Shown here one piece after another: positions 1 to 64,000 of a DNA stretch of 64,000 bases (position 1 is its first letter; every line of letters begins with the position of its first letter). Below the pieces are notes generated by a model. That model did not search any database and was not told the DNA's origin. It saw only the letters and a list, made by a program, of their open reading frames with translations. Where the stretch lies: positions 4,363,501 to 4,427,500 of the forward strand of contig NZ_CP125098.1 in NCBI RefSeq assembly GCF_030020805.1, written 5' to 3'. The position numbers and the translations under genes are program-made. This DNA is from Paenibacillus sp. RC67 (GTDB taxonomy: Bacteria; Bacillota; Bacilli; Paenibacillales; NBRC-103111).

Positions 1-1309
1 AATTCTCTCCCTTATCTTGTGCCTGATCCATGGCGTATGCGGCCAACAAATAACCCAGCTTGTCATATTCTTTATTGTTCACTCTTACTTGCAGCAGCAT
101 ATCGCTGCCGTCCACATCATTCTCCAGCACTTCCCCTACACGGTATACGAGTGAAATCACGTCGCCTTTTTCTGCAGGGATGCGGAACGTTTTGCATTCT
201 CCCATGAGCCGCGATTCAATCAGCTCTCCAATTCGTTGCAAGTCGTCTTCACGATAAGCGGAGATCCTTAAGAACTCCCCTTCCGTCGTCAACATTTCCA
301 CCTGTTCCGGTGTGCACAAATCGACCTTGTTGAACAAAGTGATCTGTTCTTTTCCATGTGCCCCGAGTTCTTGAAGAACTTGCTCTACCACTTTCATCTG
401 AGTGTCCATCATTTCTGCGGAACCATCCACAACGTGAAGGATAAGGTCGGCTTCACAGGCCTCTTCCAATGTGGCACGGAAAGCAGCTACGAGATCATGC
501 GGCAAATTTTGAATAAAGCCTACGGTATCGGTCAGTACGATTTCTTTTCCGCTTGGAAGCTCCAAAGTGCGGGAAGTCGGGTCGAGCGTTGCAAACAGCT
601 GATTCTCCACATATACATCCGCTTGCGTCATCTGCTTCAACAGTGTGGATTTCCCCGCATTTGTATAGCCTACCAGGGCAACCTGAAAAACACCAGTCTT
701 CTTACGACGTTCTCTATGTAAAGTACGGTGCCTTACAACCTCATGCAGCTGCTGCTTTAGCTCGTTGATGCGATCGCGGATATGACGGCGGTCCGTCTCC
801 AGTTTCGTTTCCCCTGGTCCTCTCGTACCAATACCACCGCCAAGACGGGACAGGTTAGCTCCTTGGCCAGAAAGCCGAGGCAGCAGGTAGCTTAGCTGTG
901 CAAGCTCTACTTGGATTATCCCTTCACGGGTTTTGGCTCTACCGGCGAATATATCGAGGATAAGCTGCGTGCGGTCAATAATTTTCACATCCAAAAACTG
1001 CTCCAGATTACGCACCTGCGCTCCGGAAAGTTCTTGATCGAAGATCGCTGTATTCGCATTGTGCTCCTCTAGAAGCTGCTTCAGCTCTTCAGCCTTCCCT
1101 TTACCGATGAACCATTTGGTGTCCACGGATTCTTTATTTTGCGATAACGTGTCCAGTACTACCACGCCTGCCGTCTCCGCCAAGCTTACCAATTCCGACA
1201 AGGAATACTCGGGTGAATAGGCGTCCAGCCTTTTAAGCTGTGGGGTGACCAGACTAACGAGAACGGCCCGCTCTTGTTCGTGTTCGATTGTATGTGTTGT
1301 TGGTTTCAT
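1..1309 (-). CDS. hflX: GTPase HflX, 3' end cut by window edge
   Basis: HflX is a ribosome-associated GTPase that splits or rescues stalled 70S ribosomes, acting in the cytoplasm. About 436 codons are present, close to the family's full length. The order is an N-terminal HflX domain, then the glycine-rich SRLGGGIGTRGPGE segment, then a G domain with Walker A GYTNAGKST, the DTVGF G3 motif and NKVD as G4. The ATG start at 1307-1309 overlaps the spoVK TGA in an ATGA arrangement, so the two are translationally coupled. The same spoVK-hflX pair occurs in Bacillus subtilis. The reading frame stays open to base 1, so the last few residues lie outside the window. Confidence 0.96.
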   Translation of the reverse strand, partial: MKPTTHTIEHEQERAVLVSLVTPQLKRLDAYSPEYSLSELVSLAETAGVVVLDTLSQNKESVDTKWFIGKGKAEELKQLLEEHNANTAIFDQELSGAQVRNLEQFLDVKIIDRTQLILDIFAGRAKTREGIIQVELAQLSYLLPRLSGQGANLSRLGGGIGTRGPGETKLETDRRHIRDRINELKQQLHEVVRHRTLHRERRKKTGVFQVALVGYTNAGKSTLLKQMTQADVYVENQLFATLDPTSRTLELPSGKEIVLTDTVGFIQNLPHDLVAAFRATLEEACEADLILHVVDGSAEMMDTQMKVVEQVLQELGAHGKEQITLFNKVDLCTPEQVEMLTTEGEFLRISAYREDDLQRIGELIESRLMGECKTFRIPAEKGDVISLVYRVGEVLENDVDGSDMLLQVRVNNKEYDKLGYLLAAYAMDQAQDKGEN

Positions 1310-2304
1310 AAATATTTATAATTCTCCTTTGCGGGTTTTCGCTCCAGCTTAACATCTTCAGGTCGAATCGTCATCAGATCCTGCTTGCTTGGCTGCTGCG
1401 TGTTCTGATTCAGCAATCGAACCGCGTGGTTGCGCATTGCCTTTTCGATCATATTGCGTACATAGCGGGCGTTACTGAATGCAACCTCGCTATCAATCAG
1501 CTGTTTTTCATTGACAATTTGCTGACGTATCTTCATTTCAGTTTGAGGAATTAAAGCATACTCCCGTTCCTTAATCATGATTTCCGCTATTTGCATCAAT
1601 TGATCGACCGTATAATCCGGAAAATCAAGCTGAATAGGGAAACGGGACGGAAGTCCTGGGTTCGTCTGTAGAAATTGTTCCATCTCCACCGAATAGCCTG
1701 CCAAAATAAGAATGAACTGATTCTTATGGTCTTCCATCGCTTTAACCAGCGTATCAATCGCTTCCTTGCCGAAATCTTTTTCTCCGCCACGGGCCAGGCT
1801 GTATGCTTCATCGATAAAAAGAACGCCGCCCAACGCTTTTTTTACTAGCTCCCTTGTTTTTAAGGCCGTATGTCCTATGTACTCGCCAACCAGATCGGCG
1901 CGTTCCACTTCTATCAAATGCCCTTTATTCAGCACACCCATCGTTTGCAGGAGCTTGGCGATAATGCGCGCAACCGTCGTCTTGCCTGTACCCGGATTTC
2001 CCTTAAAAACCATATGATACACCTGTGAATTAGCCATTAGCCCTACTTCAGCCCTAAATCCAGCAATCCGCAGCAGCGCATAAATCTCGAAAACGAGCTC
2101 CTTCACGTTGTCCAAACCGACCATCCGATCGAGCTCCTTCATGATTTCCCCGAATTGCCCTTGCTGGGACAACGGTTTACCATGAAAATGGGGCTCTGCC
2201 TCGGCGTTCATACTTACCGGTTCAGGATTACGCAATACCACATTGATTTGATGGGCATTCTTCGTAATCTGAATCTGATCCGTCGGTACGACACGTCCAC
2301 TCAT
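1306..2304 (-). CDS. spoVK: Stage V sporulation protein K, AAA+ ATPase
   Basis: SpoVK is a CbbX-like AAA+ ATPase needed for late spore maturation in the mother cell. The protein of about 332 residues carries Walker A GNPGTGKTT and Walker B FIDEAY, followed by a sensor region (ILAGY) and the arginine-containing NPGLPSRFP loop, the usual CbbX/SpoVK layout. An in-frame GTG lies three codons upstream at 2313, but the AGAGGTG ribosome binding site overlaps it and sits six bases before the ATG at 2304, so the ATG is preferred. It is the first gene of a two-gene unit with hflX. Confidence 0.93.
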   Translation of the reverse strand: MSGRVVPTDQIQITKNAHQINVVLRNPEPVSMNAEAEPHFHGKPLSQQGQFGEIMKELDRMVGLDNVKELVFEIYALLRIAGFRAEVGLMANSQVYHMVFKGNPGTGKTTVARIIAKLLQTMGVLNKGHLIEVERADLVGEYIGHTALKTRELVKKALGGVLFIDEAYSLARGGEKDFGKEAIDTLVKAMEDHKNQFILILAGYSVEMEQFLQTNPGLPSRFPIQLDFPDYTVDQLMQIAEIMIKEREYALIPQTEMKIRQQIVNEKQLIDSEVAFSNARYVRNMIEKAMRNHAVRLLNQNTQQPSKQDLMTIRPEDVKLERKPAKENYKYL

Positions 2305-2332
2305 GCGTATCACCTCTTTACTTGGTGTTAGC

Positions 2333-2360
2333 AGTATACGCAGAAGCCTAGATGAATGTG
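2333..2360 (-). promoter_or_regulatory. Possible SigE-type promoter of spoVK
   Basis: On the minus strand CACATT (2355-2360) is followed after 14 bases by CGTATACT (2333-2340). This resembles the SigE pattern of an ATATT-type -35 and a CATACAAT-type -10. B. subtilis spoVK is known to be SigE-dependent, which agrees. The match is imperfect and this is an inference. Confidence 0.35.
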
Positions 2361-2581
2361 ACCATTTTCTTTTCTTATTGTAAGGCCAATTTACAAAAAT
2401 TCAAAATCTGATCGTGTCCATCCGCTTATTTTATTGATAAACTGCGTTTGTGAAAAAAAATCAAATCATGACTCGGTTCTCCTCCTAAAAGTGCCTAAGA
2501 GTCTTTCTAACTTGATTATAATGGATTGGAGGACTCTTTTTGAGGTAGAGATTGATTAATATACAATTAATCTTCCCACGG

Positions 2582-3187
2582 CTAATAGTCTTTCCAAATT
2601 CGTTTCATTTCCTTAAACTGACCGTCTTGAAATACCATCCGGTAGACATCAGGATTAGATAACTGCTTCCAATGCTCAAAGCCTATCCGATCATCAAAAT
2701 TCTTCAACAATAGAGAGATGATATTGCCGTGTGCGACAACCAAATTGGAAGCATGCCCTAGCAATAGTAACTCTGTTATCACCGCTACTATTCTTTCCGT
2801 CGCTTGCCTGCTGGACTCCCCACCAAAAAAACATAAATCCGGTTCCTGGAACGTTCGCTCCAGACATCGCAGCCAATCGGATCGGTTATCTTTACTAAGA
2901 ATCCGCTCGGACAGCCTATCATCGACAACTATCGTTTTATTCATTATTTCTGCATAAGGTTTAACGGTTTGAACTGCTCTTACATAGGGGCTAGACACTA
3001 TATAGTCTATCGTGTACTTTCTTAGCCACAAGGATAATTGCTGTGCCTGATGATATCCATCCGAAGTTAACTGCGCTTCTGCTTCCTGGCCTTCTGCTTT
3101 ACAATGCCTAACGATGTATAAGGTTTGCAATCCCGAGGTTTGAACCTTTTGGAGAAAATCACTTGTATGAAGAAACTCTGCGCACAT
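2582..3187 (-). CDS. Histidine phosphatase family protein
   Basis: This is a phosphoglycerate-mutase-like (branch 1 histidine) phosphatase. The nucleophile motif RHCKAEG lies near the N-terminus and the second histidine is in VVAHGN near the C-terminus. The substrate cannot be told from sequence. The start is uncertain: an ATG at 3187 lies about 10 bases after AAGGAGTG, while an in-frame TTG at 3193 lies about 4 bases after it. The gene begins about 20 bases after the HAD hydrolase stop, so the two probably form an operon of small-molecule phosphatases. Length of about 201 residues is normal for the family. Confidence 0.85.
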   Translation of the reverse strand: MCAEFLHTSDFLQKVQTSGLQTLYIVRHCKAEGQEAEAQLTSDGYHQAQQLSLWLRKYTIDYIVSSPYVRAVQTVKPYAEIMNKTIVVDDRLSERILSKDNRSDWLRCLERTFQEPDLCFFGGESSRQATERIVAVITELLLLGHASNLVVAHGNIISLLLKNFDDRIGFEHWKQLSNPDVYRMVFQDGQFKEMKRIWKDY

Positions 3188-3209
3188 GAACAATCACACT
3201 CCTTACGTA

Positions 3210-3887
3210 TTACTGACCGAGCATGGATCGGCTTGTGATTGCCAAGACCACTTCTTGAAGTAGCATATCCGCCATGGAGTCCAATAGCAAATCATATTCG
3301 CCAAATGATAAAGTCTTCGTTATGAGGTTCGGCACAATAACACAGTGCATTCCCGCTCTCTTGGCAGCAAGCGCTCCGTTCGGCGAATCTTCAAACGCTA
3401 TCGCTTCGTGGGGCTGTACTCCCAAGTCCTCCAGAGCAAGTAAATATAAAGAAGGGTCCGGTTTGCACTTCACGACATCGTCTCTTGTACGAATAGTCCG
3501 AAAAGCATCCAACAGCTCATGTTCCTTTAAATAACCCGTTACCCATTGCCTTGTTGAACTGGAAGCCAGTCCTATCGTTAAGCCCAGATCATTGCCTTGT
3601 TTTAAATAATCGGTTACACCGGGTCTTGGGAGCTCCTGACGCATACTTTCCACAAATCGCTCCCTTCTTCGAAGCCGCGCTGCCTCTACATCAAAGGGTT
3701 TTCCAATACACTGCTCTAGAAATGAATAAGGCTCAAAGGATGAGCCGTCTGTACCAATGCAGCGTCCCCAAACATCAAGAGATAATTCCGCTCCATGCTC
3801 TTCAAACATCTTCTGGAACGATTCGAACTCCGGTGTTTCTGTATCCAATATTAATCCATCAAAATCAAATACGATTGCTTTTATCAT
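3210..3887 (-). CDS. HAD-IA hydrolase, beta-phosphoglucomutase-like
   Basis: The 225-residue protein opens with the HAD motif I DFDGLILDTE, whose first Asp is the nucleophile. It continues with a four-helix cap, motif II GLASSS, the motif III lysine in KCKPDP and motif IV FEDSPNG. This is the subfamily that includes beta-phosphoglucomutase and B. subtilis YhcW. The true substrate is unknown, though such enzymes usually act on sugar phosphates. The ATG has a GAGGTG site nine bases upstream. It is the first gene of a probable two-gene operon with the histidine phosphatase. The 276 bases upstream, shared with the divergent GNAT gene, are AT-rich and hold no other gene. Confidence 0.9.
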   Translation of the reverse strand: MIKAIVFDFDGLILDTETPEFESFQKMFEEHGAELSLDVWGRCIGTDGSSFEPYSFLEQCIGKPFDVEAARLRRRERFVESMRQELPRPGVTDYLKQGNDLGLTIGLASSSTRQWVTGYLKEHELLDAFRTIRTRDDVVKCKPDPSLYLLALEDLGVQPHEAIAFEDSPNGALAAKRAGMHCVIVPNLITKTLSFGEYDLLLDSMADMLLQEVVLAITSRSMLGQ

Positions 3888-4163
3888 CCGCAGAACACCT
3901 CATATTGTATTATTTAGTATGATTAAATATTAATACCATTTATGATCTGAATCATAGAAGTATACTCATCTTTACGATCGAAACAAGAAATCAAAGGATA
4001 AAACATATACCATATTATACCATGTCCACTCCTTACTTGAGGCTATGATTATAATTATTGTATTACAAAGAATTTAGTTGACTAGGATTTAATATTGATT
4101 GTATATTTATACATTATATTGTATTTTTATCATATTAAAGTATGATGTTAGGAGTGAGAAATA

Positions 4164-4958
4164 TTGACTTTAGATGCACGAAAACAGCTTATTTTACAAA
4201 TCGAACAGTTAGCTTTCAACACTTGGCCGGCTGATGCAACTTATCATTACTCTGATTGGAAAATTCGGGTATCGGACGGTATAACGAAGAGAGCCAACAG
4301 TATATGGACCTCAACAGGTGGAGTCATGACTAACCATTCATCCTGGATGGAAGATGTCCAGCTCTTTTACAGAGATAAGGGATTGCCTGTCATTGTTCAG
4401 ATAAGCGAGGTTTCTCCAGATGGTTTGGATACGCAGTTAGAGATGCGAGGCTTTGTTAAAGAGAGTGAGAGTACGGTCTTCATTGCAGATACTAAGCAGG
4501 TCATTGAACATACGCGGAAAGCTTATGAAGAGCATCCCTTCCCCTTTCATCTGCAAGGAGAACATGACGAGACATGGCTCAGTCAATTTATGCAAGCAGA
4601 AATGTTTGAATCTGATAAAATAACGTTCTATGACCGTCTATTCACATACATAAAGCCGTTAAAAGGCTTCTTAACCCTTTATAAAGACAATCAGAATGCA
4701 GCCCTTGGCACTTCGGTCGTGGAGGAAGGTTGGGCAGGTATCATTAATGTTGTTGTTCATCCAACACTGCGCGGTCAAGGAGTAGGTCGCAGCCTTCTAC
4801 ATCTGCTGGCATGCTGGAGCGCAGAGCAAGGGGCAAACAGCATGTATTTGCAAGTGGTAGACGGCAATATGCCTGCTATCCGGCTGTACGAAAGCTCAGG
4901 CTTCATCCCTTTATATAAATACCATTACCGAAGAGAACCCTATGTGGCTAATAAATAA
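4164..4958 (+). CDS. GNAT family N-acetyltransferase
   Basis: The 264-residue protein has a C-terminal GNAT fold. The acetyl-CoA binding segment is VVHPTLRGQGVGRSLL (a Q/RxxGxG/A motif), followed by the typical LQVVDGNMPAIRLYESSGF stretch. The N-terminal half (about 130 residues) looks like a second, degenerate GNAT-like domain, as in many two-domain family members. Translation starts at TTG 4164, placed seven bases after GGAGTG. No upstream ATG is available in frame. The gene is monocistronic and its last 48 bases overlap the 3' end of the converging DUF218 gene. The substrate is unknown. Confidence 0.85.
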   Translation: MTLDARKQLILQIEQLAFNTWPADATYHYSDWKIRVSDGITKRANSIWTSTGGVMTNHSSWMEDVQLFYRDKGLPVIVQISEVSPDGLDTQLEMRGFVKESESTVFIADTKQVIEHTRKAYEEHPFPFHLQGEHDETWLSQFMQAEMFESDKITFYDRLFTYIKPLKGFLTLYKDNQNAALGTSVVEEGWAGIINVVVHPTLRGQGVGRSLLHLLACWSAEQGANSMYLQVVDGNMPAIRLYESSGFIPLYKYHYRREPYVANK

Positions 4959-5651
4959 ACCGATGAACCCCGCTTTTACAGCGGAAGAATCCATCGGCTT
5001 TGATTCGAGTCCAAGCTTAAGGAGCAGCTTATCCAATTCCCACTTGGTCCAAGCTAATGTCTCGCGGCTTTTGTGCCATGACATCATTAGGACCGTGCTA
5101 TCCATCGGCGAAGCTGTTGTTTGTTCGTACCCTAAAAACTGTGCGATATCCATTGCCCTGACCGCATGATATCTGTGGGTAATAATGACAGAGGAATGCC
5201 ATCCCTGTTCTTCAAGCAACGTTTGACAGTACAATAAATTTTCATAAGTGCTGGTAGACTTCTTTTCCATCACAATCGCAGAATCAGGAATACCTTGTTC
5301 TAACAAATAGTTTCTCATGCCTTCAGCTTCAGTGAGCTTGGAGTAGACCGTGTCCAATCCACCTGAAACCATAATTCGGGGAATTTGTCCTGATCGGTAC
5401 AGCTCCACGGCTCGGTTGAGCCTTTCTTTCAACGCGGGACTGGGGGCATCCTGCCATAAAGCTGCGCCCAGCACAATGCCGACATCTCCTCGAGCCTGCG
5501 GATTGTCAGGAAAGGATTCCATTTCCCAGAGCAAATAGACGGTCCACATCAAGCCAAGAATACATACTGCAAGGACAAACCTGAATAAACGACCAAAGAA
5601 TATTTTTATTCTCGTAAATGAACTTCGTTTCTTTTTTACCTTTGCCTTCAT
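4911..5651 (-). CDS. YdcF/SanA family (DUF218) membrane-anchored protein
   Basis: The protein of about 246 residues has a basic N-terminus (KKKRSS), one membrane segment at about residues 18-38, and an outward DUF218 domain. Visible family features are the IVLGA strand, ALKERLNRAVELY, IMVSGG, the acidic motif in LTEAEGMRNYL, and STSTYENL followed by VIITHRYHAVRA. E. coli relatives (SanA, ElyC) affect cell-envelope integrity. The ATG at 5651 lies two bases after the VOC stop codon, so translation is probably coupled to that gene. An in-frame GTG exists at 5663. The 3' end overlaps the converging GNAT gene by 48 bases. Confidence 0.85.
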   Translation of the reverse strand: MKAKVKKKRSSFTRIKIFFGRLFRFVLAVCILGLMWTVYLLWEMESFPDNPQARGDVGIVLGAALWQDAPSPALKERLNRAVELYRSGQIPRIMVSGGLDTVYSKLTEAEGMRNYLLEQGIPDSAIVMEKKSTSTYENLLYCQTLLEEQGWHSSVIITHRYHAVRAMDIAQFLGYEQTTASPMDSTVLMMSWHKSRETLAWTKWELDKLLLKLGLESKPMDSSAVKAGFIGLFISHIGFSSVMVFI

Positions 5652-5653
5652 GC

Positions 5654-6049
5654 TTATTTCCACACCTTCATCCTATCCGCCAATGTTCCTGTAAAAAGCT
5701 CAAGCTCCGTCCCATCAGGATCGAGAAAATTAATGCTCCAACCCCCGCCTCGAGATATTGGACCTCTGACTATAGGGATGTTTGCTCGCTGCAGAGTTTG
5801 TACTGCTTCAGAAAAATCAGACTCTGCTATCGAGAAAGCCAAATGATCCATTCCGCTTGACTCTGTACGATCCACTTTATCATGAGGACGCTCCAACAAG
5901 CATATCCACGCATCGCCCCATTCTAAATACACATCCGTCGCGCCGCGATGCACGAGCTTCATTCCGAGTACGTCCACATAGAACGCTAGAGAGGACTCCA
6001 AATGATTTACTTTTAATGTGATGTGGTTAAAGCCAATTGCAGGTATCAT
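5654..6049 (-). CDS. VOC family (glyoxalase-like) protein
   Basis: A single vicinal-oxygen-chelate domain of 131 residues: the first beta strand [18 protein letters not shown] supplies a metal-ligand His, and the end [12 protein letters not shown] supplies the conserved Glu. Proteins of this kind include glyoxalase I, fosfomycin-resistance thiol transferases and dioxygenases, and the sequence does not decide among them. The ATG at 6049 forms an ATGA overlap with the stop of the ADP-ribosylglycohydrolase gene, which decides the start over a longer in-frame extension to 6145 lying inside that gene. It is the middle gene of a three-gene operon. Confidence 0.88.
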
Positions 6050-7008
6050 AGTGCATGCTCTCGACGAACATAACTCTCGGATGCTTGCATTAACCCGACC
6101 GCGGTTTGTTCTATGTAGGATTTCATCGTAAGCTTGTTCAGCCAATCGGTAGGAATACTATGAACACCGTAATAGGCCCCTGCCAGTTGACCATAAATGG
6201 CTCCTGTCGTGTCCGCATCGTCTCCCAGGTTAACAGCCATGATACAGCCTTCCTCAAAGCTGTTGCTGCGATAGAAAGCCCACAGTGCTGCTTCCAGTGC
6301 ATCTACGACATAACCCGTTCCTTTAATTTCTGGAGGCTGTTTGGACTTATAGGACCCTGCTGCAACCATCTCGATTTCCGGGACGAGAATATGCTGTTCC
6401 CAATAACCATCAACCGGTGAAAAACAATAAGACAAAAGCTCATCCTTTGCCCTTCCCTGTAGGGCCCCAACTATCAAGCCTCCATAATATCGGCAAGCGT
6501 CAACCGACAGGACGTTACCGTGAGTCGTTAAGGAGCTGTCTCCTGAACGAAAAATCGCTTCTTCCGGATATTCAGCAAAATACATCGGAACCGGTGCTAA
6601 TCGCATCAACGCACCATTACCTGCAGCCATTCGTTTAATCGAACCGCTAAAAGGCTCCAGTGTCTGCTCAAACCGCTCCAGTGCCGCTCTCACCGTATTC
6701 CCGATGTCGAAGCAGATACCTGTGGAGCTCATATATCCATCGCGATACCACCGGACATAGCGCTGTATTTGATCTAGTGGATGAAACATTCGACAGTGCA
6801 GCAAGCTTTCCGCCAAACATAGCGCCATGGATGTATCGTCTGTCCATTGTCCTGCCTCTAACTGGAAGGGGCCACCACCTATCATGTCGTGAATGGGCTC
6901 AAAGCTGCCGGGGGACTGAAATTCAAGTGTTGTTCCCAAGGCATCTCCTACCGCTAGTCCAAATAAGCACCCTTGATATCTATCCGTTTTAGTTATTAAT
7001 GAGGTCAC
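6046..7008 (-). CDS. ADP-ribosylglycohydrolase family protein
   Basis: The roughly 320-residue protein has the DraG/ARH fold. It begins [13 protein letters not shown], carries the metal-binding WTDDTSM early and the second acidic cluster [17 protein letters not shown] near the C-terminus; these aspartates bind the two magnesium ions. Members remove ADP-ribose from proteins, nucleic acids or small molecules. An ATG at 7026 has no spaced ribosome site. AAAGGAG lies within the first codons and is eight bases before GTG 7008, so GTG is preferred. It heads the ADPRH-VOC-DUF218 operon with a 4-base overlap to the next gene. Confidence 0.88.
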
Positions 7009-7071
7009 GTCATTCACTCCTTTCATCCTACTAGAAGCTCAGGAATTTAAACAGCTTTATAATAAACCGCT

Positions 7072-7105
7072 TGAAAAAATACAGCGCGGAATCCCTTCCA
7101 CGCTG
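7072..7105 (-). terminator. Rho-independent terminator after the cyclophilin gene
   Basis: On the minus strand the stem AGCGTGGAA / TTCCGCGCT with a GGGA-type loop is followed by a T-rich TATTTTTTC tail. It lies about 105 bases beyond the cyclophilin stop. Confidence 0.75.
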
Positions 7106-7210
7106 ATAGTATTACTATGAGTATGTTTGCAAATCAACAGCTATATTTTATAGCTATTCATCAAATCGAATGGAATGCCCTATCCGTGTACAAAAAAATA
7201 AAAGATTCAA

Positions 7211-7915
7211 TTATTTTTCGGTAATCGTTACAGCTTGAATCGTCACTTTTTCCTTCGGTTTACTTACTTCGGATCCATTGGATTCAACCGGTGTGGATGC
7301 AATTTTCTGAACGACATCCATACCTTCGGAAACTTTACCGAAGATCGTATAATTCGGCATCTTGTTCAAGCCCTTGCTGTCTTCCCCCGTGCAAATGAAG
7401 AATTGACTTCCGTTCGTATTCGGACCTGCATTAGCCATAGCTACAATGCCTGGTTCGTATTGGTAGGTTGTCTTCAGCTCGTCCTCAAATTTGTATCCAG
7501 GACCTCCACGTCCAGTTCCTTCAGGGTCTCCGGTTTGAATCATAAAGGACTTAATAATACGGTGGAACACAACATCGTTGTAAAAGCCCTCTTTGGATAA
7601 GAATACAAAGTTATTGACGGTTTTAGGAGCCTCTTTGGCAAATAAGTCAATTTTGAAAGTTCCTTGAGATGTCGTAACCGTAGCTTGGTACGTTTTGTTT
7701 TGGTCAATCTTCATTTCCGGTGGGGAAGACCAGCTTTTCTTACCCTGAGGCTGAGGTGTTGCTTGGCTTGCAGGCGGTTGGCTCGCGGAAGGCTGGCTAC
7801 CGTTCGTCTTCCCTTGATCTGGTGCCGGTTTGGTACCGCATGCCGAAAGTAATAGCGTACATACTACGGCTACGGAAGCCCATTTTGTGATCTTAGCTGT
7901 TAGTGATGCTTTCAT
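7211..7915 (-). CDS. Peptidyl-prolyl isomerase, cyclophilin-type lipoprotein
   Basis: Lipoprotein with a signal peptide and lipobox LLSAC, so the mature N-terminal Cys should be lipidated and the enzyme anchored outside the membrane. A Pro/Gln/Ser-rich linker (about residues 28-65) is followed by a cyclophilin domain with FHRIIKSFMIQTGDP, then GSQFFICT and YTIFGKV. The catalytic Arg of FHR and the Gln/Phe of the active site are present. It probably helps fold exported proteins. The ribosome site (GATGGA) is weak. The gene stands alone with its own terminator; 160 bases separate it from the PBP gene. Confidence 0.93.
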   Translation of the reverse strand: MKASLTAKITKWASVAVVCTLLLSACGTKPAPDQGKTNGSQPSASQPPASQATPQPQGKKSWSSPPEMKIDQNKTYQATVTTSQGTFKIDLFAKEAPKTVNNFVFLSKEGFYNDVVFHRIIKSFMIQTGDPEGTGRGGPGYKFEDELKTTYQYEPGIVAMANAGPNTNGSQFFICTGEDSKGLNKMPNYTIFGKVSEGMDVVQKIASTPVESNGSEVSKPKEKVTIQAVTITEK

Positions 7916-7991
7916 GTTCCATCATTCAACTCCATACGTGTAATTTATGGACAAGTCCATATCCACTATTATACTACGACTGGCCAAATAT

Positions 7992-8022
7992 TAACAAAAC
8001 CTCCAAGATGGACTCTTGGAGG
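7992..8022 (-). terminator. Terminator after the class A PBP gene
   Basis: On the minus strand CCTCCAAGA, a short loop and TCTTGGAGG are followed by TTTTGTTAA. The stem is 9 bp. It is about 55 bases past the PBP stop. A second hairpin (GAGCCGC / GCGGCTC, 8033-8055) lies between. Confidence 0.75.
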
Positions 8023-8076
8023 TTGATGTTGGAGAGCCGCACCATGCGGCTCGCTTTTTTTGTATGGCACGCACGG

Positions 8077-10842
8077 TCAGCGCGTGCCTGATGCAGCACC
8101 GCTTGGCGGTGGCGTAGCCACAGCCGCGTCGGTGCTGCCAAGCCCGGCACCATTGCCGGTGCCGCTGCCTTGCGGCGGGGTAGCGCCTTGCGCGCCCGCC
8201 CCCGGCGGAGGCGTAACAGGGGCGTTGCCCCCTGTTGTGCCTCCGCTTCCGCTGCCCGTGCCTGGGGCAGCGGGATTTCCCGCACCGGAGCCTTGCGATC
8301 CGGTGCCTGTGCCCGTTCCGGTGCCGGTTCCTCCGGCACCGCTGTTGTTACCGCCGGGCTTCCCTGTCCCGCCCGGCTGTTGTCCGGTTGAGCCCTGCGG
8401 GCTGCCATTGTTACCTTGGCCCTGGCCTTGGTTCGTATTCCCATTGTTATTTCCTTGACCTTGACCGCTTCCTTGGCCTTGGGTACCACCATTTCCATTT
8501 TGGCCTGAATTACTATTCCCGCCTACGGTCCCGCCATTTGGTCCTCTTCCGTCATTACTGTTACCGTTGCCGTTGCCGTTTTGACCGGGTTTACCTGTTT
8601 GACCTTGATTTCCGTTCTGGCCTTGGTTACCGTTAGGACCCTGATTGCCTTGGCCTTGACCGTTCTGCTGTCCTTGACCCAAACCATCCACATTATTATC
8701 ACCAGGGACTACCACGGTAGCCATATTGGATTGCGCTCCGGCAGATCCGCTTTCCGGATTAAGTGGAACAACAACATATTGATAAGTCGTTCCCGGCTTC
8801 GAAATGTCCTTCACTTGGGTATACTGCGTCATCAGCATCGGCTCGGCAGGGAAATCCTTGTCCTTGTCTTCCTTGCGGAAAATCTGATAAGACACATTGT
8901 CACCGACGCCAGTCCAGCTCAGCATGACGGATCGAGCATCTTTGTCATACTCCGCCTTCAAGTCACCAATAGCTTTAGGCGGTGCTCCCAATTCCGGCAC
9001 GTTATCCGGCTTTTTAAATTGCGTCATTGGCTTTTTAGCCAATGCCTTTTGCATGACTTCTTTGAAAATAACAGCCGGCGTACCGCTGCTCATCGTAACA
9101 TAATGCTTTGCATCCGCTTTGTCGAAGCCGATCCATACCGCCGCACTCCACTCCGGAGTATATCCCGTGAACCACAGATCGCGGTTGTATTTCTCAAGCC
9201 CTTTGATAACGTTTTGCGTTGAACCGGTTTTCCCAGCCAAAGGACGATCGAACTTGGCCGATGCTCCTGTTCCTCCAGGTCCCACAACGCCTTCCAAGAG
9301 CTGTGTCATATAGTAAGCTGTCTTCGGACTCATGACAGATTTCTTTTCTTGTTTGAACGTGAATAAGTCTTCGCCCTTATCATTCTGAATTTTTACAATC
9401 GAATGTGTTTTGTTCAGATAACCATTGTTGCCGAATGCAGCATAGGCCGTCGCCATCTGAACCGGGCTTGCTCCTTTAGTCAATCCGCCCAGTGCTATCG
9501 CTAGGTTTCTATCCTTTACCGGATCGAGCGGTATTCCCATATTTATAGCGAAATCCATACCTTTCTTAACGGGAAGCTCGTTCAGAAGCCATATGGCTGG
9601 GGCATTCATCGATAGCTTAACCGCATCAAACATCGTCACTTGCCCACGATAGACTCCGTCATAATTTCGCGGAGAATAGCCGCTATAGGAGACTTCCTTA
9701 TCTTGCAGCATGCTGTAAGGCGTATATTTGCCGCTCTCAATTGCTGGAGCATATGCAACGATAGGCTTAATTGAGGAACCCGGCTGTTGAGGTATCGTTG
9801 CCCTGTTCAAGCCTCGGGCTACATAGCCTCTCCCCCCGATGATGCCTACGAGACCGCCATCCTCGTTATTGATGATAGCCATGGCCCCTTGCATTTTTTG
9901 TTCTGGGCCATCCTTTTGGAAAAACTTATCATTCGCAAACGTCTGTTCCATCACTTTTTGCGCTGTAGAATCCATGGTCGTATAAATTTTGTAACCATTG
10001 GTCAGCACGTCATCCTCAGATAGACCGTAAACATCGTTCGCTTCACCCAATACATAATCCGTAAACGTCAAATAGTCATTGCTGTTGTTCGTAGTCGTTT
10101 GTGGAGGGACATATTCAACCGCCTCCGCTTTAAGACGTTCAGCCTCAGTAATATAACCTTGATCCTGCATCAGCTTTAATACTACGCTGCGGCGTTCCTT
10201 GGATTTTTCCGGATTCGATATCGGATTATAAGTGCTTGGCGCCTTCGGTATGGCTGCAAGTGTCGCCATTTGCCATATTTCCAACTTGCTTAAGTCAGAC
10301 ACATTAAAATATTTTTTGGCCGCCACTTTCACACCGAAAGCCCGGTTCCCGAAGAAAATACGGTTCAGATACTTGGTCAATATTTCGTCCTTGGAAAAAT
10401 TATTTTCCAATGCAACGGCAATCGACATTTCCGTCGCTTTACGGAAAAACGTTTTATTGCTCGATAAAAATACGTTCTTGGCTAACTGCTGTGTGATCGT
10501 GCTTCCGCCCTCTACCGCGCTCCTTGCTACGACGTCCTTCACAAGGGCACGTCCAATACCCATGAAATCTATCCCGGAATGCTGACCGAAGCGCCGGTCC
10601 TCCGTCGCAATAAATGCCTCCTTCAGCTTCTGAGGAATTTCCTCCGGCTGCACAACTTCACGGTTCTCCCTTGATAAAGTCGCTATCTCAGTTCCAGATA
10701 CATCATAGATGTGTGAGGCTTCATCCATATCCAGCTTATCAATATTTTCCTTAAGCAGCCTGTCACCATTAATAATGATAAAGATATATACGCCCAGAGC
10801 ACATATCAGAGCTAATACAGCAGCGATAAACGTGAACATCAA
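8077..10842 (-). CDS. Class A penicillin-binding protein (PBP1A-like); N-terminus frame-disrupted
   Basis: This bifunctional peptidoglycan synthase builds glycan strands and cross-links them at the outer membrane face. One membrane segment (about residues 4-25) is followed by a GT51 transglycosylase with TEDRRFGQHSGID and EGGSTITQQLAKN. The transpeptidase has SSIKP (serine nucleophile), SMN and KTGST. An FN3-like domain covers about residues 605-705. A 200-residue Gly/Gln/Asn/Pro-rich tail is GC-rich in its last 300 bases. The open frame starts at TTG 10842 without a good ribosome site and right at the membrane segment. A well-placed ATG (10915) with AGAGGTGA encodes a basic lead that goes out of frame at two A7 runs (see findings). 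Confidence 0.93.
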   Translation of the reverse strand: MMFTFIAAVLALICALGVYIFIIINGDRLLKENIDKLDMDEASHIYDVSGTEIATLSRENREVVQPEEIPQKLKEAFIATEDRRFGQHSGIDFMGIGRALVKDVVARSAVEGGSTITQQLAKNVFLSSNKTFFRKATEMSIAVALENNFSKDEILTKYLNRIFFGNRAFGVKVAAKKYFNVSDLSKLEIWQMATLAAIPKAPSTYNPISNPEKSKERRSVVLKLMQDQGYITEAERLKAEAVEYVPPQTTTNNSNDYLTFTDYVLGEANDVYGLSEDDVLTNGYKIYTTMDSTAQKVMEQTFANDKFFQKDGPEQKMQGAMAIINNEDGGLVGIIGGRGYVARGLNRATIPQQPGSSIKPIVAYAPAIESGKYTPYSMLQDKEVSYSGYSPRNYDGVYRGQVTMFDAVKLSMNAPAIWLLNELPVKKGMDFAINMGIPLDPVKDRNLAIALGGLTKGASPVQMATAYAAFGNNGYLNKTHSIVKIQNDKGEDLFTFKQEKKSVMSPKTAYYMTQLLEGVVGPGGTGASAKFDRPLAGKTGSTQNVIKGLEKYNRDLWFTGYTPEWSAAVWIGFDKADAKHYVTMSSGTPAVIFKEVMQKALAKKPMTQFKKPDNVPELGAPPKAIGDLKAEYDKDARSVMLSWTGVGDNVSYQIFRKEDKDKDFPAEPMLMTQYTQVKDISKPGTTYQYVVVPLNPESGSAGAQSNMATVVVPGDNNVDGLGQGQQNGQGQGNQGPNGNQGQNGNQGQTGKPGQNGNGNGNSNDGRGPNGGTVGGNSNSGQNGNGGTQGQGSGQGQGNNNGNTNQGQGQGNNGSPQGSTGQQPGGTGKPGGNNSGAGGTGTGTGTGTGSQGSGAGNPAAPGTGSGSGGTTGGNAPVTPPPGAGAQGATPPQGSGTGNGAGLGSTDAAVATPPPSGAASGTR

Positions 10843-10965
10843 AGCTTTTCCAGCACTAAACTTATTTTTTTCTTTTTTTAGGTTTCCCCGTTGGTGTTTT
10901 TTTCGCAGCAGACATCTCTCTCCGTCACCTCTTTTGTCTCTATAAAGCTAATCTTTGGATGTGGT

Positions 10966-11001
10966 AATAAAAGAACAACCCAAACATCACGGGTTGCTCT
11001 T
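10966..11001 (-). terminator. Terminator after hfq
   Basis: On the minus strand AAGAGCAACCC and GGGTTGTTCTT pair with one G-U wobble around a 9-base loop, followed by a TTTTATT tail. It lies about 75 bases after the hfq stop and separates the mutS-hfq group from the PBP gene. Confidence 0.85.
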
Positions 11002-11077
11002 ATGGACGTTATTAAATTAGACGGTTCATAGAGCCGAAATGTTGCGCAACGTCCTGGCCTCCACCTTTATTAGGCTT

Positions 11078-11317
11078 CTAGCCTTCGGCGTTGTTATCCT
11101 GCATCAATGAAACGGAACGCTGTGGGGTAAAAGTTGAAATTGCATGTTTGTAAACCATCTGCTGGCGGCCTTCGCTATCAATGATGATGGTGAAATTATC
11201 GAACGCACGGATGATTCCGCGAATTTGAAACCCATTTGTCAAGTAGACAGTAACTGGGATATTTTCCTTGCGCAGCTGGTTCAAAAATGTGTCTTGAATA
11301 TTGATCGATTTATTCAT
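11078..11317 (-). CDS. hfq: RNA chaperone Hfq
   Basis: Hexameric Sm-like RNA chaperone of 79 residues. The Sm1 part reads [26 protein letters not shown] and the Sm2 motif is YKHAISTF, both typical of Bacilli. The short acidic C-terminus (QDNNAEG) is also typical. Two ATG codons follow each other at 11320 and 11317. The GAGGGGG ribosome site favours the second. It starts 9-12 bases after the miaA stop, matching the conserved miaA-hfq order. Confidence 0.96.
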
Positions 11318-11328
11318 CATGGGCCCCC

Positions 11329-12297
11329 TCAAATAAATTGACGTTCGATTTTTAGCTTATCTGCTATTATAGCATGAATCTGATCCAAGTGGGCAGAAAA
11401 ATTTTCCAGATTACTGACGTCCACCCACTCGATATCCTTCATGTGGCGAAACCATGAGAGCTGGCGTTTGGCGAATCTTCGGGTATCCTGCTTCAGCTGA
11501 ATAACCGCCTCTTCCAGGGTCATTGCCCCCTCCAAATAGCCTAAAATCTCCTTGTAGCCGAGTCCCTGCATCGAGATGTGCTGCATTCCGTAACCTTTGT
11601 CTCGAAGGCGCTGCACCTCTTCCAACAGGCCCTGCTCCATCATGAGATCGATACGCTCTTCAATACGTTTATATAGTAAAGCTCTGTCCATTGTCAACCC
11701 GACGATACATAGTTCGTAAGGAGACTGTTTTTTCTGTACCTTTAATTGCTCCGAAAGTCTCTCGCCTGTTAAGTGAAATACTTCCAAAGCCCTAATGATT
11801 CGACGCTGGTCGTTAGGATGCAGCCTTTGAGCTGATTCCTGATCAACCTCACGCAGCCTTTCCCACAACGCTTCATTCCCTTGCTGTTCGGCATATACGC
11901 GCTGCTCTTCTCGAAACTCATCATCCGACCCGACTTCACTAAATTGATAGTCATAGCACACGGATTCAACGTAAAGTCCGGTGCCTCCAACTATAAAAGG
12001 CAATTTCCCCCTATTGTGGATATCATTAATCAGCCCTCTGGACCTTTCTTGAAATTCCGCAACCGAGAAAGGATGATCCGGATCATGTATATCGATCAGA
12101 TGATGCGGTATTCCATTTTGTTCCTCTGGCGTCACTTTGGCCGTGCCGATATCCATCCCACGATACACTTGCATAGAATCCCCTGAGATGATTTCGGCTC
12201 CGTACTCGGATGCCAGCTTAAGACTAAGCTTCGTCTTGCCAACCGCAGTCGGTCCAACAAGGACGAGCAGCCTGGGCTTAACCAAAGCCTCTGTCAC
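11329..12297 (-). CDS. miaA: tRNA dimethylallyltransferase MiaA
   Basis: MiaA adds an isopentenyl group from DMAPP to A37 of tRNAs that read UNN codons. The 322-residue protein has the P-loop GPTAVGKT, the [17 protein letters not shown] segment that holds the catalytic Asp, the PHHLID motif, VGGTGLY, and the C-terminal [12 protein letters not shown] motif. It begins at GTG 12297, eight bases after GGAGTG. This GTG overlaps the stop of the upstream methyltransferase gene by 4 bases (GTGA). It is followed directly by hfq. Confidence 0.97.
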
Positions 12298-13091
12298 AAT
12301 CGTATCACTCCGTAAGCAATTTTCGTTGTTGAGCGGTGCATTTCATTAAATCCTAATCTTGCGAACTCACCGCTGTCCCGATGTTCCTTCATGACGACCG
12401 TCCTGCGAGCGACTCTTAAAGCTTCAGTCACCGCTTGCTCGGAAAGAGGTCTTGGATCTGCAAGTCCCCGAATCGATCTGATGGAGCTTGATTCATGAAT
12501 GGGCTTGCGGAACATCGGATCGAAGTAAACGACATCAAACGATCGGTCTTCCTGCTGCTGTAAAAAGGTGAGATGATCTGCCTGAAATGTGCGGATACGC
12601 CGCATAGCCTCTGTCATCCCGGCAATATCAGACTCATAAGAACCCAAGCCATGTTCCAGCAGTAGGCACTGAAGCGGACTGCTTTCCAACGCAGTCACCT
12701 TTCCTGATTCGCCAACAGCAAATGAAAATACAATGGAATCGGACCCAAGACCGGCTGTACAATCCAACACTGAATCACCGGATTGAACTTGTGCAAACTG
12801 CATCAAGGTATCCTGTTCCCCGTTAAGGAGTCGTTTAATTCGTATAGCTGCCGTGCTGGGATGAAAAAACATTGCAGGCTGCTGTTCATGATAATACTCT
12901 ATTCGCTCTCTGGATACAAGCAGGATATCCATTTCTTTATAATGCTCCCTCAGCTGGGGCAGTGAATACCGTGCCCTGGGCACGATTCTATGATGTCCCG
13001 TTACCCCCTGCGTCTGCTGAAGCTGGTTCAGGAGCTGGCGTGCAAGCTCCAGTTGATCTTGTCGTGGATCATAAGATGTTGTAATCAGCAC
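12294..13091 (-). CDS. RsmJ-like class I SAM-dependent methyltransferase
   Basis: The 265-residue protein carries the SAM-binding motif LDCTAGLGSDSIVFS and the acidic motif VVYFDPMF. These match the RsmJ (16S rRNA m2G1516) methyltransferase group and B. subtilis YpiP. The real substrate in Bacilli is not settled. GTG 13091 directly abuts the mutL stop codon and the 3' end overlaps miaA by 4 bases, so it sits inside the mutS-hfq operon. Its preserved place between mutL and miaA supports a housekeeping RNA-modification role. The ribosome site (GGGTGATGTAG) is weak, which suggests translational coupling to mutL. Confidence 0.8.
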   Translation of the reverse strand: MLITTSYDPRQDQLELARQLLNQLQQTQGVTGHHRIVPRARYSLPQLREHYKEMDILLVSRERIEYYHEQQPAMFFHPSTAAIRIKRLLNGEQDTLMQFAQVQSGDSVLDCTAGLGSDSIVFSFAVGESGKVTALESSPLQCLLLEHGLGSYESDIAGMTEAMRRIRTFQADHLTFLQQQEDRSFDVVYFDPMFRKPIHESSSIRSIRGLADPRPLSEQAVTEALRVARRTVVMKEHRDSGEFARLGFNEMHRSTTKIAYGVIRL

Positions 13092-15170
13092 CTACATCAC
13101 CCGCTTAAACATTTTTTCCAGCTCGTAGGTGGAGAAGCTGATAACAATGGGACGACCATGAGGGCAAGTATACGGATTTCTGCAGCCTGCCAACCGGTCA
13201 AGCAGCACTTCAATTTCCAGCGTACTCAAGCTTTGATTAGCTTTGATTGACGCCTTACATGAACACATGATGGCTGCCTTTTCACGCAGTTTTCCAAGAT
13301 CAATGGATTTCCGTTCAGACAGCAGCCACTCGGTCATTTCCTCAACGAGAGCACGCTCATCTCCAACTGGAAACCAATGCGGATATGCTCTGACCAAATA
13401 ATCATTACCACCAAACGGCTCCAAATAAACTCCTGCTTGTTCCAATATTGGAACCTTTTCCTTTAGCCGCTCAGCCTCTGAAGGGGTAAACTCCAATGTA
13501 ATAGGCACTAGCAGCTCTTGACTGGCTTCCGCGGGTTTCCCGAATTTCTCGTAATAATATTCATAGTTAATCCGCTCGTGCGCGGCATGCTGATCGATTA
13601 AAAACAAACCTTCCTCATTCTGAGCTACAATATACGTACCGTGCATTTGCCCGATAGCATATAGCTTAGGAAATGCTGGAAGCGAAGGTGCCTCATGCTC
13701 TTCATCTGCCGCAATGGAACGAAGGAGCGCAGCACTTGCAGCCGCTTGCTCCTTAGCTGTTCGTTCTTTGTCACGATCACGATAATCTGCACCATCCACT
13801 CGTTGGGATGTCTGATTGCGCGAGAATCCATTGTTGGCATCCTGATAACTACCGGCTGTACTTGAAGGTCTCCCAGCTCTAAAGCTGTCTCCACGACTAT
13901 CCAGCCGTTCTGAGGACATATCGTTTCTAAGAGCACTTCGTTCCGTGAAAGAAGGAGTATTATAGCTCTGTCTTCTGTCTTCCTTATCAAACGCGTTACT
14001 TGTCTTCCATGCTTCAGTTGATTGCTTTTGGGATATCCCATTACTTTCAACTATTCCGGAAGCCCCATTTGGTGACGCTGGGGGCATCGACGGAGAAGAT
14101 GAGGGGCGATACAGCTCCATCTGTTCCTGTACAAATGCCTCTTTCTTGAGCTTGTTTGCAGAGGCTGCAGATGGAATAAGAACCTGCTTGTTCAATACTT
14201 GGCGAACTTGCTGCTCCACGAATTGAATAAGCTCCTGCTCTTTGCTGAATCGAACTTCCAGCTTTGCAGGATGAACATTCACATCCACAAGCGTAGGGTC
14301 TGTTTGGATATGAAATGCAGCAATCGGATAACGGTTGATTGGCAGCAGAGTATGGTATCCCTGCAGCAAGGCATGAATCAACGTGTAATTCCGGATATAC
14401 CGCCCGTTGATGACCGTGGAGATGCCGTTACGATTAGCACGTGTCGTCTCTGGTTTACCAATAAAGCCTCTTATGGAGTAATCCAGATGCTCACCCTCAA
14501 TGGGGAGCATATTTTTAGCTACTGCCGTCCCATATATAGCGGCTATGACCTGAAGCATGTCGCCATTGCCAAGAGTCTGAATCAACTGACTTCCGTTATG
14601 CTTCAGAGTAAACGCAATTTCCGGATGGGCCAGACTCAATCTATAAATGAAATCGGAGACATGTCCGAGCTCGGTTTGAATCGTCTTCATGTATTTTAAT
14701 CGGGCAGGCGTATTAAAGAACAACTCTCTAACCTGAATATCCGTGCCTCTTGGTGAAGCTGTGTCCTCGAATTCTTTGACCGTACCACCCTCGATGACCA
14801 TCCGATAGCCAAGTCCGGTCGACTCGGTGGATGTAACGCAGGTAACCTTAGATACAGCCGCGATACTTGGCAATGCTTCGCCTCTGAAGCCGAGCGTTCG
14901 GATCGAGAACAAATCCTGACTGTTTGCAATCTTACTCGTTGCATGGCGGAAGAAAGCGACCTCGCAGTCGTCTCTCTCCATTCCTGAGCCGTTATCGGTA
15001 ACGCGAATCAGCTCAAGTCCACCTTCTTCTATAGTCACATCGATCCTTGTGCTTCCTGCATCAATCGCATTTTCCACCAATTCCTTCACGACCGAAGAGG
15101 GTCTTTCCACCACTTCACCAGCAGCGATCTGGTTGGCAATATGCTCATCCAAAATTTTTATTATACCCAT
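13092..15170 (-). CDS. mutL: DNA mismatch repair endonuclease MutL
   Basis: MutL couples mismatch recognition by MutS to strand incision. The N-terminal GHKL ATPase shows ELVENAIDAGS, DNGSGM and TLGFRGEALPSIAAVS. The middle region (about residues 345-475) is a low-complexity Ser/Arg linker. The C-terminal domain has the nuclease motif DQHAAHERI and the conserved CPHGRP, so this is the incising type found in bacteria without MutH. At 692 residues it is of normal length. It starts 5 bases after the S41 protease stop and is part of the mutS-hfq gene group. Confidence 0.97.
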   Translation of the reverse strand: MGIIKILDEHIANQIAAGEVVERPSSVVKELVENAIDAGSTRIDVTIEEGGLELIRVTDNGSGMERDDCEVAFFRHATSKIANSQDLFSIRTLGFRGEALPSIAAVSKVTCVTSTESTGLGYRMVIEGGTVKEFEDTASPRGTDIQVRELFFNTPARLKYMKTIQTELGHVSDFIYRLSLAHPEIAFTLKHNGSQLIQTLGNGDMLQVIAAIYGTAVAKNMLPIEGEHLDYSIRGFIGKPETTRANRNGISTVINGRYIRNYTLIHALLQGYHTLLPINRYPIAAFHIQTDPTLVDVNVHPAKLEVRFSKEQELIQFVEQQVRQVLNKQVLIPSAASANKLKKEAFVQEQMELYRPSSSPSMPPASPNGASGIVESNGISQKQSTEAWKTSNAFDKEDRRQSYNTPSFTERSALRNDMSSERLDSRGDSFRAGRPSSTAGSYQDANNGFSRNQTSQRVDGADYRDRDKERTAKEQAAASAALLRSIAADEEHEAPSLPAFPKLYAIGQMHGTYIVAQNEEGLFLIDQHAAHERINYEYYYEKFGKPAEASQELLVPITLEFTPSEAERLKEKVPILEQAGVYLEPFGGNDYLVRAYPHWFPVGDERALVEEMTEWLLSERKSIDLGKLREKAAIMCSCKASIKANQSLSTLEIEVLLDRLAGCRNPYTCPHGRPIVISFSTYELEKMFKRVM

Positions 15171-15175
15171 AGCGA

Positions 15176-16630
15176 TTACCCCTTAGATACGCTTAGATCC
15201 ACCTGTCCATCGTTATCGGACCAGTTCAGCTCCGCGAAATCCTGTTTCACTCGACTCACATTCAAATAACTTGATCCGTTTTGGAGCAGCAACGATCCGT
15301 CTGTCGTAGTATAAGCATGTTTCGTATCGTTCAGCGCCACCTCAACAGCCTGCTGTTCGGCATTCCATTGAATGGAGCCTCCTAAGAGAGCGCTCAACAG
15401 TCTGGAAGGTACATAGAGCTCTCCATTGGAACGAACAACGTCGAAGCTGTCTTCTACAGCTATCTGATTAATAGAAACGCCTTGTTTACTTAGTTCTACA
15501 TTCACCTTGCTTTGACCCGCCTCGTGAAGCGCTGTAATGAGCTGCGGCACCTCTCCATCCACTTCCAAATCTGGATTCAAGCCGACTTTGTTCACTTTGC
15601 GCAGCTTCGGCGTCAAGTATTCCTCGATCGTGACTTTCAACGCACCGCCATTGGCAAGTGGAAATACGGACTGTACACTTCCTTTTCCGTAAGTCTTCTT
15701 ACCGATTACCTTGGCAACAATATTGTAATCTTGTAGAGCTCCCGTCAGCACCTCAGAAGCGCTGGCACTGTATTCATTCACCAAAATGTATAAAGGAAAA
15801 GACTGTGTCGTTCCATTAGAAAACGTTACAGGCACATCCACATTGTTTTTGTCCTTGGTATGGATCAGTACGCCTTCCTTAACGAACAGCTTGGCCATAT
15901 TTTCCGCAGTTTCTACCAAGCCTCCCGGATTATCGCGCAGATCCAAGATCAGGCTGTTAATTCCCTGCTTTTTCAAATCAGCCAACTGCTCTGCGGTCTG
16001 CTCGTCGGCCTCGCTTGAAAAGCTGGTCACTCGAATATAGCCGACACCTTGGTCGAATCGTTTATGGGTAACAACCGGGACTTGAATCGTTTGTCTTGTC
16101 ATATCGAGCACCAAGGATTGTTTGTTGCGTTCAACGGTGACGGATACAGCTGAACCTTCTGGCCCCATGATTTTCTTGGTTACGTCATCCAGCTTCAAGC
16201 CTTCCGCAGTTTCACCGTTAACAGCCGTTATTCTGTCACCCGGAAGCATTCCTGCTTTCTTGGCTGGACCATCAAACACTTCCGTCACATAAGCGTTATT
16301 ATCTTCAGCACGGACGCGGACCCCGATACCTACATAGTTGTTTTCCAAGGTGTTCTGAAATTGCTTCAATTCATCAGCTGTAAAATAAATGGTATACGGA
16401 TCATTTAACGACTCTACCATGGATTCGATCGCTACATCGGTCAGCTTCTGTTTCGTTGGAGCGCTGACATGATTTTGTTCTAGAAGATCAAGCACTTCCT
16501 TAAGACGTGCCGTATCGGCATCCGATTTGTCGGCAGCAAATACAGCAGACGCTGTTGGAAATAACAAGGTTAAAGATATAAGGGCAGCAGCAGTGCGCCG
16601 TACCATGGATCGGTTGCCGATCATTTTCAT
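15176..16630 (-). CDS. S41 family C-terminal processing protease with PDZ and stalk domain
   Basis: The 484-residue exported protease starts with a signal peptide (hydrophobic residues 12-32, ending SAVFAA). A PDZ domain (about 95-175) precedes the S41 core. The core shows the catalytic serine in EYSASASE and the lysine in KKTYGKGSVQ, as in CtpA/CtpB. The last 100 residues (LYVPSRLLSALLGG) resemble the copper-amine-oxidase-N-like stalk domain common in Paenibacillus surface proteins. Its place between mutS and mutL is not functionally obvious. It starts 42 bases after mutS and has an AAAGGAT site. Confidence 0.92.
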   Translation of the reverse strand: MKMIGNRSMVRRTAAALISLTLLFPTASAVFAADKSDADTARLKEVLDLLEQNHVSAPTKQKLTDVAIESMVESLNDPYTIYFTADELKQFQNTLENNYVGIGVRVRAEDNNAYVTEVFDGPAKKAGMLPGDRITAVNGETAEGLKLDDVTKKIMGPEGSAVSVTVERNKQSLVLDMTRQTIQVPVVTHKRFDQGVGYIRVTSFSSEADEQTAEQLADLKKQGINSLILDLRDNPGGLVETAENMAKLFVKEGVLIHTKDKNNVDVPVTFSNGTTQSFPLYILVNEYSASASEVLTGALQDYNIVAKVIGKKTYGKGSVQSVFPLANGGALKVTIEEYLTPKLRKVNKVGLNPDLEVDGEVPQLITALHEAGQSKVNVELSKQGVSINQIAVEDSFDVVRSNGELYVPSRLLSALLGGSIQWNAEQQAVEVALNDTKHAYTTTDGSLLLQNGSSYLNVSRVKQDFAELNWSDNDGQVDLSVSKG

Positions 16631-16672
16631 GAGGAATTCATCCTTTCAAAGTATGAAGCTAGGATTCAACAT

Positions 16673-19441
16673 CTAGGATAATTGCTTTTTCAGTTCGAAT
16701 AAAAAGTTCATCGCCATCATTGGCGTCATATTCATCAAATCTGCCGTTTTCAATTGCTCTGCAATCTGGTCCACACGTGGATCCGATTTTTTCTTCGATT
16801 TATCGCTGGTCGGTTCTGCCTCTTGGAACAAGCTTAATTGCACATAAGGGGCTTCCTTCACTTGATCCGTTCTCTTTGCTTGCGATCCAGCAGAAGGTAC
16901 TTGTTCTTGCTCTACATCAACTGTCGGTTCTATGGAAGCAGCTCGCTCTTTGAGCAGCTTCACTTCGCTATGCACCAACTCAGGCTTTGTTGTCTCAGAG
17001 GTGGCTGCTGATTCTTGAGCATGTCCTTGAATCAGCTCTGAACGAGCTTCAAAGGTATGCAGCAGCTCGTAGGAACGATCAATAATGCCATTAGGCAATC
17101 CAGCGATTTGGGCGCAGTAGATGCCGTAGCTTGTACTTGCTGCACCTGGTATGAGCTTGCGTAAAAAAGTAACCTGACGTCCGCTTTCCTTAACCGCCAT
17201 GCAGCAATTGCGCAGGCTTCCAAGCGTTTCCTCCAAATGAGCGAGCTCATGAAAGTGGGTTGAGACTAACGTTTTGCAGCCGATACGATCATGCAAAAAT
17301 TCAATAACCGCCTGCGCGATAGCCATACCCTCTCCAGTTGATGTGCCACGGCCAAGCTCGTCGATAATAACCAAGCTTTTGTCCGTTGCCTTCTCAGTCA
17401 TGACTTGGATATCCATCATCTCGACCATAAAGGTACTCTGACCGCCTATCAAATCATCGGCAGCCCCGATTCTTGTGAAAATCCGATCCAGAATCGGTAC
17501 TTTGGCAGACCGTGCAGGCACGAAGCAGCCGATTTGAGCCATAAGGCAAATGATGGCAACCTGCCTCATATAAGTGCTTTTCCCCGCCATATTCGGACCG
17601 GTAATTAGCAGCATATGACCTTCTTCCGGGCTTAATCGTGTATCATTAGCAATAAAGACGCCGTCTTGCATCACAGCCTCCACAACCGGATGGCGGCCGT
17701 CTTCAATTTGAAGCTCGTAAAAGTCGCCTATCTCTGGTCGAGTGTAACGGTTAGCTGCACTCACCGCGGCAAGTGATTGGTATACATCGACAGTGGCGAT
17801 CAGCTCTGCAAGCTGCTGAAGTCTTGAAATATGTGCAGATAGCTTGTCCCGCAGCTGCATGAAGAGCTCATATTCGAGATCAACCATTTTCTCTTGTGCC
17901 TCGAGAATAAGTCCTTCCTTCTCCTTCAGCTCCGGCGTTACGTAGCGTTCTGCATTCGCGAGCGTTTGCTTGCGCTCATAACGTCCTTCCTCCAAGGAAG
18001 ACAGGTTCGCTTTCGTAACCTCGATATAGTAACCGAAAACTTTGTTATAACCGATCTTAAGCGACCTTACGCCAGTCCGTTCGCGTTCCTGTCTTTCCAG
18101 CTCGGCAATCCATCGCTTACCGTTCGTGCTCGCCTCTCGGAGCTGATCCAAATAGTCGTGATAACCGGCCTTTATCATGCCGCCATCCCTAACCGAGACC
18201 GGTGGTTCTTCCGTTATGGCCTCATCAATCCAGGACATTACGTCTTGACATGGATCGATTCTCGCAGTCAGCTTCGCAAGCGTTGATGAACCCGACATCT
18301 CACATATCTGCTTAAGATTAGGTACTTGCTGAAGCGACGCCTTCAAGGCGATCAGATCCCTGGCGTTCGCACTTCCATACGAGATTCGCGCCACAAGACG
18401 CTCCAAATCGTATACCTCTTTCAACGACTGCTTCAACTCATCGCGCACAATCAATTGATGATACAGCTTATCAACGGCTTCCAGACGTTCCTGAATAGAA
18501 GATTCGCTCATGAGGGGCTTCTCGATCCACCTGCGCAGTAAGCGTCCGCCCATAGCCGTAATGGTCTTATCCAACAGCCATAGCAGCGTACCTTTCTTAG
18601 CACGGTCCCGAACGGTCTCGACCAATTCCAGGTTCCGGCGCGTGAAAGGGTCCATAATCATATATTGATTCGGCTCATATACTCGGATGTGCTTAATATG
18701 TACAAGTGACCTCTTTTGCGTTTCCTGCAAATACTGCATCAATTGCTCAACGGAAGACTGCCCCTCTGAATGAAGGCCAGTCAGCTCATTATCGGCAAAA
18801 AAATCGCTCAGTTGAAAATCACTATGTACCTTACTCTCTCTTGGTGTTATTACCATGGAGTTTCCTAAAATGGATGAGGTATGTTCTTTAAGCTGCGTCA
18901 ATAGCTCTGGGGTCCCCAACAGCTCTGATGGATGATATACGTTCATTTCATCGGCAACCAGCGCCAGCGTTCCTTCCAAACGGGTAACAAATAGCTCCCC
19001 CGTGGAGATATCGCAAGCAGCAAAGCCATACATTCCAGCTCTCGTCTCCGTGACGGATACCATGTAATTGTTGCTCGTTTCTCCAAGCAGCCGCGAATCC
19101 ATAACGGTTCCGGGCGTAACGATACGAACAATTTCGCGTCTAACTACCCCTTTGGCTTGGGACGGGTCCTCGACCTGCTCGCAAATGGCAACCTTGTACC
19201 CTTTCTCTATCAAACGGGCTATATAGTTATCTGCCGAATGATAGGGAATGCCGCACATAGGAATGCGCTCCTCGGCTCCCCCTTCCCTTCCGGTCAGCGT
19301 AATTTCAAGTTCCTTGGAGGCATTCACAGCATCTTCAAAAAACATTTCATAAAAATCGCCTAAGCGAAAAAATAAAAAAGCGTCCTGCACCTCCGCCTTG
19401 ATGGCTAGGTACTGCTCAATCATCGGCGTGTATTTGACCAT
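16673..19441 (-). CDS. mutS: DNA mismatch repair protein MutS
   Basis: MutS binds base mismatches and small loops. The N-terminal mismatch-recognition motif FFRLGDFYEMFF holds the Phe-x-Glu pair. The C-terminal ATPase shows Walker A GPNMAGKST, Walker B VIIDELGRGTSTGEG and the STHFHEL signature. At 922 residues it is slightly long. A variable, probably disordered linker lies at about 805-880, and the end (LMNMTPMMAMNFLFELKK) resembles the MutS tetramerisation segment. The ATG has GAGGA six bases upstream. It is the first gene of the mutS-S41-mutL-methyltransferase-miaA-hfq group. Confidence 0.97.
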   Translation of the reverse strand: MVKYTPMIEQYLAIKAEVQDAFLFFRLGDFYEMFFEDAVNASKELEITLTGREGGAEERIPMCGIPYHSADNYIARLIEKGYKVAICEQVEDPSQAKGVVRREIVRIVTPGTVMDSRLLGETSNNYMVSVTETRAGMYGFAACDISTGELFVTRLEGTLALVADEMNVYHPSELLGTPELLTQLKEHTSSILGNSMVITPRESKVHSDFQLSDFFADNELTGLHSEGQSSVEQLMQYLQETQKRSLVHIKHIRVYEPNQYMIMDPFTRRNLELVETVRDRAKKGTLLWLLDKTITAMGGRLLRRWIEKPLMSESSIQERLEAVDKLYHQLIVRDELKQSLKEVYDLERLVARISYGSANARDLIALKASLQQVPNLKQICEMSGSSTLAKLTARIDPCQDVMSWIDEAITEEPPVSVRDGGMIKAGYHDYLDQLREASTNGKRWIAELERQERERTGVRSLKIGYNKVFGYYIEVTKANLSSLEEGRYERKQTLANAERYVTPELKEKEGLILEAQEKMVDLEYELFMQLRDKLSAHISRLQQLAELIATVDVYQSLAAVSAANRYTRPEIGDFYELQIEDGRHPVVEAVMQDGVFIANDTRLSPEEGHMLLITGPNMAGKSTYMRQVAIICLMAQIGCFVPARSAKVPILDRIFTRIGAADDLIGGQSTFMVEMMDIQVMTEKATDKSLVIIDELGRGTSTGEGMAIAQAVIEFLHDRIGCKTLVSTHFHELAHLEETLGSLRNCCMAVKESGRQVTFLRKLIPGAASTSYGIYCAQIAGLPNGIIDRSYELLHTFEARSELIQGHAQESAATSETTKPELVHSEVKLLKERAASIEPTVDVEQEQVPSAGSQAKRTDQVKEAPYVQLSLFQEAEPTSDKSKKKSDPRVDQIAEQLKTADLMNMTPMMAMNFLFELKKQLS

Positions 19442-19514
19442 GCTCGTTCCTCCATGCTACTTCATATCTACTTGCATAATTTATACAACTTCTATTGGTA
19501 TGTTCCCTATTATA

Positions 19515-20954
19515 TCATGAATTAGTAGACGATTCTTCTTTTCTATGAAAAGGCCCTATTTTCCATTTACGCCGAATATCCTCCTGTTCATTCCATGCTT
19601 GCATCTTTAACAGCAGTGATTTAAGCGGTGCTATGTAGGACTCATAATTACGGTAGGCTGGCAGCCTCATAAGGTCACTCCACAGCCCGGGGAGCAATGG
19701 CCGAATGCGTGATTTATCCCCTTTGTAGTAGGCTTCCTGCAGATCGGGCTCCGAAAGCGGTCTTGCCTGGAGCTGGTGATAATGGTCAGCTATGAGCTTG
19801 GAGAGTGCCAACACCCCCTTCGCCACTGTCGGAGAGATCATCCAGCTAGGTAATACACGGTATTCAAAGCCTCCGTGGCGCTGCCTGCGAAAATCGCCCA
19901 AGAAGCCGTATTTCGGCTTTCTCCCACCCGTCGTTTCATCTTCAAGTAAAATTAGCGGCAGCGCTAAATAATTGTCTAAGACTCTCAGCAGCTCACTGCT
20001 CAATCTGATACCGCTAAAATGGACGTGCCCGCCAAGCGGAAACCCTTTTACCGGCATCCCTCCAGCTACCCACTGCAGCGTTCCATCATTAATACTCCTG
20101 GAAGCCAGTTGCATCGTTCGATGCAAGTTCACGATCATCTGCCTCACATCTTTGCTTGGCTGCGGACGCAGCTCTGCCAAGGGATAGATTTTACGAAAAT
20201 TGGGAAGCACTATGGAATCACATCCGACGGGTCCTTCTTTGTCCATAAATTTCGATGCAAAAATGACCTTGCCTTGTGGATTGAGCAGTAAAAACTCGGG
20301 ATCCGCACCCAACGTCACTTCCTCCACGGGCTGTTTTGTCTCATCATCCAATTCCTTTGCAAACCGATTGATGGCATCAGCAAACAGCTCCGCAAGTTTT
20401 TCTGTCAGCTTTGGTACTGCCGACACTTCTAGGACATTCAATTCACCTCCGGGGCGGACCCCCACTCTTACTACACCATAATCCAACCCTAGAGCATAAA
20501 TGCTTTTAATGGCTTCGCGCTTTGCTCTCATCGCATGGTATGAAGATGTTTCACTCACCACCTCAGCAAAATCTGATTCCTGTTGTTGGTGCAGTGGATG
20601 AGGAGTACCGAAAAAAATGCCCTTCGTTTTTTGAAAAAGAGACAACGCTTGAAGATGAAACACTGGAATGAGAAACTCATAAGTAAACCGCGGCAGCTCT
20701 GACTCTCCTTCGATCACCATACGAATACCGTGAAGCTGTAATAACTCCGCTGCTTTTCGAGAGTTAGAAGCCCGCAGCATACATTTTACAGGTTGAATGG
20801 CAAGTGGATCCGATTTCTCCGTATGGAAGCAGCCCCAATGGATGATGCATGTTTTCTCCAAAGGAGCTGCCAATCGCGTTCCATGCGGAACATCAACTCG
20901 ATCCAGAAGCATTTGTAAAGTCGGTTCATTGGAATGAAGTAAAAATACGCGCAC
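19515..20954 (-). CDS. Predicted COOH-NH2 ligase (amidoligase) with ATP-grasp-like N-terminus
   Basis: A 479-residue protein whose C-terminal region (about 215-400) matches the phiEco32-type COOH-NH2 ligase superfamily, related in fold to glutamine synthetase. Visible residues are GADPEFLLL, AELRPQPS, GGHVHFSG (HxH) and FEYRVLPSW. Enzymes of this group are predicted to form amide bonds at peptide carboxylates. The first 200 residues end in YALGLDYGVVRVGV and NVLEVSAVP, which resemble the last strands of an ATP-grasp domain, although a full ATP-grasp is not visible. It lies between cotE and mutS with its own start, so a spore-envelope peptide modification is a fair guess. No experimental function is known to me. 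Confidence 0.75.
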   Translation of the reverse strand: MRVFLLHSNEPTLQMLLDRVDVPHGTRLAAPLEKTCIIHWGCFHTEKSDPLAIQPVKCMLRASNSRKAAELLQLHGIRMVIEGESELPRFTYEFLIPVFHLQALSLFQKTKGIFFGTPHPLHQQQESDFAEVVSETSSYHAMRAKREAIKSIYALGLDYGVVRVGVRPGGELNVLEVSAVPKLTEKLAELFADAINRFAKELDDETKQPVEEVTLGADPEFLLLNPQGKVIFASKFMDKEGPVGCDSIVLPNFRKIYPLAELRPQPSKDVRQMIVNLHRTMQLASRSINDGTLQWVAGGMPVKGFPLGGHVHFSGIRLSSELLRVLDNYLALPLILLEDETTGGRKPKYGFLGDFRRQRHGGFEYRVLPSWMISPTVAKGVLALSKLIADHYHQLQARPLSEPDLQEAYYKGDKSRIRPLLPGLWSDLMRLPAYRNYESYIAPLKSLLLKMQAWNEQEDIRRKWKIGPFHRKEESSTNS

Positions 20955-21033
20955 GATAAGCAGCCCCCCATCCTAGATATACCCATGTCATCCACGAAGC
21001 AAATGCCTATTTTTCAGGCGAACAACCATTGAA

Positions 21034-21062
21034 ACAAAAAAGAGGGCTGACGCCCTCTGCCG
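21034..21062 (-). terminator. Terminator after cotE
   Basis: On the minus strand AGAGGGCGTCAGCCCTCT forms a strong stem with a 4-base loop and is followed by TTTTTTG. It makes cotE a separate transcript from the amidoligase gene downstream. Confidence 0.9.
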
Positions 21063-21097
21063 AAATGAACTTAAGCTACATATAATGAAATTAGAAA

Positions 21098-21664
21098 TCA
21101 GTTCAAATCGTCATCCAAGAAATCAGGATCAAGATCTTCAAAGTCGCCGTCCTCAGCATCGTCGAAGTCTACGGATTTGTCATCGAAATCATCGCTGCCA
21201 TGAGGGTTCACCACAACCCAGATTTTCGTTTCTGCGATCATTTCGACTTTGAATTCGCGTTCCACGCGGATAATGACACTGTCACCGCTAGAAGAGATAC
21301 TCGCCTCTACGCAGTTCGGTTCTTGAGTGGCAGCTGCTGTAACTTCGGCGGTCGACGGTCTGTGCTTCTTATCAAGATAAGAAAGCCCTACTGCTTCAAC
21401 ATAAGAGATCGTTTCTTTCGCAACATCGGTTTTGGTATTTTTGTCATACGAATACCAAATATTGATGTCGTAAGTACCCACTACTTCCACTTGATCTCCT
21501 GACTTCACCGCGTCATATTGGTTGTTGATAATCCAAGCACCCAAAATACTCGTCGGAGCATGAGGCGGAGTGACAGTGTTCGTTACTTGCGAAAATTTAC
21601 GTCCTTTGCCGCAAACAGCCTTCGTATAGATCTCTCTGTAATGCAAATCTTTATCTAATGACAT
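21098..21664 (-). CDS. cotE: Outer spore coat morphogenetic protein CotE
   Basis: CotE organises assembly of the outer spore coat around the forespore. The 188-residue protein opens MSLDKDLHYREIYTKAVCGKG. It has the typical middle segment (GAWIINNQYDA, VGTYDINIWYSYDKNT) and a very acidic tail rich in Asp and Glu (last 35 residues). The ATG at 21664 is preferred over an in-frame extension because GGAGGAGG lies eight bases upstream. As in Bacillus, it lies immediately upstream of the mutS-mutL region, here with the amidoligase gene inserted between. Confidence 0.95.
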   Translation of the reverse strand: MSLDKDLHYREIYTKAVCGKGRKFSQVTNTVTPPHAPTSILGAWIINNQYDAVKSGDQVEVVGTYDINIWYSYDKNTKTDVAKETISYVEAVGLSYLDKKHRPSTAEVTAAATQEPNCVEASISSSGDSVIIRVEREFKVEMIAETKIWVVVNPHGSDDFDDKSVDFDDAEDGDFEDLDPDFLDDDLN

Positions 21665-21770
21665 CTTTTCAACCTCCTCCATACAATCATTCATTACAAT
21701 TGTATGCAGGACATTCGTCTAGGGTGACAAAAACTTTTCTCTCTTTTTCGAGATTTTATTCATTTTCATA

Positions 21771-22751
21771 TTATGTTTGAGTCTGCGCCGTCTTCGAAGT
21801 TTTGGCGTGTTTTTGCTTTTTCTCCCGCTTGGCTATGTCAAGGAAAGCTTTGAGCTCCATCATAAGCTGCAGCAGCGCCGAACGCACTTCAAATTCCTCA
21901 CGGGTGTGAGGCAGCGCCATTTGTCTATAGCTACCTATCAACAACTCTAATGCCTTCTCGGAGCGGCCTGTATAATATTCTACTTTAACATCTTCGCTTA
22001 AACGTTCGAGAACATTAGCTAGCAGCTCTCCATGAGGCAATGTTTGGTACACTTGAGCCACCAGTTGGATCATCCGGTCAATAGAATCCATCTGCTGCTT
22101 ACGCATGATGAAATAGGATATCCATAGAGATTCTTCTTGAAAAAGCGAATTTTCCATCGAACGATATGCCGCTTCCAGCCCTCTCTCTAACAAATCTTGA
22201 GCCTCCAGCAGCTCTCTGCCGCTCCATATGTACTCGGTATCCTTCAAATGAATTGATAGTTGCACAAAAATGTGCGATAAGCACTCCTCCAGCTTCTCCC
22301 TTATTTCGAGCAGCTGCTTATCCTCCCGAGGCATATACACAATGTTAATGACCGTTGCGGTTCCCAATCCAATCAGCAATAAAGCCACTTCATTTAAAAT
22401 CAATTCAATCGTAATCGGCTTAGCCATAAAAATATGAAACATGACGACCGAGCTCGTTACGACTCCATCTTTCAAACGTAAACGGACAAGCAGAGGATAA
22501 AGAATGAGGATACATAGGCTGATGACCCATATTTCAAACCCTAATACGCCGAATAATATAGCTGATAAAGTAACACTAACCAGAGATGCGGCAATTCGTT
22601 GAAAGGAGGTTCGCAAACCTTTCTTCTTTGTCACATCAACGCCTAGAATCGCCAGTAAACCAGCAGAAAGTGGCGAACGAATCCCGAACCATTGGGCCAA
22701 ATAGATCGAAGCAAGTACGGCCAAAGCCGTTTTGATGACACGGATTCCCAT
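21771..22751 (-). CDS. Aromatic acid exporter family (DUF939-like) membrane protein
   Basis: The 326-residue protein has an N-terminal block of about four to six membrane segments within residues 1-145 and a long cytoplasmic helical C-terminus, the ArAE_1/FUSC-like layout seen in B. subtilis YqjA. The opening MGIRVIKTALAVLASIYLA and GLLAILGVDVTKKKGLRTSFQR are characteristic. The start at 22751 has GAGAGG at good spacing; the frame is open a further 31 codons upstream. The substrate is not known. The gene stands alone, 106 bases upstream of cotE. Confidence 0.85.
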   Translation of the reverse strand: MGIRVIKTALAVLASIYLAQWFGIRSPLSAGLLAILGVDVTKKKGLRTSFQRIAASLVSVTLSAILFGVLGFEIWVISLCILILYPLLVRLRLKDGVVTSSVVMFHIFMAKPITIELILNEVALLLIGLGTATVINIVYMPREDKQLLEIREKLEECLSHIFVQLSIHLKDTEYIWSGRELLEAQDLLERGLEAAYRSMENSLFQEESLWISYFIMRKQQMDSIDRMIQLVAQVYQTLPHGELLANVLERLSEDVKVEYYTGRSEKALELLIGSYRQMALPHTREEFEVRSALLQLMMELKAFLDIAKREKKQKHAKTSKTAQTQT

Positions 22752-22867
22752 AGAAAACCTCTCTTTTAGCATATGCGATTTAAATATTGTTATGGTTCTC
22801 TTATCGTTTTCCCCATCATCGGCAAAATTACCCGTACTTTTCATATCACTGCTTGTACAATAGCGAG

Positions 22868-22898
22868 ATAAAGAAAAAGCTTCTTTCGAAGCTTTACA
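22868..22898 (-). terminator. Terminator after the SsuABC-type operon
   Basis: On the minus strand AAAGCTTC, a short GAAA-type loop and GAAGCTTT are followed by TTCTTTATC. It lies just beyond the permease stop at 22904. Confidence 0.75.
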
Positions 22899-22903
22899 AA
22901 TAA

Positions 22904-24538
22904 TTAACGGCGCTTGTTCCCTATCAGCTTACCTTCCAAATAAGCGACACCTTGGTACATCACCGTTGCAGCTATGGCTATGATAATAACGCTGCCGATA
23001 ACTAATGTGAAGTTAAACACCTGGAAACCATAAATAATAAGGTAACCTAGACCTTCTTTGGATACCAAAAATTCTCCCACGATCACTCCAACCCAAGACA
23101 GACCGACATTCACCTTAAGAGTAGATACAATCGTCGGGTAGGAAGCAGGTAAAATAACATTCTGATACACCTTACGTTTATTGCCCCCGAAGATGCGAAT
23201 CACTTTTGTATAATTCGGATCCACTTCTTTAAAGCTTCCATACACGGTAAGAATCGTAATAATAACCGTTATAGATAAGGTCGTTGCAATAATGGATAGC
23301 ACCCCGGGTCCGAGCGCTACAATAAATAATGGGCCTAAGGCAACTTTAGGCAAACTGTTCAAAACAACGATATACGGATCCAATACCCTCGACAGGAAAG
23401 GCGACCACCAAATTAAAGTTGCAATGGCCGTTCCGAACAGCGTTCCCAGCAAAAAGCCCGCTATCGTTTCCCACAAGGTAACCCCCACATGCAGGAGAAG
23501 TGAACCATCAACTAATTTGGTGTATAGAAGAACACCGATTCGGCTCGGATAACTGAACAATAATGTATCGATCCACTGAAGTCGGCCAGCTGCCTCCCAC
23601 CATCCCATAAACAATAGCAAGATGGTCCATTGTGTGATTCGGACTTGATGTGTTGTTCTTCGTTCCCGCGCTTTATACCGTTCGAACTCCTGTTTCGTCA
23701 GATGCTCGTCATGGGCATAGTTCTGTGAATGATTCAACGGTGTCAGATCATTCATTCGTCCCCCCCTATCTGCATCCATATCGTCGAATTGTCCCCATAA
23801 GAGATGGAACAAATCATGGAATCCGGCTTCTTCTCTTGCCTTCAGAGGCAATGCCAACCGTATCGACTGTGGCACATCAACTTCAGCCCGAATTCTCCCA
23901 GGTCGAGGCTGCATCACAATAATCCGATCACTCATAGCAATAGCCTCCGAAATATCATGTGTAACCAATACAGCCGTCTTATTACGCGATCTCAGCGTCA
24001 CCGCTACAAGATCTTCTAACTGCAGCTTCGTTTGGTAGTCGAGAGCGGAGAATGGCTCATCAAGCAGCAAAATATCGGGTTCTGTTGCTAACGTACGAAC
24101 TAGAGCCACACGCTGTCTCATTCCCCCTGATAATTGCTGCGGATAGCTTTCTGCGTAATCCGATAATCCCATATCATGAAGCAGCTCAAGAACAAGTGCT
24201 TTGGATGCTGCATCCCGCTTCCCCATTAATTCCAGACCGATAGAGGCATTCTCATAAATCGTGCGCCACGGAAATAAGTAGTCCTGCTGCAGCATGTATC
24301 CTACCTTAGGTGATGGCTGCTTAATCCACTCTCCTGAAATGCGTACACTCCCCTGTGTAGGCGTCAGCAAACCGCTTATCAGCGACAGCAGCGTTGTTTT
24401 CCCGCAGCCGCTGGGGCCGATCAAGCTCACGAATTCTCCTTGATTCACATGCAGGCTTATTTGCTGAAGAGCCATTGTTGCGCCGCGTCCGTTCACATAT
24501 ACATGAGATAGCCCATCAAGCTCCACAACGGCTTGCAT
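22904..24538 (-). CDS. ABC transporter ATPase fused to permease (SsuB-SsuC type)
   Basis: One open frame holds two proteins that are normally separate. The first 250 residues are an SsuB/TauB-like ATPase: Walker [10 protein letters not shown], signature LSGGMRQR, Walker B LLLDEP, then THDISEA. From about residue 262 follows an SsuC-like permease with about six membrane segments and the EAA-type loop around [20 protein letters not shown]. At the junction lies a G7 run (23760-23766). With six Gs the ATPase would end in a TGA that overlaps an ATG at 23755 that begins MNDLTPL. The ATG at 24538 is chosen as start because GGGAGGG lies just upstream. Substrate unknown; nitrate, sulfonate, taurine or thiamine precursor are possible. 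Confidence 0.88.
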
Positions 24539-24583
24539 ATCGAAACCCTCCCCTCGGTTCAACGATTTGTATTAGAAACATGA

Positions 24584-25597
24584 TTATTTCACTGATTGTT
24601 TCGCTTTTTCGGCAAACTGATTGTTAACTAGCGCTTTGTAATCCGCACGCTGCTTCAGCTCACCAGCCGCCTCCATAACATCCTGCAAGTTGTTCCATTC
24701 CTGCTCGTCGATAATCCCATCCGTTGCGAATGAGCCTTGATCCTTATAGCGCTTTACAACACCCTGAATAATTTGTTTATCCGTATCTTGGAAAAAGGAA
24801 GCTATCGTATCTGTGATTTCATCGACGCTTGCTGTTTGCACCCAATTTTGTGCTTTTTGAACGGCATTTGTAAACTTCTGAATCGTATTCGTGTTTTTAT
24901 CGATAAAGCTCTTTTTCGCCATAAAGACGGTGTAAGGCAGTCTGCCGCTTTCTACGCCGAAGGAAGCAATGACGTAGCCTTTGCCTTCTTTTTCAATGAC
25001 GGTTGCCTGAGGCTCAAATAACTGTACATATTCACCCGTTCCTGATGCGAAAGCCGTAGGAATATTAGCAAAATCAACATTTTGGATAAGGTTGAGATCC
25101 TTTTGCGGATTGATGCCATGTTTTTTCAAAGTGAATTCACCGGCCATTTGCGGCATGCCGCCTTTGCGCTGTCCTAAGAACGTTTTGCCCTTCAAGGTGT
25201 TCCAGTCAAAAGTACCCGTTTGCGGCTTACGAGCTACCAGGAAGGTCCCATCTGTCTGTGTCAATTGGGCAAAATTGATAACGGGATCTCCGCTCCCTTG
25301 CTGCTGAACATAAATCGAGGTTTCCGATCCAACCAACGCTACATCAATCCCCCCGGAGAGCAGCGTCGTCATGGTCTTGTCGCCACCAGATGTAGTTGTC
25401 AAATCTACTTCCAGTCCTTGCTCTTTAAAAAAGCCTTTAGCTATTGCTACATACTCCGGAGCATAGAAGATGGATCTCGTAACCTCACCAATCCGTACCT
25501 TCGTTACCTCCTCTGTCTTCTTAGGTCCGCAGGCAGTCACTGTCAATGCTGCGGCCAGCAGAATGGCTAATGCTGCATACCATCTTTTCTTACTCAT
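24584..25597 (-). CDS. ABC transporter substrate-binding lipoprotein (NMT1/SsuA-like)
   Basis: The 337-residue lipoprotein has lipobox VTAC and an NMT1/THI5-like binding fold: VRIGEVTRSIFYAPEYVAIAKGFFKEQGLEVD, then GGIDVALVGSETS and TLKGKTFLGQRKGG. It should capture the substrate for the ATPase-permease gene 45 bases downstream, with which it forms an operon. The ATG has GGAGGG nine bases upstream. No riboswitch was seen in the 75 bases before it, which weakly argues against thiamine-type control. The ligand cannot be assigned. Confidence 0.9.
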   Translation of the reverse strand: MSKKRWYAALAILLAAALTVTACGPKKTEEVTKVRIGEVTRSIFYAPEYVAIAKGFFKEQGLEVDLTTTSGGDKTMTTLLSGGIDVALVGSETSIYVQQQGSGDPVINFAQLTQTDGTFLVARKPQTGTFDWNTLKGKTFLGQRKGGMPQMAGEFTLKKHGINPQKDLNLIQNVDFANIPTAFASGTGEYVQLFEPQATVIEKEGKGYVIASFGVESGRLPYTVFMAKKSFIDKNTNTIQKFTNAVQKAQNWVQTASVDEITDTIASFFQDTDKQIIQGVVKRYKDQGSFATDGIIDEQEWNNLQDVMEAAGELKQRADYKALVNNQFAEKAKQSVK

Positions 25598-25663
25598 AAA
25601 GCAAGTCCCTCCATCTGTGTTCTTTGATTCGATAGTCTATGCAATAGCCCAGAAAAAGGTTAA

Positions 25664-25710
25664 AAACAGAAAGAACCGCCTGTACTCTCGTTAAAGAGTC
25701 AGACGGTTCT
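25664..25710 (-). terminator. Terminator after the iron transporter operon
   Basis: On the minus strand AGAACCGTCTG pairs with CAGGCGGTTCT, with an inner ACTCT/AGAGT stem, followed by TTTCTGTTTTT. It ends the FecCD-FecE operon before the next ABC gene. Confidence 0.85.
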
Positions 25711-25739
25711 TTCATCGTTCCATAACCTAACTAGCAGTG

Positions 25740-26615
25740 CTAGGCAGTCGTGGGGACGCGTGATTCTGTTCGATTATTTGTAGTTGGCTGCTTGCCAGTC
25801 GATTCTGATACGGCCGGTTCAAGCCCAACGGTTCTTCCTTTGCCGTAAGGGATGCATAGCGGAGTACCGTAGAATGGATCCTTTAATACTTGGCACTCCA
25901 GATCGAATACCCCTTTGATCATCCCTTCTGTTACGATATCCTCCGGTTTTCCTTGTGCCCAGATCGCTCCGTTCTTCACGGCAATCATATGATGCGCATA
26001 ACGGCAAGCCAGGTTAATATCGTGAAGGACCATTACCACGGTCCGGTTTTCTTTCTCATTCAATTCATACAACAGATCCAGCACTTCGACCTGATGCGTC
26101 AAATCCAAATATGTTGTAGGCTCATCCAGCAGAACCGTATCCGTTCCTTGGGCCAACGTCATGGCAATCCAAGCTCTTTGACGCTGTCCACCAGATAAAG
26201 AGTCCACCGTACGTTCGCTATATTCCGTCATTCCAGTTTCTTCCAAGGCCATGCGTACCATTCGCTCATCCTCTTGAGACCATTGCTGGAGCCAACTTTG
26301 GTAAGGATAGCGCCCTTGCTTGACCAACTGCAGTACAGTAAGCCCTTCGGGAGCCGAAGGCCCTTGCGGCAAAATCGCTAAACGCTTAGCGATTTCTCTA
26401 GTAGGTAGCTTTGCCAATTCATGCCCATCGAGGACAATGGTTCCTTTCTGCGGGTTTAGCAGTCGGGCAAGAGAACGCAGCAAAGTGGATTTGCCACAAC
26501 CGTTACTGCCGATGAGCACTGTGATTTCTCCCTTTGGAATGTTCACACTCAAATCTTTAAATATAGGTACTGTTCCATAGGATAAGCTCAAGCCTTTGGC
26601 TTCCAAAGCGTGCAT
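25740..26615 (-). CDS. Iron-siderophore ABC transporter ATPase (FecE/FhuC-like)
   Basis: The 291-residue ATPase has Walker A GSNGCGKST, signature LSGGQRQRAWIA, Walker B VLLDEPTTYLD and the switch His in VLHDIN, all typical of the FecE/FhuC/BtuD group. A short extension after about residue 255 (Ser/Thr/Arg-rich) has no clear role. It lies 25 bases after the second permease and completes the importer. AAGGAGA precedes the ATG by about ten bases. Confidence 0.92.
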   Translation of the reverse strand: MHALEAKGLSLSYGTVPIFKDLSVNIPKGEITVLIGSNGCGKSTLLRSLARLLNPQKGTIVLDGHELAKLPTREIAKRLAILPQGPSAPEGLTVLQLVKQGRYPYQSWLQQWSQEDERMVRMALEETGMTEYSERTVDSLSGGQRQRAWIAMTLAQGTDTVLLDEPTTYLDLTHQVEVLDLLYELNEKENRTVVMVLHDINLACRYAHHMIAVKNGAIWAQGKPEDIVTEGMIKGVFDLECQVLKDPFYGTPLCIPYGKGRTVGLEPAVSESTGKQPTTNNRTESRVPTTA

Positions 26616-26640
26616 CCGAAGTCATCTCCTTCAATCGTCA

Positions 26641-27684
26641 TCATGAATGGCGGTTTTTGTACAGCAAGTATACGAAGAATGGTGCGCCTATTACCGCCGT
26701 AAACACTCCTGCTGGAATATCTAGCGGTGAGAACAATGTTCTTGCCGCCAAATCGGCTACAAGTAAAATCAAAGAACCAATTAAAGCGGACACCGGTAAT
26801 ACGCCTCCAAATGCCGGCCCCACCATCTTGCGCGCGATATGCGGCGCCATTAACCCGATAAAACCAATGGCTCCACCTATGGCAACAGCGGCACCTGCTA
26901 AAGCAACACTGAGCAATATGAGCAGCGCCCGTTTGGCTTGAACCGCACTGCCGACCCCTGCTGCAATATCTTGACCTAGCTCCTGCACGTTTACCTCTCT
27001 CGCCATTAGCAACGCGATCGGGAGAAGAATAATGACCCATGGAAGCATGACCCACACATCTTTCTCCCAGGAAACACCATAGATGCTTCCTGTCAAAAAG
27101 GTCATCGATTTATTAGCCAAAATAACAGGTCCGGAAATCATCAGCATATACGAAATCGAGCTGTATGCCGACGACATCCCAATCCCGATCATAACCATGC
27201 GCAAGGGTGAAACACCCTTTTTCCAAGCCAGGATGTAAATGAGAAACGTAGATACGAAAGCGCCGATAATCGCAAATAACGGCAGCCATTGAATGCTCAT
27301 TGTGCTTCCCAAAAAGAAAAAGAAGCATACGGCGCCAAGCGAAGCGCCTCCTGTGATCCCTACAATGTCCGGTGACGCCAATGGATTACGGATCAGCCCT
27401 TGAAGTATCGCACCGGAGACTGCTAGCGACGCACCAACTAAAACAGCGATAATCATCCGCGGCAGCCGAAGCGAATGCACGATAACGGTTTGCGTATCCG
27501 CACCAACACCCAACAGCACCTTAATTACCTCAATAGGAGTAACTTTAACAGAGCCAACACCTGTTCCGATGATGAATACAATCGCATTGGCGATAACCAA
27601 CCCTAGAATGACCCACAGCATCCTTTTACTTACCAGAAAAGAGAACGCTGATTTTTTCCCTCGAACTGTCAAATATTTGCTCAT
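26641..27684 (-). CDS. FecCD-family iron ABC transporter permease (second)
   Basis: The roughly 347-residue protein has about nine to ten membrane segments and the FecCD signatures LRLPRMIIAVLVGASLAVSGAILQ, RNPLASPDIVGITGGAS and the ending PLDIPAGVFTAVIGAPFFVYLLYK. The ATG at 27684 lies one base after the stop of the first permease, and AAAGGAGGG is upstream. The open frame continues 22 codons upstream of this ATG inside the first permease gene, which is unlikely to be used. Confidence 0.92.
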   Translation of the reverse strand: MSKYLTVRGKKSAFSFLVSKRMLWVILGLVIANAIVFIIGTGVGSVKVTPIEVIKVLLGVGADTQTVIVHSLRLPRMIIAVLVGASLAVSGAILQGLIRNPLASPDIVGITGGASLGAVCFFFFLGSTMSIQWLPLFAIIGAFVSTFLIYILAWKKGVSPLRMVMIGIGMSSAYSSISYMLMISGPVILANKSMTFLTGSIYGVSWEKDVWVMLPWVIILLPIALLMAREVNVQELGQDIAAGVGSAVQAKRALLILLSVALAGAAVAIGGAIGFIGLMAPHIARKMVGPAFGGVLPVSALIGSLILLVADLAARTLFSPLDIPAGVFTAVIGAPFFVYLLYKNRHS

Positions 27685-27685
27685 T

Positions 27686-28693
27686 CTACGATCTCCCTCC
27701 TTTGCGTGCAATATACACGAAGAAAGGAACGCCGAGCAATGCAGTGACAACCCCTACAGGTACTTCCTTCGGCATCGCAATAAATCTAGAGCCCAAGTCG
27801 GCAACAAGAATCAGTATCGCACCAAGTACTGCGCAATAAGGCACGATCCAGCGATAATCGTTTCCTACCAGATAACGGGCTATATGAGGGATGATAATGC
27901 CTACAAATACGACAGGGCCTGCTACGGCAACCGAGCCTCCTGCCAAAATAACAATGATGACCGCAGCCGCGAGTTTTATGTAAGCTGTTCTTTGACCTAG
28001 ACCTTTGGCTACATCGTCGCCCATGGCCAAAATATTAATATGACGGGCTAAAATCAGTGCTCCTATAAGAGCTATAACGATATAAGGAGTAACAGCGCCC
28101 AACATACGCAGCTCTCTTCCCGCAACCGAACCGACAAGCCAAATCAATACTTGATCGAATGCTTTACCATTTGTAAGCAATACCCCTTGCGTTAAGGAGG
28201 AGAAAAATGCCGTAACGGCCGAGCCCGCCAAAGTGACCTTCACTGGCGTCAAACCGTCTCTCCCAAGGGACCCCATCAAATATACGATACCCGCACTTAC
28301 CGCAGCACCTAAAAAAGCAACCCAAGTTAGTGTCATCATGGATGCCGAGGGTCCGAACCCTACCAGCAGCACGATGAAAAACGCAGCCCCCGAATTAACC
28401 CCGAAAATACTTGGCGATGCGAGCGGATTACGTGTCAGCGCCTGCATGTAAGAACCTGCAACCGCCAGACTGGCACCTACTGCAATAGCAATCAGTGCAC
28501 GTGGCACCCTTGCCGTTTGAATAATAAGATGCTCATTCGTCCCGTTGAACGCCGTATAAGCTTCTACTACCGTTTTCCAAGAATAATTATTGACTCCAAA
28601 CATAATGCTGCATGCGCATGAGACAGCACATAAAAGAATAAAAAAGATAAGTCCTGCCGATTTGGCCTTCGTGGTCTGAAATAAAGCTTTCAT
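27686..28693 (-). CDS. FecCD-family iron ABC transporter permease (first)
   Basis: The 335-residue permease resembles its neighbour: LIIQTARVPRALIAIAVGASLAVAGSYMQ, RNPLASPSIFGVNSGAA and the ending EVPVGVVTALLGVPFFVYIARKGG. Together the two form the membrane channel of a siderophore or haem importer. It is the first gene of the operon and sits behind two Fur-box-like elements. No substrate-binding lipoprotein gene is present in the operon or next to it. Confidence 0.92.
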   Translation of the reverse strand: MKALFQTTKAKSAGLIFFILLCAVSCACSIMFGVNNYSWKTVVEAYTAFNGTNEHLIIQTARVPRALIAIAVGASLAVAGSYMQALTRNPLASPSIFGVNSGAAFFIVLLVGFGPSASMMTLTWVAFLGAAVSAGIVYLMGSLGRDGLTPVKVTLAGSAVTAFFSSLTQGVLLTNGKAFDQVLIWLVGSVAGRELRMLGAVTPYIVIALIGALILARHINILAMGDDVAKGLGQRTAYIKLAAAVIIVILAGGSVAVAGPVVFVGIIIPHIARYLVGNDYRWIVPYCAVLGAILILVADLGSRFIAMPKEVPVGVVTALLGVPFFVYIARKGGRS

Positions 28694-28752
28694 TAAGATC
28701 CTCTTCTGTCTCTCTAGTAATTTAATAAGGAAAAATAGCTCTTTTTCATTCT

Positions 28753-28799
28753 ATGAGAATCGTTATCAATTGTCAATGAGTTTGAAAATCATTATCACA
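28753..28799 (-). promoter_or_regulatory. Two Fur-box-like operators upstream of the iron transporter
   Basis: On the minus strand TGATAATGATTTTCAA and TTGATAACGATTCTCA both match the GATAATGATTATCATTATC Fur consensus well. They lie 60-105 bases before the first permease. This predicts iron-repressed expression. Confidence 0.8.
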
Positions 28800-28806
28800 A
28801 TTTTAT

Positions 28807-28858
28807 GCAAAAAGAAGCTCGTAAGAGACCAAACATCTTAAGTCTCTTCGGGCTTCTC
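28807..28858 (-). terminator. Terminator after the M32 carboxypeptidase gene
   Basis: On the minus strand GAAGCCCGAAGAGAC pairs almost fully with GTCTCTTACGAGCTTC, followed by TTTTTGC. It lies 36 bases past the stop. Confidence 0.85.
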
Positions 28859-28893
28859 TTGGAATTCGGAAATTCTCCCTTTATATGGATGTA

Positions 28894-30414
28894 TTACAGT
28901 TTGTAAATATCTTTGTATTTCTCGGTCAAGTAATCCACCAAATAATCAGGATTCAGCTCTTCACCGGTCACTTGCAGTATAATTTCATTCGGGGTAAGCT
29001 CTTTGCCGTACTTGTATATCTTATCCGTTAACCATTCCTTGATTGGGATAAGCTTGCCGCTCTCGATCAGTTGATCCATATCAGGCAACTCCTTACGAAG
29101 CGTTCTCATAATTTGAGCGCCATACATATTGCCGAGCGCATAGGATGGGAAATAACCGAAGGAGCCCCCTGCCCAATGAACATCCTGAAGTACTCCTTCA
29201 CCATCATTGGCTGGTGCCACGCCAAGGTACTCTTTGTACTTCTCGTTCCACAGCTCAGGCAGATCAGCGACACTAACACTTTCACTGAACAATGCCTTCT
29301 CAATTTCATAGCGAATCATGATGTGAAGATTATAAGTCAGCTCATCCGCTTCGATACGAATCAAGGACGGCTTCACTTCATTCGTTGCCCGATAAAAATC
29401 CTCGACAGATACGTTATCAAACTGCCCGGCGTAATTGTTTTGCAAATCACCGTAATAGCGTTTCCAGAACGGACGGCTGCGACCGATCATATTTTCCCAA
29501 AAACGCGACTGCGATTCATGAATCCCCATGGACGTACCGGTACACAGAGGCGTACCTATTAGTTCCGCAGAAATGTTTTGTTCATATAATGCATGTCCGC
29601 CTTCATGAATTGTACCGAATAGAGCACTATTCACGTCATCCAGCAAATAGCGTGTGGTAATTCTGACGTCTCCAGGGTTCAAGCCCGTAGCGAAAGGATG
29701 TACCGTCTCATCCAAACGTCCTGCTTCAAAGTCATAGCCCATTTGATCAAGGATGAACAGACTGAACTTCTTCTGTTTCTCTTTCTCAAACATTTGTCTT
29801 AGAAAACCGGTAGCAGGCTTGTTCGAGGACTGCTGTATCGCAGCCAAGAGAGGCACTACTTTCTCACGAAGGGCTCCAAATACTTCATCCAGCTTAGCAA
29901 CGGTCATCCCAGGCTCGTACATGTCCAGCAATGTATTGTATTTATGTCCTTCATAGCCCCATAGCTTAATAAATTCAAGGTTGGTCGCTACGATCTTCTC
30001 CAAATAAGGCTGGAACATCTTATAGTCGGATGCCTCTTTAGCCTCTTCCCACACTGATTCCGCTTGTGAAGTAAGCACAACGTATTCTTGATGCAATTTT
30101 TGCGGTATTTTTTTGCTGCGGTCATATTCCTTCTTGCATTCATTTACAATAATTTGGTCAGTTCGGTTCAGCTTGCCATATGTATTCGGTTCGTTGAAAT
30201 ACTCCAGCATCTCTCCCATTTGCTCGGATACGGAAAGTGCGAAATATTCCCCGGACAGCATTCCTACTACCTCAGAGCGTGTCCCTATCCCTTTCTTAGG
30301 CGCGCCCGTCCTCATATCCCAATACAAGAGACCGATGGCTTCCTCGTAGCTTTTCATTTTCTTCAAATATTCCTTGAACTCTGCCAGCTTCTGTTCAAAT
30401 CCTTGTGCGACCAT
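28894..30414 (-). CDS. M32 family metallocarboxypeptidase
   Basis: The 506-residue cytoplasmic zinc carboxypeptidase carries the HEXXH zinc motif as TIHEGGHALYEQN. The M32 signatures MRTGAPKKG near the N-terminus, GMGIHESQSRFWEN-type segment (here SMGIHESQSRFWEN) and the GYFPSYALGNMYGAQ stretch near the C-terminus are also present. Family members remove C-terminal residues except proline, glycine and acidic residues. Length is normal. It has an AAAGGGGTG ribosome site and its own terminator, so it is a single-gene unit. It diverges from the HesB-like gene. Confidence 0.95.
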   Translation of the reverse strand: MVAQGFEQKLAEFKEYLKKMKSYEEAIGLLYWDMRTGAPKKGIGTRSEVVGMLSGEYFALSVSEQMGEMLEYFNEPNTYGKLNRTDQIIVNECKKEYDRSKKIPQKLHQEYVVLTSQAESVWEEAKEASDYKMFQPYLEKIVATNLEFIKLWGYEGHKYNTLLDMYEPGMTVAKLDEVFGALREKVVPLLAAIQQSSNKPATGFLRQMFEKEKQKKFSLFILDQMGYDFEAGRLDETVHPFATGLNPGDVRITTRYLLDDVNSALFGTIHEGGHALYEQNISAELIGTPLCTGTSMGIHESQSRFWENMIGRSRPFWKRYYGDLQNNYAGQFDNVSVEDFYRATNEVKPSLIRIEADELTYNLHIMIRYEIEKALFSESVSVADLPELWNEKYKEYLGVAPANDGEGVLQDVHWAGGSFGYFPSYALGNMYGAQIMRTLRKELPDMDQLIESGKLIPIKEWLTDKIYKYGKELTPNEIILQVTGEELNPDYLVDYLTEKYKDIYKL

Positions 30415-30546
30415 TGGACAGCACCCCTTTCAAAGCGATTAACTAAATCATACTTCGTCTGGAAAAGAGAAGCAACTGACTCGCATTCTAGAGGTTCGAA
30501 GGGTTCTATGGTAAACTTAACATGTCGGAAAAGGAGAGGACAAACC

Positions 30547-30876
30547 ATGCAAATTACATTCACAGAACAAGCTGTGGAGCAAATTAAGAAACACCAAATG
30601 AAAGGTCAAGAAAAGCTTAAGCTGGTTTTTGATTCGGAAGGCTGCGGATGCGCTGTGAGCGGTGTTCCGACTTTATGGATTATGCAACAAGCTGGAGAGC
30701 GTGACCTGCATGCTGAGGGTACACCGTACGAAGTTCTGTATGAGAAAAAACATGAGGTGTATTTCGAAGATCGAATGACTCTGGATTACCGTGAAAACGG
30801 CGGCTATGTTCTGAAAAGCAGCGGTCAAATCTATAACGCCAACATGCGTTTGATAGATAAGAGAGCCCAACAATAA
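30547..30876 (+). CDS. HesB/YqkB-like iron-sulfur cluster biosynthesis family protein
   Basis: The 109-residue protein begins QITFTEQAVEQIKK and has LKLVFDSEGCGCAVSGVPTLW, the HesB/IscA-like fold seen in B. subtilis YqkB. Only the CGC pair is seen, without the C-terminal Cys pair of true A-type Fe-S carriers, so a scaffold role is uncertain. ATG 30547 is preceded by AAAGGAGAGG. A much longer in-frame extension upstream overlaps the promoter of the carboxypeptidase on the other strand and is not credible. The 75 bases after it hold a hairpin between converging genes. Confidence 0.8.
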   Translation: MQITFTEQAVEQIKKHQMKGQEKLKLVFDSEGCGCAVSGVPTLWIMQQAGERDLHAEGTPYEVLYEKKHEVYFEDRMTLDYRENGGYVLKSSGQIYNANMRLIDKRAQQ

Positions 30877-30887
30877 ACAGACAGGAC

Positions 30888-30942
30888 GGCGCGACCAGAT
30901 TCTTCGACGCTTACTTCATGCATCGAAGCTGGTCGTGCACTG
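30888..30942. terminator. Hairpin between converging genes, possible bidirectional terminator
   Basis: CGACCAG...CTTCGA and TCGAAG...CTGGTCG form a long stem between the HesB-like and carbonic anhydrase genes. There is no clear T tract on either side, so termination is uncertain. Confidence 0.45.
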
Positions 30943-30951
30943 CCTATACAG

Positions 30952-31506
30952 TTATTCTGCGGATACGACATCCAGTTTGCCTGTTGCCGGATCAATAATT
31001 AAACCGTGAACAGGAATATCTGGCACAAGCGGATGATGTTTAATCGTATTAACGCTGTTTTTGACACTTTCCGCTACATCGTCAAACCCTCTTAACCATC
31101 TTTCGAGATGAAGACCGGAATATTCCAGGGTCTTAATGGTTTCCTCTTTAATTCCCCGCTCAATGAACTTCTGCTTGGTAGCTTCCGGATTCAAGTGACT
31201 CATACCGCAATCGTAATGACCGATAACGAACACTTCATCAGCGCCCAGCTCATAAATAGCAACGATCAAGCTTCGCATAATCCCTCCGAATGGAGTCGAT
31301 ACGACGCCACCCGCGGCTTTGATCATTTTCACATCACCGTTCTTGATGTTCATACTTGCTGGCAGAAGCTCAATTAATCGAGTATCCATGCAAGTTAAAA
31401 TAACAAACTTCTTATCTGGAAATTTGGACGTCAGGTAAGGTTCGTATTTCTTTTCCTCCACAAATACCCGATTGTACTCAAGAATATCCTGTAGTAATTT
31501 ACTCAT
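30952..31506 (-). CDS. Beta-class carbonic anhydrase
   Basis: This enzyme interconverts carbon dioxide and bicarbonate. The 184-residue protein shows the first zinc ligand and Asp-Arg dyad in CMDTRL and the other ligands in GHYDCGM, with GDVKMIKAAGG between. It corresponds to the short beta-class enzymes of Firmicutes such as YtiB. The gene is a single unit. The 148 bases downstream of the next lipoprotein gene's stop and upstream of this gene hold only a weak AT-rich hairpin. Confidence 0.93.
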   Translation of the reverse strand: MSKLLQDILEYNRVFVEEKKYEPYLTSKFPDKKFVILTCMDTRLIELLPASMNIKNGDVKMIKAAGGVVSTPFGGIMRSLIVAIYELGADEVFVIGHYDCGMSHLNPEATKQKFIERGIKEETIKTLEYSGLHLERWLRGFDDVAESVKNSVNTIKHHPLVPDIPVHGLIIDPATGKLDVVSAE

Positions 31507-31654
31507 CGAACATCCACACCTCTTTATTTATCCGAATTACAGTAACGGTCTATTTAGATTGTCCTGTGAGAATAACTTTATCGCTTTTCAGCGTTATTTT
31601 CAAGAAGAAATAGTCATGAAAGCTCTTTCGTTCTCGCTTTATTTCAACCTTTCT

Positions 31655-32257
31655 TCATTCTTGCGTTCTATTTTCCAATAAATGGATCAATCTTTGTTCT
31701 ACGTTGTTAGACTTTTTGAGTGGGGAACTGTAGGTCAATTCTGAGCTTGAATCATCATTCCGGTTACCTTGCTGTGACGGATCTTGGTGCTGATCTTGAT
31801 ATTGCTCTTGTTCTTGTCGACGAAGCTGAAATTCACGAACCATACGTTCCCTTTCCTCTCGGTCCAGCTTGTCCCGTTCTTTAATTTCCTTCTGTATATG
31901 CTCATGCATGCTTTTTTGATAATTAATGACAAATAGTCTTTGATCAACCGTCAGAATGCTCACAATAATTTGCTGATCGGCCAGAGTTAGTCCGCCTTCG
32001 CTCGTATTGTGCTTAACTGCGGGCAGCAGCTCCTCAGCTTGTTTCTTATTTATGACCAGATGATCTTGCTTATCCATCTGAATTAGACTTTGGAATAAAA
32101 TGACCATTTCCCGTTCCATATCGCTCTGAACTTCTTCTTGCTTCAATAACGAGGCGGATTGCGAAGACGGCTTGACCGCTTCTTTCCTTATACAACCAGT
32201 CAGTATAACGGCTGCTATGCAAATCCAAACCCCTACCTGAGCGAAACGAGTGAACAT
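31655..32257 (-). CDS. Hypothetical lipoprotein with charged coiled-coil tail
   Basis: I do not recognise this family. The protein of 200 residues has a signal peptide and lipobox ILTGC, so it should be an outer-surface lipoprotein. Residues 75-115 are mixed alpha/beta-like (LTLADQQIIVSILTVDQRLFVINYQ). Residues 115-155 are a highly charged helix (KEIKERDKLDREERERMVREF), followed by a Gln-rich stretch and a Ser-rich end. It may be a sporulation or envelope lipoprotein, but nothing in the sequence proves this. It lies alone between the carbonic anhydrase and the sensor kinase. Confidence 0.7.
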   Translation of the reverse strand: MFTRFAQVGVWICIAAVILTGCIRKEAVKPSSQSASLLKQEEVQSDMEREMVILFQSLIQMDKQDHLVINKKQAEELLPAVKHNTSEGGLTLADQQIIVSILTVDQRLFVINYQKSMHEHIQKEIKERDKLDREERERMVREFQLRRQEQEQYQDQHQDPSQQGNRNDDSSSELTYSSPLKKSNNVEQRLIHLLENRTQE

Positions 32258-32402
32258 AAGCCACCCCCTATCAAGGACATGAAGAATCCTGTTCGAACGA
32301 GTGGATTAATCCAAGAAAAAAATCCCATCTCATTCGTATAGAGACAGGATACTTTCTAACTTTGATGAAATTATGAGAGATTTGTGAAAATTATGTAAAA
32401 AA

Positions 32403-33842
32403 TCATCCATTCTCATCACTCAAAGGGAACGTCAATTTGAAATCGGTACCTGCTCCCAGTCTACTGGTTACGCCTATGGTACCTTTCATTCCGCTGACTA
32501 GATGTCTAACAATCGTAAGACCGAGCCCCGTCCCTCCTGATGCTGAAGTTCGTGAATGCTCTACTTTATAAAATCGATCCCAGATGCGGTGAAGCTGCTC
32601 TTGCTCCATTCCGATTCCAGTGTCCCTTACCCAAACGACGGCCTGATCGTCTTCCTCAACTAATTCCACTATGATGATCCCGCCCGGCGGCGTAAATTGA
32701 ATGGCATTGTAGATCAAGTTTTGCATGATCTGAATGAATCGATCCGCATCCAATTCGACAATGACTGGCTGATCCTTGTCAGGCAGCAGCTCCTGCAGCA
32801 CCAGTTGTTTATCCTGAATAGGGGTTCTCATTAACATAAGAACGTGTCCAATCACTTCATTGAGCGAGATAGGTCTCGTCTGGAACACATCGCTGCCGTT
32901 TTGAATACGCGCCAAATCCAGCAGATCGTTCACAAGCCGCTGCAGACGCTGCACCTCGTTGTCGCATATTTTTAGATAATGATCGTACTTATCCTCCGGT
33001 ATGACCTTATCATTCATCGCAATAATGAAACCGCGTAAAGTCGTCAGAGGAGATCTGAGCTCGTGAGACACGTTAGCCAGAAAATCCTGACGCGCATCTT
33101 CCCATTGTACCAGCTGATCGACCATGAAATTAAAGCTTTTGGCAAGCTCACCGACTTCATCACCTGAAGTAACAGGAACCCGAGTAGAGAAATCGCCTCC
33201 CGCTACCTCAAGCGCAGCACGGTTCATTTGCTGTAAAGGCCCTGCAAGCTTACGAGATAATATGAACAGTATGATCGCAACGGCAATCAAGGAGAACACT
33301 AGCGGCACGATAATATTCCATCGGACTGCAGCCAAGGCCTCACTAACCTCCAGAATCGGTACGTTCAAAAAAATGACGATGGGCTGTCCATTCATTTGCG
33401 CCGGCGCATAATACGTCAATATACCTTCGCGCGGCCGATGCTCGAACTTATACTGTCCTGCAACAAAGCCCGTTTGCCCCTTCAATCCCTCGATAAACAA
33501 ACTGTCCATCGCATTGGGAATGACACTTCCTTCCCGTTCCGAGGAGCCGTTCAATATATTCCCTTTGGCGTCTATCAGCCACACCTGACCGTTGATGCTT
33601 CGAGAAATAATCCTTATGCCGAAACGCAGCTCGCGAGTCGAGATCGTCCCGTCTGCAACTGAAGGCAGCAGCTTGGTGACCTCCGTCATCCGGGAGGAAA
33701 GCAAATCTTTCTTATCCTTATATAACAGATCCGTAAAATAACTGTTCCAGAACAGCGCCAGACCAATAAAAAATAAAATACAGGTCGCTAAAAACGACAA
33801 AAAGATTTTAATATAGAAGCTGCGATACCATCGCTTAACCAT
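32403..33842 (-). CDS. HAMP sensor histidine kinase (PhoR/ResE-like)
   Basis: The 479-residue kinase has a first membrane segment (about 9-31) and an extracytoplasmic sensor of about 140 residues. A second membrane segment lies at about 178-200, followed by HAMP, HisKA (FLANVSHELRSPL, His phosphorylated) and HATPase with the N box NLIYNAIQFTPPGG, G1 DTGIGM and G2 GGTGLGLTI. It overlaps its response regulator by 8 bases, so the two are translated as a unit. The signal is unknown. Confidence 0.95.
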   Translation of the reverse strand: MVKRWYRSFYIKIFLSFLATCILFFIGLALFWNSYFTDLLYKDKKDLLSSRMTEVTKLLPSVADGTISTRELRFGIRIISRSINGQVWLIDAKGNILNGSSEREGSVIPNAMDSLFIEGLKGQTGFVAGQYKFEHRPREGILTYYAPAQMNGQPIVIFLNVPILEVSEALAAVRWNIIVPLVFSLIAVAIILFILSRKLAGPLQQMNRAALEVAGGDFSTRVPVTSGDEVGELAKSFNFMVDQLVQWEDARQDFLANVSHELRSPLTTLRGFIIAMNDKVIPEDKYDHYLKICDNEVQRLQRLVNDLLDLARIQNGSDVFQTRPISLNEVIGHVLMLMRTPIQDKQLVLQELLPDKDQPVIVELDADRFIQIMQNLIYNAIQFTPPGGIIIVELVEEDDQAVVWVRDTGIGMEQEQLHRIWDRFYKVEHSRTSASGGTGLGLTIVRHLVSGMKGTIGVTSRLGAGTDFKLTFPLSDENG

Positions 33843-34575
33843 GACGGGATACCTCGAAAGAGTATCCTATGCCCCATAACGTTTGAATGGCCCATTCCGG
33901 ATTAGTGCCGAGCTTCTTACGCAAATTTTTGACGTGAGCATCGACCGTACGTGTACCGCCGCTGAAATCAAAGTTCCATACATAGCCAAGCAAATCTTCT
34001 CTAGAGTAAACTCTTCCTGGATTGGATGCCAAAAAATGCAGCAGCTCAATCTCTTTGGGCGTCAGATCTACTCGCTCTCCCCCGATGGTTACTTTATACT
34101 GCTCTGGATCGACCATTAAAGTTCCGATACGCAGCATTGTTTTCATATTTTTCATGGAGGCGGCTATATTGGAAGCGTTCTGTGCTTGCGTTCTGCGCAG
34201 GACAGCCTTGATTCGTGCAATAAGCTCATTCGGATCGAACGGCTTAACAATATAGTCGTCCACCCCCAAATTAAAGGCTCTCAGCTTATCAATCGATTCT
34301 CCCTTGGCCGTTAAAAATATGATTGGAGTTCTGGATAGCGGTCCAGGGTCGTTGCGAATATCACTGCACAGCTCGAAGCCTGACTTATCCGGCAGCATGA
34401 CATCCAGTAATATAATATCTGGAGCCTGCTCCCGAATCATCTGCATCACTTCATTGCCTCTATACACTATAAAAGGCTCATATCCGGCATGCTCCAGATA
34501 AAGCCGGATCACTTCAACAATATTCGGCTCATCGTCCACAACGACCACTTTGCCAAGCTTTGTAAGATTGGTCAT
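33835..34575 (-). CDS. OmpR/PhoB-type response regulator
   Basis: The 246-residue regulator has a receiver domain (VVVDDEP acidic pair, phospho-acceptor Asp in LLDVMLPDKSG, Lys in IVKPFDP) and a C-terminal winged helix ending TLWGIGYSFE. It partners with the overlapping histidine kinase gene. Its ATG overlaps the DUF309 stop codon (ATGA) and GAGGT lies eight bases upstream. Its target genes are unknown. Confidence 0.95.
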   Translation of the reverse strand: MTNLTKLGKVVVVDDEPNIVEVIRLYLEHAGYEPFIVYRGNEVMQMIREQAPDIILLDVMLPDKSGFELCSDIRNDPGPLSRTPIIFLTAKGESIDKLRAFNLGVDDYIVKPFDPNELIARIKAVLRRTQAQNASNIAASMKNMKTMLRIGTLMVDPEQYKVTIGGERVDLTPKEIELLHFLASNPGRVYSREDLLGYVWNFDFSGGTRTVDAHVKNLRKKLGTNPEWAIQTLWGIGYSFEVSRHG

Positions 34576-35108
34576 GACGTTCTACCTCGCTGCTGCGCTT
34601 TAGTCATTCGGCTTTGCTCCCGCTCGGCAATGACAGAGCTCCGGTCCCGCAATTTATGCTTATGAATGACGAACGTATTGGAAAAGTCGCTCTGACATTG
34701 CCAATGTAAGCTGCTCTCCGTACAACGCTTAACGCATTCTGACACGAGTTCAGTATCCGTCAATGGCAAATTCAAATCCTCATAGTTTGTATTGGAATTA
34801 GACATCTGGCTCAGGCGCTCCTGCAGCAATTTTTTGAGTACTACTGGATCAAGACCAAGCGCCAACATCCCGTCGTTGGTCAGATTGTTGATGGCGCTGG
34901 CCATCATTTTCTGCGCTCCCTTTAAGTTGTTTCTCCGCTGGTGGTACAATGCAACGGCTATTTGGATTAGCCCGACGTAGCATAAGGCAAGCGGATCTCC
35001 AGGATGCTCCTTCCAATATTCTTCCATAACCTCATGACATTCAAAATAATCGCGTTCCGCATGAAAATAAATTAAATAATCAATATAAGCTTGAGGATAT
35101 GATGACAT
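34572..35108 (-). CDS. DUF309 domain-containing protein
   Basis: The roughly 178-residue protein contains a DUF309 helical domain with the conserved HAERDYFECHEVMEEYWK motif, followed by LCYVGLIQIAVALYHQRRNN. The family has no settled biochemical role, and the His/Glu pattern suggests metal or ligand binding. The C-terminus is charged and poorly conserved in appearance. It is the first gene of a DUF309-response regulator-histidine kinase operon with 4-base and 8-base overlaps, which suggests a link to that signalling pathway. The ATG at 35108 is chosen since the frame upstream is promoter-like. Confidence 0.85.
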   Translation of the reverse strand: MSSYPQAYIDYLIYFHAERDYFECHEVMEEYWKEHPGDPLALCYVGLIQIAVALYHQRRNNLKGAQKMMASAINNLTNDGMLALGLDPVVLKKLLQERLSQMSNSNTNYEDLNLPLTDTELVSECVKRCTESSLHWQCQSDFSNTFVIHKHKLRDRSSVIAEREQSRMTKAQQRGRTS

Positions 35109-35261
35109 AAACAACCGCCTCTTGTAGTTGAATAATAGTTTTCCTAATATTTTATAGTTCCATTGTACCAAGAAGGGATAAAAACTGAAACCTTTGTCCA
35201 GATTATTCGTAGTAACTTATAGAAACGATATTTTTACAATATGACTTGGAGGGTCAAGACT

Positions 35262-35699
35262 ATGTGGAAACGATTAACGATCATCATGATGGCTTGTGCC
35301 GTCGCCTTCTCGTTCAGTGCGGTAGGCGTTGCGGACGCTGCTAAGTACAAGTCGCCGAAGAAGAGCTTCAGCCCGAGCAATTCGACTCAAACACCGAATA
35401 GCGGTGTGAACAAGAGTGAGCCTGCTCCATCGAAGCAGACAACCAACGGAGCAACTAACCCAACTACGGCTAAGAAACCTGGATTTTTCAGCGGTGGCGG
35501 CTTCATGAAGGGAATGCTCATCGGCGGACTAGCCGGTATGCTGTTTGGCGGTTTGTTCGGCAACATGGGGATGCTTGGAAATATTCTTGGACTTCTGATC
35601 AACATCATGGCGATCTTTGCATTGATTGCGATTGTGGTCAAGCTGGTTCAATATTTCCGAGACAAACGCAAATTGAACAATCAGCCTAAACAATATTAA
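35262..35699 (+). CDS. Small secreted or membrane protein with Gly-rich hydrophobic core
   Basis: The roughly 145-residue protein has a signal peptide (to about residue 27, VGVADA), a Lys/Ser/Thr/Pro-rich linker (SPKKSFSPS, TATK-like), then a glycine and methionine-rich stretch GGFMKGMLIGGLAGMLFGGLFG and a membrane segment (NIMAIFALIAIVVKLVQYF) with a basic tail. The N-terminal layout resembles Tim44-like bacterial proteins, but the Tim44 globular domain is absent. ATG 35262 has GGAGGG eight bases upstream. It is followed 27 bases later by the DUF2653 gene, likely cotranscribed. Confidence 0.75.
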   Translation: MWKRLTIIMMACAVAFSFSAVGVADAAKYKSPKKSFSPSNSTQTPNSGVNKSEPAPSKQTTNGATNPTTAKKPGFFSGGGFMKGMLIGGLAGMLFGGLFGNMGMLGNILGLLINIMAIFALIAIVVKLVQYFRDKRKLNNQPKQY

Positions 35700-35726
35700 T
35701 CTGAAAGAAATGTCGAGGTCCGTACA

Positions 35727-36002
35727 ATGAGATTATCCGAACAAGATATTATTAATGCGATTTGCATTCATTTTAGTGAGCGTAAGCAAATCCAGCCTAA
35801 CCAGGTTGAAGTTGAATTAATGTTTGACGATGATTACGGCTTTTCGGCGGAAGTATTCGCAGAAGGCAGAAGTCAAATTATTATCGCTGCTAATATGCTT
35901 GAAGCAATCGAAAGATACTTGTTAACCCAAATGAACATCCGGGTATTCCGCGATCAAATTCATCTCAAATTGGAAGATGAGATCGTAGCGGATATCGCCT
36001 AA
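35727..36002 (+). CDS. DUF2653 family (YxcD-like) protein
   Basis: This 91-residue protein starts MRLSEQDIINAICIHFSERK and contains VELMFDDDYGFSAEVF and MNIRVFRDQIHLKLEDEIVADI. These match the YxcD/DUF2653 family of Bacilli. Function is unknown. It has a GAGGTCC ribosome site and a strong terminator right after it, so it closes a two-gene unit with the small membrane protein upstream. Confidence 0.82.
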   Translation: MRLSEQDIINAICIHFSERKQIQPNQVEVELMFDDDYGFSAEVFAEGRSQIIIAANMLEAIERYLLTQMNIRVFRDQIHLKLEDEIVADIA

Positions 36003-36006
36003 CAAC

Positions 36007-36053
36007 TCCCCCCTTGCAGACGGTATCTTAGCCGCTCGCAAGGGGGTTTTTTG
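36007..36053 (+). terminator. Terminator after the DUF2653 gene
   Basis: CCCCCTTGC and GCAAGGGGG pair around a 22-base loop and are followed by TTTTTTG. The stem is strong and GC-rich. Confidence 0.9.
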
Positions 36054-36177
36054 TATGCTGTTTTGCCGTAAAAAAGCCTTTTTTTCCTGCGAATCTATGT
36101 TTCTACTAATTACCAACGCAACTTCTTAGGTAGGTTGTGCGTTTAATAGGATAGATTTAGTAGAAAGAGGCTGATGC

Positions 36178-38115
36178 ATGTTGAAACGCAAGACCGTACT
36201 GATCGTATCCGTCATGGCATTATTTCTATCTTCCGCCGGATCGGCTATGGCTGCTGCGGACAAAACGTCCAAGTACCGTGTCTATCAGGATGACCGAATT
36301 TTATTGGAAACATCAGACTATAAGTCTGCGGAGAACTATGCTAAACAATTTACCAGCAGCCACGTAGAAGATATTTCTTCCCGTAAATGGCTGTGGAACA
36401 ACTATCCGCGCTATAAAGTATACCAAAATGGCAAAAGCAGCTCCTCCTGGGAGTTCGCTACGTTAGATCAGGCCAAACGTGAAGCGGCCAATTGGACACA
36501 TGCAAGTATACGGGACTTGCAATCGGATGGCTGGGTATGGAATAACTATCCCAAATACCAGGTTTATCAAGGCGATGCGACCATGTCGTCATGGGAATTT
36601 GCAACCCTAAACGATGCCAAAGCAGAAGCAAGCAAATGGGGAAATGCACATATCATTGATTTAACCACTCATCAGTGGGTATGGGATAACCTATCGGCAT
36701 CGTCCAAAACCGAACTGCGTGCTTCAAGTGACCGAATCTATAAAGTCTATCAAGGAACGAGTACAAATGACGACTGGTCGTTTGCTTACTTGGAAGATGC
36801 TATTAACGAATCCCTTAAATGGTCCAATTCGACTGTTATAAACAGTACTAAGGGCAATCAAATCGTATTTTCCAATGTGAAAACTTATAAGGTGTATCAA
36901 TACAGCCAGTATCTGGACTCATTCCTGAACGTAGACGACGCGATTCGTTACGCTCAGCAGTTCTCCCATACGAATATCGTTAACGATGATCCATCCAATT
37001 CTGGTTCCAAGCCTGTCATTTGGTCTAATTATCCTTATTATCAGGTTTATCAAAGCGATAGCTGGATTTCCGATTCATCGAGTCTTACTAATGCACTTAA
37101 TTATGCAATGGGCTACAGCAATGCATCTATTCGCTTGCTGGATGACGGAACCAAAATATGGGACAACTTCAGCAAGCTGCAATTTTGGGGTTGGAACGGA
37201 AGCTCTAGCAACGATACGATACGAAGTCAAGTCAATACTACATCTGGACTGGATGTCGTCTCTCCGACTTATTTCACGTTGGCGGATGCTTCTGGCGGGT
37301 TAACGGATACTTCGAACAAGGATACTGTCGCTTGGCTCAAGAGCCAAGGGTATGCGGTACAACCGCTCGTAAGCAATCAGTTTGATGCTTCGCTCACTAC
37401 GCAATTTTTATCAAACGCAAGCGCTCAGACCAAATTCATTAATGCGCTCGTTACTAAAGCAGCTTCGCTTGGCGTGAACGGCCTGAACATCGATTTTGAG
37501 AGCTTGTCAGGCAAAGATCGCGCAGCCTACACTGCATTTATTCAAAAATTAACGGATGCCGCTCACCAAAAAGGTCTTCTAATCTCCATCGACCTTCCAC
37601 GCGGCAGCGTAAAATGGAATGCGCAAACTGCTTTTGACCATGAGAAGCTTGCTAATATTGTCGACTATATCATTACGATGACCTATGACCAGTATTGGAA
37701 AGGAAGTACAGAAGCCGGTTCAGTAGCTGGTCTCCAGTGGGTTGAGGAAGGGATTCAAGAGTTTCTCTCCTACGGCATCTCACGTGATAAACTCATTATC
37801 GGTATCCCATTCTATGTCCGTGAGTGGCAAATCGATAGCGCAGGCAACCTCGTGAATAATCGGGCGCTGTTGATGAAAGATTTGCCTGCTCTTATGGCAA
37901 GCAAGAATGCAACTAAAACATGGGATGATACATTCAAGCAGTATCGGGTTGAGTACACTCAAGATGGGTATACTTACGTGTTCTGGCTGGAAAATGAAGA
38001 TACGGTCAAAGCTCGTCTCGAATTGGCGAAGAAATACAATCTTGCCGGTGTTGCCGCTTGGCGCTTAGGCTATGATACCTCCGACTTGTGGAAAACGATG
38101 ATTCAAGAAAAATAA
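36178..38115 (+). CDS. GH18 glycoside hydrolase with six N-terminal repeats
   Basis: The 645-residue protein has a signal peptide (about 1-26). Six repeats of about 46-55 residues follow (starting near 33, 79, 125, 184, 235 and 288), each with a YxVYQ opening, an aromatic/Leu-Ala helix and a closing W-x-N. Residues about 330-640 form a GH18 barrel. The catalytic motif reads NIDFE, with Asp439 and Glu441 present. The C-terminal half resembles the YaaH/SleL-type GH18 group that acts on spore cortex or on peptidoglycan sugars. The repeats may bind wall polymers. It is monocistronic. AGAGGC lies before the ATG. Confidence 0.88.
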   Translation: MLKRKTVLIVSVMALFLSSAGSAMAAADKTSKYRVYQDDRILLETSDYKSAENYAKQFTSSHVEDISSRKWLWNNYPRYKVYQNGKSSSSWEFATLDQAKREAANWTHASIRDLQSDGWVWNNYPKYQVYQGDATMSSWEFATLNDAKAEASKWGNAHIIDLTTHQWVWDNLSASSKTELRASSDRIYKVYQGTSTNDDWSFAYLEDAINESLKWSNSTVINSTKGNQIVFSNVKTYKVYQYSQYLDSFLNVDDAIRYAQQFSHTNIVNDDPSNSGSKPVIWSNYPYYQVYQSDSWISDSSSLTNALNYAMGYSNASIRLLDDGTKIWDNFSKLQFWGWNGSSSNDTIRSQVNTTSGLDVVSPTYFTLADASGGLTDTSNKDTVAWLKSQGYAVQPLVSNQFDASLTTQFLSNASAQTKFINALVTKAASLGVNGLNIDFESLSGKDRAAYTAFIQKLTDAAHQKGLLISIDLPRGSVKWNAQTAFDHEKLANIVDYIITMTYDQYWKGSTEAGSVAGLQWVEEGIQEFLSYGISRDKLIIGIPFYVREWQIDSAGNLVNNRALLMKDLPALMASKNATKTWDDTFKQYRVEYTQDGYTYVFWLENEDTVKARLELAKKYNLAGVAAWRLGYDTSDLWKTMIQEK

Positions 38116-38128
38116 CCGTTATATACCG

Positions 38129-38186
38129 AAAAAAGCTCCAATCGATGCGATAGTTTATCTTCGCCATTCGTTTGGGGCTTTTCTCG
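38129..38186. terminator. Bidirectional terminator between GH18 and cbiO
   Basis: AAAAGCTCCAATCGATG and CATTCGTTTGGGGCTTTT pair imperfectly around a 17-base loop. T tracts are present on both strands, so it can end transcription of both converging units. Confidence 0.8.
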
Positions 38187-38188
38187 TT

Positions 38189-39061
38189 TTATTCTACTTT
38201 TGCTCCTGCAGAGTGGCTAAATAAAGAGGCAGTATTTTCTTCCATAAACTGTTTAAAAGACCTCACATCACGGGGAGCGTTCTTCCCCTGCCTCACGGAT
38301 TCAGGCATTGCATTCCATATGTCCAGCAAAATGGGCTGCTCCAAGCCGAGCAACTCCAGCTCCTCTTCATGGCTGAATACTTCATAAGGGGTACCTTCCC
38401 TTACACACTGTCCCTTATCCATGACCAGTACCCAATCTGCCCAAGCATAAGCTAAATTCATATCATGAGTAGCCATGACGACCGTAATGCCTTGTTGATG
38501 AATACGATCAAGCTCCTCTATCAGCTGCTGCTCGGATCGCCTGTCCAAATAAGCGGTCGGCTCGTCCAGAAGCAGCAGTTCCGGTTCCAGCACTAAAACC
38601 CCTGCCAGAGCGACCCGTTTCTTTTGCCCCAAACTCAAGTGATGTATCGGCTTCTCAGCCAAATGCTCAATCCCCATGGATGCGAGCATCTGCTCTGTTC
38701 GTCTGTTGATCTCTTGCTCAGGGAAACCGGCATTACGCATACCGTATGATATATCCTCTAAGGGTGTGTTCAAAATAATCTGCTGTTCAGGGTCCTGAAA
38801 CACAAGCCCTACCTGCTGCCTAAGCTGCTTCAAGGTATTACGATCATACTGGAGAGGTGAGCCCTTCCAAGCAAGATGACCTTCCGTTGGACGATGAATG
38901 CCTATGGCTTGAAGAAAAAAGGTCGATTTGCCGGAGCCGTTATGACCACAAATCGCTGTTTTGGTACCCTCAGGGATCTTCATGTTCAAATTCCGAAGCG
39001 CTTGCGAATTCGTCCCTGGGTAGCTGTAGCTCAATGCCTGCGCTTCCATTATCGATTTCAT
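38189..39061 (-). CDS. cbiO: Energy-coupling factor ATPase CbiO (cobalt)
   Basis: The ATPase of the cobalt ECF importer, about 290 residues. It shows Walker A GHNGSGKST, the Q loop FQDPEQQ, signature LSLGQKKRVALAG, Walker B LLLLDEPT and the His in ATHDMN. The ATG at 39061 overlaps the cbiQ stop codon (ATGA) and has GGAGGG eight bases upstream; a GTG-like extension five codons further upstream is less likely. It is the last gene of cbiMNQO. Confidence 0.92.
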   Translation of the reverse strand: MKSIMEAQALSYSYPGTNSQALRNLNMKIPEGTKTAICGHNGSGKSTFFLQAIGIHRPTEGHLAWKGSPLQYDRNTLKQLRQQVGLVFQDPEQQIILNTPLEDISYGMRNAGFPEQEINRRTEQMLASMGIEHLAEKPIHHLSLGQKKRVALAGVLVLEPELLLLDEPTAYLDRRSEQQLIEELDRIHQQGITVVMATHDMNLAYAWADWVLVMDKGQCVREGTPYEVFSHEEELELLGLEQPILLDIWNAMPESVRQGKNAPRDVRSFKQFMEENTASLFSHSAGAKVE

Positions 39062-39861
39062 CCCATTTCCCTCCATCTAAGCAAACATTCTATTATTAGG
39101 AGCAATACAACTCCGATGCAGCTCTCCCACTTGTAGCGTGTTGGCACATGACCTCCCCGGTATGGCGCCATTCGAATATCTTCAGTAAAGCCCCTCGATA
39201 TCATCCCGTTCGCCAAGCCTTGATAGCGCTGCATCGTTTTGGCAAACATCCGAACGATTAATATGGCCGTATCTTTCAGCCTGCCTTTAAACCCTTGCTG
39301 TCCTCCTCTAGCCCGCTGGGCCCTATACATGTCATGTGCTGTATCCAAGAGAAGGAACAGGAATCGGTATGTAATCAGCATGATTTCTAATACCAATGAC
39401 GGCATACGTAGTTTCTTCATAACCTGAAACAGCTCCGACATAGGGGTTGTCAGAATTAATAATAACGATGCGGATAAGCACGCGATGATTCGGCATACGA
39501 GCTTAACTGCCAGCTGCAATCCTGTTGGATTCAAGTACAACGTCCAGTGGGAAAAGGTAAATAGCACCCATCCATGGCCGCCGCCCTGCTCTGTATCAAG
39601 TGAATGAATTTCTATCAAAATGGCAGGCAAGCTTGTCACGAATAACAGCAAAGAACTGCATAGCAAAATGAAATATAACGAAAGAGGAACCTTCGCATAG
39701 GCAGCGATCCAAAGCGATATCCAGACAAACAACACAAGCTGAACGACCGGGTGTGCTATATAGGACAATAGGATCAATAGAGCAGCGAAACCGCTCTTCC
39801 ACATGGGAGAAACGGCTCGCAGCTCATTGCTATAAGATATAACGTCGATCTGTCTAATCAT
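39058..39861 (-). CDS. cbiQ: Cobalt ECF transporter membrane protein CbiQ
   Basis: The T component of the cobalt importer, about 267 residues with roughly five to six membrane segments. The C-terminal motif region LVLEIMLITYRFLFLLLDTAHDMYRAQRARGG (abridged here as MYRAQRARGG) is the A-R-G-type coupling helix of EcfT/CbiQ. The ATG at 39861 lies inside the end of cbiN (8-base overlap). A 38-codon upstream extension of the frame lies wholly within cbiN and is not credible. Confidence 0.9.
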   Translation of the reverse strand: MIRQIDVISYSNELRAVSPMWKSGFAALLILLSYIAHPVVQLVLFVWISLWIAAYAKVPLSLYFILLCSSLLLFVTSLPAILIEIHSLDTEQGGGHGWVLFTFSHWTLYLNPTGLQLAVKLVCRIIACLSASLLLILTTPMSELFQVMKKLRMPSLVLEIMLITYRFLFLLLDTAHDMYRAQRARGGQQGFKGRLKDTAILIVRMFAKTMQRYQGLANGMISRGFTEDIRMAPYRGGHVPTRYKWESCIGVVLLLIIECLLRWREMG

Positions 39862-40138
39862 TGGATCGTTTGGTTGCTCTTCCTTTAAATAAGCCGATGG
39901 TATATCCGATAAACCCGGCACCCAAGGCAGCCTGCAAAGCAAACAGCATGCTCTCCGTTTCCGGAGGCGGTTCAATCAATGAGGAGAACCATGGTTCATA
40001 GGATGGATGCAGTGTTTTGATCATTTCCTCAGCCGCATCGTCGGCACCACCGAAATCACCTTTTACAAATAAAAGAGGCAGCGCAGCCATTAAGACTACG
40101 GCAGCCAGAATTAACATATTTTTCGAGCTGGTTTTCAT
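39854..40138 (-). CDS. cbiN: Cobalt transport protein CbiN
   Basis: CbiN is a small two-membrane-segment subunit that activates CbiM. The 94-residue protein has segments at about 8-25 and 68-86, joined by an extracytoplasmic loop that holds the conserved [12 protein letters not shown] and the [25 protein letters not shown] stretch. Its ATG overlaps the cbiM stop codon by 4 bases (ATGA), and it overlaps cbiQ by 8 bases. Confidence 0.93.
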
Positions 40139-40902
40139 GATTCGCGAGCTCCTTTCATTTTGCGTTGAATAAGGGACAATTCATTAGAGCTATAGGCTTG
40201 AAGCCAGTTCCAAATCAATACGGTGAGAAGACCTTCACTGATGGCCAACGGGATTTGCGTGATTGCGAAAATGCCTCCGAATTTGAGAAAAGATGCCGCA
40301 AACCCGCCCTGTTCGGCTGGAAAAGCCAGTGCCAATTGTATCGAAGTGACTACATAGGTAGATAAATCCGCCATCGCTGCTGCGGTGAATATAGACCACT
40401 TTTGCTTACCTGTTGCTTGCATCATCCATCTGTACACAAAATAACCTACGACGGGTCCTGCTAGAGCCATGGAGAACGCATTAGCACCCAATGTAGTTAA
40501 TCCGCCATGTGCGAGCAGCAATGCTTGAAACAACAATACAATAGAACCTAATACGCTCATCGGCAATGGGCCGAACATAACGGCTCCTAGCCCTGTTCCT
40601 GTCGGATGGGAGCTGCTGCCTGTTACCGAAGGGATTTTAAGAGCGGATAGCACAAATGTGAAAGCTCCTGCCAAGCCCAACATAATTTTGAGTTCGGGTG
40701 TTTCCTTTGTAATTTTGATTAACGCGCGCAAACCGAGAATAAAAAACGGAATAAACACTACCCACCAGAAGACAGCCCAGCCTAGTGGCAGAAAGCCCTC
40801 CATAATGTGCATGGCATATGCCGATTGCGGATCATTAACTAGCAAGTACAGTGTAAAACCTAACACTAGAAGCAACGAACTGCCCCATTTTCTCTTACTC
40901 AT
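40135..40902 (-). CDS. cbiM: Cobalt ECF substrate-binding protein CbiM
   Basis: CbiM is the substrate-specific membrane subunit for Co2+. After a signal-peptide-like segment, mature protein begins at [12 protein letters not shown], whose first Met-His residues bind cobalt in this family. About six to seven membrane segments follow, with [20 protein letters not shown] conserved. ATG 40902 is preferred over 40911 because GGAGG lies directly before the latter and at 9 bases from the former. It is the first gene of cbiMNQO and is preceded by a cobalamin riboswitch. Confidence 0.93.
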
Positions 40903-40934
40903 CCGATACATCCTCCAATATCATTTTTGGTAAA

Positions 40935-40963
40935 ACAAAAAAAACCTATCCTGCAGGATAGGT
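40935..40963 (-). terminator. Riboswitch-controlled terminator before cbiM
   Basis: On the minus strand ACCTATCC and GGATAGGT flank a TGCA loop and are followed by eight Ts. It lies between the cobalamin aptamer and cbiM and ends about 30 bases before the start codon, the position expected for premature termination control. Confidence 0.85.
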
Positions 40964-41057
40964 GTTGGGTACGCAGTTAAAAACGACAACAGCTCATACC
41001 TTTGTCGATTCACTCTTCGTACACCTCTCCTTTCCGCGAAGGGATTTGGGTGCATAC

Positions 41058-41222
41058 AAATTAGGTAGGTCTCCTGGCTCACGGATCGACGCGTCTTTCG
41101 CCTTCCCCGGTCGTTAAACCGAGTGGCATTTTGAAAGAAACTCCCCGTATACAGTGGCGGGACCGCTCGGGATTTGCACCCGATTCCCTGTTACCCTTTG
41201 TCTTCACAAAGGCACCTAATTG
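41058..41222 (-). promoter_or_regulatory. Cobalamin (B12) riboswitch aptamer
   Basis: On the minus strand the element opens AATTAGGTGCC and contains GGGAATCGGGTGCAAATCCC and GCGGTCCCGCCACTGT. It ends with the B12 box GAGCCAGGAGACCTACCT, whose ACCTAATT end can pair with the opening strand to form P1. These are the classic signatures. Binding of adenosylcobalamin would favour the downstream terminator and switch off cobalt uptake. Confidence 0.95.
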
Positions 41223-41296
41223 ATATTCACGATTCAATACTATTAGTACAACTATTATTCTTTCGTTAAAGAAATCAAATCTCCTTCCTTATATAC

Positions 41297-41340
41297 AAAA
41301 AAACCTCCTTGATCGAAAAATGAATTTCCATCAAGAAGGC
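41297..41340 (-). terminator. Terminator after the DUF255 gene
   Basis: On the minus strand CCTTCTTGAT and ATCAAGGAGG pair, followed by TTTTTTTG. It lies just after the stop of the DUF255 gene. Confidence 0.85.
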
Positions 41341-41345
41341 CTATC

Positions 41346-43421
41346 TTATTGAGGAAGCAGCGCTTCCTTGAATTCTTCAATATCCGTTGTCGGTGAATAA
41401 CAAGCAAAGTTCTCGCAAACATACACCGTTGGCCTTCCGCCTATAGCCTGCTTGTCTTGAACTAAAGGAATCAATTCGCGAACCTTCTCTCCCTCTTCCC
41501 CTGTTGGAACCAGGAATACTAAGGTATGGGGTCTGAAGCCTTGACGTGCCGCGGCAATCATCTCCGTTGTAGTATTGGATTGAAGATCGCCTGCAATGAC
41601 AATTTCGCTTGAAGGGCTATAGGCATAATCCAGAGCTATCAGGAACATCGAATGACCTGTCGGATAGCGCTCAATAGAGCCTGCAAAGGCTTGTAATTGC
41701 CTCTCGGCAATCTGCGACAACCTTGCGTCATAGGTCAGCTTGGACAGCTTCAAGAAGTTCATCGCCGCTACAGCATTCCCGGAAGGAAGTGCACCGTCAT
41801 AAATCTCTTTGTTCCGCGTGAATAATTGCTCACTGTCGCTTCCATAGAAGAATAATCCTCCATTCTCCTCATCCCAGAACAACTCAATCATCTGTTCGTT
41901 CAGCTCAACAGCCAGCTTCAAAAACTCCAGCTCAAAAGACGCCTCATACAGCTCAATAAGTCCCCATACCATGAAAGCATAGTCATCCAAATAGGCAGCG
42001 AACGCCGCTTCTCCATCCCGGTACCTTGCTAGTAGCCTTCCATCCGGACGCCTTATCTTGGAGATGATAAAGCGAGCCGAACGAGCTGCCGCCTCCAGAT
42101 ATTGTGGACGTTCCAGTACCTTATAGCCTTTAGCCAGCGCCATAATCATAAGCCCGTTCCAGGAGGTTAACACTTTGTCATCCTTACCCGGATGGACACG
42201 CTGTTCGCGATAGCTGAACAACGTTTGGCGGCATCTTTCGATGGTTCGAGTCAATTCATCAAGTTTCAGCCCCTTGAGCCGCGCGTACATCTCCACATCA
42301 TGCTGGATTAAGTTAGGGATGCTGTGACCTTCAAAATTGCCTTCCTCTGTAATATCGTACAAATCGCAATAAAGCTCGCCTTCCTCATCACCTAACACTT
42401 GCAATATTTCTTCCGGCTTCCAGACGTAAAACTTCCCTTCATGTCCTTCCGAATCCGCATCCTCCGCTGAATAGAAGCCCCCTTCAGGGTCTGTCATATC
42501 ACGAAGCACATAAGTGAAGATCTCCTCTGCCGTGTGGGAATACTTCGTTTGCCCAGTTAACTGGTATGCTTCCAAATAAGTCCAGGCGAGAAGCGCATTA
42601 TCATACAACATTTTCTCAAAATGCGGTACCATCCAGCGCTCATCAACAGAATATCTGGCAAACCCAAAGCCGATGTGGTCGTACATCCCGCCGCGCTGCA
42701 TCGCATCAAGCGTCTTCTCTACCATTTGCAGAGCAGACTCCTTGCCGGTTCGATGGTAATATCGCAGCAAAAACGAGAAATTATGTGAAGTTGGAAACTT
42801 AGGAGCATCACCAAATCCGCCGAACGACGGGTCGAAGACTTCCTCGAACTGAGCAAAGGCTTGGTCGAGTGTCTGCTCCGAAACCTCACCCTTCAAGTTA
42901 GAGAGCATCCGCTGTTCCACATCCGTCACGATTTGATCGCTGGTCTCAACCATCCGCTCCCTATCTTCCTTCCACTTGCCCGCCAGCTGCGGCAAAATGT
43001 TCATCAGCCCGTGACGTCCGTAACGACGGTTTTTGGGATAATAGGTCCCTGCGAAAAACGGCTTCTTATCCGGAGTCATAATAATCGTAAGCGGCCATCC
43101 GCCCTGCCCTGTCATTGCTTGACATACGGTCATGTACAGATGATCCACATCGGGTCTTTCTTCACGATCTACCTTGATCGATATGTAATGTTCATTTAAT
43201 ATTGTGGCTACTTCGTCGTCCTCGAACGATTCGTGTGCCATGACGTGGCACCAATGGCAAGTGGAATAGCCGATAGATAAGAAGACAGGTTTGTTTTCCT
43301 GTTTTGCTTTGTCAAAAGCTTCTTCAGACCAAGGGAACCAGTCAACTGGGTTGAGAGCATGCTGCAACAAGTAAGGTGATTTTTCCTTAGCTAGTCTATT
43401 GGGTTTATTGTGAGTTGTCAT
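41346..43421 (-). CDS. Thioredoxin-fold DUF255 / YyaL-like protein
   Basis: The roughly 691-residue protein has an N-terminal thioredoxin-like DUF255 domain ([14 protein letters not shown], redox motif [12 protein letters not shown]) and a long alpha/alpha-barrel C-terminal region with glycosidase-like repeats. It belongs to the YyaL / spermatogenesis-associated protein 20 family, whose enzymatic role is not clear. Both Cys of the CxxC pair are present. ATG 43421 follows AGAGGTG at eight bases; a GTG at 43430 falls within that site. It stands alone with a terminator. Length is normal for the family. Confidence 0.92.
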
Positions 43422-43430
43422 GGTCTTCAC

Positions 43431-43691
43431 CTCTTTTCGATGGATTTATTAGTATAACACTTAAAAATATATTTTTCCCAAATGTGCAGGAAAAACTATA
43501 GCTCTGTTACACTATCAATCATTTTATTCATTCTTCCCTTCGGTCACCTCAAAACTTCAACATTACATCGTTCTGTGAAACCTGTTGACTTGATGCTGAA
43601 GTAAGCTCATTGTTCGAAGACATAGCCCCCCTTCTTGATTCCTGGAATAATTTTCTTTTCAATATTTTGAGTTTAGCATAGCCTGATAAAA
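43431..43691. other. Intergenic stretch without a gene
   Basis: AT-rich sequence between the DUF255 start and the terminator of the DUF6530 operon. I see no open frame with a ribosome site. Its 43440-43500 part is the likely DUF255 promoter (minus strand). Confidence 0.5.
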
Positions 43692-43724
43692 AGAAAAAAC
43701 CTTTGCTTTGAAAGCCAAAGGTTT
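43692..43724 (-). terminator. Terminator of the DUF6530-MoxR-vWA-GIY operon
   Basis: On the minus strand AAACCTTTGGC and GCAAAGGTTT pair around a TTTCAAA-type loop and are followed by TTTTTTC. It lies about 100 bases after the GIY-YIG-like gene's stop. Confidence 0.85.
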
Positions 43725-43822
43725 CCTAATTCCAATCTATTGAATGCCTCTTGACCACACAGAAACCAGTCAACGGGGTATATACGAGTTGGTGCAAATA
43801 CAGACTTAACATGGTCTAACAA

Positions 43823-44182
43823 TTATCTCATTGTCGGCTTATTATATCCCTTATCTCCATAAGGCTGCAATTTCTCCAGCCACCGCTTTTCCAATTGCTT
43901 GACCTCCCAGCGAACGTCGGTGACTCCGTCAGCTTCCTTCTCCTCTAGAACCTCATAGGTGAAATTCTCAGCCCCATATTCCTTCCAGTCCTTTTGAAGC
44001 TGGGAATTTGCAAACCTGCCCATATCCAGTTGAGCCTGTAGGGTCAACCATTTGTTTTTAAGATTGGGATAGCTATCTATATAAATTTTACCGTTTGCCT
44101 TATTCACTATTTGGATTGCACCCATGTAGGTCTTAATCTGCTTGTATTCCTCTTGAAGCTCCCTACGCTTGTTCTTGTCCAT
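43823..44182 (-). CDS. GIY-YIG-like protein with degenerate nuclease motif
   Basis: The 119-residue protein resembles a GIY-YIG nuclease domain: MGAIQIVNKANGKIYIDSYPNLKN, then an Arg in MGRFANSQLQKDWKEYG and FTYEVLE, and GYNKP near the end. The first motif reads GAI instead of GIY and the second YID (Asp36) instead of YIG. Glycine in YIG is usually required for the fold of the active site, so nuclease activity is doubtful. ATG 44182 is preceded by GGAAGGAGAGG. It is the last gene of the operon with DUF6530, MoxR and vWA genes. Confidence 0.8.
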   Translation of the reverse strand: MDKNKRRELQEEYKQIKTYMGAIQIVNKANGKIYIDSYPNLKNKWLTLQAQLDMGRFANSQLQKDWKEYGAENFTYEVLEEKEADGVTDVRWEVKQLEKRWLEKLQPYGDKGYNKPTMR

Positions 44183-44219
44183 GATTTCCTCTCCTTCCGC
44201 GTCCATTAGATGACTACAA

Positions 44220-45350
44220 TCACAAATACCGAGAGATAATCCGAACTAGCTTTGCAGGCAGCTCAATTAGATTGGTAATATCCAAATATCTCTCATTCCC
44301 ATAGATTTGATTAATCACTTCCTTGTCCTGGCCTATGGCGGCTGCAAGAAAAGTAATTCCTTTCCGTTCATACTCGGTTATGGTCTGCTGCATGTCTTTG
44401 ATTGCATAATTTCCGGTATAGTCATCCATGGCTTTGGGCTGCCCATCACTTATACTGATCAATAATTTGGTCTGTTGGGGTGCGGCCGCTAATCGATCTG
44501 CCATAATTCTAAGTGCCATCCCATCGCGATTATTACTTCGGGCTCGAATCCCCATAAGTCTATATCGATCATTGGAATCGGTTTTCTCCCAATCGGTATA
44601 CGCATAAATCGACATCTGCTCCAGCTTGGAAGCATCCGCTGTATCCCCGTAAATCATTATCGGGATTTGACATAGCTGACAAAACTCATACACGGCTATC
44701 ACCGCACGTTTGGCAGCTTCCAATCTCCCAAAAGCCGCCATGGAAGCTGACTCATCTACTCTCACACCGACCACAAGAGAAGGAGATTCTGTTGGAGGAA
44801 GTTTTTTGGCAAAATACCTAAAATCCTTATAAGCCACACTATCCGCTTGAAATTTGCTGCCATAGTATTGATTTCTCGCAAATTCGGCTGATGTTTCATG
44901 CTCCAATAACGGAAGTGTCTTCCTAGCAATCTCCCGTACGACAGGCATTAGCTCCTTACTTAGACTGTCATATTCCTCCCGAGCTTCCCTATCGTACTCC
45001 GGACGGTGAACGATGAGCTTAACCCCTTTATGAATGGAATCGGACACAACCTCCCTTGCGTCGCGATTCAGCTTTTTACGGAAATCCCGCTCTTTTTGTT
45101 GCGCTTCTTCTGACATGGATTCAGGATTGGCCTGATGATATTTGGGAGTACCATTCTCCCCCCTATCTGAACTTTCCATATCAGTAGAAGCATCAGAAGC
45201 ATCGGATGTACTTTCATCACTTTCCGCAGATTTTCTTAAAGCGATGCCTTGTTCCTCTTCCTTGCCATGCTCAAAATCAGAATCGTCAATATTTCCCCAT
45301 GTTCTTATCTCTATCTCGTCAAAAATTCTTTTTTTTACATTCAATATCAA
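44220..45350 (-). CDS. vWA domain protein (CoxE/ViaA-like MoxR partner)
   Basis: The frame of 376 residues opens with an acidic Ser-rich segment (about 20-65). A charged helical region (about 85-165) and a von Willebrand A domain follow, with the MIDAS DESAS, the Thr in IYGDTADAS and a second Asp in SISDGQP. Such proteins act as partners of MoxR AAA+ ATPases, as ViaA does for RavA. The start is unclear: TTG 45350 lies inside moxR, 32 bases overlap, with no good ribosome site. The frames meet at an A8 run. Many relatives carry a longer N-terminal helical domain, so truncation or fusion is possible. Confidence 0.82.
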   Translation of the reverse strand: MILNVKKRIFDEIEIRTWGNIDDSDFEHGKEEEQGIALRKSAESDESTSDASDASTDMESSDRGENGTPKYHQANPESMSEEAQQKERDFRKKLNRDAREVVSDSIHKGVKLIVHRPEYDREAREEYDSLSKELMPVVREIARKTLPLLEHETSAEFARNQYYGSKFQADSVAYKDFRYFAKKLPPTESPSLVVGVRVDESASMAAFGRLEAAKRAVIAVYEFCQLCQIPIMIYGDTADASKLEQMSIYAYTDWEKTDSNDRYRLMGIRARSNNRDGMALRIMADRLAAAPQQTKLLISISDGQPKAMDDYTGNYAIKDMQQTITEYERKGITFLAAAIGQDKEVINQIYGNERYLDITNLIELPAKLVRIISRYL

Positions 45351-46425
45351 CTTTTTCTAGACCAACTAACAAACCATGGCTTTTCAGTGCTTCCTCCAAT
45401 AGTTTGATTTCATCGGAATCGGTTGTTATCTTGTAGATGACTTTATGATAAAGGGATTCTTTCGCTGAAGCACCTGCAGCAACCGCATCCGCCCAATAGA
45501 AAAATGAACGCATACCCGCCACACCTTTTATTGCATTGACCCTCGCTGTCTTGTCTAGAACAATAATAATATCTGCTAAAACATCCAATACCGCTGCATC
45601 CCTATAACCGGTTTTGGACATTGCCCGCTCAACCATGATTTCTTTGGTTGGCAGATCCATCTTTTCCGTATGCTGAACTCTGTCACGCAGTGCTTCGTTT
45701 AACGGTCTGGTTCCTGCATAACTGCGGTTCGTTGTGATTACAGCTATGAAGTCTGGGTGTCTGCGTATGATTTCTGTAGGTAGGTTAATGCTGCCATCCA
45801 GCTCTAAAGCTGAGTTAAGTGCCATTAGCACCGCGGCATCCCGAATCACGGTTGGTTCTTGGATTTCCAGAAGATAGCCTTTTTGATAGGCTCTGACGAT
45901 TTCAGAAGGGTAGAATCGATACTCAACCACTTCTTCCTCGGTGTTCTGTTCAATCCTTTTCAGTAATTGTTTCATCTTTAAGACTGCCTGTTCCTGCGTA
46001 ACTCCGAGCACGTTCATCAATACTTCGGCTGCGCTTTGAAAACCATCGCTTTCATATAATGTCTTTAAAATAACTTGATCCGAATGTTCCATCTTTTCTA
46101 TTCGTTCCGATGAAATAACCGGTAAAATAGCCCCAATAATATCGGATTTATCCATATCGGCAAAACAGGTCACTTTCGTATAGGGCAGACCAAAATCAGA
46201 AGACAATGCTTTGGCAAGCTGTGTTTTACCAGAACCTGCGTCACCCTCTAAGAGAATATTGGCAATTTTCATTTCCCCGCGATTCCAGTTGCGCTTTATT
46301 TCTTGGCATATACGCATTTCTTCTACACTGACCTTATGAGATAGCGGCTTTTTCCAAATAAGTTCTTTTTCTATATCTGTCCATTGTCTTGTTGGTGACA
46401 AAACAAATTCTTCTTGGTCGTTCAT
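45319..46425 (-). CDS. MoxR-family AAA+ ATPase
   Basis: The 368-residue AAA+ protein shows Walker A EGDAGSGKTQ, pore/insert region LEIQEPTVIRDAAVLMALNSAL, sensor 1 ITTNRSYAGTRPLNEALRDR with the arginine finger, and C-terminal helical lid. It is of the MoxR group that remodels or matures partner proteins together with vWA proteins. Helical insertions at about 105-160 (MKQLLKRIEQNTEEEVVEYRF) are unusual in length. The ATG has GGAGAAC before it. It follows DUF6530 by 27 bases and overlaps the vWA gene. Confidence 0.9.
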   Translation of the reverse strand: MNDQEEFVLSPTRQWTDIEKELIWKKPLSHKVSVEEMRICQEIKRNWNRGEMKIANILLEGDAGSGKTQLAKALSSDFGLPYTKVTCFADMDKSDIIGAILPVISSERIEKMEHSDQVILKTLYESDGFQSAAEVLMNVLGVTQEQAVLKMKQLLKRIEQNTEEEVVEYRFYPSEIVRAYQKGYLLEIQEPTVIRDAAVLMALNSALELDGSINLPTEIIRRHPDFIAVITTNRSYAGTRPLNEALRDRVQHTEKMDLPTKEIMVERAMSKTGYRDAAVLDVLADIIIVLDKTARVNAIKGVAGMRSFFYWADAVAAGASAKESLYHKVIYKITTDSDEIKLLEEALKSHGLLVGLEKVDIECKKKNF

Positions 46426-46452
46426 CCTAGTTCTCCTCTCCGACGAACTCTC

Positions 46453-46932
46453 TTAGTACCCCATTTCTTTTAATAGCCTGGATAATACACGAAGACGTTC
46501 GCCAATCATTTCGCCATCATCATTAAGTGCTTGAGCGAACAGCTTAATATCGTTATCAATCATGGGATTTTCTGCGCAGACGGACACACTCATAGCATCC
46601 CCTTGCAGCCCAATACGGTCAATCATCGTGTTATCTGGGTCATACATTTTCGGGAAGCGATAGGCATCCTGAAAATATAAATTGCTTCTGCAAATCAAAA
46701 TAGCAAGATCAAGAACACGATGCATAGGCAGCTCTTCGGACTGTCTTGACCATTTCTCCCCTGTGTATCTCCACACTTTGGCCGAGATATCTACTTTCCC
46801 TCTATCATTCCACTGTGCCAGACCCAGGGATAGTCCTTTTGCATCTGTGTTCCCTGCGTATCGGCCATCAACCTGCTCATAATTTTCAGATACGACAACA
46901 GGCTTATGTTTTAAAGTCGTTGGTATTTTCAT
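46453..46932 (-). CDS. DUF6530 family protein
   Basis: The 159-residue protein starts MKIPTTLKHKPVVVSENYEQVDGRYAGNTDAKGLSLGLAQW (only short parts diagnostic: KPVVVSENY, GLSLGLAQWNDRG). It has WRYTGEKWSRQSEELPMHRVLDLAILI and a C-terminal helix. This is a small conserved family of unknown function that I know from Bacilli beside AAA+/vWA genes. It begins the operon, with GAGAGTGG ahead of the ATG, and is followed by MoxR, vWA and GIY-YIG-like genes. No catalytic motif was recognised; a substrate or adaptor role for the ATPase is a guess. Confidence 0.72.
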   Translation of the reverse strand: MKIPTTLKHKPVVVSENYEQVDGRYAGNTDAKGLSLGLAQWNDRGKVDISAKVWRYTGEKWSRQSEELPMHRVLDLAILICRSNLYFQDAYRFPKMYDPDNTMIDRIGLQGDAMSVSVCAENPMIDNDIKLFAQALNDDGEMIGERLRVLSRLLKEMGY

Positions 46933-46974
46933 TTTTTTCCACTCTCTCCATTTGATATTTATGTTTTGAATTAC

Positions 46975-47021
46975 TGACTTACTTATTTAGTGATTTACTA
47001 AATTACTAATTTACTAAATAT
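46975..47021 (-). promoter_or_regulatory. Repeated ATTTA(C/G)TAAAT palindromes, candidate operator
   Basis: About 45 to 90 bases before the DUF6530 start, two copies of the palindrome ATTTACTAAAT (near 46993 and 47009) and partial copies (TTTAGTGATT, ATTACTAAT) lie in tandem with roughly 16-base spacing. Spacing and symmetry suggest binding of a dimeric regulator at the operon promoter. AT-rich chance repeats cannot be excluded. Confidence 0.4.
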
Positions 47022-47235
47022 GAAATTATCATACCCATCATTTCTTCATCTGTCAATCCGGTTAAATGTCCAATATCTTCTATTAGGTTTAGAAAATGGA
47101 GAATTTAATGGTCCCATCACGGTTTATCCTTCATTAGGGTTTACTTCGAGATGGTTAATATTCTTATCTTTGAACAATGTATATCCTAGGTATGCGTTAA
47201 CCCTTCCTTTTATTTTCTATGATCAGAACACAAAT
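47022..47235. other. Intergenic stretch without a gene
   Basis: Region of about 280 bases upstream of the DUF6530 operon and downstream of the DUF2306 gene. A 74-codon open frame on the plus strand (47020-47244) has no ribosome site and no recognisable features, so I treat it as noise. Confidence 0.5.
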
Positions 47236-47281
47236 GACCCGTAAAATGATCACTTTTATTAAGTGTCCATTCGGGTCACAG
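47236..47281 (-). terminator. Hairpin after the DUF2306 gene, possible terminator
   Basis: On the minus strand TGACCCG and CGGGTCA close a long stem with an inner CACTT/AAGTG stem. The tail TTTGTGTTC is only moderately T-rich. Confidence 0.55.
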
Positions 47282-47303
47282 CTCTTACAAATATTTAAAT
47301 TTT

Positions 47304-47951
47304 CTACCGTTTATTGAAACAATTTACTATCATCCATTCGGCAATTATAATATTAGCGACCAAACCAATCCATATATTGACTTCGAGGACCTGGTTCAGA
47401 ATAGGCTCGACACCTTGGAACGGTATGCCCCGGTGTAATAAGAGATAGATCAGTAGACATAACGGAGTCACAATCCGCGCACTTGCGGCGACAAGGGTAA
47501 TGGCATAGTTGCGGATCATCCACACGCCGTGAGCCTCAAAGCTTTTTTTCCTGGCTGCTCGATATCCCTTCCATCCTGTAAATAGCCATAACGCTACCAA
47601 GGTCAAAAATGCCATTTGCCGGATATAGCTTGACGTATACATCCCTACAACCAATCCTGTTACACTGCCCATGGCTACGAATCCCAGATAGAATCGACCG
47701 ATTCTACGGTGGACTTGCGGTCGATTGGTCCGCAGACCAGGAAGAAATTGCAACCACCCCATAATTAGAGCTAAAAACGATGCAAAAATATGGACAAGCA
47801 GCAGCGGATAATGAAGACTAAACGAAGCGTTAAGCGATACTCGACTTTGCCCGGGATCAAATAAGACATATGGGGCTATCGCAAATCCGGCGGCACCTAG
47901 CGTAAGCACAACAATAATTTTCCACACGACCCGGATTTTGTTGTCAGCCAT
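47304..47951 (-). CDS. DUF2306 multi-pass membrane protein
   Basis: The roughly 215-residue protein has about six to seven membrane segments. DUF2306 markers are HIFASFLALIMGWLQFLPGLR, VHRRIGRFYLG with conserved His/Arg, and EAHGVWMIRNYAITLVAASAR. Histidines at conserved places hint at haem or quinone chemistry, but function is unknown. Two successive ATG codons (47954, 47951) follow AGGGGA. The second is better spaced. It lies downstream of the broken oxidoreductase gene. Confidence 0.85.
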   Translation of the reverse strand: MADNKIRVVWKIIVVLTLGAAGFAIAPYVLFDPGQSRVSLNASFSLHYPLLLVHIFASFLALIMGWLQFLPGLRTNRPQVHRRIGRFYLGFVAMGSVTGLVVGMYTSSYIRQMAFLTLVALWLFTGWKGYRAARKKSFEAHGVWMIRNYAITLVAASARIVTPLCLLIYLLLHRGIPFQGVEPILNQVLEVNIWIGLVANIIIAEWMIVNCFNKR

Positions 47952-48031
47952 CATCTTTCCCCTGCAACCTGCGATGCAATTGCCCATCCGATCCTGTTCA
48001 ACATTTTGCTCCCCCTTCTAATCGTTCTAAT

Positions 48032-48364
48032 TCATATGTGGTACATCATCTTTCCCAATTTATCGGATATTTCAACACATGACGATGAATCCGAGACCGA
48101 CTTTATCATGTAGTCGGCCAAGTCAGCACGCGAAATGCCTCGCACTGACACCGAGAGCAGATAAGACCGCATCTTTGCCTGCTAACCATTGGCTGAACGA
48201 TGACAGGTCAAGGACATTCCCTCTGACGATCTCCAATCGTTCATTCCGAATATCAACTGCCTCGGGCTTACGAGCGATTACGGTAACTTCATACCCAACT
48301 GGATTGCTTGTTTAATTACTTCACGACCGGTGCCGCCCGTAGCTCCGAATACAAGAATTTTCAT
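48032..48364 (-). pseudogene. NAD(P)-binding (NmrA-like) oxidoreductase remnant
   Basis: From ATG 48364 the minus strand reads MKILVFGATGGTGREVIKQ, a Rossmann nucleotide-binding start, but stops after about 27 codons. In another frame it continues YEVTVIARKPEAVDIRNERL, RGNVLDLSSF and AGKDAVLSALGVS. A third frame gives RADLADYMIKSVSD and ends with TGA at 48032. Relatives have about 200-220 residues; here about 100 middle codons are missing and at least two frame changes are needed. It starts with an ATGA overlap with the SGNH hydrolase gene, so it once was part of that operon. Confidence 0.85.
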
Positions 48365-49200
48365 CTCTCGGTACCCCCAGTAAGACTTTCAACAAGCCAT
48401 CGTACTATGGCTTTATGTCCGTCAATTGTTGGATGGAGTCCATCCACCCCTATGAATTTCGCCAACGCTGGTTGCCCAAATCCGGCTTGCGTATCTACGA
48501 CGGGGTCAGGCATATTGCGAATCATTTCGCCAATAGAGATGATGTCTTCGTTGCGCCAACTTAATTGCCCCATCTGAAAGTATGGATTTGCGGCAATTCG
48601 CTCTTCATCGAAAGTTGGAGGTGTAATCCACACCCATTGAGCTTTGGTGCGCGCGGCGGCTACCCGCCGAATCTCGTTTAAGTTTTTATCGATTTCTTCT
48701 AAGCTGAGTAGCGTTTTGGTTGACTCGGGACCAATACGCAGCGCATCGTTACTCCCGATCATGCAAAGGATCCAATTCGGTTGTTTGGCCACAATACCGC
48801 TCAACCGACCTAGTATTTGGGATGAGGTGTTGCCAGATATCCCTTCATTGATTAGGCGTATCTTGTCCTGTGGTCTCTGCAGTTCAAGCAAGTGCCTGAG
48901 AATTTCAAACCACGAGTGCAGATCATCTGTCGTGCTTTCGCCTACTGCAATAACCGTTTCGCCCGCTTTGAACGGCAGCCGGTCAATCTGATCTGCAAAA
49001 TCAGGGTACTCCAGCAGCTGCTCTGCTGCTTCTTTCACTTGACGAACTATCTGCCCTTTGACGTTCAGATACATTTCCAAATCCATACCGTAAATGGCTG
49101 CTAATAATTTGTCGTCGAGATGACGCGCAAAGCTCAGCAGCTTTTCGGGATGCTGCATTTGAATAAGTTTGGCCCATTGTGGGTTTAATGGAGGTTTCAT
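48361..49200 (-). CDS. SGNH/GDSL hydrolase family protein
   Basis: The 279-residue protein has an N-terminal helical region (about 1-75) and an SGNH esterase domain: block I AVGESTTDDL (GES instead of GDS), block II ISGNTSSQ, block III MIGSNDAL, and the closing DGLHPTIDGH with catalytic Asp and His. All four SGNH residues are present, so it should be an active esterase or lipase of unknown substrate. No signal peptide is seen, so it is probably cytoplasmic. It overlaps the oxidoreductase remnant by 4 bases and follows the SDR gene by 55 bases. Confidence 0.87.
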   Translation of the reverse strand: MKPPLNPQWAKLIQMQHPEKLLSFARHLDDKLLAAIYGMDLEMYLNVKGQIVRQVKEAAEQLLEYPDFADQIDRLPFKAGETVIAVGESTTDDLHSWFEILRHLLELQRPQDKIRLINEGISGNTSSQILGRLSGIVAKQPNWILCMIGSNDALRIGPESTKTLLSLEEIDKNLNEIRRVAAARTKAQWVWITPPTFDEERIAANPYFQMGQLSWRNEDIISIGEMIRNMPDPVVDTQAGFGQPALAKFIGVDGLHPTIDGHKAIVRWLVESLTGGTER

Positions 49201-49255
49201 CCGTTACGATTCTCCTTTTTTACACGATTCTCTTCATTCATACTGAACGAACGGT

Positions 49256-50020
49256 TTATCGCATGAACATGCCACCGTTGATTTCGATCGTTTCTCCTGT
49301 CACGAAAGAGGAAAGACTAGAAGCCAGAAACAGTACCCCATTGGCCACATCTTCTGGAAGTCCCTCCCTCCTTAATGGGATGCCGGCAATAATGTTCTTG
49401 CGGATTTCCTCCGTTTTGAACCGATCGTTCGAAGTGTTGGCAATCACACCGGGAGAAATGGCGTTTACTCGAATCCCTTTGCTGGCGTATTCCTTTGCAA
49501 TGTTTTTCGTAAAAGTGAGCATCGCTCCTTTAGCTGCTGCATACATCGCGACGCCAGGACCTCCGCCGTTATGCGCTGCGAGCGAAGCAATATTCACGAT
49601 ATTGCCTCCTCCCTTTTCCATCATTGCAGGAAGTACGGCTTTGGATAAGAACACGCAAGATTTGAAGTTGACATCTAACATCTCGTTGTAGTAATCCTCC
49701 GTCAGTTCAATTAATGGAACCCGATGGCTCATCTGGCCTGCATTATTAACCAGAATGTCTATAGAAGCGCCGAATGCGGTTTGAACCTGAATCACTAAGG
49801 AGTTAATCTGATCAAGCTCTGTAAGATCAGCATGAAAGGCTGCAGCGTTTCCCCCTGACTCACGAATAACACGAACTGTCTCGTCTGCTCCTCCCCTATT
49901 CCTGAAGTAATGGATGGCGACGATCGCTCCGCTGGATGCAAGCCGTTGAGCGATCGCGCTTCCGATGCCTCCACTTCCTCCCGTTACGAGTACCAATTGT
50001 CCGTCTAAATGCAAGTTCAT
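49256..50020 (-). CDS. Short-chain dehydrogenase/reductase (SDR)
   Basis: The 254-residue classical SDR has the cofactor motif TGGSGGIG, NNAG, the catalytic Ser (NIASLAAH), Tyr/Lys in YAAAKGA, and the closing GETIEINGG. It resembles FabG-like 3-oxoacyl reductases and glucose dehydrogenases, and the substrate cannot be assigned. The second residue after TGGSGGIG and the NAA-type loops suggest NADP(H), but this is not decisive. A GGAGGG site precedes the ATG. It is probably cotranscribed with the SGNH hydrolase. Confidence 0.9.
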   Translation of the reverse strand: MNLHLDGQLVLVTGGSGGIGSAIAQRLASSGAIVAIHYFRNRGGADETVRVIRESGGNAAAFHADLTELDQINSLVIQVQTAFGASIDILVNNAGQMSHRVPLIELTEDYYNEMLDVNFKSCVFLSKAVLPAMMEKGGGNIVNIASLAAHNGGGPGVAMYAAAKGAMLTFTKNIAKEYASKGIRVNAISPGVIANTSNDRFKTEEIRKNIIAGIPLRREGLPEDVANGVLFLASSLSSFVTGETIEINGGMFMR

Positions 50021-50056
50021 CGTTATCCCTCCCTGTAAATTAGTTTCTGGAATGCA

Positions 50057-50410
50057 CTAAGATGCTTTTTTTACCATTCTGACTGAGCCCCAAAACAGCA
50101 GCAATGCGATTACTGGGTGAAGCGCAGCGATCACACCCGTTGATGAGAAAACTTGAATCGTCAGAAATTGAAACACGATTAGCGCAAATAATCCAAGACT
50201 GATCCAGCGTTTGAGCCCCTTAACATCACTAACAAAAGTTAGCAGGAACATAATTAGTGGAACTAAAGCGAACATCTTCACAAACGATTTGTGCACTGAC
50301 CAATTTGCAGCTTCCGAAAAGGTTGCCATCCCAGCAATGAAGACTTGCATCACAATACAAGCCAAAAATATCCAAGCCAATATTTTAAAAATGAGGCCGC
50401 CTACTTGCAA
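50057..50410 (-). CDS. DUF6220 small membrane protein
   Basis: A 117-residue protein with four membrane segments and the motif HKSFVKMFALVPLIMFLLTFV. It matches the DUF6220 family. The start is TTG 50410, nine bases after GGGAGG. It lies 36 bases upstream of the SDR gene, so it probably begins the DUF6220-SDR-SGNH(-oxidoreductase) operon. It diverges from the response regulator gene. Its role is unknown. Confidence 0.8.
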   Translation of the reverse strand: MQVGGLIFKILAWIFLACIVMQVFIAGMATFSEAANWSVHKSFVKMFALVPLIMFLLTFVSDVKGLKRWISLGLFALIVFQFLTIQVFSSTGVIAALHPVIALLLFWGSVRMVKKAS

Positions 50411-50610
50411 TGTTTAATTCCTCCCCTCATAGTGATTTCGTGTATTCAACATTTCCTACAATAACCTTCGAGTATCACAAAACACGCACTGAAAAAGTCA
50501 CAAAACAATCAACGAACAGTTACAATCTAGTCAATCGGACCTTGATCGATGAATGATATGCTACAATAATGCCAACTCATTTTTTACTTTTGGTAGTTGG
50601 AGGAAACGAC

Positions 50611-51303
50611 ATGAATATCAAACGCACGGTATTGATCGTTGATGATGATAAAGAAATCGTGGAGTTAATGAAGGATTTTCTCGAGGATGAAAAGTTTGAA
50701 GTCATCGAAGCGTATAACGCCGCCCAAGCGATAGCTGTAATGGACCGTATTTCCATCGATTGCATCCTAATGGATGTTATGATGCCTGGCCAGAGCGGAT
50801 TGGAGCTTTGCAGGCAAATTAGGAAAACGCAAGACACACCTATCCTTTTCCTTAGCGCAAGAGGTGAAGATGTGGACAAAATACGAGGGCTCAGCATTGG
50901 CGGTGACGATTATATCGTGAAATCAGCAACGCCCGAGGAAGTTGTGGCTCGTATTAAAGCCGTGCTCCGCCGCTACGATAAACATGAAAAAGGGCTCATG
51001 CTTGAGCTTGACTTCGGCCGACTTGTCCTAGATATAAAAGCACATGAAGCAAGAATTGACGGGCTTCCGATTCCAATGACCCCCAAAGAGTTCGAGATCC
51101 TTTGCTTATTCGCAGAGTACCCGCGTCAAGTATTCACGTATGAACAGTTACTGCAGCGCTTCTGGGAGGGGATCGGTGATAAGCATTCCGTGACCGTTCA
51201 TATTGGTAGAATTCGTGAGAAAATTGAAGAAGACCCTAGAAAACCAATGTTTATTACTAATGTTTGGGGCGTGGGTTATCGATTCGAAGGGGTGCGTAAA
51301 TGA
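50611..51303 (+). CDS. OmpR-type response regulator
   Basis: The 230-residue regulator has receiver residues VDDDKE (acidic pair), phospho-acceptor Asp in LMDVMMPGQSG and the Lys in IVKSATP (a KS pair instead of the usual KP). A winged helix ends NVWGVGYRFEGV. The start ATG 50611 is chosen because GGAGG lies eight bases upstream; an in-frame extension of 14 codons lacks one. Its last codons overlap the histidine kinase start (ATGA). It diverges from the DUF6220-SDR-SGNH group, which is a candidate target. Confidence 0.93.
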   Translation: MNIKRTVLIVDDDKEIVELMKDFLEDEKFEVIEAYNAAQAIAVMDRISIDCILMDVMMPGQSGLELCRQIRKTQDTPILFLSARGEDVDKIRGLSIGGDDYIVKSATPEEVVARIKAVLRRYDKHEKGLMLELDFGRLVLDIKAHEARIDGLPIPMTPKEFEILCLFAEYPRQVFTYEQLLQRFWEGIGDKHSVTVHIGRIREKIEEDPRKPMFITNVWGVGYRFEGVRK

Positions 51304-52622
51304 AAGCGCTCCGGATACGTCAATGGATGTTGATCGGCATGCTCATTATCCTTATCCTTCCGCGGTTGTTTTATGAAATTCCAGGTCTCTTCGATCGTTA
51401 TGTATTGGAGAACACCAAGCTTCAACAGCAGCAGACGGCCTTGGACACATTGGTACAGGAGGTTAGCGAAGCAGACATTACTCATTGGCGTAATCCGAGC
51501 TGGCAGGAAGCACTGGAAAAAAGGAGCACCACCTCGAATTTTGGAATCATTTTACTCGATTCTTCAAGCAATGAAATCTATCAATCCTTCCCTTCTGGAT
51601 CAGAAGCAACCATGTATCGAGAATTAATCTTCATGGAAAATGGCCATTTGAGTGGGAAAGCCCTATTCTATGTTCCTAAACATACAAGCGAATTGGCGAC
51701 AGCATTGGCGATTGTAGCTGGATTATGCGCTATTCTATTTATCGGATGGCAGATGGGAAGGGTTGTCGTGAAGCCTTTGGAAGCAATGAGCGCCGCGGCT
51801 AGACGAATCGCAAGTGGTGATCTGGATTTTCACCTTCCTAAATCTACCGTGTTGGAAGTAGCGGATGTACGTTCAGCTTTCCATGCAATGGGCAATGGGC
51901 TTCGGGAATCTCTAATTCGTCAGTCTGAACTAGAAGAAGAAAGACGCTTCTTCATTAGCTCGATTGCACATGACTTAAGGACACCATTATTTACTTTGCG
52001 AGGGTTCTTAACGAGATTGGAACGTGGACTGGTAAGCCATCCGGAGAAGGCTTCAAGATATGCAGCAATTTGCAGCAAAAAGGCCGAACAGTTAGAGCGT
52101 CTAGTATCGGATCTTTTTTCTTACAGCCAACTGACTTCATTGAATCAAAGTTTGCGACTAGAGTCGCTGAATATAGGAGCTCTTTTCACAGATATGGTTA
52201 CCGAATATTTGCCAACAGCCAAGGAAAGAGAAATAGATTTGGTGTACGATGCCTCTACAGAGGAATGTAATCTTTATGGTGATGCTCATATGCTAAGGCG
52301 AGCGATCGGCAATTTGATCGATAATGCCCTTCGTTATACAAAGAGGAACAGCGTCATTACCATCCACATGCATGTGGAGTCAACACGAGTCCTCTTCTCA
52401 ATTGAAGATTCGGGTCCAGGAATTTCCGAGCATGATTTGCCTCATATTTTTGAAGCGTTCTACCGGGGCGATGACTCGAGGAATCCGGAATACGGCGGTA
52501 CCGGGCTTGGACTTACGATTGCGCAACGTATTCTAAAAGCACACCATGGTGATCTCACAGTTCGGAATAGCGTTCAGACGGGGGGCGCAATTTTTACAGG
52601 GTGGATGGAGCTTGTCTCATAA
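51300..52622 (+). CDS. HAMP sensor histidine kinase
   Basis: The 440-residue kinase has a membrane segment at about 8-26, a sensor of about 110 residues, a second segment at about 137-158, HAMP, then HisKA (FFISSIAHDLRTPL) and HATPase (NLIDNALRYTKRN, DSGPGI, GGTGLGLTI). It overlaps the regulator gene by 4 bases and forms a two-component pair with it. The signal is unknown. Confidence 0.93.
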   Translation: MKALRIRQWMLIGMLIILILPRLFYEIPGLFDRYVLENTKLQQQQTALDTLVQEVSEADITHWRNPSWQEALEKRSTTSNFGIILLDSSSNEIYQSFPSGSEATMYRELIFMENGHLSGKALFYVPKHTSELATALAIVAGLCAILFIGWQMGRVVVKPLEAMSAAARRIASGDLDFHLPKSTVLEVADVRSAFHAMGNGLRESLIRQSELEEERRFFISSIAHDLRTPLFTLRGFLTRLERGLVSHPEKASRYAAICSKKAEQLERLVSDLFSYSQLTSLNQSLRLESLNIGALFTDMVTEYLPTAKEREIDLVYDASTEECNLYGDAHMLRRAIGNLIDNALRYTKRNSVITIHMHVESTRVLFSIEDSGPGISEHDLPHIFEAFYRGDDSRNPEYGGTGLGLTIAQRILKAHHGDLTVRNSVQTGGAIFTGWMELVS

Positions 52623-52726
52623 AGTAGCAACTCGTATTAATGGGTAATGTATGCTTGCAATAAAAAGTGCTATAATAAAAGGATTCAAGATTCCAATAAG
52701 TTCACCAAAGGGAAGGAGAAACATTT

Positions 52727-53614
52727 ATGAATACACAGCAATTGGATCGAATCCGTACTGGAAAGGGCTTTATAGCCGCCTTAGATCAAAGCGGGGGAAG
52801 TACTCCTAAAGCTCTGCTGCAATATGGCATTAAAGAAAGCAGCTATTCCAATGAAGAAGAGATGTATGCTTTGGTTCACGAGATGAGAACACGTATTATA
52901 AAGAGTTTCGCGTTTGATTCCCAGCACATTTTAGGTGCGATTTTATTTGAGAACACGATGGATCGTTTGATTGACGGGCAGTTTACTGCCGATTATCTTT
53001 GGGAGAAGAAAGGCATTGTACCTTTTCTGAAAGTGGACAAAGGGCTTGCCGATCTTGAAGATGGAGTTCAGGTCATGAAGCCCATCCCCGGCTTAATCGA
53101 CCTTCTGAAGCGTGCGAACCAAAGAAACATCTTCGGGACAAAAATGCGCTCGCTGATTAAGGAAGCCAATCCTGCTGGAATCAAAAAAGTCGTTGAACAA
53201 CAGTTCGCTATCGGTAAACAAATTGTCGAGATGGGATTGGTTCCGATTATCGAACCGGAAGTGGATATCTACAGTGGGGATAAAGAAACAGCAGAAAAGC
53301 TATTAAAGGATGAAATTTTTGCGCATTTATCCACCCTTGGCAAAGACGTGAAGGTTATGCTTAAACTCTCCATACCGACGGAAAATAATTTTTACAGAGA
53401 TTTAATGGAGGATCCGCACGTGGTACGGATTGTGGCTCTGTCAGGCGGCTACACTCAAGCGGAAGCAAACGAAAAGCTCGCACATAATCATGGATTGATC
53501 GCCAGTTTCTCTCGTGCCTTATCGCAAGGACTAACTGCTGAGCAAACAGACGAAGAATTCAACACTTTGCTGTCTAAATCCATTCAGGATATATATGAAG
53601 CCTCTATCAAATAG
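52727..53614 (+). CDS. Class I fructose-bisphosphate aldolase
   Basis: The 295-residue Schiff-base aldolase cleaves fructose 1,6-bisphosphate into triose phosphates. It starts [34 protein letters not shown] and carries the active-site stretch LKLSIP with the Schiff-base Lys, plus [12 protein letters not shown]. It corresponds to the Staphylococcus-type class I enzyme (fda), not to the class II zinc enzyme. GGAAGGAG precedes the ATG. The gene stands alone with its own terminator. Confidence 0.93.
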
Positions 53615-53647
53615 AGAGCACATATGATTCAAAGTAATCTAACAAAC

Positions 53648-53690
53648 AACGACTCTGAACTTTTTTTAAAAGTTTGGGGTCGTTTTATTT
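53648..53690 (+). terminator. Terminator after the aldolase gene
   Basis: AACGACTCT...AACTTTT and AAAAGTTTGGGGTCGTT pair, followed by TTATTT. It lies 33 bases after the stop. Confidence 0.8.
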
Positions 53691-53827
53691 ATCCTCGTTC
53701 ATCGGCAGTGGAGCTCCTTCAACCGATTCATTTTATCAAAATCAGTCGATTATAGTCGACTATTTCTTACTCATATAGTAAAATAATGGTACAAAAGACT
53801 CAATATAAAATGAAAAGGATGATACAT

Positions 53828-54049
53828 ATGAGGCAATATACAGCCATTCCGGGTCCCAAGAACATTCATGTTAATAAAGGGGATACTCAGGCAGCAGTGA
53901 ATTTATTTTCTAGTATTATTAATCAACAAGCCCAATCCGGGTGGATCTATCATTCTATGGAGTCCATAGCCATTACCGAAAAGCCCGGTTGTTTTCAGCA
54001 GCCCGTTACAATTTACTATTATATGCTGATTTTTTACAAGGACATTTAG
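53828..54049 (+). CDS. DUF4177-like small protein
   Basis: A 73-residue protein MRQYTAIPGPKNIHV with AAVNLFSSIINQQAQSGWIYHSMESIAI, resembling the small DUF4177 fold. The end is aromatic and hydrophobic. ATG 53828 lies eight bases after AAAGGAT. It ends 6 bases before the YidD-type gene, so the two are likely translated together. Function unknown. Confidence 0.7.
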   Translation: MRQYTAIPGPKNIHVNKGDTQAAVNLFSSIINQQAQSGWIYHSMESIAITEKPGCFQQPVTIYYYMLIFYKDI

Positions 54050-54055
54050 CTACAA

Positions 54056-54571
54056 GTGCAAAAGATGAAAGATTCAAAGACTAAGGAAACTGTTTTCGAG
54101 AATTTTCCATCAGAGGAAGATTTCTTAAAAATCTTACATGCAGGTTATGGTGAAGACGATCCACGAAGTATATTTTACAAGCGAACTCACGTTATACCTG
54201 AAATCAATTGGCGACAGGCTTTGTACCATGTTCTATATCCTCTATTGTTTGGTATCTTGATCTCCATCATCGTCTTTTATATATTGGTTCCTATCATTTC
54301 AGAGTATGCATTATGGATTGCTTGTACAGTATCGTTAACAGAAATTTTTTTGTACACTCTAATACGGGCCAAAGCTATTCTCATATGGGGAATTAAGGTT
54401 TATCAACATTTTGCTCCAATCGAGCTTCGAAATAAATGTCGCTTTGAGCCTAGCTGCTCAATGTATATGATTCAGGCTATCGAAAAATATGGAGCTTTAA
54501 GAGGAGTATTCCAGGGAATTAAACGGTTGCGGAGATGCAACATTTCTAATGGTGGACACGACTACGTATAG
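54056..54571 (+). CDS. YidD-like protein with N-terminal membrane segments
   Basis: The C-terminal 50 residues carry the YidD signature NKCRFEPSCSMYMIQAIEKYG, with three conserved Cys including the one in RLRRCN. YidD helps the Oxa1/YidC insertase, usually as a lone 70-90 residue protein. Here about 120 extra residues come first, including two membrane segments (about 53-75 and 80-105). The start is uncertain (GTG 54056 or ATG 54065) and both lack a strong ribosome site; coupling to the upstream DUF4177 gene is likely. Confidence 0.8.
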   Translation: MQKMKDSKTKETVFENFPSEEDFLKILHAGYGEDDPRSIFYKRTHVIPEINWRQALYHVLYPLLFGILISIIVFYILVPIISEYALWIACTVSLTEIFLYTLIRAKAILIWGIKVYQHFAPIELRNKCRFEPSCSMYMIQAIEKYGALRGVFQGIKRLRRCNISNGGHDYV

Positions 54572-54578
54572 GACCAGA

Positions 54579-54608
54579 ATAGCCCATTAATACCTATGGG
54601 CTTTTTCT
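54579..54608 (+). terminator. Terminator after the YidD-like gene
   Basis: AGCCCAT and ATGGGCT pair with a TAATACCT-type loop and are followed by TTTTC. Confidence 0.8.
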
Positions 54609-54673
54609 CATACTAAGATCCCTGGTTTTCATTTCAAGCCAATACCGTACTCAGGTTTACGACTTGAGATAGA

Positions 54674-54702
54674 CGAAAAAACCACTCTCTACAAGTGGTC
54701 CG
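54674..54702 (-). terminator. Terminator after the 104-residue hypothetical gene
   Basis: On the minus strand ACCACTTGTAGAGAGTGGTT forms a stem-loop followed by TTTTCG. It lies about 30 bases past the stop at 54730. Confidence 0.75.
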
Positions 54703-54729
54703 ATAAATATTTAGCTATTTATTCGGTTA

Positions 54730-55044
54730 TTATTTAATAACGTCTATTTTAAACACATTGTCTAATTTCCCAGCTTCATTAAGTCTTTTCTTTAAAGGAA
54801 CTTTAATATCTCGTCCTAATTCTTTAAAAAAGGTGTTCACATCACAATTCACATTTTCCAAAAATACTTTTACAATACCCTCTGTTCTAATGTTTTGATT
54901 CATATCAACCGGTACTGAAACATCAACCGCATAATGCTTGGTTAAAGTGTTGATATATCTTGTGAAAATTTCGATCAATTCACTATTATCAAAATTATCA
55001 ATTGCGATTTGCCCTCTTGTTGTAAATTTCAAATCCACTCTCAC
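54730..55044 (-). CDS. Hypothetical protein, 104 residues
   Basis: I do not recognise the family. Translation starts at GTG 55044 after GGGGAAA. The sequence is charged and predicted soluble, with a mixed alpha/beta pattern: VDLKFTTRGQIAIDNFDNSELIEIFTRYINTL, a middle VKVFLENVNCDVNTFFKELG, and end KLDNVFKIDVIK. It has its own terminator. It sits between a YidD-like gene and a cold-shock gene, but nothing links it functionally. It carries one Cys and no metal motif. Confidence 0.65.
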   Translation of the reverse strand: MRVDLKFTTRGQIAIDNFDNSELIEIFTRYINTLTKHYAVDVSVPVDMNQNIRTEGIVKVFLENVNCDVNTFFKELGRDIKVPLKKRLNEAGKLDNVFKIDVIK

Positions 55045-55117
55045 TTTATATTTTCCCCATTTCTTTGAAAATCTGTGATTGTTTGAATCCGTTCACACAT
55101 CTAGATTATATTTTCAG

Positions 55118-55151
55118 AAAAAAAGCTGCTCCTTTACATTTAGGAGCAACT
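55118..55151 (-). terminator. Terminator after the first cold shock gene
   Basis: On the minus strand GTTGCTCCT and AGGAGCAGC pair, followed by TTTTTTTC. Confidence 0.85.
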
Positions 55152-55161
55152 TTGATTTGGA

Positions 55162-55365
55162 TTAGTAAATTTTAGTCACGTTCTCAGCTTGTGGTCCACG
55201 GTTGCCCTGTGTCACATTGAACTGAACGCGTTGACCTTCATCCAACGATTTGTAACCTTCGCCTTCAATTGCGCTGAAATGTACAAATACATCGCTTCCG
55301 CCTTCTACTTCAATAAAGCCAAATCCTTTTTCACTGTTGAACCATTTTACTGTACCTGTTTGCAA
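55162..55365 (-). CDS. CspA-family cold shock protein (first copy)
   Basis: A 67-residue cold-shock domain with RNP1 KGFGFIEV and RNP2 VFVHFSAI. It binds single-stranded nucleic acid and melts RNA structure. The start is TTG 55365: GGAGGTAATACAT precedes it by nine bases, and in-frame codons upstream belong to the leader, not to protein. The 5' leader (55366-55495) contains a hairpin shared with the second copy. A SigA-like promoter (TTGATT, 17 bases, TAAGAT) lies at 55496-55524. Confidence 0.93.
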
Positions 55366-55412
55366 ATGTATTACCTCCAATTGATATTTAACATGATCAT
55401 TTTCACACAAAT

Positions 55413-55473
55413 AAAAATTCACACATTGAAAAAAGTTCCATCGAAAAATGAGACTCTTTTCAACATGTGAATT
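55413..55473 (-). promoter_or_regulatory. Cold-shock gene leader hairpin (copy 1)
   Basis: In the minus-strand leader TTCACATGTTGAAAA pairs with TTTTCAATGTGTGAA, a near-perfect 15-bp stem with G-U wobbles, enclosing a GATGGAAC loop motif. The same 5' arm and loop motif recur before the other csp gene (56779-56842). Probably a cold-responsive RNA structure. Confidence 0.6.
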
Positions 55474-55495
55474 CATTTTCAATATTTATATATGT

Positions 55496-55524
55496 ATCTT
55501 ACCACAGTTAGATCAAACAATCAA
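55496..55524 (-). promoter_or_regulatory. SigA-like promoter of the first cold shock gene
   Basis: On the minus strand TTGATT (55519-55524), a 17-base spacer and TAAGAT (55496-55501) form a good SigA promoter. It would give a leader of about 120 bases, containing the hairpin. Confidence 0.6.
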
Positions 55525-55579
55525 GTTTCTGAAGCGTCTCCCCGAAAAAGGAAGCCCAATGCTCCTAGTTATCAAATAA

Positions 55580-55605
55580 GAAAGCCACTTGCGTAAGTGG
55601 CTTCG
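55580..55605 (-). terminator. Terminator after the 89-residue hypothetical gene
   Basis: On the minus strand AGCCACTTACGCAAGTGGCT forms a strong stem followed by TTCTTATTTG. Confidence 0.75.
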
Positions 55606-55628
55606 AGACTTCATGGCGTCTTCTCGTC

Positions 55629-55898
55629 CTAGTCAGAATTCTCTGAGTCACTTAAGAAGTAGATTACTTTCTTTTCATTTGGATACAGATAGGACCGATC
55701 TGAGTGTTGATGAATGTAATATTCATCTTTTGAAATGACAGTTACTCTTTGTCGGGATTCTCCATCCAGATAATTAATATCCTTATGAAGAAAGGTGCAA
55801 TCTTTGTTCGCAAGTAAAAATAGCCTAATTTGTCGTAATGTGTATGACTGGTCAACAAGCAGTTCCTTTGGAATATCACTGAATTTATAGACGACCAT
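55629..55898 (-). CDS. Hypothetical protein, 89 residues
   Basis: Not recognised. It begins VVYKFSDIPKELLVDQ and is rich in charged and aromatic residues (TVISKDEYYIHQHSDRSYLYPNEKKVIYFLSD). An AGGTGG site lies nine bases before the ATG. It has no signal peptide or membrane segment. It is likely part of the small-gene cluster (55.6-56.4 kb) bracketed by the two cold-shock genes. Confidence 0.65.
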   Translation of the reverse strand: MVVYKFSDIPKELLVDQSYTLRQIRLFLLANKDCTFLHKDINYLDGESRQRVTVISKDEYYIHQHSDRSYLYPNEKKVIYFLSDSENSD

Positions 55899-55938
55899 CT
55901 ACTGCACCACCTAGCCGCGTTATATTTGCTGCAAAGAC

Positions 55939-56139
55939 TTATCTTACCTTGAATCGAAATTCTTTCTTGGAAAAATAATCACTTGCAATACAAACAGCGT
56001 CATCATCATGCTGTTTTATAAAGCCACCAAAATCGATAACCTGATTTCCGCGCCAAACCGAAACCGGAACTTTCCAATACATAGCGTTATCAAAATCCAC
56101 TTGCTCCAAGAGCAATTGATTTTGTATTAACAAAAGCAT
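55939..56139 (-). CDS. Hypothetical protein, about 66 residues
   Basis: Not recognised. It reads LLLIQNQLLLEQVDFDNAMYWKVPVSVW, then VIDFGGFIKQHDDDAVCIASDYFSKKEFRFKV. The pattern resembles a small beta-barrel (SH3-like or Sm-like), which is only an impression. AAGAGGTG lies at the first ATG, so an internal TTG (56133) at better spacing may be the real start. It sits between two other small genes. Confidence 0.55.
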   Translation of the reverse strand: MLLLIQNQLLLEQVDFDNAMYWKVPVSVWRGNQVIDFGGFIKQHDDDAVCIASDYFSKKEFRFKVR

Positions 56140-56217
56140 CACCTCTTATCGTTCATTTTTTTATGACAACTTATTTTATAATAAAATCCTAATAAGCCAG
56201 CTGATCCTTAGCGAACG

Positions 56218-56445
56218 CTAAATCTGCACACCGTCTTTAAGTAATTTCAAATCACCGTTTGAATTTTCTACTATGGGCAACAGCTTAACACTGCTTACCA
56301 TTGTTGAGTGGCAAATCCGGCAAGTGGGTGTATAAGCAAATGCGAAATTATCCCGCATCCAGCCCTTGCAGTCTTCTTTGGAGCATGACCATATCTTTGT
56401 TTGCTCCTGCGGGAAATCTTCCATCGTTTTTTTGCGGTAATACAT
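56218..56445 (-). CDS. Cold-inducible YdjO-like zinc-ribbon protein
   Basis: The 75-residue protein has four cysteines in two pairs, WSCSKEDCKGWMRDNFAF and PTCRICHSTMVSS, suggesting zinc binding. This matches the YdjO cold-inducible protein family, often found beside csp genes. It lies 92 bases downstream of the second cold-shock gene and on the same strand. A terminator lies between, so it would need its own promoter or read-through. Confidence 0.82.
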   Translation of the reverse strand: MYYRKKTMEDFPQEQTKIWSCSKEDCKGWMRDNFAFAYTPTCRICHSTMVSSVKLLPIVENSNGDLKLLKDGVQI

Positions 56446-56463
56446 GGATAGCCCCTCCTTTAT

Positions 56464-56512
56464 AAAAAAACAACTGCCCTCAACTCAAGCGAATTAAGGG
56501 CAGCTGCTTTTT
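56464..56512 (-). terminator. Terminator after the second cold shock gene
   Basis: On the minus strand AGCTGCCCTTAATTCG and GAGTTGAGGGCAGTT form a long stem followed by seven Ts. It also has a T tract on the other strand. Confidence 0.85.
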
Positions 56513-56536
56513 ACTTTTCTTAAAGTTTTGCTGGTC

Positions 56537-56737
56537 TTACAGTTTTACAACATTCTCGGCTTGTGGACCGCGGTTGCCTTTTACTATGTTAAATTCAACC
56601 CGTTGACCTTCGTCCAACGATTTGAAGCCATCGCCAACGATTGCGCTAAAGTGTACGAATACATCGTTGCCACCTTCTACTTCGATGAAGCCAAAACCTT
56701 TTTCTGCGTTAAACCATTTTACTGTTCCTGTTTCCAT
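56537..56737 (-). CDS. CspA-family cold shock protein (second copy)
   Basis: A 66-residue cold-shock domain very similar to the first copy, with RNP1 KGFGFIEV and RNP2 VFVHFSAI. The ATG start follows TTGGAGG. It differs from copy 1 mostly in the middle ([10 protein letters not shown] against [10 protein letters not shown]), so both probably act as RNA chaperones in the cold. The leader contains a hairpin shared with copy 1 and a TATAGT -10 box at 56869-56874. Confidence 0.95.
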
Positions 56738-56778
56738 TTAAAAAGCCTCCAATAAAATATTATACTCATAAAAAAAAC

Positions 56779-56842
56779 AAAAATTCACGAAATTGAAAAA
56801 GGTTCCATCTAACAAATGTACACCTCTTACAACATGTGAATC
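56779..56842 (-). promoter_or_regulatory. Cold-shock gene leader hairpin (copy 2)
   Basis: The leader contains TTCACATGTTG, the loop motif GATGGAACC, then CAATTTCGTGAA. The same 5' arm and loop as copy 1 occur, but the 3' arm differs and the stem is shorter with a bulge. Similarity outside the coding regions suggests selection on the RNA. Confidence 0.55.
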
Positions 56843-56935
56843 AAGGTCTCAATTATTTGATTAATCATACTATAACACACTTATTATGAAAAAGCCATGC
56901 TTGATTTTTATTATTTTTTTTAAGCCATCATTCCC

Positions 56936-58279
56936 CTACTCATTCAAATAAGTCGTCGCCCGGTTCTGGATCAACTTCGCTACTTCTTCTGCAGACTTTT
57001 GACCGCTGAAGAAGGCTCTCGACTCATCGCCCACAATGGAAATCACTTTACTATCCAGCCCGGCAAATCGATCTGCTGTCTGTATGAGCTGTTTGAACTG
57101 TGTAAATTGTTCGTCAGGCACCTTGGCTCCTTTCCCGCTATCCAGCTTGAATGTTCCGCTCTTTACTTGGGCTTGAATTTCGCTCAGCACCTTCTCATTT
57201 ACAGATCGTAGCAGCGAGAAGCCTCCTCTATCCTGGAGGGATTGAACGTCAGCGGATAACATGAAGGCAATAAACTTCCATGCTTCTTCTTTAACAGGCG
57301 ACTTGGCTTGTATCGCAAACTGAGATGAAGGAATGATCCTCATTCCTCCGTTTTGTCCCTTGGCATGTGGCTTTTGCATTAGCTTCGGATTGGCGAATAA
57401 GGAGTAGGGTCCCTCAATAAAATCAGCTGGGGAGGTTATAACGGTAGAATAGAACAATTGTTTCCCGAAATCCGCTGATTCCGATGTCATAACTTTATCG
57501 TCGTACATTTTTTTTATTTGCTGCATCATCTCCCCAAATAAGGGAGAGTCGAACTTGGCCTTTAGAGCTGCCCGGTCAACGAGCTCCGCGTAACTATCCA
57601 CAACCATCTCTTGAAGGAGTAATTCCGGCGGATCATTAGCTAAGGCGTATCGGCGCTCCTTACTGTTCTTCTCTGTCTCTTTCATGAGTTTCTTGGAAAT
57701 CTCAGCAAACTCCGGCCAGGTCCAATTCTTATCGTCGACATTCACACCAGCTTTTTTCAGAATGTCTCCATCGCCTACGAAAGCTCTCAAGGAGAACGCT
57801 GATGGCATCGTATACCAACCGCCATTTAACTGAATAGCTTTCAATATGTTCATATGTAAATCATTCTTGTTCAACGTTTGATCTTTGTCCATGAAATCAT
57901 TCATATTGACGAGCAGCTGTTTGCTCACATATTCGCCGACGGGCAGGTCGCTGACTTCAAGAATATCTGCTCCTTTTCCTGAGAGTAGGGCGGTATTTGT
58001 CGTTTTTTTGTAATTCTCAAAATCTCCCCCTCCCCATTTTTCTCCCATTTTTTTATACGTTTGAATTTGCAGGTCGATGTCTGGATACTTCTCCTCGAAT
58101 TTCTTCTCTACCACCTGATAGAACGGGCTAGGTTCTTTCATCGATAAAGTAATAATCGTTTTCCCCTCTTTAGTTTTCGGTTTCTCCTTATTTGCCGTTT
58201 CTACGCTTCCACCAGAACTGCATGCGGTCGTTACCGTCATCACAATGCCTATCCCAATAATCCCTATCCGTTTTATCAT
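56936..58279 (-). CDS. Extracellular solute-binding lipoprotein (family 1)
   Basis: The 447-residue lipoprotein has lipobox VTTAC and a family-1 (sugar-type) binding fold: IITLSMKEPSPFYQVVEKKFEEKYPDIDLQIQTYKKMG, then EAWKFIAFMLSADVQSLQDRGG near the end. It should capture a sugar or similar ligand for the two permeases upstream. It is separated from the HlyD-type adaptor by 46 bases. A GGAGG site precedes the ATG by about 12 bases. The ligand is unknown. Confidence 0.9.
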   Translation of the reverse strand: MIKRIGIIGIGIVMTVTTACSSGGSVETANKEKPKTKEGKTIITLSMKEPSPFYQVVEKKFEEKYPDIDLQIQTYKKMGEKWGGGDFENYKKTTNTALLSGKGADILEVSDLPVGEYVSKQLLVNMNDFMDKDQTLNKNDLHMNILKAIQLNGGWYTMPSAFSLRAFVGDGDILKKAGVNVDDKNWTWPEFAEISKKLMKETEKNSKERRYALANDPPELLLQEMVVDSYAELVDRAALKAKFDSPLFGEMMQQIKKMYDDKVMTSESADFGKQLFYSTVITSPADFIEGPYSLFANPKLMQKPHAKGQNGGMRIIPSSQFAIQAKSPVKEEAWKFIAFMLSADVQSLQDRGGFSLLRSVNEKVLSEIQAQVKSGTFKLDSGKGAKVPDEQFTQFKQLIQTADRFAGLDSKVISIVGDESRAFFSGQKSAEEVAKLIQNRATTYLNE

Positions 58280-58325
58280 CTCTATTTGATTCCTCCAATT
58301 TCATTATTAAAGAATGCGAGTTGTT

Positions 58326-59486
58326 CTACTGAAGACGCACACGATTGCCATCCTGTAGAGGCTCACTGCTTTCTACAATAATTAGGTCGCCCTCATAAAG
58401 ATTACCTGAATTTACCAGCGTTTCATGGTCATTTGTTTCACTGGCATAAATTCGAACTTTACGCGCAACAAAGGTATTGCCCAGTGCTCCCATCTGCTCT
58501 TCGATTTTAAATACAAACTTGCCTTCGCGATCCTGATGAATGGCTGTATTGGAAATGTTCAATCCCTCCTGACTTGAACGTTTCTCTAATTTTATCAATG
58601 CCTGCTCACCTCCCTTTAGCTCGGCGTCCGTCACCTTGATGCGAAGAAGCTGTTGAGGGATCGTTGTTACTCTCAATGAATCTCCGCTAGACGAACTCTC
58701 GGTTCGCGGCTCTGTCGTCGCCATTTCCTCAATTAATCCTTCGATAGTACGTACCCCTTGGTCCTGAACCGTATGAACCTCGACTTCGAGCTTCTGCCCT
58801 AGCGCTAGCCCAAGACTCAACAACAGCTTGGTATCGGCAGTAAACTCAAATCGATATCCCTGATTGCTGTTCGAGATACCAATATCCGGTTCTCCCGAAG
58901 AGACTAGCCCTTCCACGGCATTCGTTTTCGTGATAATTCCATCGAAAGGAGCGATTGCTTCCTTTTTGCTTACCAGTCGTTCCTTCATTTCATCGATTTT
59001 ACGTTCTTGCATTCCCAGATCGAGTTTACGAGTTTCGATATCACGTATCACACTCCGGTTCTTGAACGCATCTCCTTCTGTGGTTGTTTGAATGAACTGA
59101 TCCTGGCTGTTTTGCAGCTCGATTTGCAGCTTTTCCAGCTGGGTGATTTGGTCCTGCAATTCTCGTTCGGCTGATTTGCTGTCGTAGATAATGAGCTGTT
59201 GCCCCTTCTTTACGCGATCTCCTTCCTTCACGAGAAGCTTTTGTACTCTCCAGCCCGCTGGGTTCGATAGTTTTACTTCAGCTAACGGTCGCAGAGTTCC
59301 GCTTCCTTCGAGCTTCTGTACCAAGCTTCCCTTTGCCGACTTTTCCGTTCTTACTTTCGGTAAGGTTGCCGATTGCAGCGTGTTGCTGAACAATGTAAAG
59401 AACACCAGCAAACCTATAAAAGCCATGAACACGATTTGAATGTTTCGTTTGCGCCTGCGATCCACCGACGCTTGTTCTACCTCCAT
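58326..59486 (-). CDS. HlyD/RND-type membrane fusion adaptor
   Basis: The 386-residue protein has one membrane segment (about 14-36) and a lipoyl-type domain (VQKLLVKEGDRVKKGQQLIIYD). A coiled-coil hairpin follows (QDQITQLEKLQIELQNSQ to MQERKIDEMKERL), then a second half-lipoyl part (EAIAPFDGIITK) and a beta-barrel. It is an adaptor of the MacA/YknX kind and normally partners with an exporter. Here it lies inside an importer-type operon with no exporter ATPase nearby. AGGAGG precedes the ATG. Confidence 0.85.
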   Translation of the reverse strand: MEVEQASVDRRRKRNIQIVFMAFIGLLVFFTLFSNTLQSATLPKVRTEKSAKGSLVQKLEGSGTLRPLAEVKLSNPAGWRVQKLLVKEGDRVKKGQQLIIYDSKSAERELQDQITQLEKLQIELQNSQDQFIQTTTEGDAFKNRSVIRDIETRKLDLGMQERKIDEMKERLVSKKEAIAPFDGIITKTNAVEGLVSSGEPDIGISNSNQGYRFEFTADTKLLLSLGLALGQKLEVEVHTVQDQGVRTIEGLIEEMATTEPRTESSSSGDSLRVTTIPQQLLRIKVTDAELKGGEQALIKLEKRSSQEGLNISNTAIHQDREGKFVFKIEEQMGALGNTFVARKVRIYASETNDHETLVNSGNLYEGDLIIVESSEPLQDGNRVRLQ

Positions 59487-59508
59487 ACTCTCCTCCTATC
59501 TACAACAA

Positions 59509-60387
59509 CTATCCCTTAATGCCGGTCAGCTGAATACCTTCAATAAAATACGCTTCCGCATAGAGAAACAACAGTACCATCGGAGCCATGTAGAGCATGG
59601 ATGCAGCAAAAGCAATCCCCAGTTCCCCACCATTAACTCTAGATAAATATACCGACAACGGCTGCTTGAACGGATCGTCCAGAAAAATAAGCGGCTGCTC
59701 CACCATGTTCCAATAATCTACAAACAAGAGGATTATGAGCGCGGAAAGTCCTGGTTTGACCATAGGAATAATGATCGTGTAGAAAATCCGCAAATGACCA
59801 GCACCATCCATCTTCCCCGCTTCTATATAAGCGTATGGAATATTAAGCATGAATTGTCGAAGCATAAAAACACCGAATGCTGCAAAAATACCCGGCAGTA
59901 TGATCGCTTGCGTGCTGTGAAGCAGCCCAAGCTTATCTGCCATAATGTAATTCGGCACGAGTGTCACTTGGAACGGCATGAGCATCGTCAAGAGATAGAT
60001 AAGGAACAGCGTGTCACGGCCACGAAAATTCAGCTTGGATAGCGCATACGCAGCCAATGAAGCAACAAAAGTTTGTCCTGCGACGATCGGTACAACCATA
60101 AACACCGAATTCCAGAACATCATGAGATACTTGGGGCTATTCACCAACAACTTGCCATACTGCTCCAAGGTCACTTGATCGGGAAGCAACTTCAAATTCA
60201 CATAAGGAGTCATTTTCCCTGAAGTCGCTTCGTAGAGCTGCCCTATCGGCCCATAATTGAGTCCAATTTCTTGTTCTGTCATGAGAGAATTTGTGAATGT
60301 AATCACAATCGGAAATAGCAGCAATACAGCAATACTGCTCATGATGATCGTTAGCGTGCTTTTATGTAATATTTTCACAAAGGACAA
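59509..60387 (-). CDS. Sugar-type ABC permease (MalG-like)
   Basis: The 292-residue permease has six membrane segments and the EAA loop YIEAGKMDGAGHLRIFYTIIIPMVKPGLSAL, typical of MalG-type carbohydrate permeases. The start is TTG 60387 after GGGGGAAAG; a GTG three codons later is less well placed. It pairs with the MalF-like gene 15 bases upstream. No ATPase is encoded in the operon; in Bacilli such importers often share a common MsmX-type ATPase. Confidence 0.9.
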   Translation of the reverse strand: MSFVKILHKSTLTIIMSSIAVLLLFPIVITFTNSLMTEQEIGLNYGPIGQLYEATSGKMTPYVNLKLLPDQVTLEQYGKLLVNSPKYLMMFWNSVFMVVPIVAGQTFVASLAAYALSKLNFRGRDTLFLIYLLTMLMPFQVTLVPNYIMADKLGLLHSTQAIILPGIFAAFGVFMLRQFMLNIPYAYIEAGKMDGAGHLRIFYTIIIPMVKPGLSALIILLFVDYWNMVEQPLIFLDDPFKQPLSVYLSRVNGGELGIAFAASMLYMAPMVLLFLYAEAYFIEGIQLTGIKG

Positions 60388-60401
60388 TCTCTCTTTCCCC
60401 C

Positions 60402-61310
60402 TTATTCCATGAACCGACGAAATCGTCGTTCGAGCACAAACAAGCCCATGACAATAATAAGAATGCAGCCGACCATCAAGGTTGCCGCCGCTGTCAGCTT
60501 CTGAATGTCTAACGACATGAACATGTTGTTCATATAATGCTGTAGCATGTAGATACTGTCTTGAGGATAATCGCCTGCGATCAAATACGTTTCCCTAAAT
60601 ACTTTAAACGAGTTAATGATCGACATGATGATTACAAAGAACATGGTGGACGTTAGATAAACAAGGGTAATACTGGCAAACTGCCTTATGGGTCCAGCTC
60701 CTTCGATTTGTGCTGTTTCGTAATAGTCCTTCGGAATTTGCTGCAGCCCCGCCAAAAATAAAATGACATTATAGCCTACGTTCTTCCATATATAAATGAC
60801 AATGACCACGTTTCTCGCTGCATCGGTTTTCATCCAATCCACACGACTGTAGCCAAAATAACTCAGCCATAAGTTCAAGGAGCCGTTCCAATCGAACAGT
60901 ATCTGCCAGATTAGAATAATCGAGGCTACGGGTACGACAAGCGGCATCACATAGGCCGTTCGCAGCCATTTTCGAATATATATTTGTTTGTTCAACAGCA
61001 TGGCCAAACCGAGCGACAGCACAAGCATAAGCGGAACACTAACCACGCTAAAATAAAATGTATTGGACGCCGCCTTCCGGAAGGAACTGCTCGCAAGCAC
61101 CTCATGGTAATGATCCAAGGTAACCCTGTGGCTGTCCTCCACTAAAGAGAAAATCACCCCCATGGCAAAAGGAATCAAGTAGAACATCGCAAATCCGATC
61201 CCGCTCGGTGCAAGAAAAATCCATGCCGCTGCTGCGTCCTTGCGCAACCATTTTTTTAATTTGTTCTCCTTTATAGACCCACGCCCATGCCAAAGACCCC
61301 ACTTCTTCAT
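60402..61310 (-). CDS. Sugar-type ABC permease (MalF-like)
   Basis: The 302-residue permease has six membrane segments, the N-terminal WIFLAPSGIGFAMFYLIPF and the EAA loop YYETAQIEGAGPIRQFASITLVYL. It is the first gene of the transporter group and lies 98 bases downstream of the histidine kinase. AGGAGGAAG precedes the ATG by about ten bases. It forms the channel with the MalG-like partner. Confidence 0.9.
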   Translation of the reverse strand: MKKWGLWHGRGSIKENKLKKWLRKDAAAAWIFLAPSGIGFAMFYLIPFAMGVIFSLVEDSHRVTLDHYHEVLASSSFRKAASNTFYFSVVSVPLMLVLSLGLAMLLNKQIYIRKWLRTAYVMPLVVPVASIILIWQILFDWNGSLNLWLSYFGYSRVDWMKTDAARNVVIVIYIWKNVGYNVILFLAGLQQIPKDYYETAQIEGAGPIRQFASITLVYLTSTMFFVIIMSIINSFKVFRETYLIAGDYPQDSIYMLQHYMNNMFMSLDIQKLTAAATLMVGCILIIVMGLFVLERRFRRFME

Positions 61311-61408
61311 TCTCAGCTTCCTCCTGCTCTACATGCTTGTAGAATAGGACAGACTGATAAAAAAAGAAGTGGGGTAAATCTAAAATTTCCCTTAAATTTA
61401 CATAATCG

Positions 61409-62524
61409 TTAACCGAGGCCTGTGGTTGGGCTATGGCTTTCATTAGGCAAACGGACTTCAAATAGCGTGCGTATCAAGCTACTTTGGGCCGAAATGGTAC
61501 CTTGATGCTTAACCACAATATTTTTCGCTATGAACAAGCCTAGTCCCGTGCTTCCCTCTTGGTGGGTTCTTGCCTTGTCACCGGTGAAAAACATATCAAA
61601 GATATGCGGCAGCTCTTCCTGTGGAATGGGGTCCCCAAAATTAATAACTTGAACTACCACGTCTTTCCCATCCAGATAGCCATTAATATCTATAAACATG
61701 CCATCTTTGCCATACCGAATGGCATTCGTCAGAAGATTCTCAAACACACGTGCCAACAGATCCCCGTCACCCAAAATATTCAAACTAGGAGCTACTTCCA
61801 CTCGAGTAGTTAAATTGTTTTTCTCAAAAACCGGGTATAACTCCTCATTCAATTGGCTGAGAAGCTCACTAAGATCCAATGAATTACGTTCGATAGTTAG
61901 CTGGCCGTAGTTCATTCTAGTGATTTCGAAAAGCTCGTCGATCAGTTTTTCCAACCGTTGGGACTTGGTATATGCTATGCTCGTGTAGTGTTTCACCTGT
62001 TCCGTGGTCAACTGATTGTCCTGGAGAATGAAATCCAAATAACCTAATACAGAAGTCAGTGGCGTCCGTAAATCATGAGCCAAATTCAAGATTAATTGTT
62101 CCTTGCTTGTTTCAGCAAAATCTCCTCTTTCCACAGCCTGCTGTAATTTTGCACTCGCCAGGTTGATATCTCTTGCAATATCCCCGAACTCGTCTTTGGT
62201 TGGAATATGGATACGGCTGTTAAAGTCGCCATTGGCAAGCTGATTAATTCCCTTGGATATTTCATGAAAATAGACGGCATACCGTTTGGTAAGGAGAAAG
62301 AAGAACAAAATCGATAGGGGAATAAAAATAAGCAAAAAGCAGTTAATATCCCCCACTTCTCTCATGAAGTAACGGACTTTAGTCAATGGGTCTTCATATT
62401 TTGTCGTATGGTAATAAAATTGGAGAATTTTATAAAAAATATAAGTAATTGTCCCGGCAAAAAACATACTTAGACCAAATAATAGGATCATTTTTGACCG
62501 GAAGCTTCGGATCATTTCAGCCAT
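61409..62524 (-). CDS. VanS-like sensor histidine kinase without a nearby regulator
   Basis: The 371-residue kinase has two membrane segments (about 14-34 and 58-78) around a very short outer loop. HAMP, HisKA (LILNLAHDLRTPL) and HATPase (NLLTNAIRYGKDG, GSTGLGLFIA) follow. The short sensor is typical of VanS/BceS-like kinases. No response regulator gene lies upstream (the 210 bases before it hold none) or downstream, so its partner is elsewhere or the gene has lost it. It precedes the transporter genes on the same strand. Confidence 0.9.
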   Translation of the reverse strand: MAEMIRSFRSKMILLFGLSMFFAGTITYIFYKILQFYYHTTKYEDPLTKVRYFMREVGDINCFLLIFIPLSILFFFLLTKRYAVYFHEISKGINQLANGDFNSRIHIPTKDEFGDIARDINLASAKLQQAVERGDFAETSKEQLILNLAHDLRTPLTSVLGYLDFILQDNQLTTEQVKHYTSIAYTKSQRLEKLIDELFEITRMNYGQLTIERNSLDLSELLSQLNEELYPVFEKNNLTTRVEVAPSLNILGDGDLLARVFENLLTNAIRYGKDGMFIDINGYLDGKDVVVQVINFGDPIPQEELPHIFDMFFTGDKARTHQEGSTGLGLFIAKNIVVKHQGTISAQSSLIRTLFEVRLPNESHSPTTGLG

Positions 62525-62743
62525 CGAATCAGTTCCCCACTCCTTGTTAATAATTAAGAATTACTGACATTATATCAGATATTATAAATTCATTCCCGAT
62601 TCGAGATCTGATGCTCACCACCATTATATTGAAATATTGTTAAAATGAATCAAAATCAAAGTGTATTTGTTTACTTACAGGTACATAATACGATATATTG
62701 AATTAGGCATGTCTCAATCATTAACCATTTAGGAGTGAAGCCA

Positions 62744-63172
62744 ATGTCCGTTGATGTTTATCTGAATTTTAATGGAAACTGTCGAGAAGCCGTCGAGTTT
62801 TACGCAGAGGTCTTTGGTACGGAGAAACCGCGAATGATGACCTTCGGTCAAGCGCCGCCCAACCCAGAATTCCCGCTTCAGGAAGATGCAAAACATTTAA
62901 TCATGCATGCACGGCTTGACATCGATGGAAGCAATGTAATGTTTTCTGATGTTTTTCCTGGAATGCCCTTTGTTGCCGGAACCAATATCAGTCTCTCTAT
63001 TGTCAATAAGGACATCGAGAAAATTAAATCCTTTTTTCATAAGCTGAAAGAAGGTGGCACAGTAGGTATGGAACTTCAAGAAACCTTTTGGAGTAAATGC
63101 TACGGCAGTCTCAAAGATAAATTCGGAATCGACTGGCAATTCAATTATGACAATGGCAGCATGGGCATGTAA
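62744..63172 (+). CDS. PhnB-like VOC family protein
   Basis: The roughly 142-residue protein belongs to the VOC superfamily of the PhnB/YjdN type: VDVYLNFNGNCREAVEFYAEVFG, then KHLIMHARLDIDGSNVMFSD, and LKDKFGIDWQFNYD at the end. The function of this group is unclear. ATG 62744 has AGGAGTG at good spacing; an in-frame GTG three codons upstream lies within that site. It is monocistronic, with a terminator after it. Confidence 0.9.
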   Translation: MSVDVYLNFNGNCREAVEFYAEVFGTEKPRMMTFGQAPPNPEFPLQEDAKHLIMHARLDIDGSNVMFSDVFPGMPFVAGTNISLSIVNKDIEKIKSFFHKLKEGGTVGMELQETFWSKCYGSLKDKFGIDWQFNYDNGSMGM

Positions 63173-63186
63173 CTACTAAAATAAAT

Positions 63187-63227
63187 AAGGATATGGAGTT
63201 CTTCTAAGGAGCATTCCATATCCTTTT
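63187..63227 (+). terminator. Terminator after the PhnB-like gene
   Basis: AAGGATATGGA and TCCATATCCTT pair and are followed by TTGATTT. Confidence 0.75.
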
Positions 63228-63260
63228 GATTTATCCAGACTGGTTATTGTAGTACACGAT

Positions 63261-63287
63261 AAAAAAGAGACGCCATTACGGCGTCTC
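63261..63287 (-). terminator. Terminator after the GyrI-like regulator gene
   Basis: On the minus strand GAGACGCCGTAATGGCGTCTC forms a strong stem and is followed by TTTTTTATC. Confidence 0.9.
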
Positions 63288-63332
63288 CATATCAACAGAA
63301 CTCTATCAACTTTTTTCTTTTAGGTCTTGCTT

Positions 63333-64000
63333 TCATTTTCGGACAACTGGAATCCAGATTTCACTTTTAAAAGTTGGGGATGTAATCTCCTTGTTCTCGT
63401 TCCATAAAATCTCCGGACCCTCTTTTAGCTCATAGTTGGAGGAAGGGAACCACTCGGAGTAGATACGCCCCCATAAGTTTTGTAATGTTTCAGGAAACGG
63501 ACCGACCGCTTCGAATACAGCCCATGTCGATGCAGCTACTTCCAATTGAGCCCAATGAGCCGGACATTCCTTTGTTGTGGCAACGCCGATATAATGATCG
63601 AGCTCTCCCTTCTCCTCCATCCGACCTTCCGAAAAGTTCGTAGATGCGCTAAGCAGCCCCATTGGAGTGACATTAGAAAACTTCTTAAGATTAACAATCG
63701 CCTCTTCATTTAAGCTTTGCCACATAGAAGCGATTTCCGGATTCACTCCATGGAAAATAATCGGAACTCTTTTCTTAATACCAATGATGTGAAAAGCCTC
63801 TTTTTCTTCGATACGGTAGTTCATTGCATTCCCTCCTTTGATGGTTAGTTGAAAAGTCATCTGCGGGAAGGCTTTTAATGTTCGGCCCTGATTCCTGGCT
63901 TCGGACGGTGTAATTCCATGCAACCCTTGAAAGGCTTTTGCAAAAGAATCAGGCGATTCGTATCCATACTTCATCGCAACATCAATAATCCTTAACTGAC
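63333..64000 (-). CDS. AraC-type regulator with GyrI-like effector domain, 5' end cut
   Basis: The frame is open to base 64000 and continues [19 protein letters not shown], the end of an AraC-type helix-turn-helix, then [13 protein letters not shown]. From about codon 60 a GyrI-like / SOUL-type effector domain follows ([19 protein letters not shown], then [10 protein letters not shown] and VFEAVGPFP). The DNA-binding part is upstream of the effector domain, the usual order for this family. The first part of the gene lies outside the window. It is probably a drug- or stress-responsive regulator. Confidence 0.88.

Follow-up and report, generated by a model that had tools for sequence, protein, structure and literature searches.

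The DUF6530 gene travels with a matching upstream TTASTAA repeat, which suggests an undescribed DNA-binding regulator of itself and of changing partner genes

As it moves among bacteria, phages and very small plasmids, the gene for DUF6530, a widespread and uncharacterised protein, is accompanied by a matching upstream repeat, suggesting that the protein is an undescribed DNA-binding regulator of itself and of changing helper genes, among them a drug-type pump. Judged by sequence comparison, what stays constant is DUF6530 and the operator before it, rather than a set of four genes. For a domain encoded at hundreds of genome loci, on 109 plasmid records and on phage contigs, this provides a directly testable hypothesis. 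If correct, it would add a new DNA-recognition family, supply a portable operator for finding the DUF6530 regulon in any genome, and offer a reason why one locus repeatedly brings together an efflux pump, a MoxR-vWA pair and a catalytically dead GIY-YIG protein.

The locus lies in Paenibacillus sp. RC67 (GCF_030020805.1, contig NZ_CP125098.1, positions 4,363,501-4,427,500 of the forward strand); this whole stretch of 64,000 nt is referred to as the window. Its four open reading frames (window 43823-46932) are co-directional, all on the minus strand, and were annotated together with their flanking elements as follows:

47028..47056, minus strand: sigma-70 promoter, TTGACA-17-TATGAT, with a perfect -35 and a 5/6 match at the -10
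46970..47017, minus strand: putative operator array of six 8-bp units, consensus TTASTAAW (TTAGTAAA TTAGTAAT TTAGTAAA TCACTAAA TAAGTAAG TCAGTAAT), at or just past the transcription start, kept upstream of DUF6530 across phyla
46453..46932, minus strand: DUF6530 (PF20140), 159 aa, proposed DNA-binding autoregulator
45319..46425, minus strand: MoxR-like AAA+ ATPase, 368 aa, Walker A GDAGSGKT, optional module
44220..45350, minus strand: vWA protein, CobT_C-like, metal-site residues intact, partner of MoxR
43823..44206, minus strand: degenerate GIY-YIG-like protein, 127 aa (GAI/YID)
43684..43724, minus strand: intrinsic terminator-like hairpin, AAACCTTTG...CAAAGGTTT, with a T-run, 3' of the GIY gene, by inspection

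An earlier note had described four genes on one strand with short gaps or overlaps, and the coordinates, strand, spacing and identities of the open reading frames agree with it: 27 nt separate DUF6530 from MoxR, the MoxR and vWA genes overlap by 32 nt (given a TTG start), and 13 nt lie between vWA and GIY. The altered GIY-YIG motifs (GIY to GAI, YVG to YID) were as claimed, and the single terminator after the GIY gene corresponds to the minus-strand hairpin and T-run at 43724-43684, which was read by eye and was not picked up by an automatic scan (loop ≤8). What had been called a palindrome-rich promoter proved to be the sigma-70 promoter followed by the six-unit near-palindromic array, and became our main result.

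Each unit of the array reads TTA-S-TAA-W, a 7-bp near-palindrome repeated at an 8-bp pitch. The pattern TTASTAAWTTASTAA (up to one mismatch) matched three times in the window, all within the array, compared to 0.02 matches expected, and the 16-mer TTAGTAAWTTAGTAAW (up to one mismatch) has no other site in the 7.96-Mb genome. The upstream DNA of relatives has little in common except the promoter and this A/T-rich repeat. Of the 101 DUF6530 copies examined, 85 are preceded by an uninterrupted run of three or more units; copies with an array range from Paenibacillus and Listeria to an Enterococcus plasmid, a Synergistes locus and a Spirochaetes locus. The profile over 375 units was T330 T324 A367 G259/C101 T365 A352 A357 A221/T139. 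A promoter scoring at least 10/12 precedes 59 of 73 arrays in relatives (5/73 when shuffled), and in most loci the array starts either 3-4 or 10-12 nt past the -10, i.e., in phase by whole units and over the transcription start, and mostly ends 11-40 nt ahead of the start codon. Most exceptions can be accounted for. Where the operon is led by GIY, MFS or MoxR, the array sits before that leading gene. One further locus (L059) has a degenerate array, and the other exceptions are mainly gammaproteobacterial copies with different spacing: where plasmids and phages of gammaproteobacteria carry DUF6530 alone, TTASTAA sites lie upstream of it at a pitch of 7, 9 or 12-13 bp, in most cases more often than in shuffled sequence.

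The array also follows DUF6530 genome by genome. In a search with a 23-mer and up to two mismatches, it was found in 73 of 80 Paenibacillaceae genomes with DUF6530 and in 0 of 24 without (Fisher 1e-17, inflated by relatedness), and in 35 of 49 Bacillota genomes with DUF6530 compared to 4 of 250 without (Fisher 8e-30, likewise inflated by relatedness). These last four are two-mismatch matches at about the level of the reversed-pattern controls, which were near zero. The array persists where DUF6530 stands alone, and seven Bacillota genomes have both with no GIY or MoxR match at all, so that neither is needed for array retention; by these counts, DUF6530 is the only constant companion of the array.

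Candidate operator copies were found in trans as well. In all five genomes whose MoxR-vWA genes do not adjoin DUF6530, DUF6530 is encoded elsewhere and an array lies close upstream of the unlinked MoxR-vWA operon (5/5 each). Six of the seven other unlinked arrays fetched precede the same MFS exporter gene (G006, G017, G019, G032, G038 and G039), and an array precedes an MFS homologue in 6 of 20 further DUF6530-positive genomes that were read. Many MFS homologues in DUF6530-positive genomes have no array, nor do any of the seven in genomes lacking DUF6530, and none was found before 24 unlinked GIY paralogues. In one genome (G106), arrays are present far from its array-less DUF6530.

The PF20140 profile matches the window protein over its full length (294 bits, residues 1-159 of 159, above the cut-off), and its two halves behave differently among relatives. 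Gammaproteobacterial proteins have a mean identity to it of 70% over residues 1-80 and 20% beyond, and their genes retain TTASTAA sites. Array-less homologues, by contrast, keep the C-terminal half (53-82% identity, except L098) and mostly lack K8, A39, W41, K52, V53, R55, K60, W61, R63 and Q64; the N-terminal signature KIPxxLKH…AQW…SAKVWRxTGEKWSRQSEE is largely gone from them. Array and signature were lost independently only a few times; a quick tree requires the array-less state to have arisen at least twice. Read as a double dissociation, the pattern suggests that the N-terminal half is the candidate DNA reader and that the C-terminal half is linked to the partners. The structural model obtained with a diverse alignment (pLDDT 92.5, pTM 0.88) is built of beta strands and a single long helix over residues 10-92, followed by a hairpin and two helices. 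Foldseek returned no match to it at E ≤ 0.001 in the PDB and BFVD, and VIA-align none with Z ≥ 5 among its 1000 candidates. Without a match to a solved DNA-binding fold, the model lends no support to DNA binding, and DUF6530 is possibly a new fold. A first model built on a shallow alignment (pLDDT 66) was discarded, its fold matches being meaningless.

Relatives of DUF6530 are encoded in at least 581 stretches found by scanning GTDB genomes. The best 80 of these were retained; they are 77-97% identical and come from Paenibacillus, Desulfosporosinus, Clostridia, a Synergistaceae MAG and a Spirochaetes MAG. The distribution is patchy, with highly similar copies in distant taxa. On its 109 plasmid records, DUF6530 is a cargo of small plasmids, and on phage contigs it adjoins terminase or Rz-like genes; in gammaproteobacterial plasmids and phages it is present without GIY, MoxR or vWA genes. 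It is nearly the sole gene of 2.6-kb plasmids, which a pure autorepressor would not explain, so that the protein must have a further role. A scan of viral contigs for exact arrays returned four unrelated perfect octamer repeats, which were judged coincidental.

The composition of the locus varies around DUF6530. Among 104 Paenibacillaceae genomes, DUF6530 occurs in 80, the MoxR subfamily of the locus in 50 and the GIY family in 95. The 91 DUF6530 copies in this family split into 31 with MoxR and GIY, 15 with MoxR only, 29 with GIY only and 16 with neither, and this MoxR was found in only 4 of 299 Bacillota genomes, which does not support a constant four-gene system as suggested by the earlier note. 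That the genes belong together was borne out. In Paenibacillaceae, 45 of 50 MoxR matches lie within 3.5 kb of DUF6530, and GIY is its commonest neighbour. The expected co-occurrence held for GIY, which adjoins 60 of 91 Paenibacillaceae copies (same strand in 60/60) and 32 of 45 copies in the 299 Bacillota genomes (all same strand, with a gap of 5-52 nt in 30), and failed for MoxR-vWA, which is confined to a few clades and was deleted from two loci that retain scars of it (L011 and L015). DUF6530 is thus the core, the GIY-like gene its commonest partner and MoxR-vWA an optional module of the locus.

The MoxR-like protein (AAA_5, 43 bits) keeps its ATP-binding residues, with midasin as best solved match, and is fused with the vWA protein into one gene in several relatives. 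The vWA protein matches CobT_C (27 bits, cut-off 21), with DESAS and D302 kept, as well as NorD/CobT chains. The pair resembles CobS-CobT, NorQ-NorD and RavA-ViaA, although its vWA protein, at 27.1 bits compared to the TIGR01651 equivalog cut-off of 759 and with no chelatase genes alongside, differs from CobT. The GIY-like protein has no Pfam match, and its family profile (A2) matches the I-TevI catalytic domain (1ln0/1mk0, E 4e-11). In I-TevI, the first Tyr and the Arg are catalytic, whereas in this family they are not conserved (GIY becomes GAI, GVI or GIF, and Arg becomes Lys or another residue), so the protein is probably not a nuclease. Unlike I-TevI, these proteins are stand-alone (115-130 aa), with paralogues fused to DUF2087. 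A fifth recurrent partner, which the earlier note did not mention, is an MFS exporter (MFS_1/MFS_3; its nearest named families, all weak matches, are MefA, Tap and EntS); it is absent from the window locus and found within the DUF6530 operon in other genomes.

We lean, with modest confidence, towards DUF6530 being a DNA-binding autoregulator of an accessory regulon with an efflux or remodelling output. DUF6530 would bind tandem near-palindromic TTASTAA sites over the transcription start (8-bp pitch in Bacillota) and repress its own promoter, with approximately residues 1-80 reading the site and the C-terminal half connecting to the optional partners. A signal would lift repression, yielding more DUF6530 and whichever partners the strain carries, i.e., the catalytically dead GIY-YIG-like protein, the MoxR-vWA remodelling pair and/or the MFS exporter, the latter possibly elsewhere in the genome under its own operator copy. 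In this inferred scheme, MoxR-vWA would act on a client as a remodeller, and the GIY-like protein may survive as a relic that binds nucleic acids or serves as a scaffold. Given its link to the MFS exporter, the regulon may respond to a toxic small molecule; the output would most likely be protection of the cell or mobile element from such a molecule, or something similar, via efflux and protein remodelling, its efflux part leaning on this one optional partner. A broader proposal, which we hold tentatively and at somewhat less than even weight, is that DUF6530 is the founding member of a new DNA-binding regulator family whose predicted fold is unmatched. Such a family would read tandem TTASTAA, take its operator along as it spreads among phyla, phages and minimal plasmids, and recruit interchangeable effectors (dead GIY-YIG, MoxR-vWA, MFS) as a mobile, self-contained stress or conflict regulon.

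An alternative explanation is that the array acts as RNA, a (UUASUAAW)n element in the 5' leader that is bound by DUF6530 or another protein and controls translation or transcript stability. Because the array begins 3-4 or 10-12 nt past the -10 and mostly ends 11-40 nt before the start codon, it is largely transcribed, as this explanation would have it. However, the centre of the unit is G or C (259:101) and its flanks are kept as inverted halves, as expected of a DNA dyad; RNA readers rarely tolerate a G/C swap, so a double-stranded palindrome fits better than an RNA site, and the shift in pitch from 8 to 12-13 bp in gammaproteobacterial relatives also speaks against RNA, which we consider improbable. 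About as improbable is a reader other than DUF6530, namely an unrelated, broadly conserved host factor. No solved-fold match links DUF6530 to DNA, which leaves room for such a factor, but the array is unique in the genome of the window and absent from Paenibacillaceae genomes without DUF6530, from Bacillota to gammaproteobacteria the site reappears only together with DUF6530, and its loss accompanies loss of the N-terminal signature. Two further candidates were rejected. The array has stops in all frames, as a six-frame stop cassette would, while its phase-locking to the promoter, its copies in trans and its dependence on DUF6530 favour an operator; and a plasmid-partition centromere has no ParA-like partner here, the copies being mostly chromosomal.

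Other explanations concern what the locus does. One is that the four genes form an invariant machine for quality control or defence, in which MoxR-vWA acts on DUF6530 and GIY as its clients. This would account for the near-restriction of MoxR-vWA to loci with DUF6530/GIY (45/50; DUF6530 lies elsewhere in the five remaining genomes). However, most DUF6530-GIY pairs occur without MoxR-vWA anywhere in the genome (4/299 in Bacillota), so that it cannot be needed for their function, and the scars of its deletion agree with this; we regard such a machine as very improbable. A phage-conflict or mobile-element module that protects its host or carrier, with the operator merely regulating it, would be compatible with DUF6530 as a regulator and fits the plasmid records, the phage contigs and the patchy, highly similar copies. 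MoxR-vWA modules have also been proposed in conflict systems (Kaur et al. 2020, PMC7159879), whose ternary arrangement of adjoining MoxR AAA+ and vWA genes with an extra component is similar, the same pair being present in relatives. The vWA protein of the window differs in having no C-terminal effector domain (its vWA match reaches residue 372 of 376), and the GIY-like partner has lost catalytic residues. Among the four proteins, the general Pfam and NCBIfam models used gave no match to a VMAP or iSTAND component. The main text of PMC7159879 does not mention GIY-YIG, CobT or Paenibacillus. As to the defence role suggested earlier, the neighbourhood gave no positive support and no sign of a defence island: only 1 of 125 neighbouring proteins matched a PADLOC model at 1e-20, and the four proteins themselves gave weak homing-endonuclease/AAA matches only. 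Overall, we consider a conflict module unlikely, though less so than the RNA element or the host factor.

Our preferred reading, DUF6530 as an autoregulator, is closest to repressors with tandem operators. MetJ (met boxes) and omega-type proteins are ribbon-helix-helix proteins whose operators consist of short near-palindromic tandem units at a 7-8-bp pitch over the promoter. The DUF6530 locus similarly has tandem short palindromic units at the promoter, before the gene of the proposed regulator and in trans, whereas the DUF6530 model is mixed alpha/beta with no solved-fold match and the TTASTAA site differs. Going by these sequence features, DUF6530 is filed as an undescribed autoregulated family that resembles tandem-operator repressors, and membership of none is claimed. 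Among the papers searched, we found no mention of DUF6530, of the array sequence or of GIY-YIG with DUF2087. The Listeria DUF6530 gene is presumably lmo0729, judging from its position after glmS and the riboflavin kinase gene and from the gene numbering. A screen of mutants for intracellular growth lists lmo0729 in one of its tables (PMC3091722).

The degenerate GIY-YIG-like gene has two further paralogues in the genome of the window, at G000:C1:2358733 (locus L102) and G000:C1:4237910 (L103), one encoding a 385-aa fusion protein with DUF2087 ahead of the GIY part and the other standing alone next to folC. Copies resembling these two, located away from DUF6530 and without the array of TTASTAAW units, were common in Paenibacillaceae. 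At three loci (L055, L070 and L074), a DUF2087 gene was found immediately after DUF6530, followed by the GIY gene in L055 and L074; the DUF2087-GIY protein, a single protein elsewhere, is thereby split.

Decayed DUF6530 fragments were identified on five contigs (G066:C9, read as L201; G072:C55; G076:C335; G081:C27; G086:C29), in each case separated by one MFS exporter gene from a DUF6530 copy that is still intact; duplication and decay have thus recurred around the MFS gene.

Genome G106 carries two perfect TTASTAAW arrays (L191, at 4085; L192, at 4072-4110), both distant from its DUF6530 gene, which is divergent and array-less. Directly downstream of one of them lies a DUF255/thioredoxin-like gene, a family to which the window neighbour gene at 41346-43430 also belongs. 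A DUF1801 gene adjoins MoxR-vWA in three loci (L105, L110 and L019), two of which lack an adjacent DUF6530. The 2640 bp E. coli plasmid pSJ_2 (L082) carries DUF6530 and a 109-aa uncharacterised protein as its main annotated cargo; Enterobacteriaceae commonly harbour small plasmids related to it.
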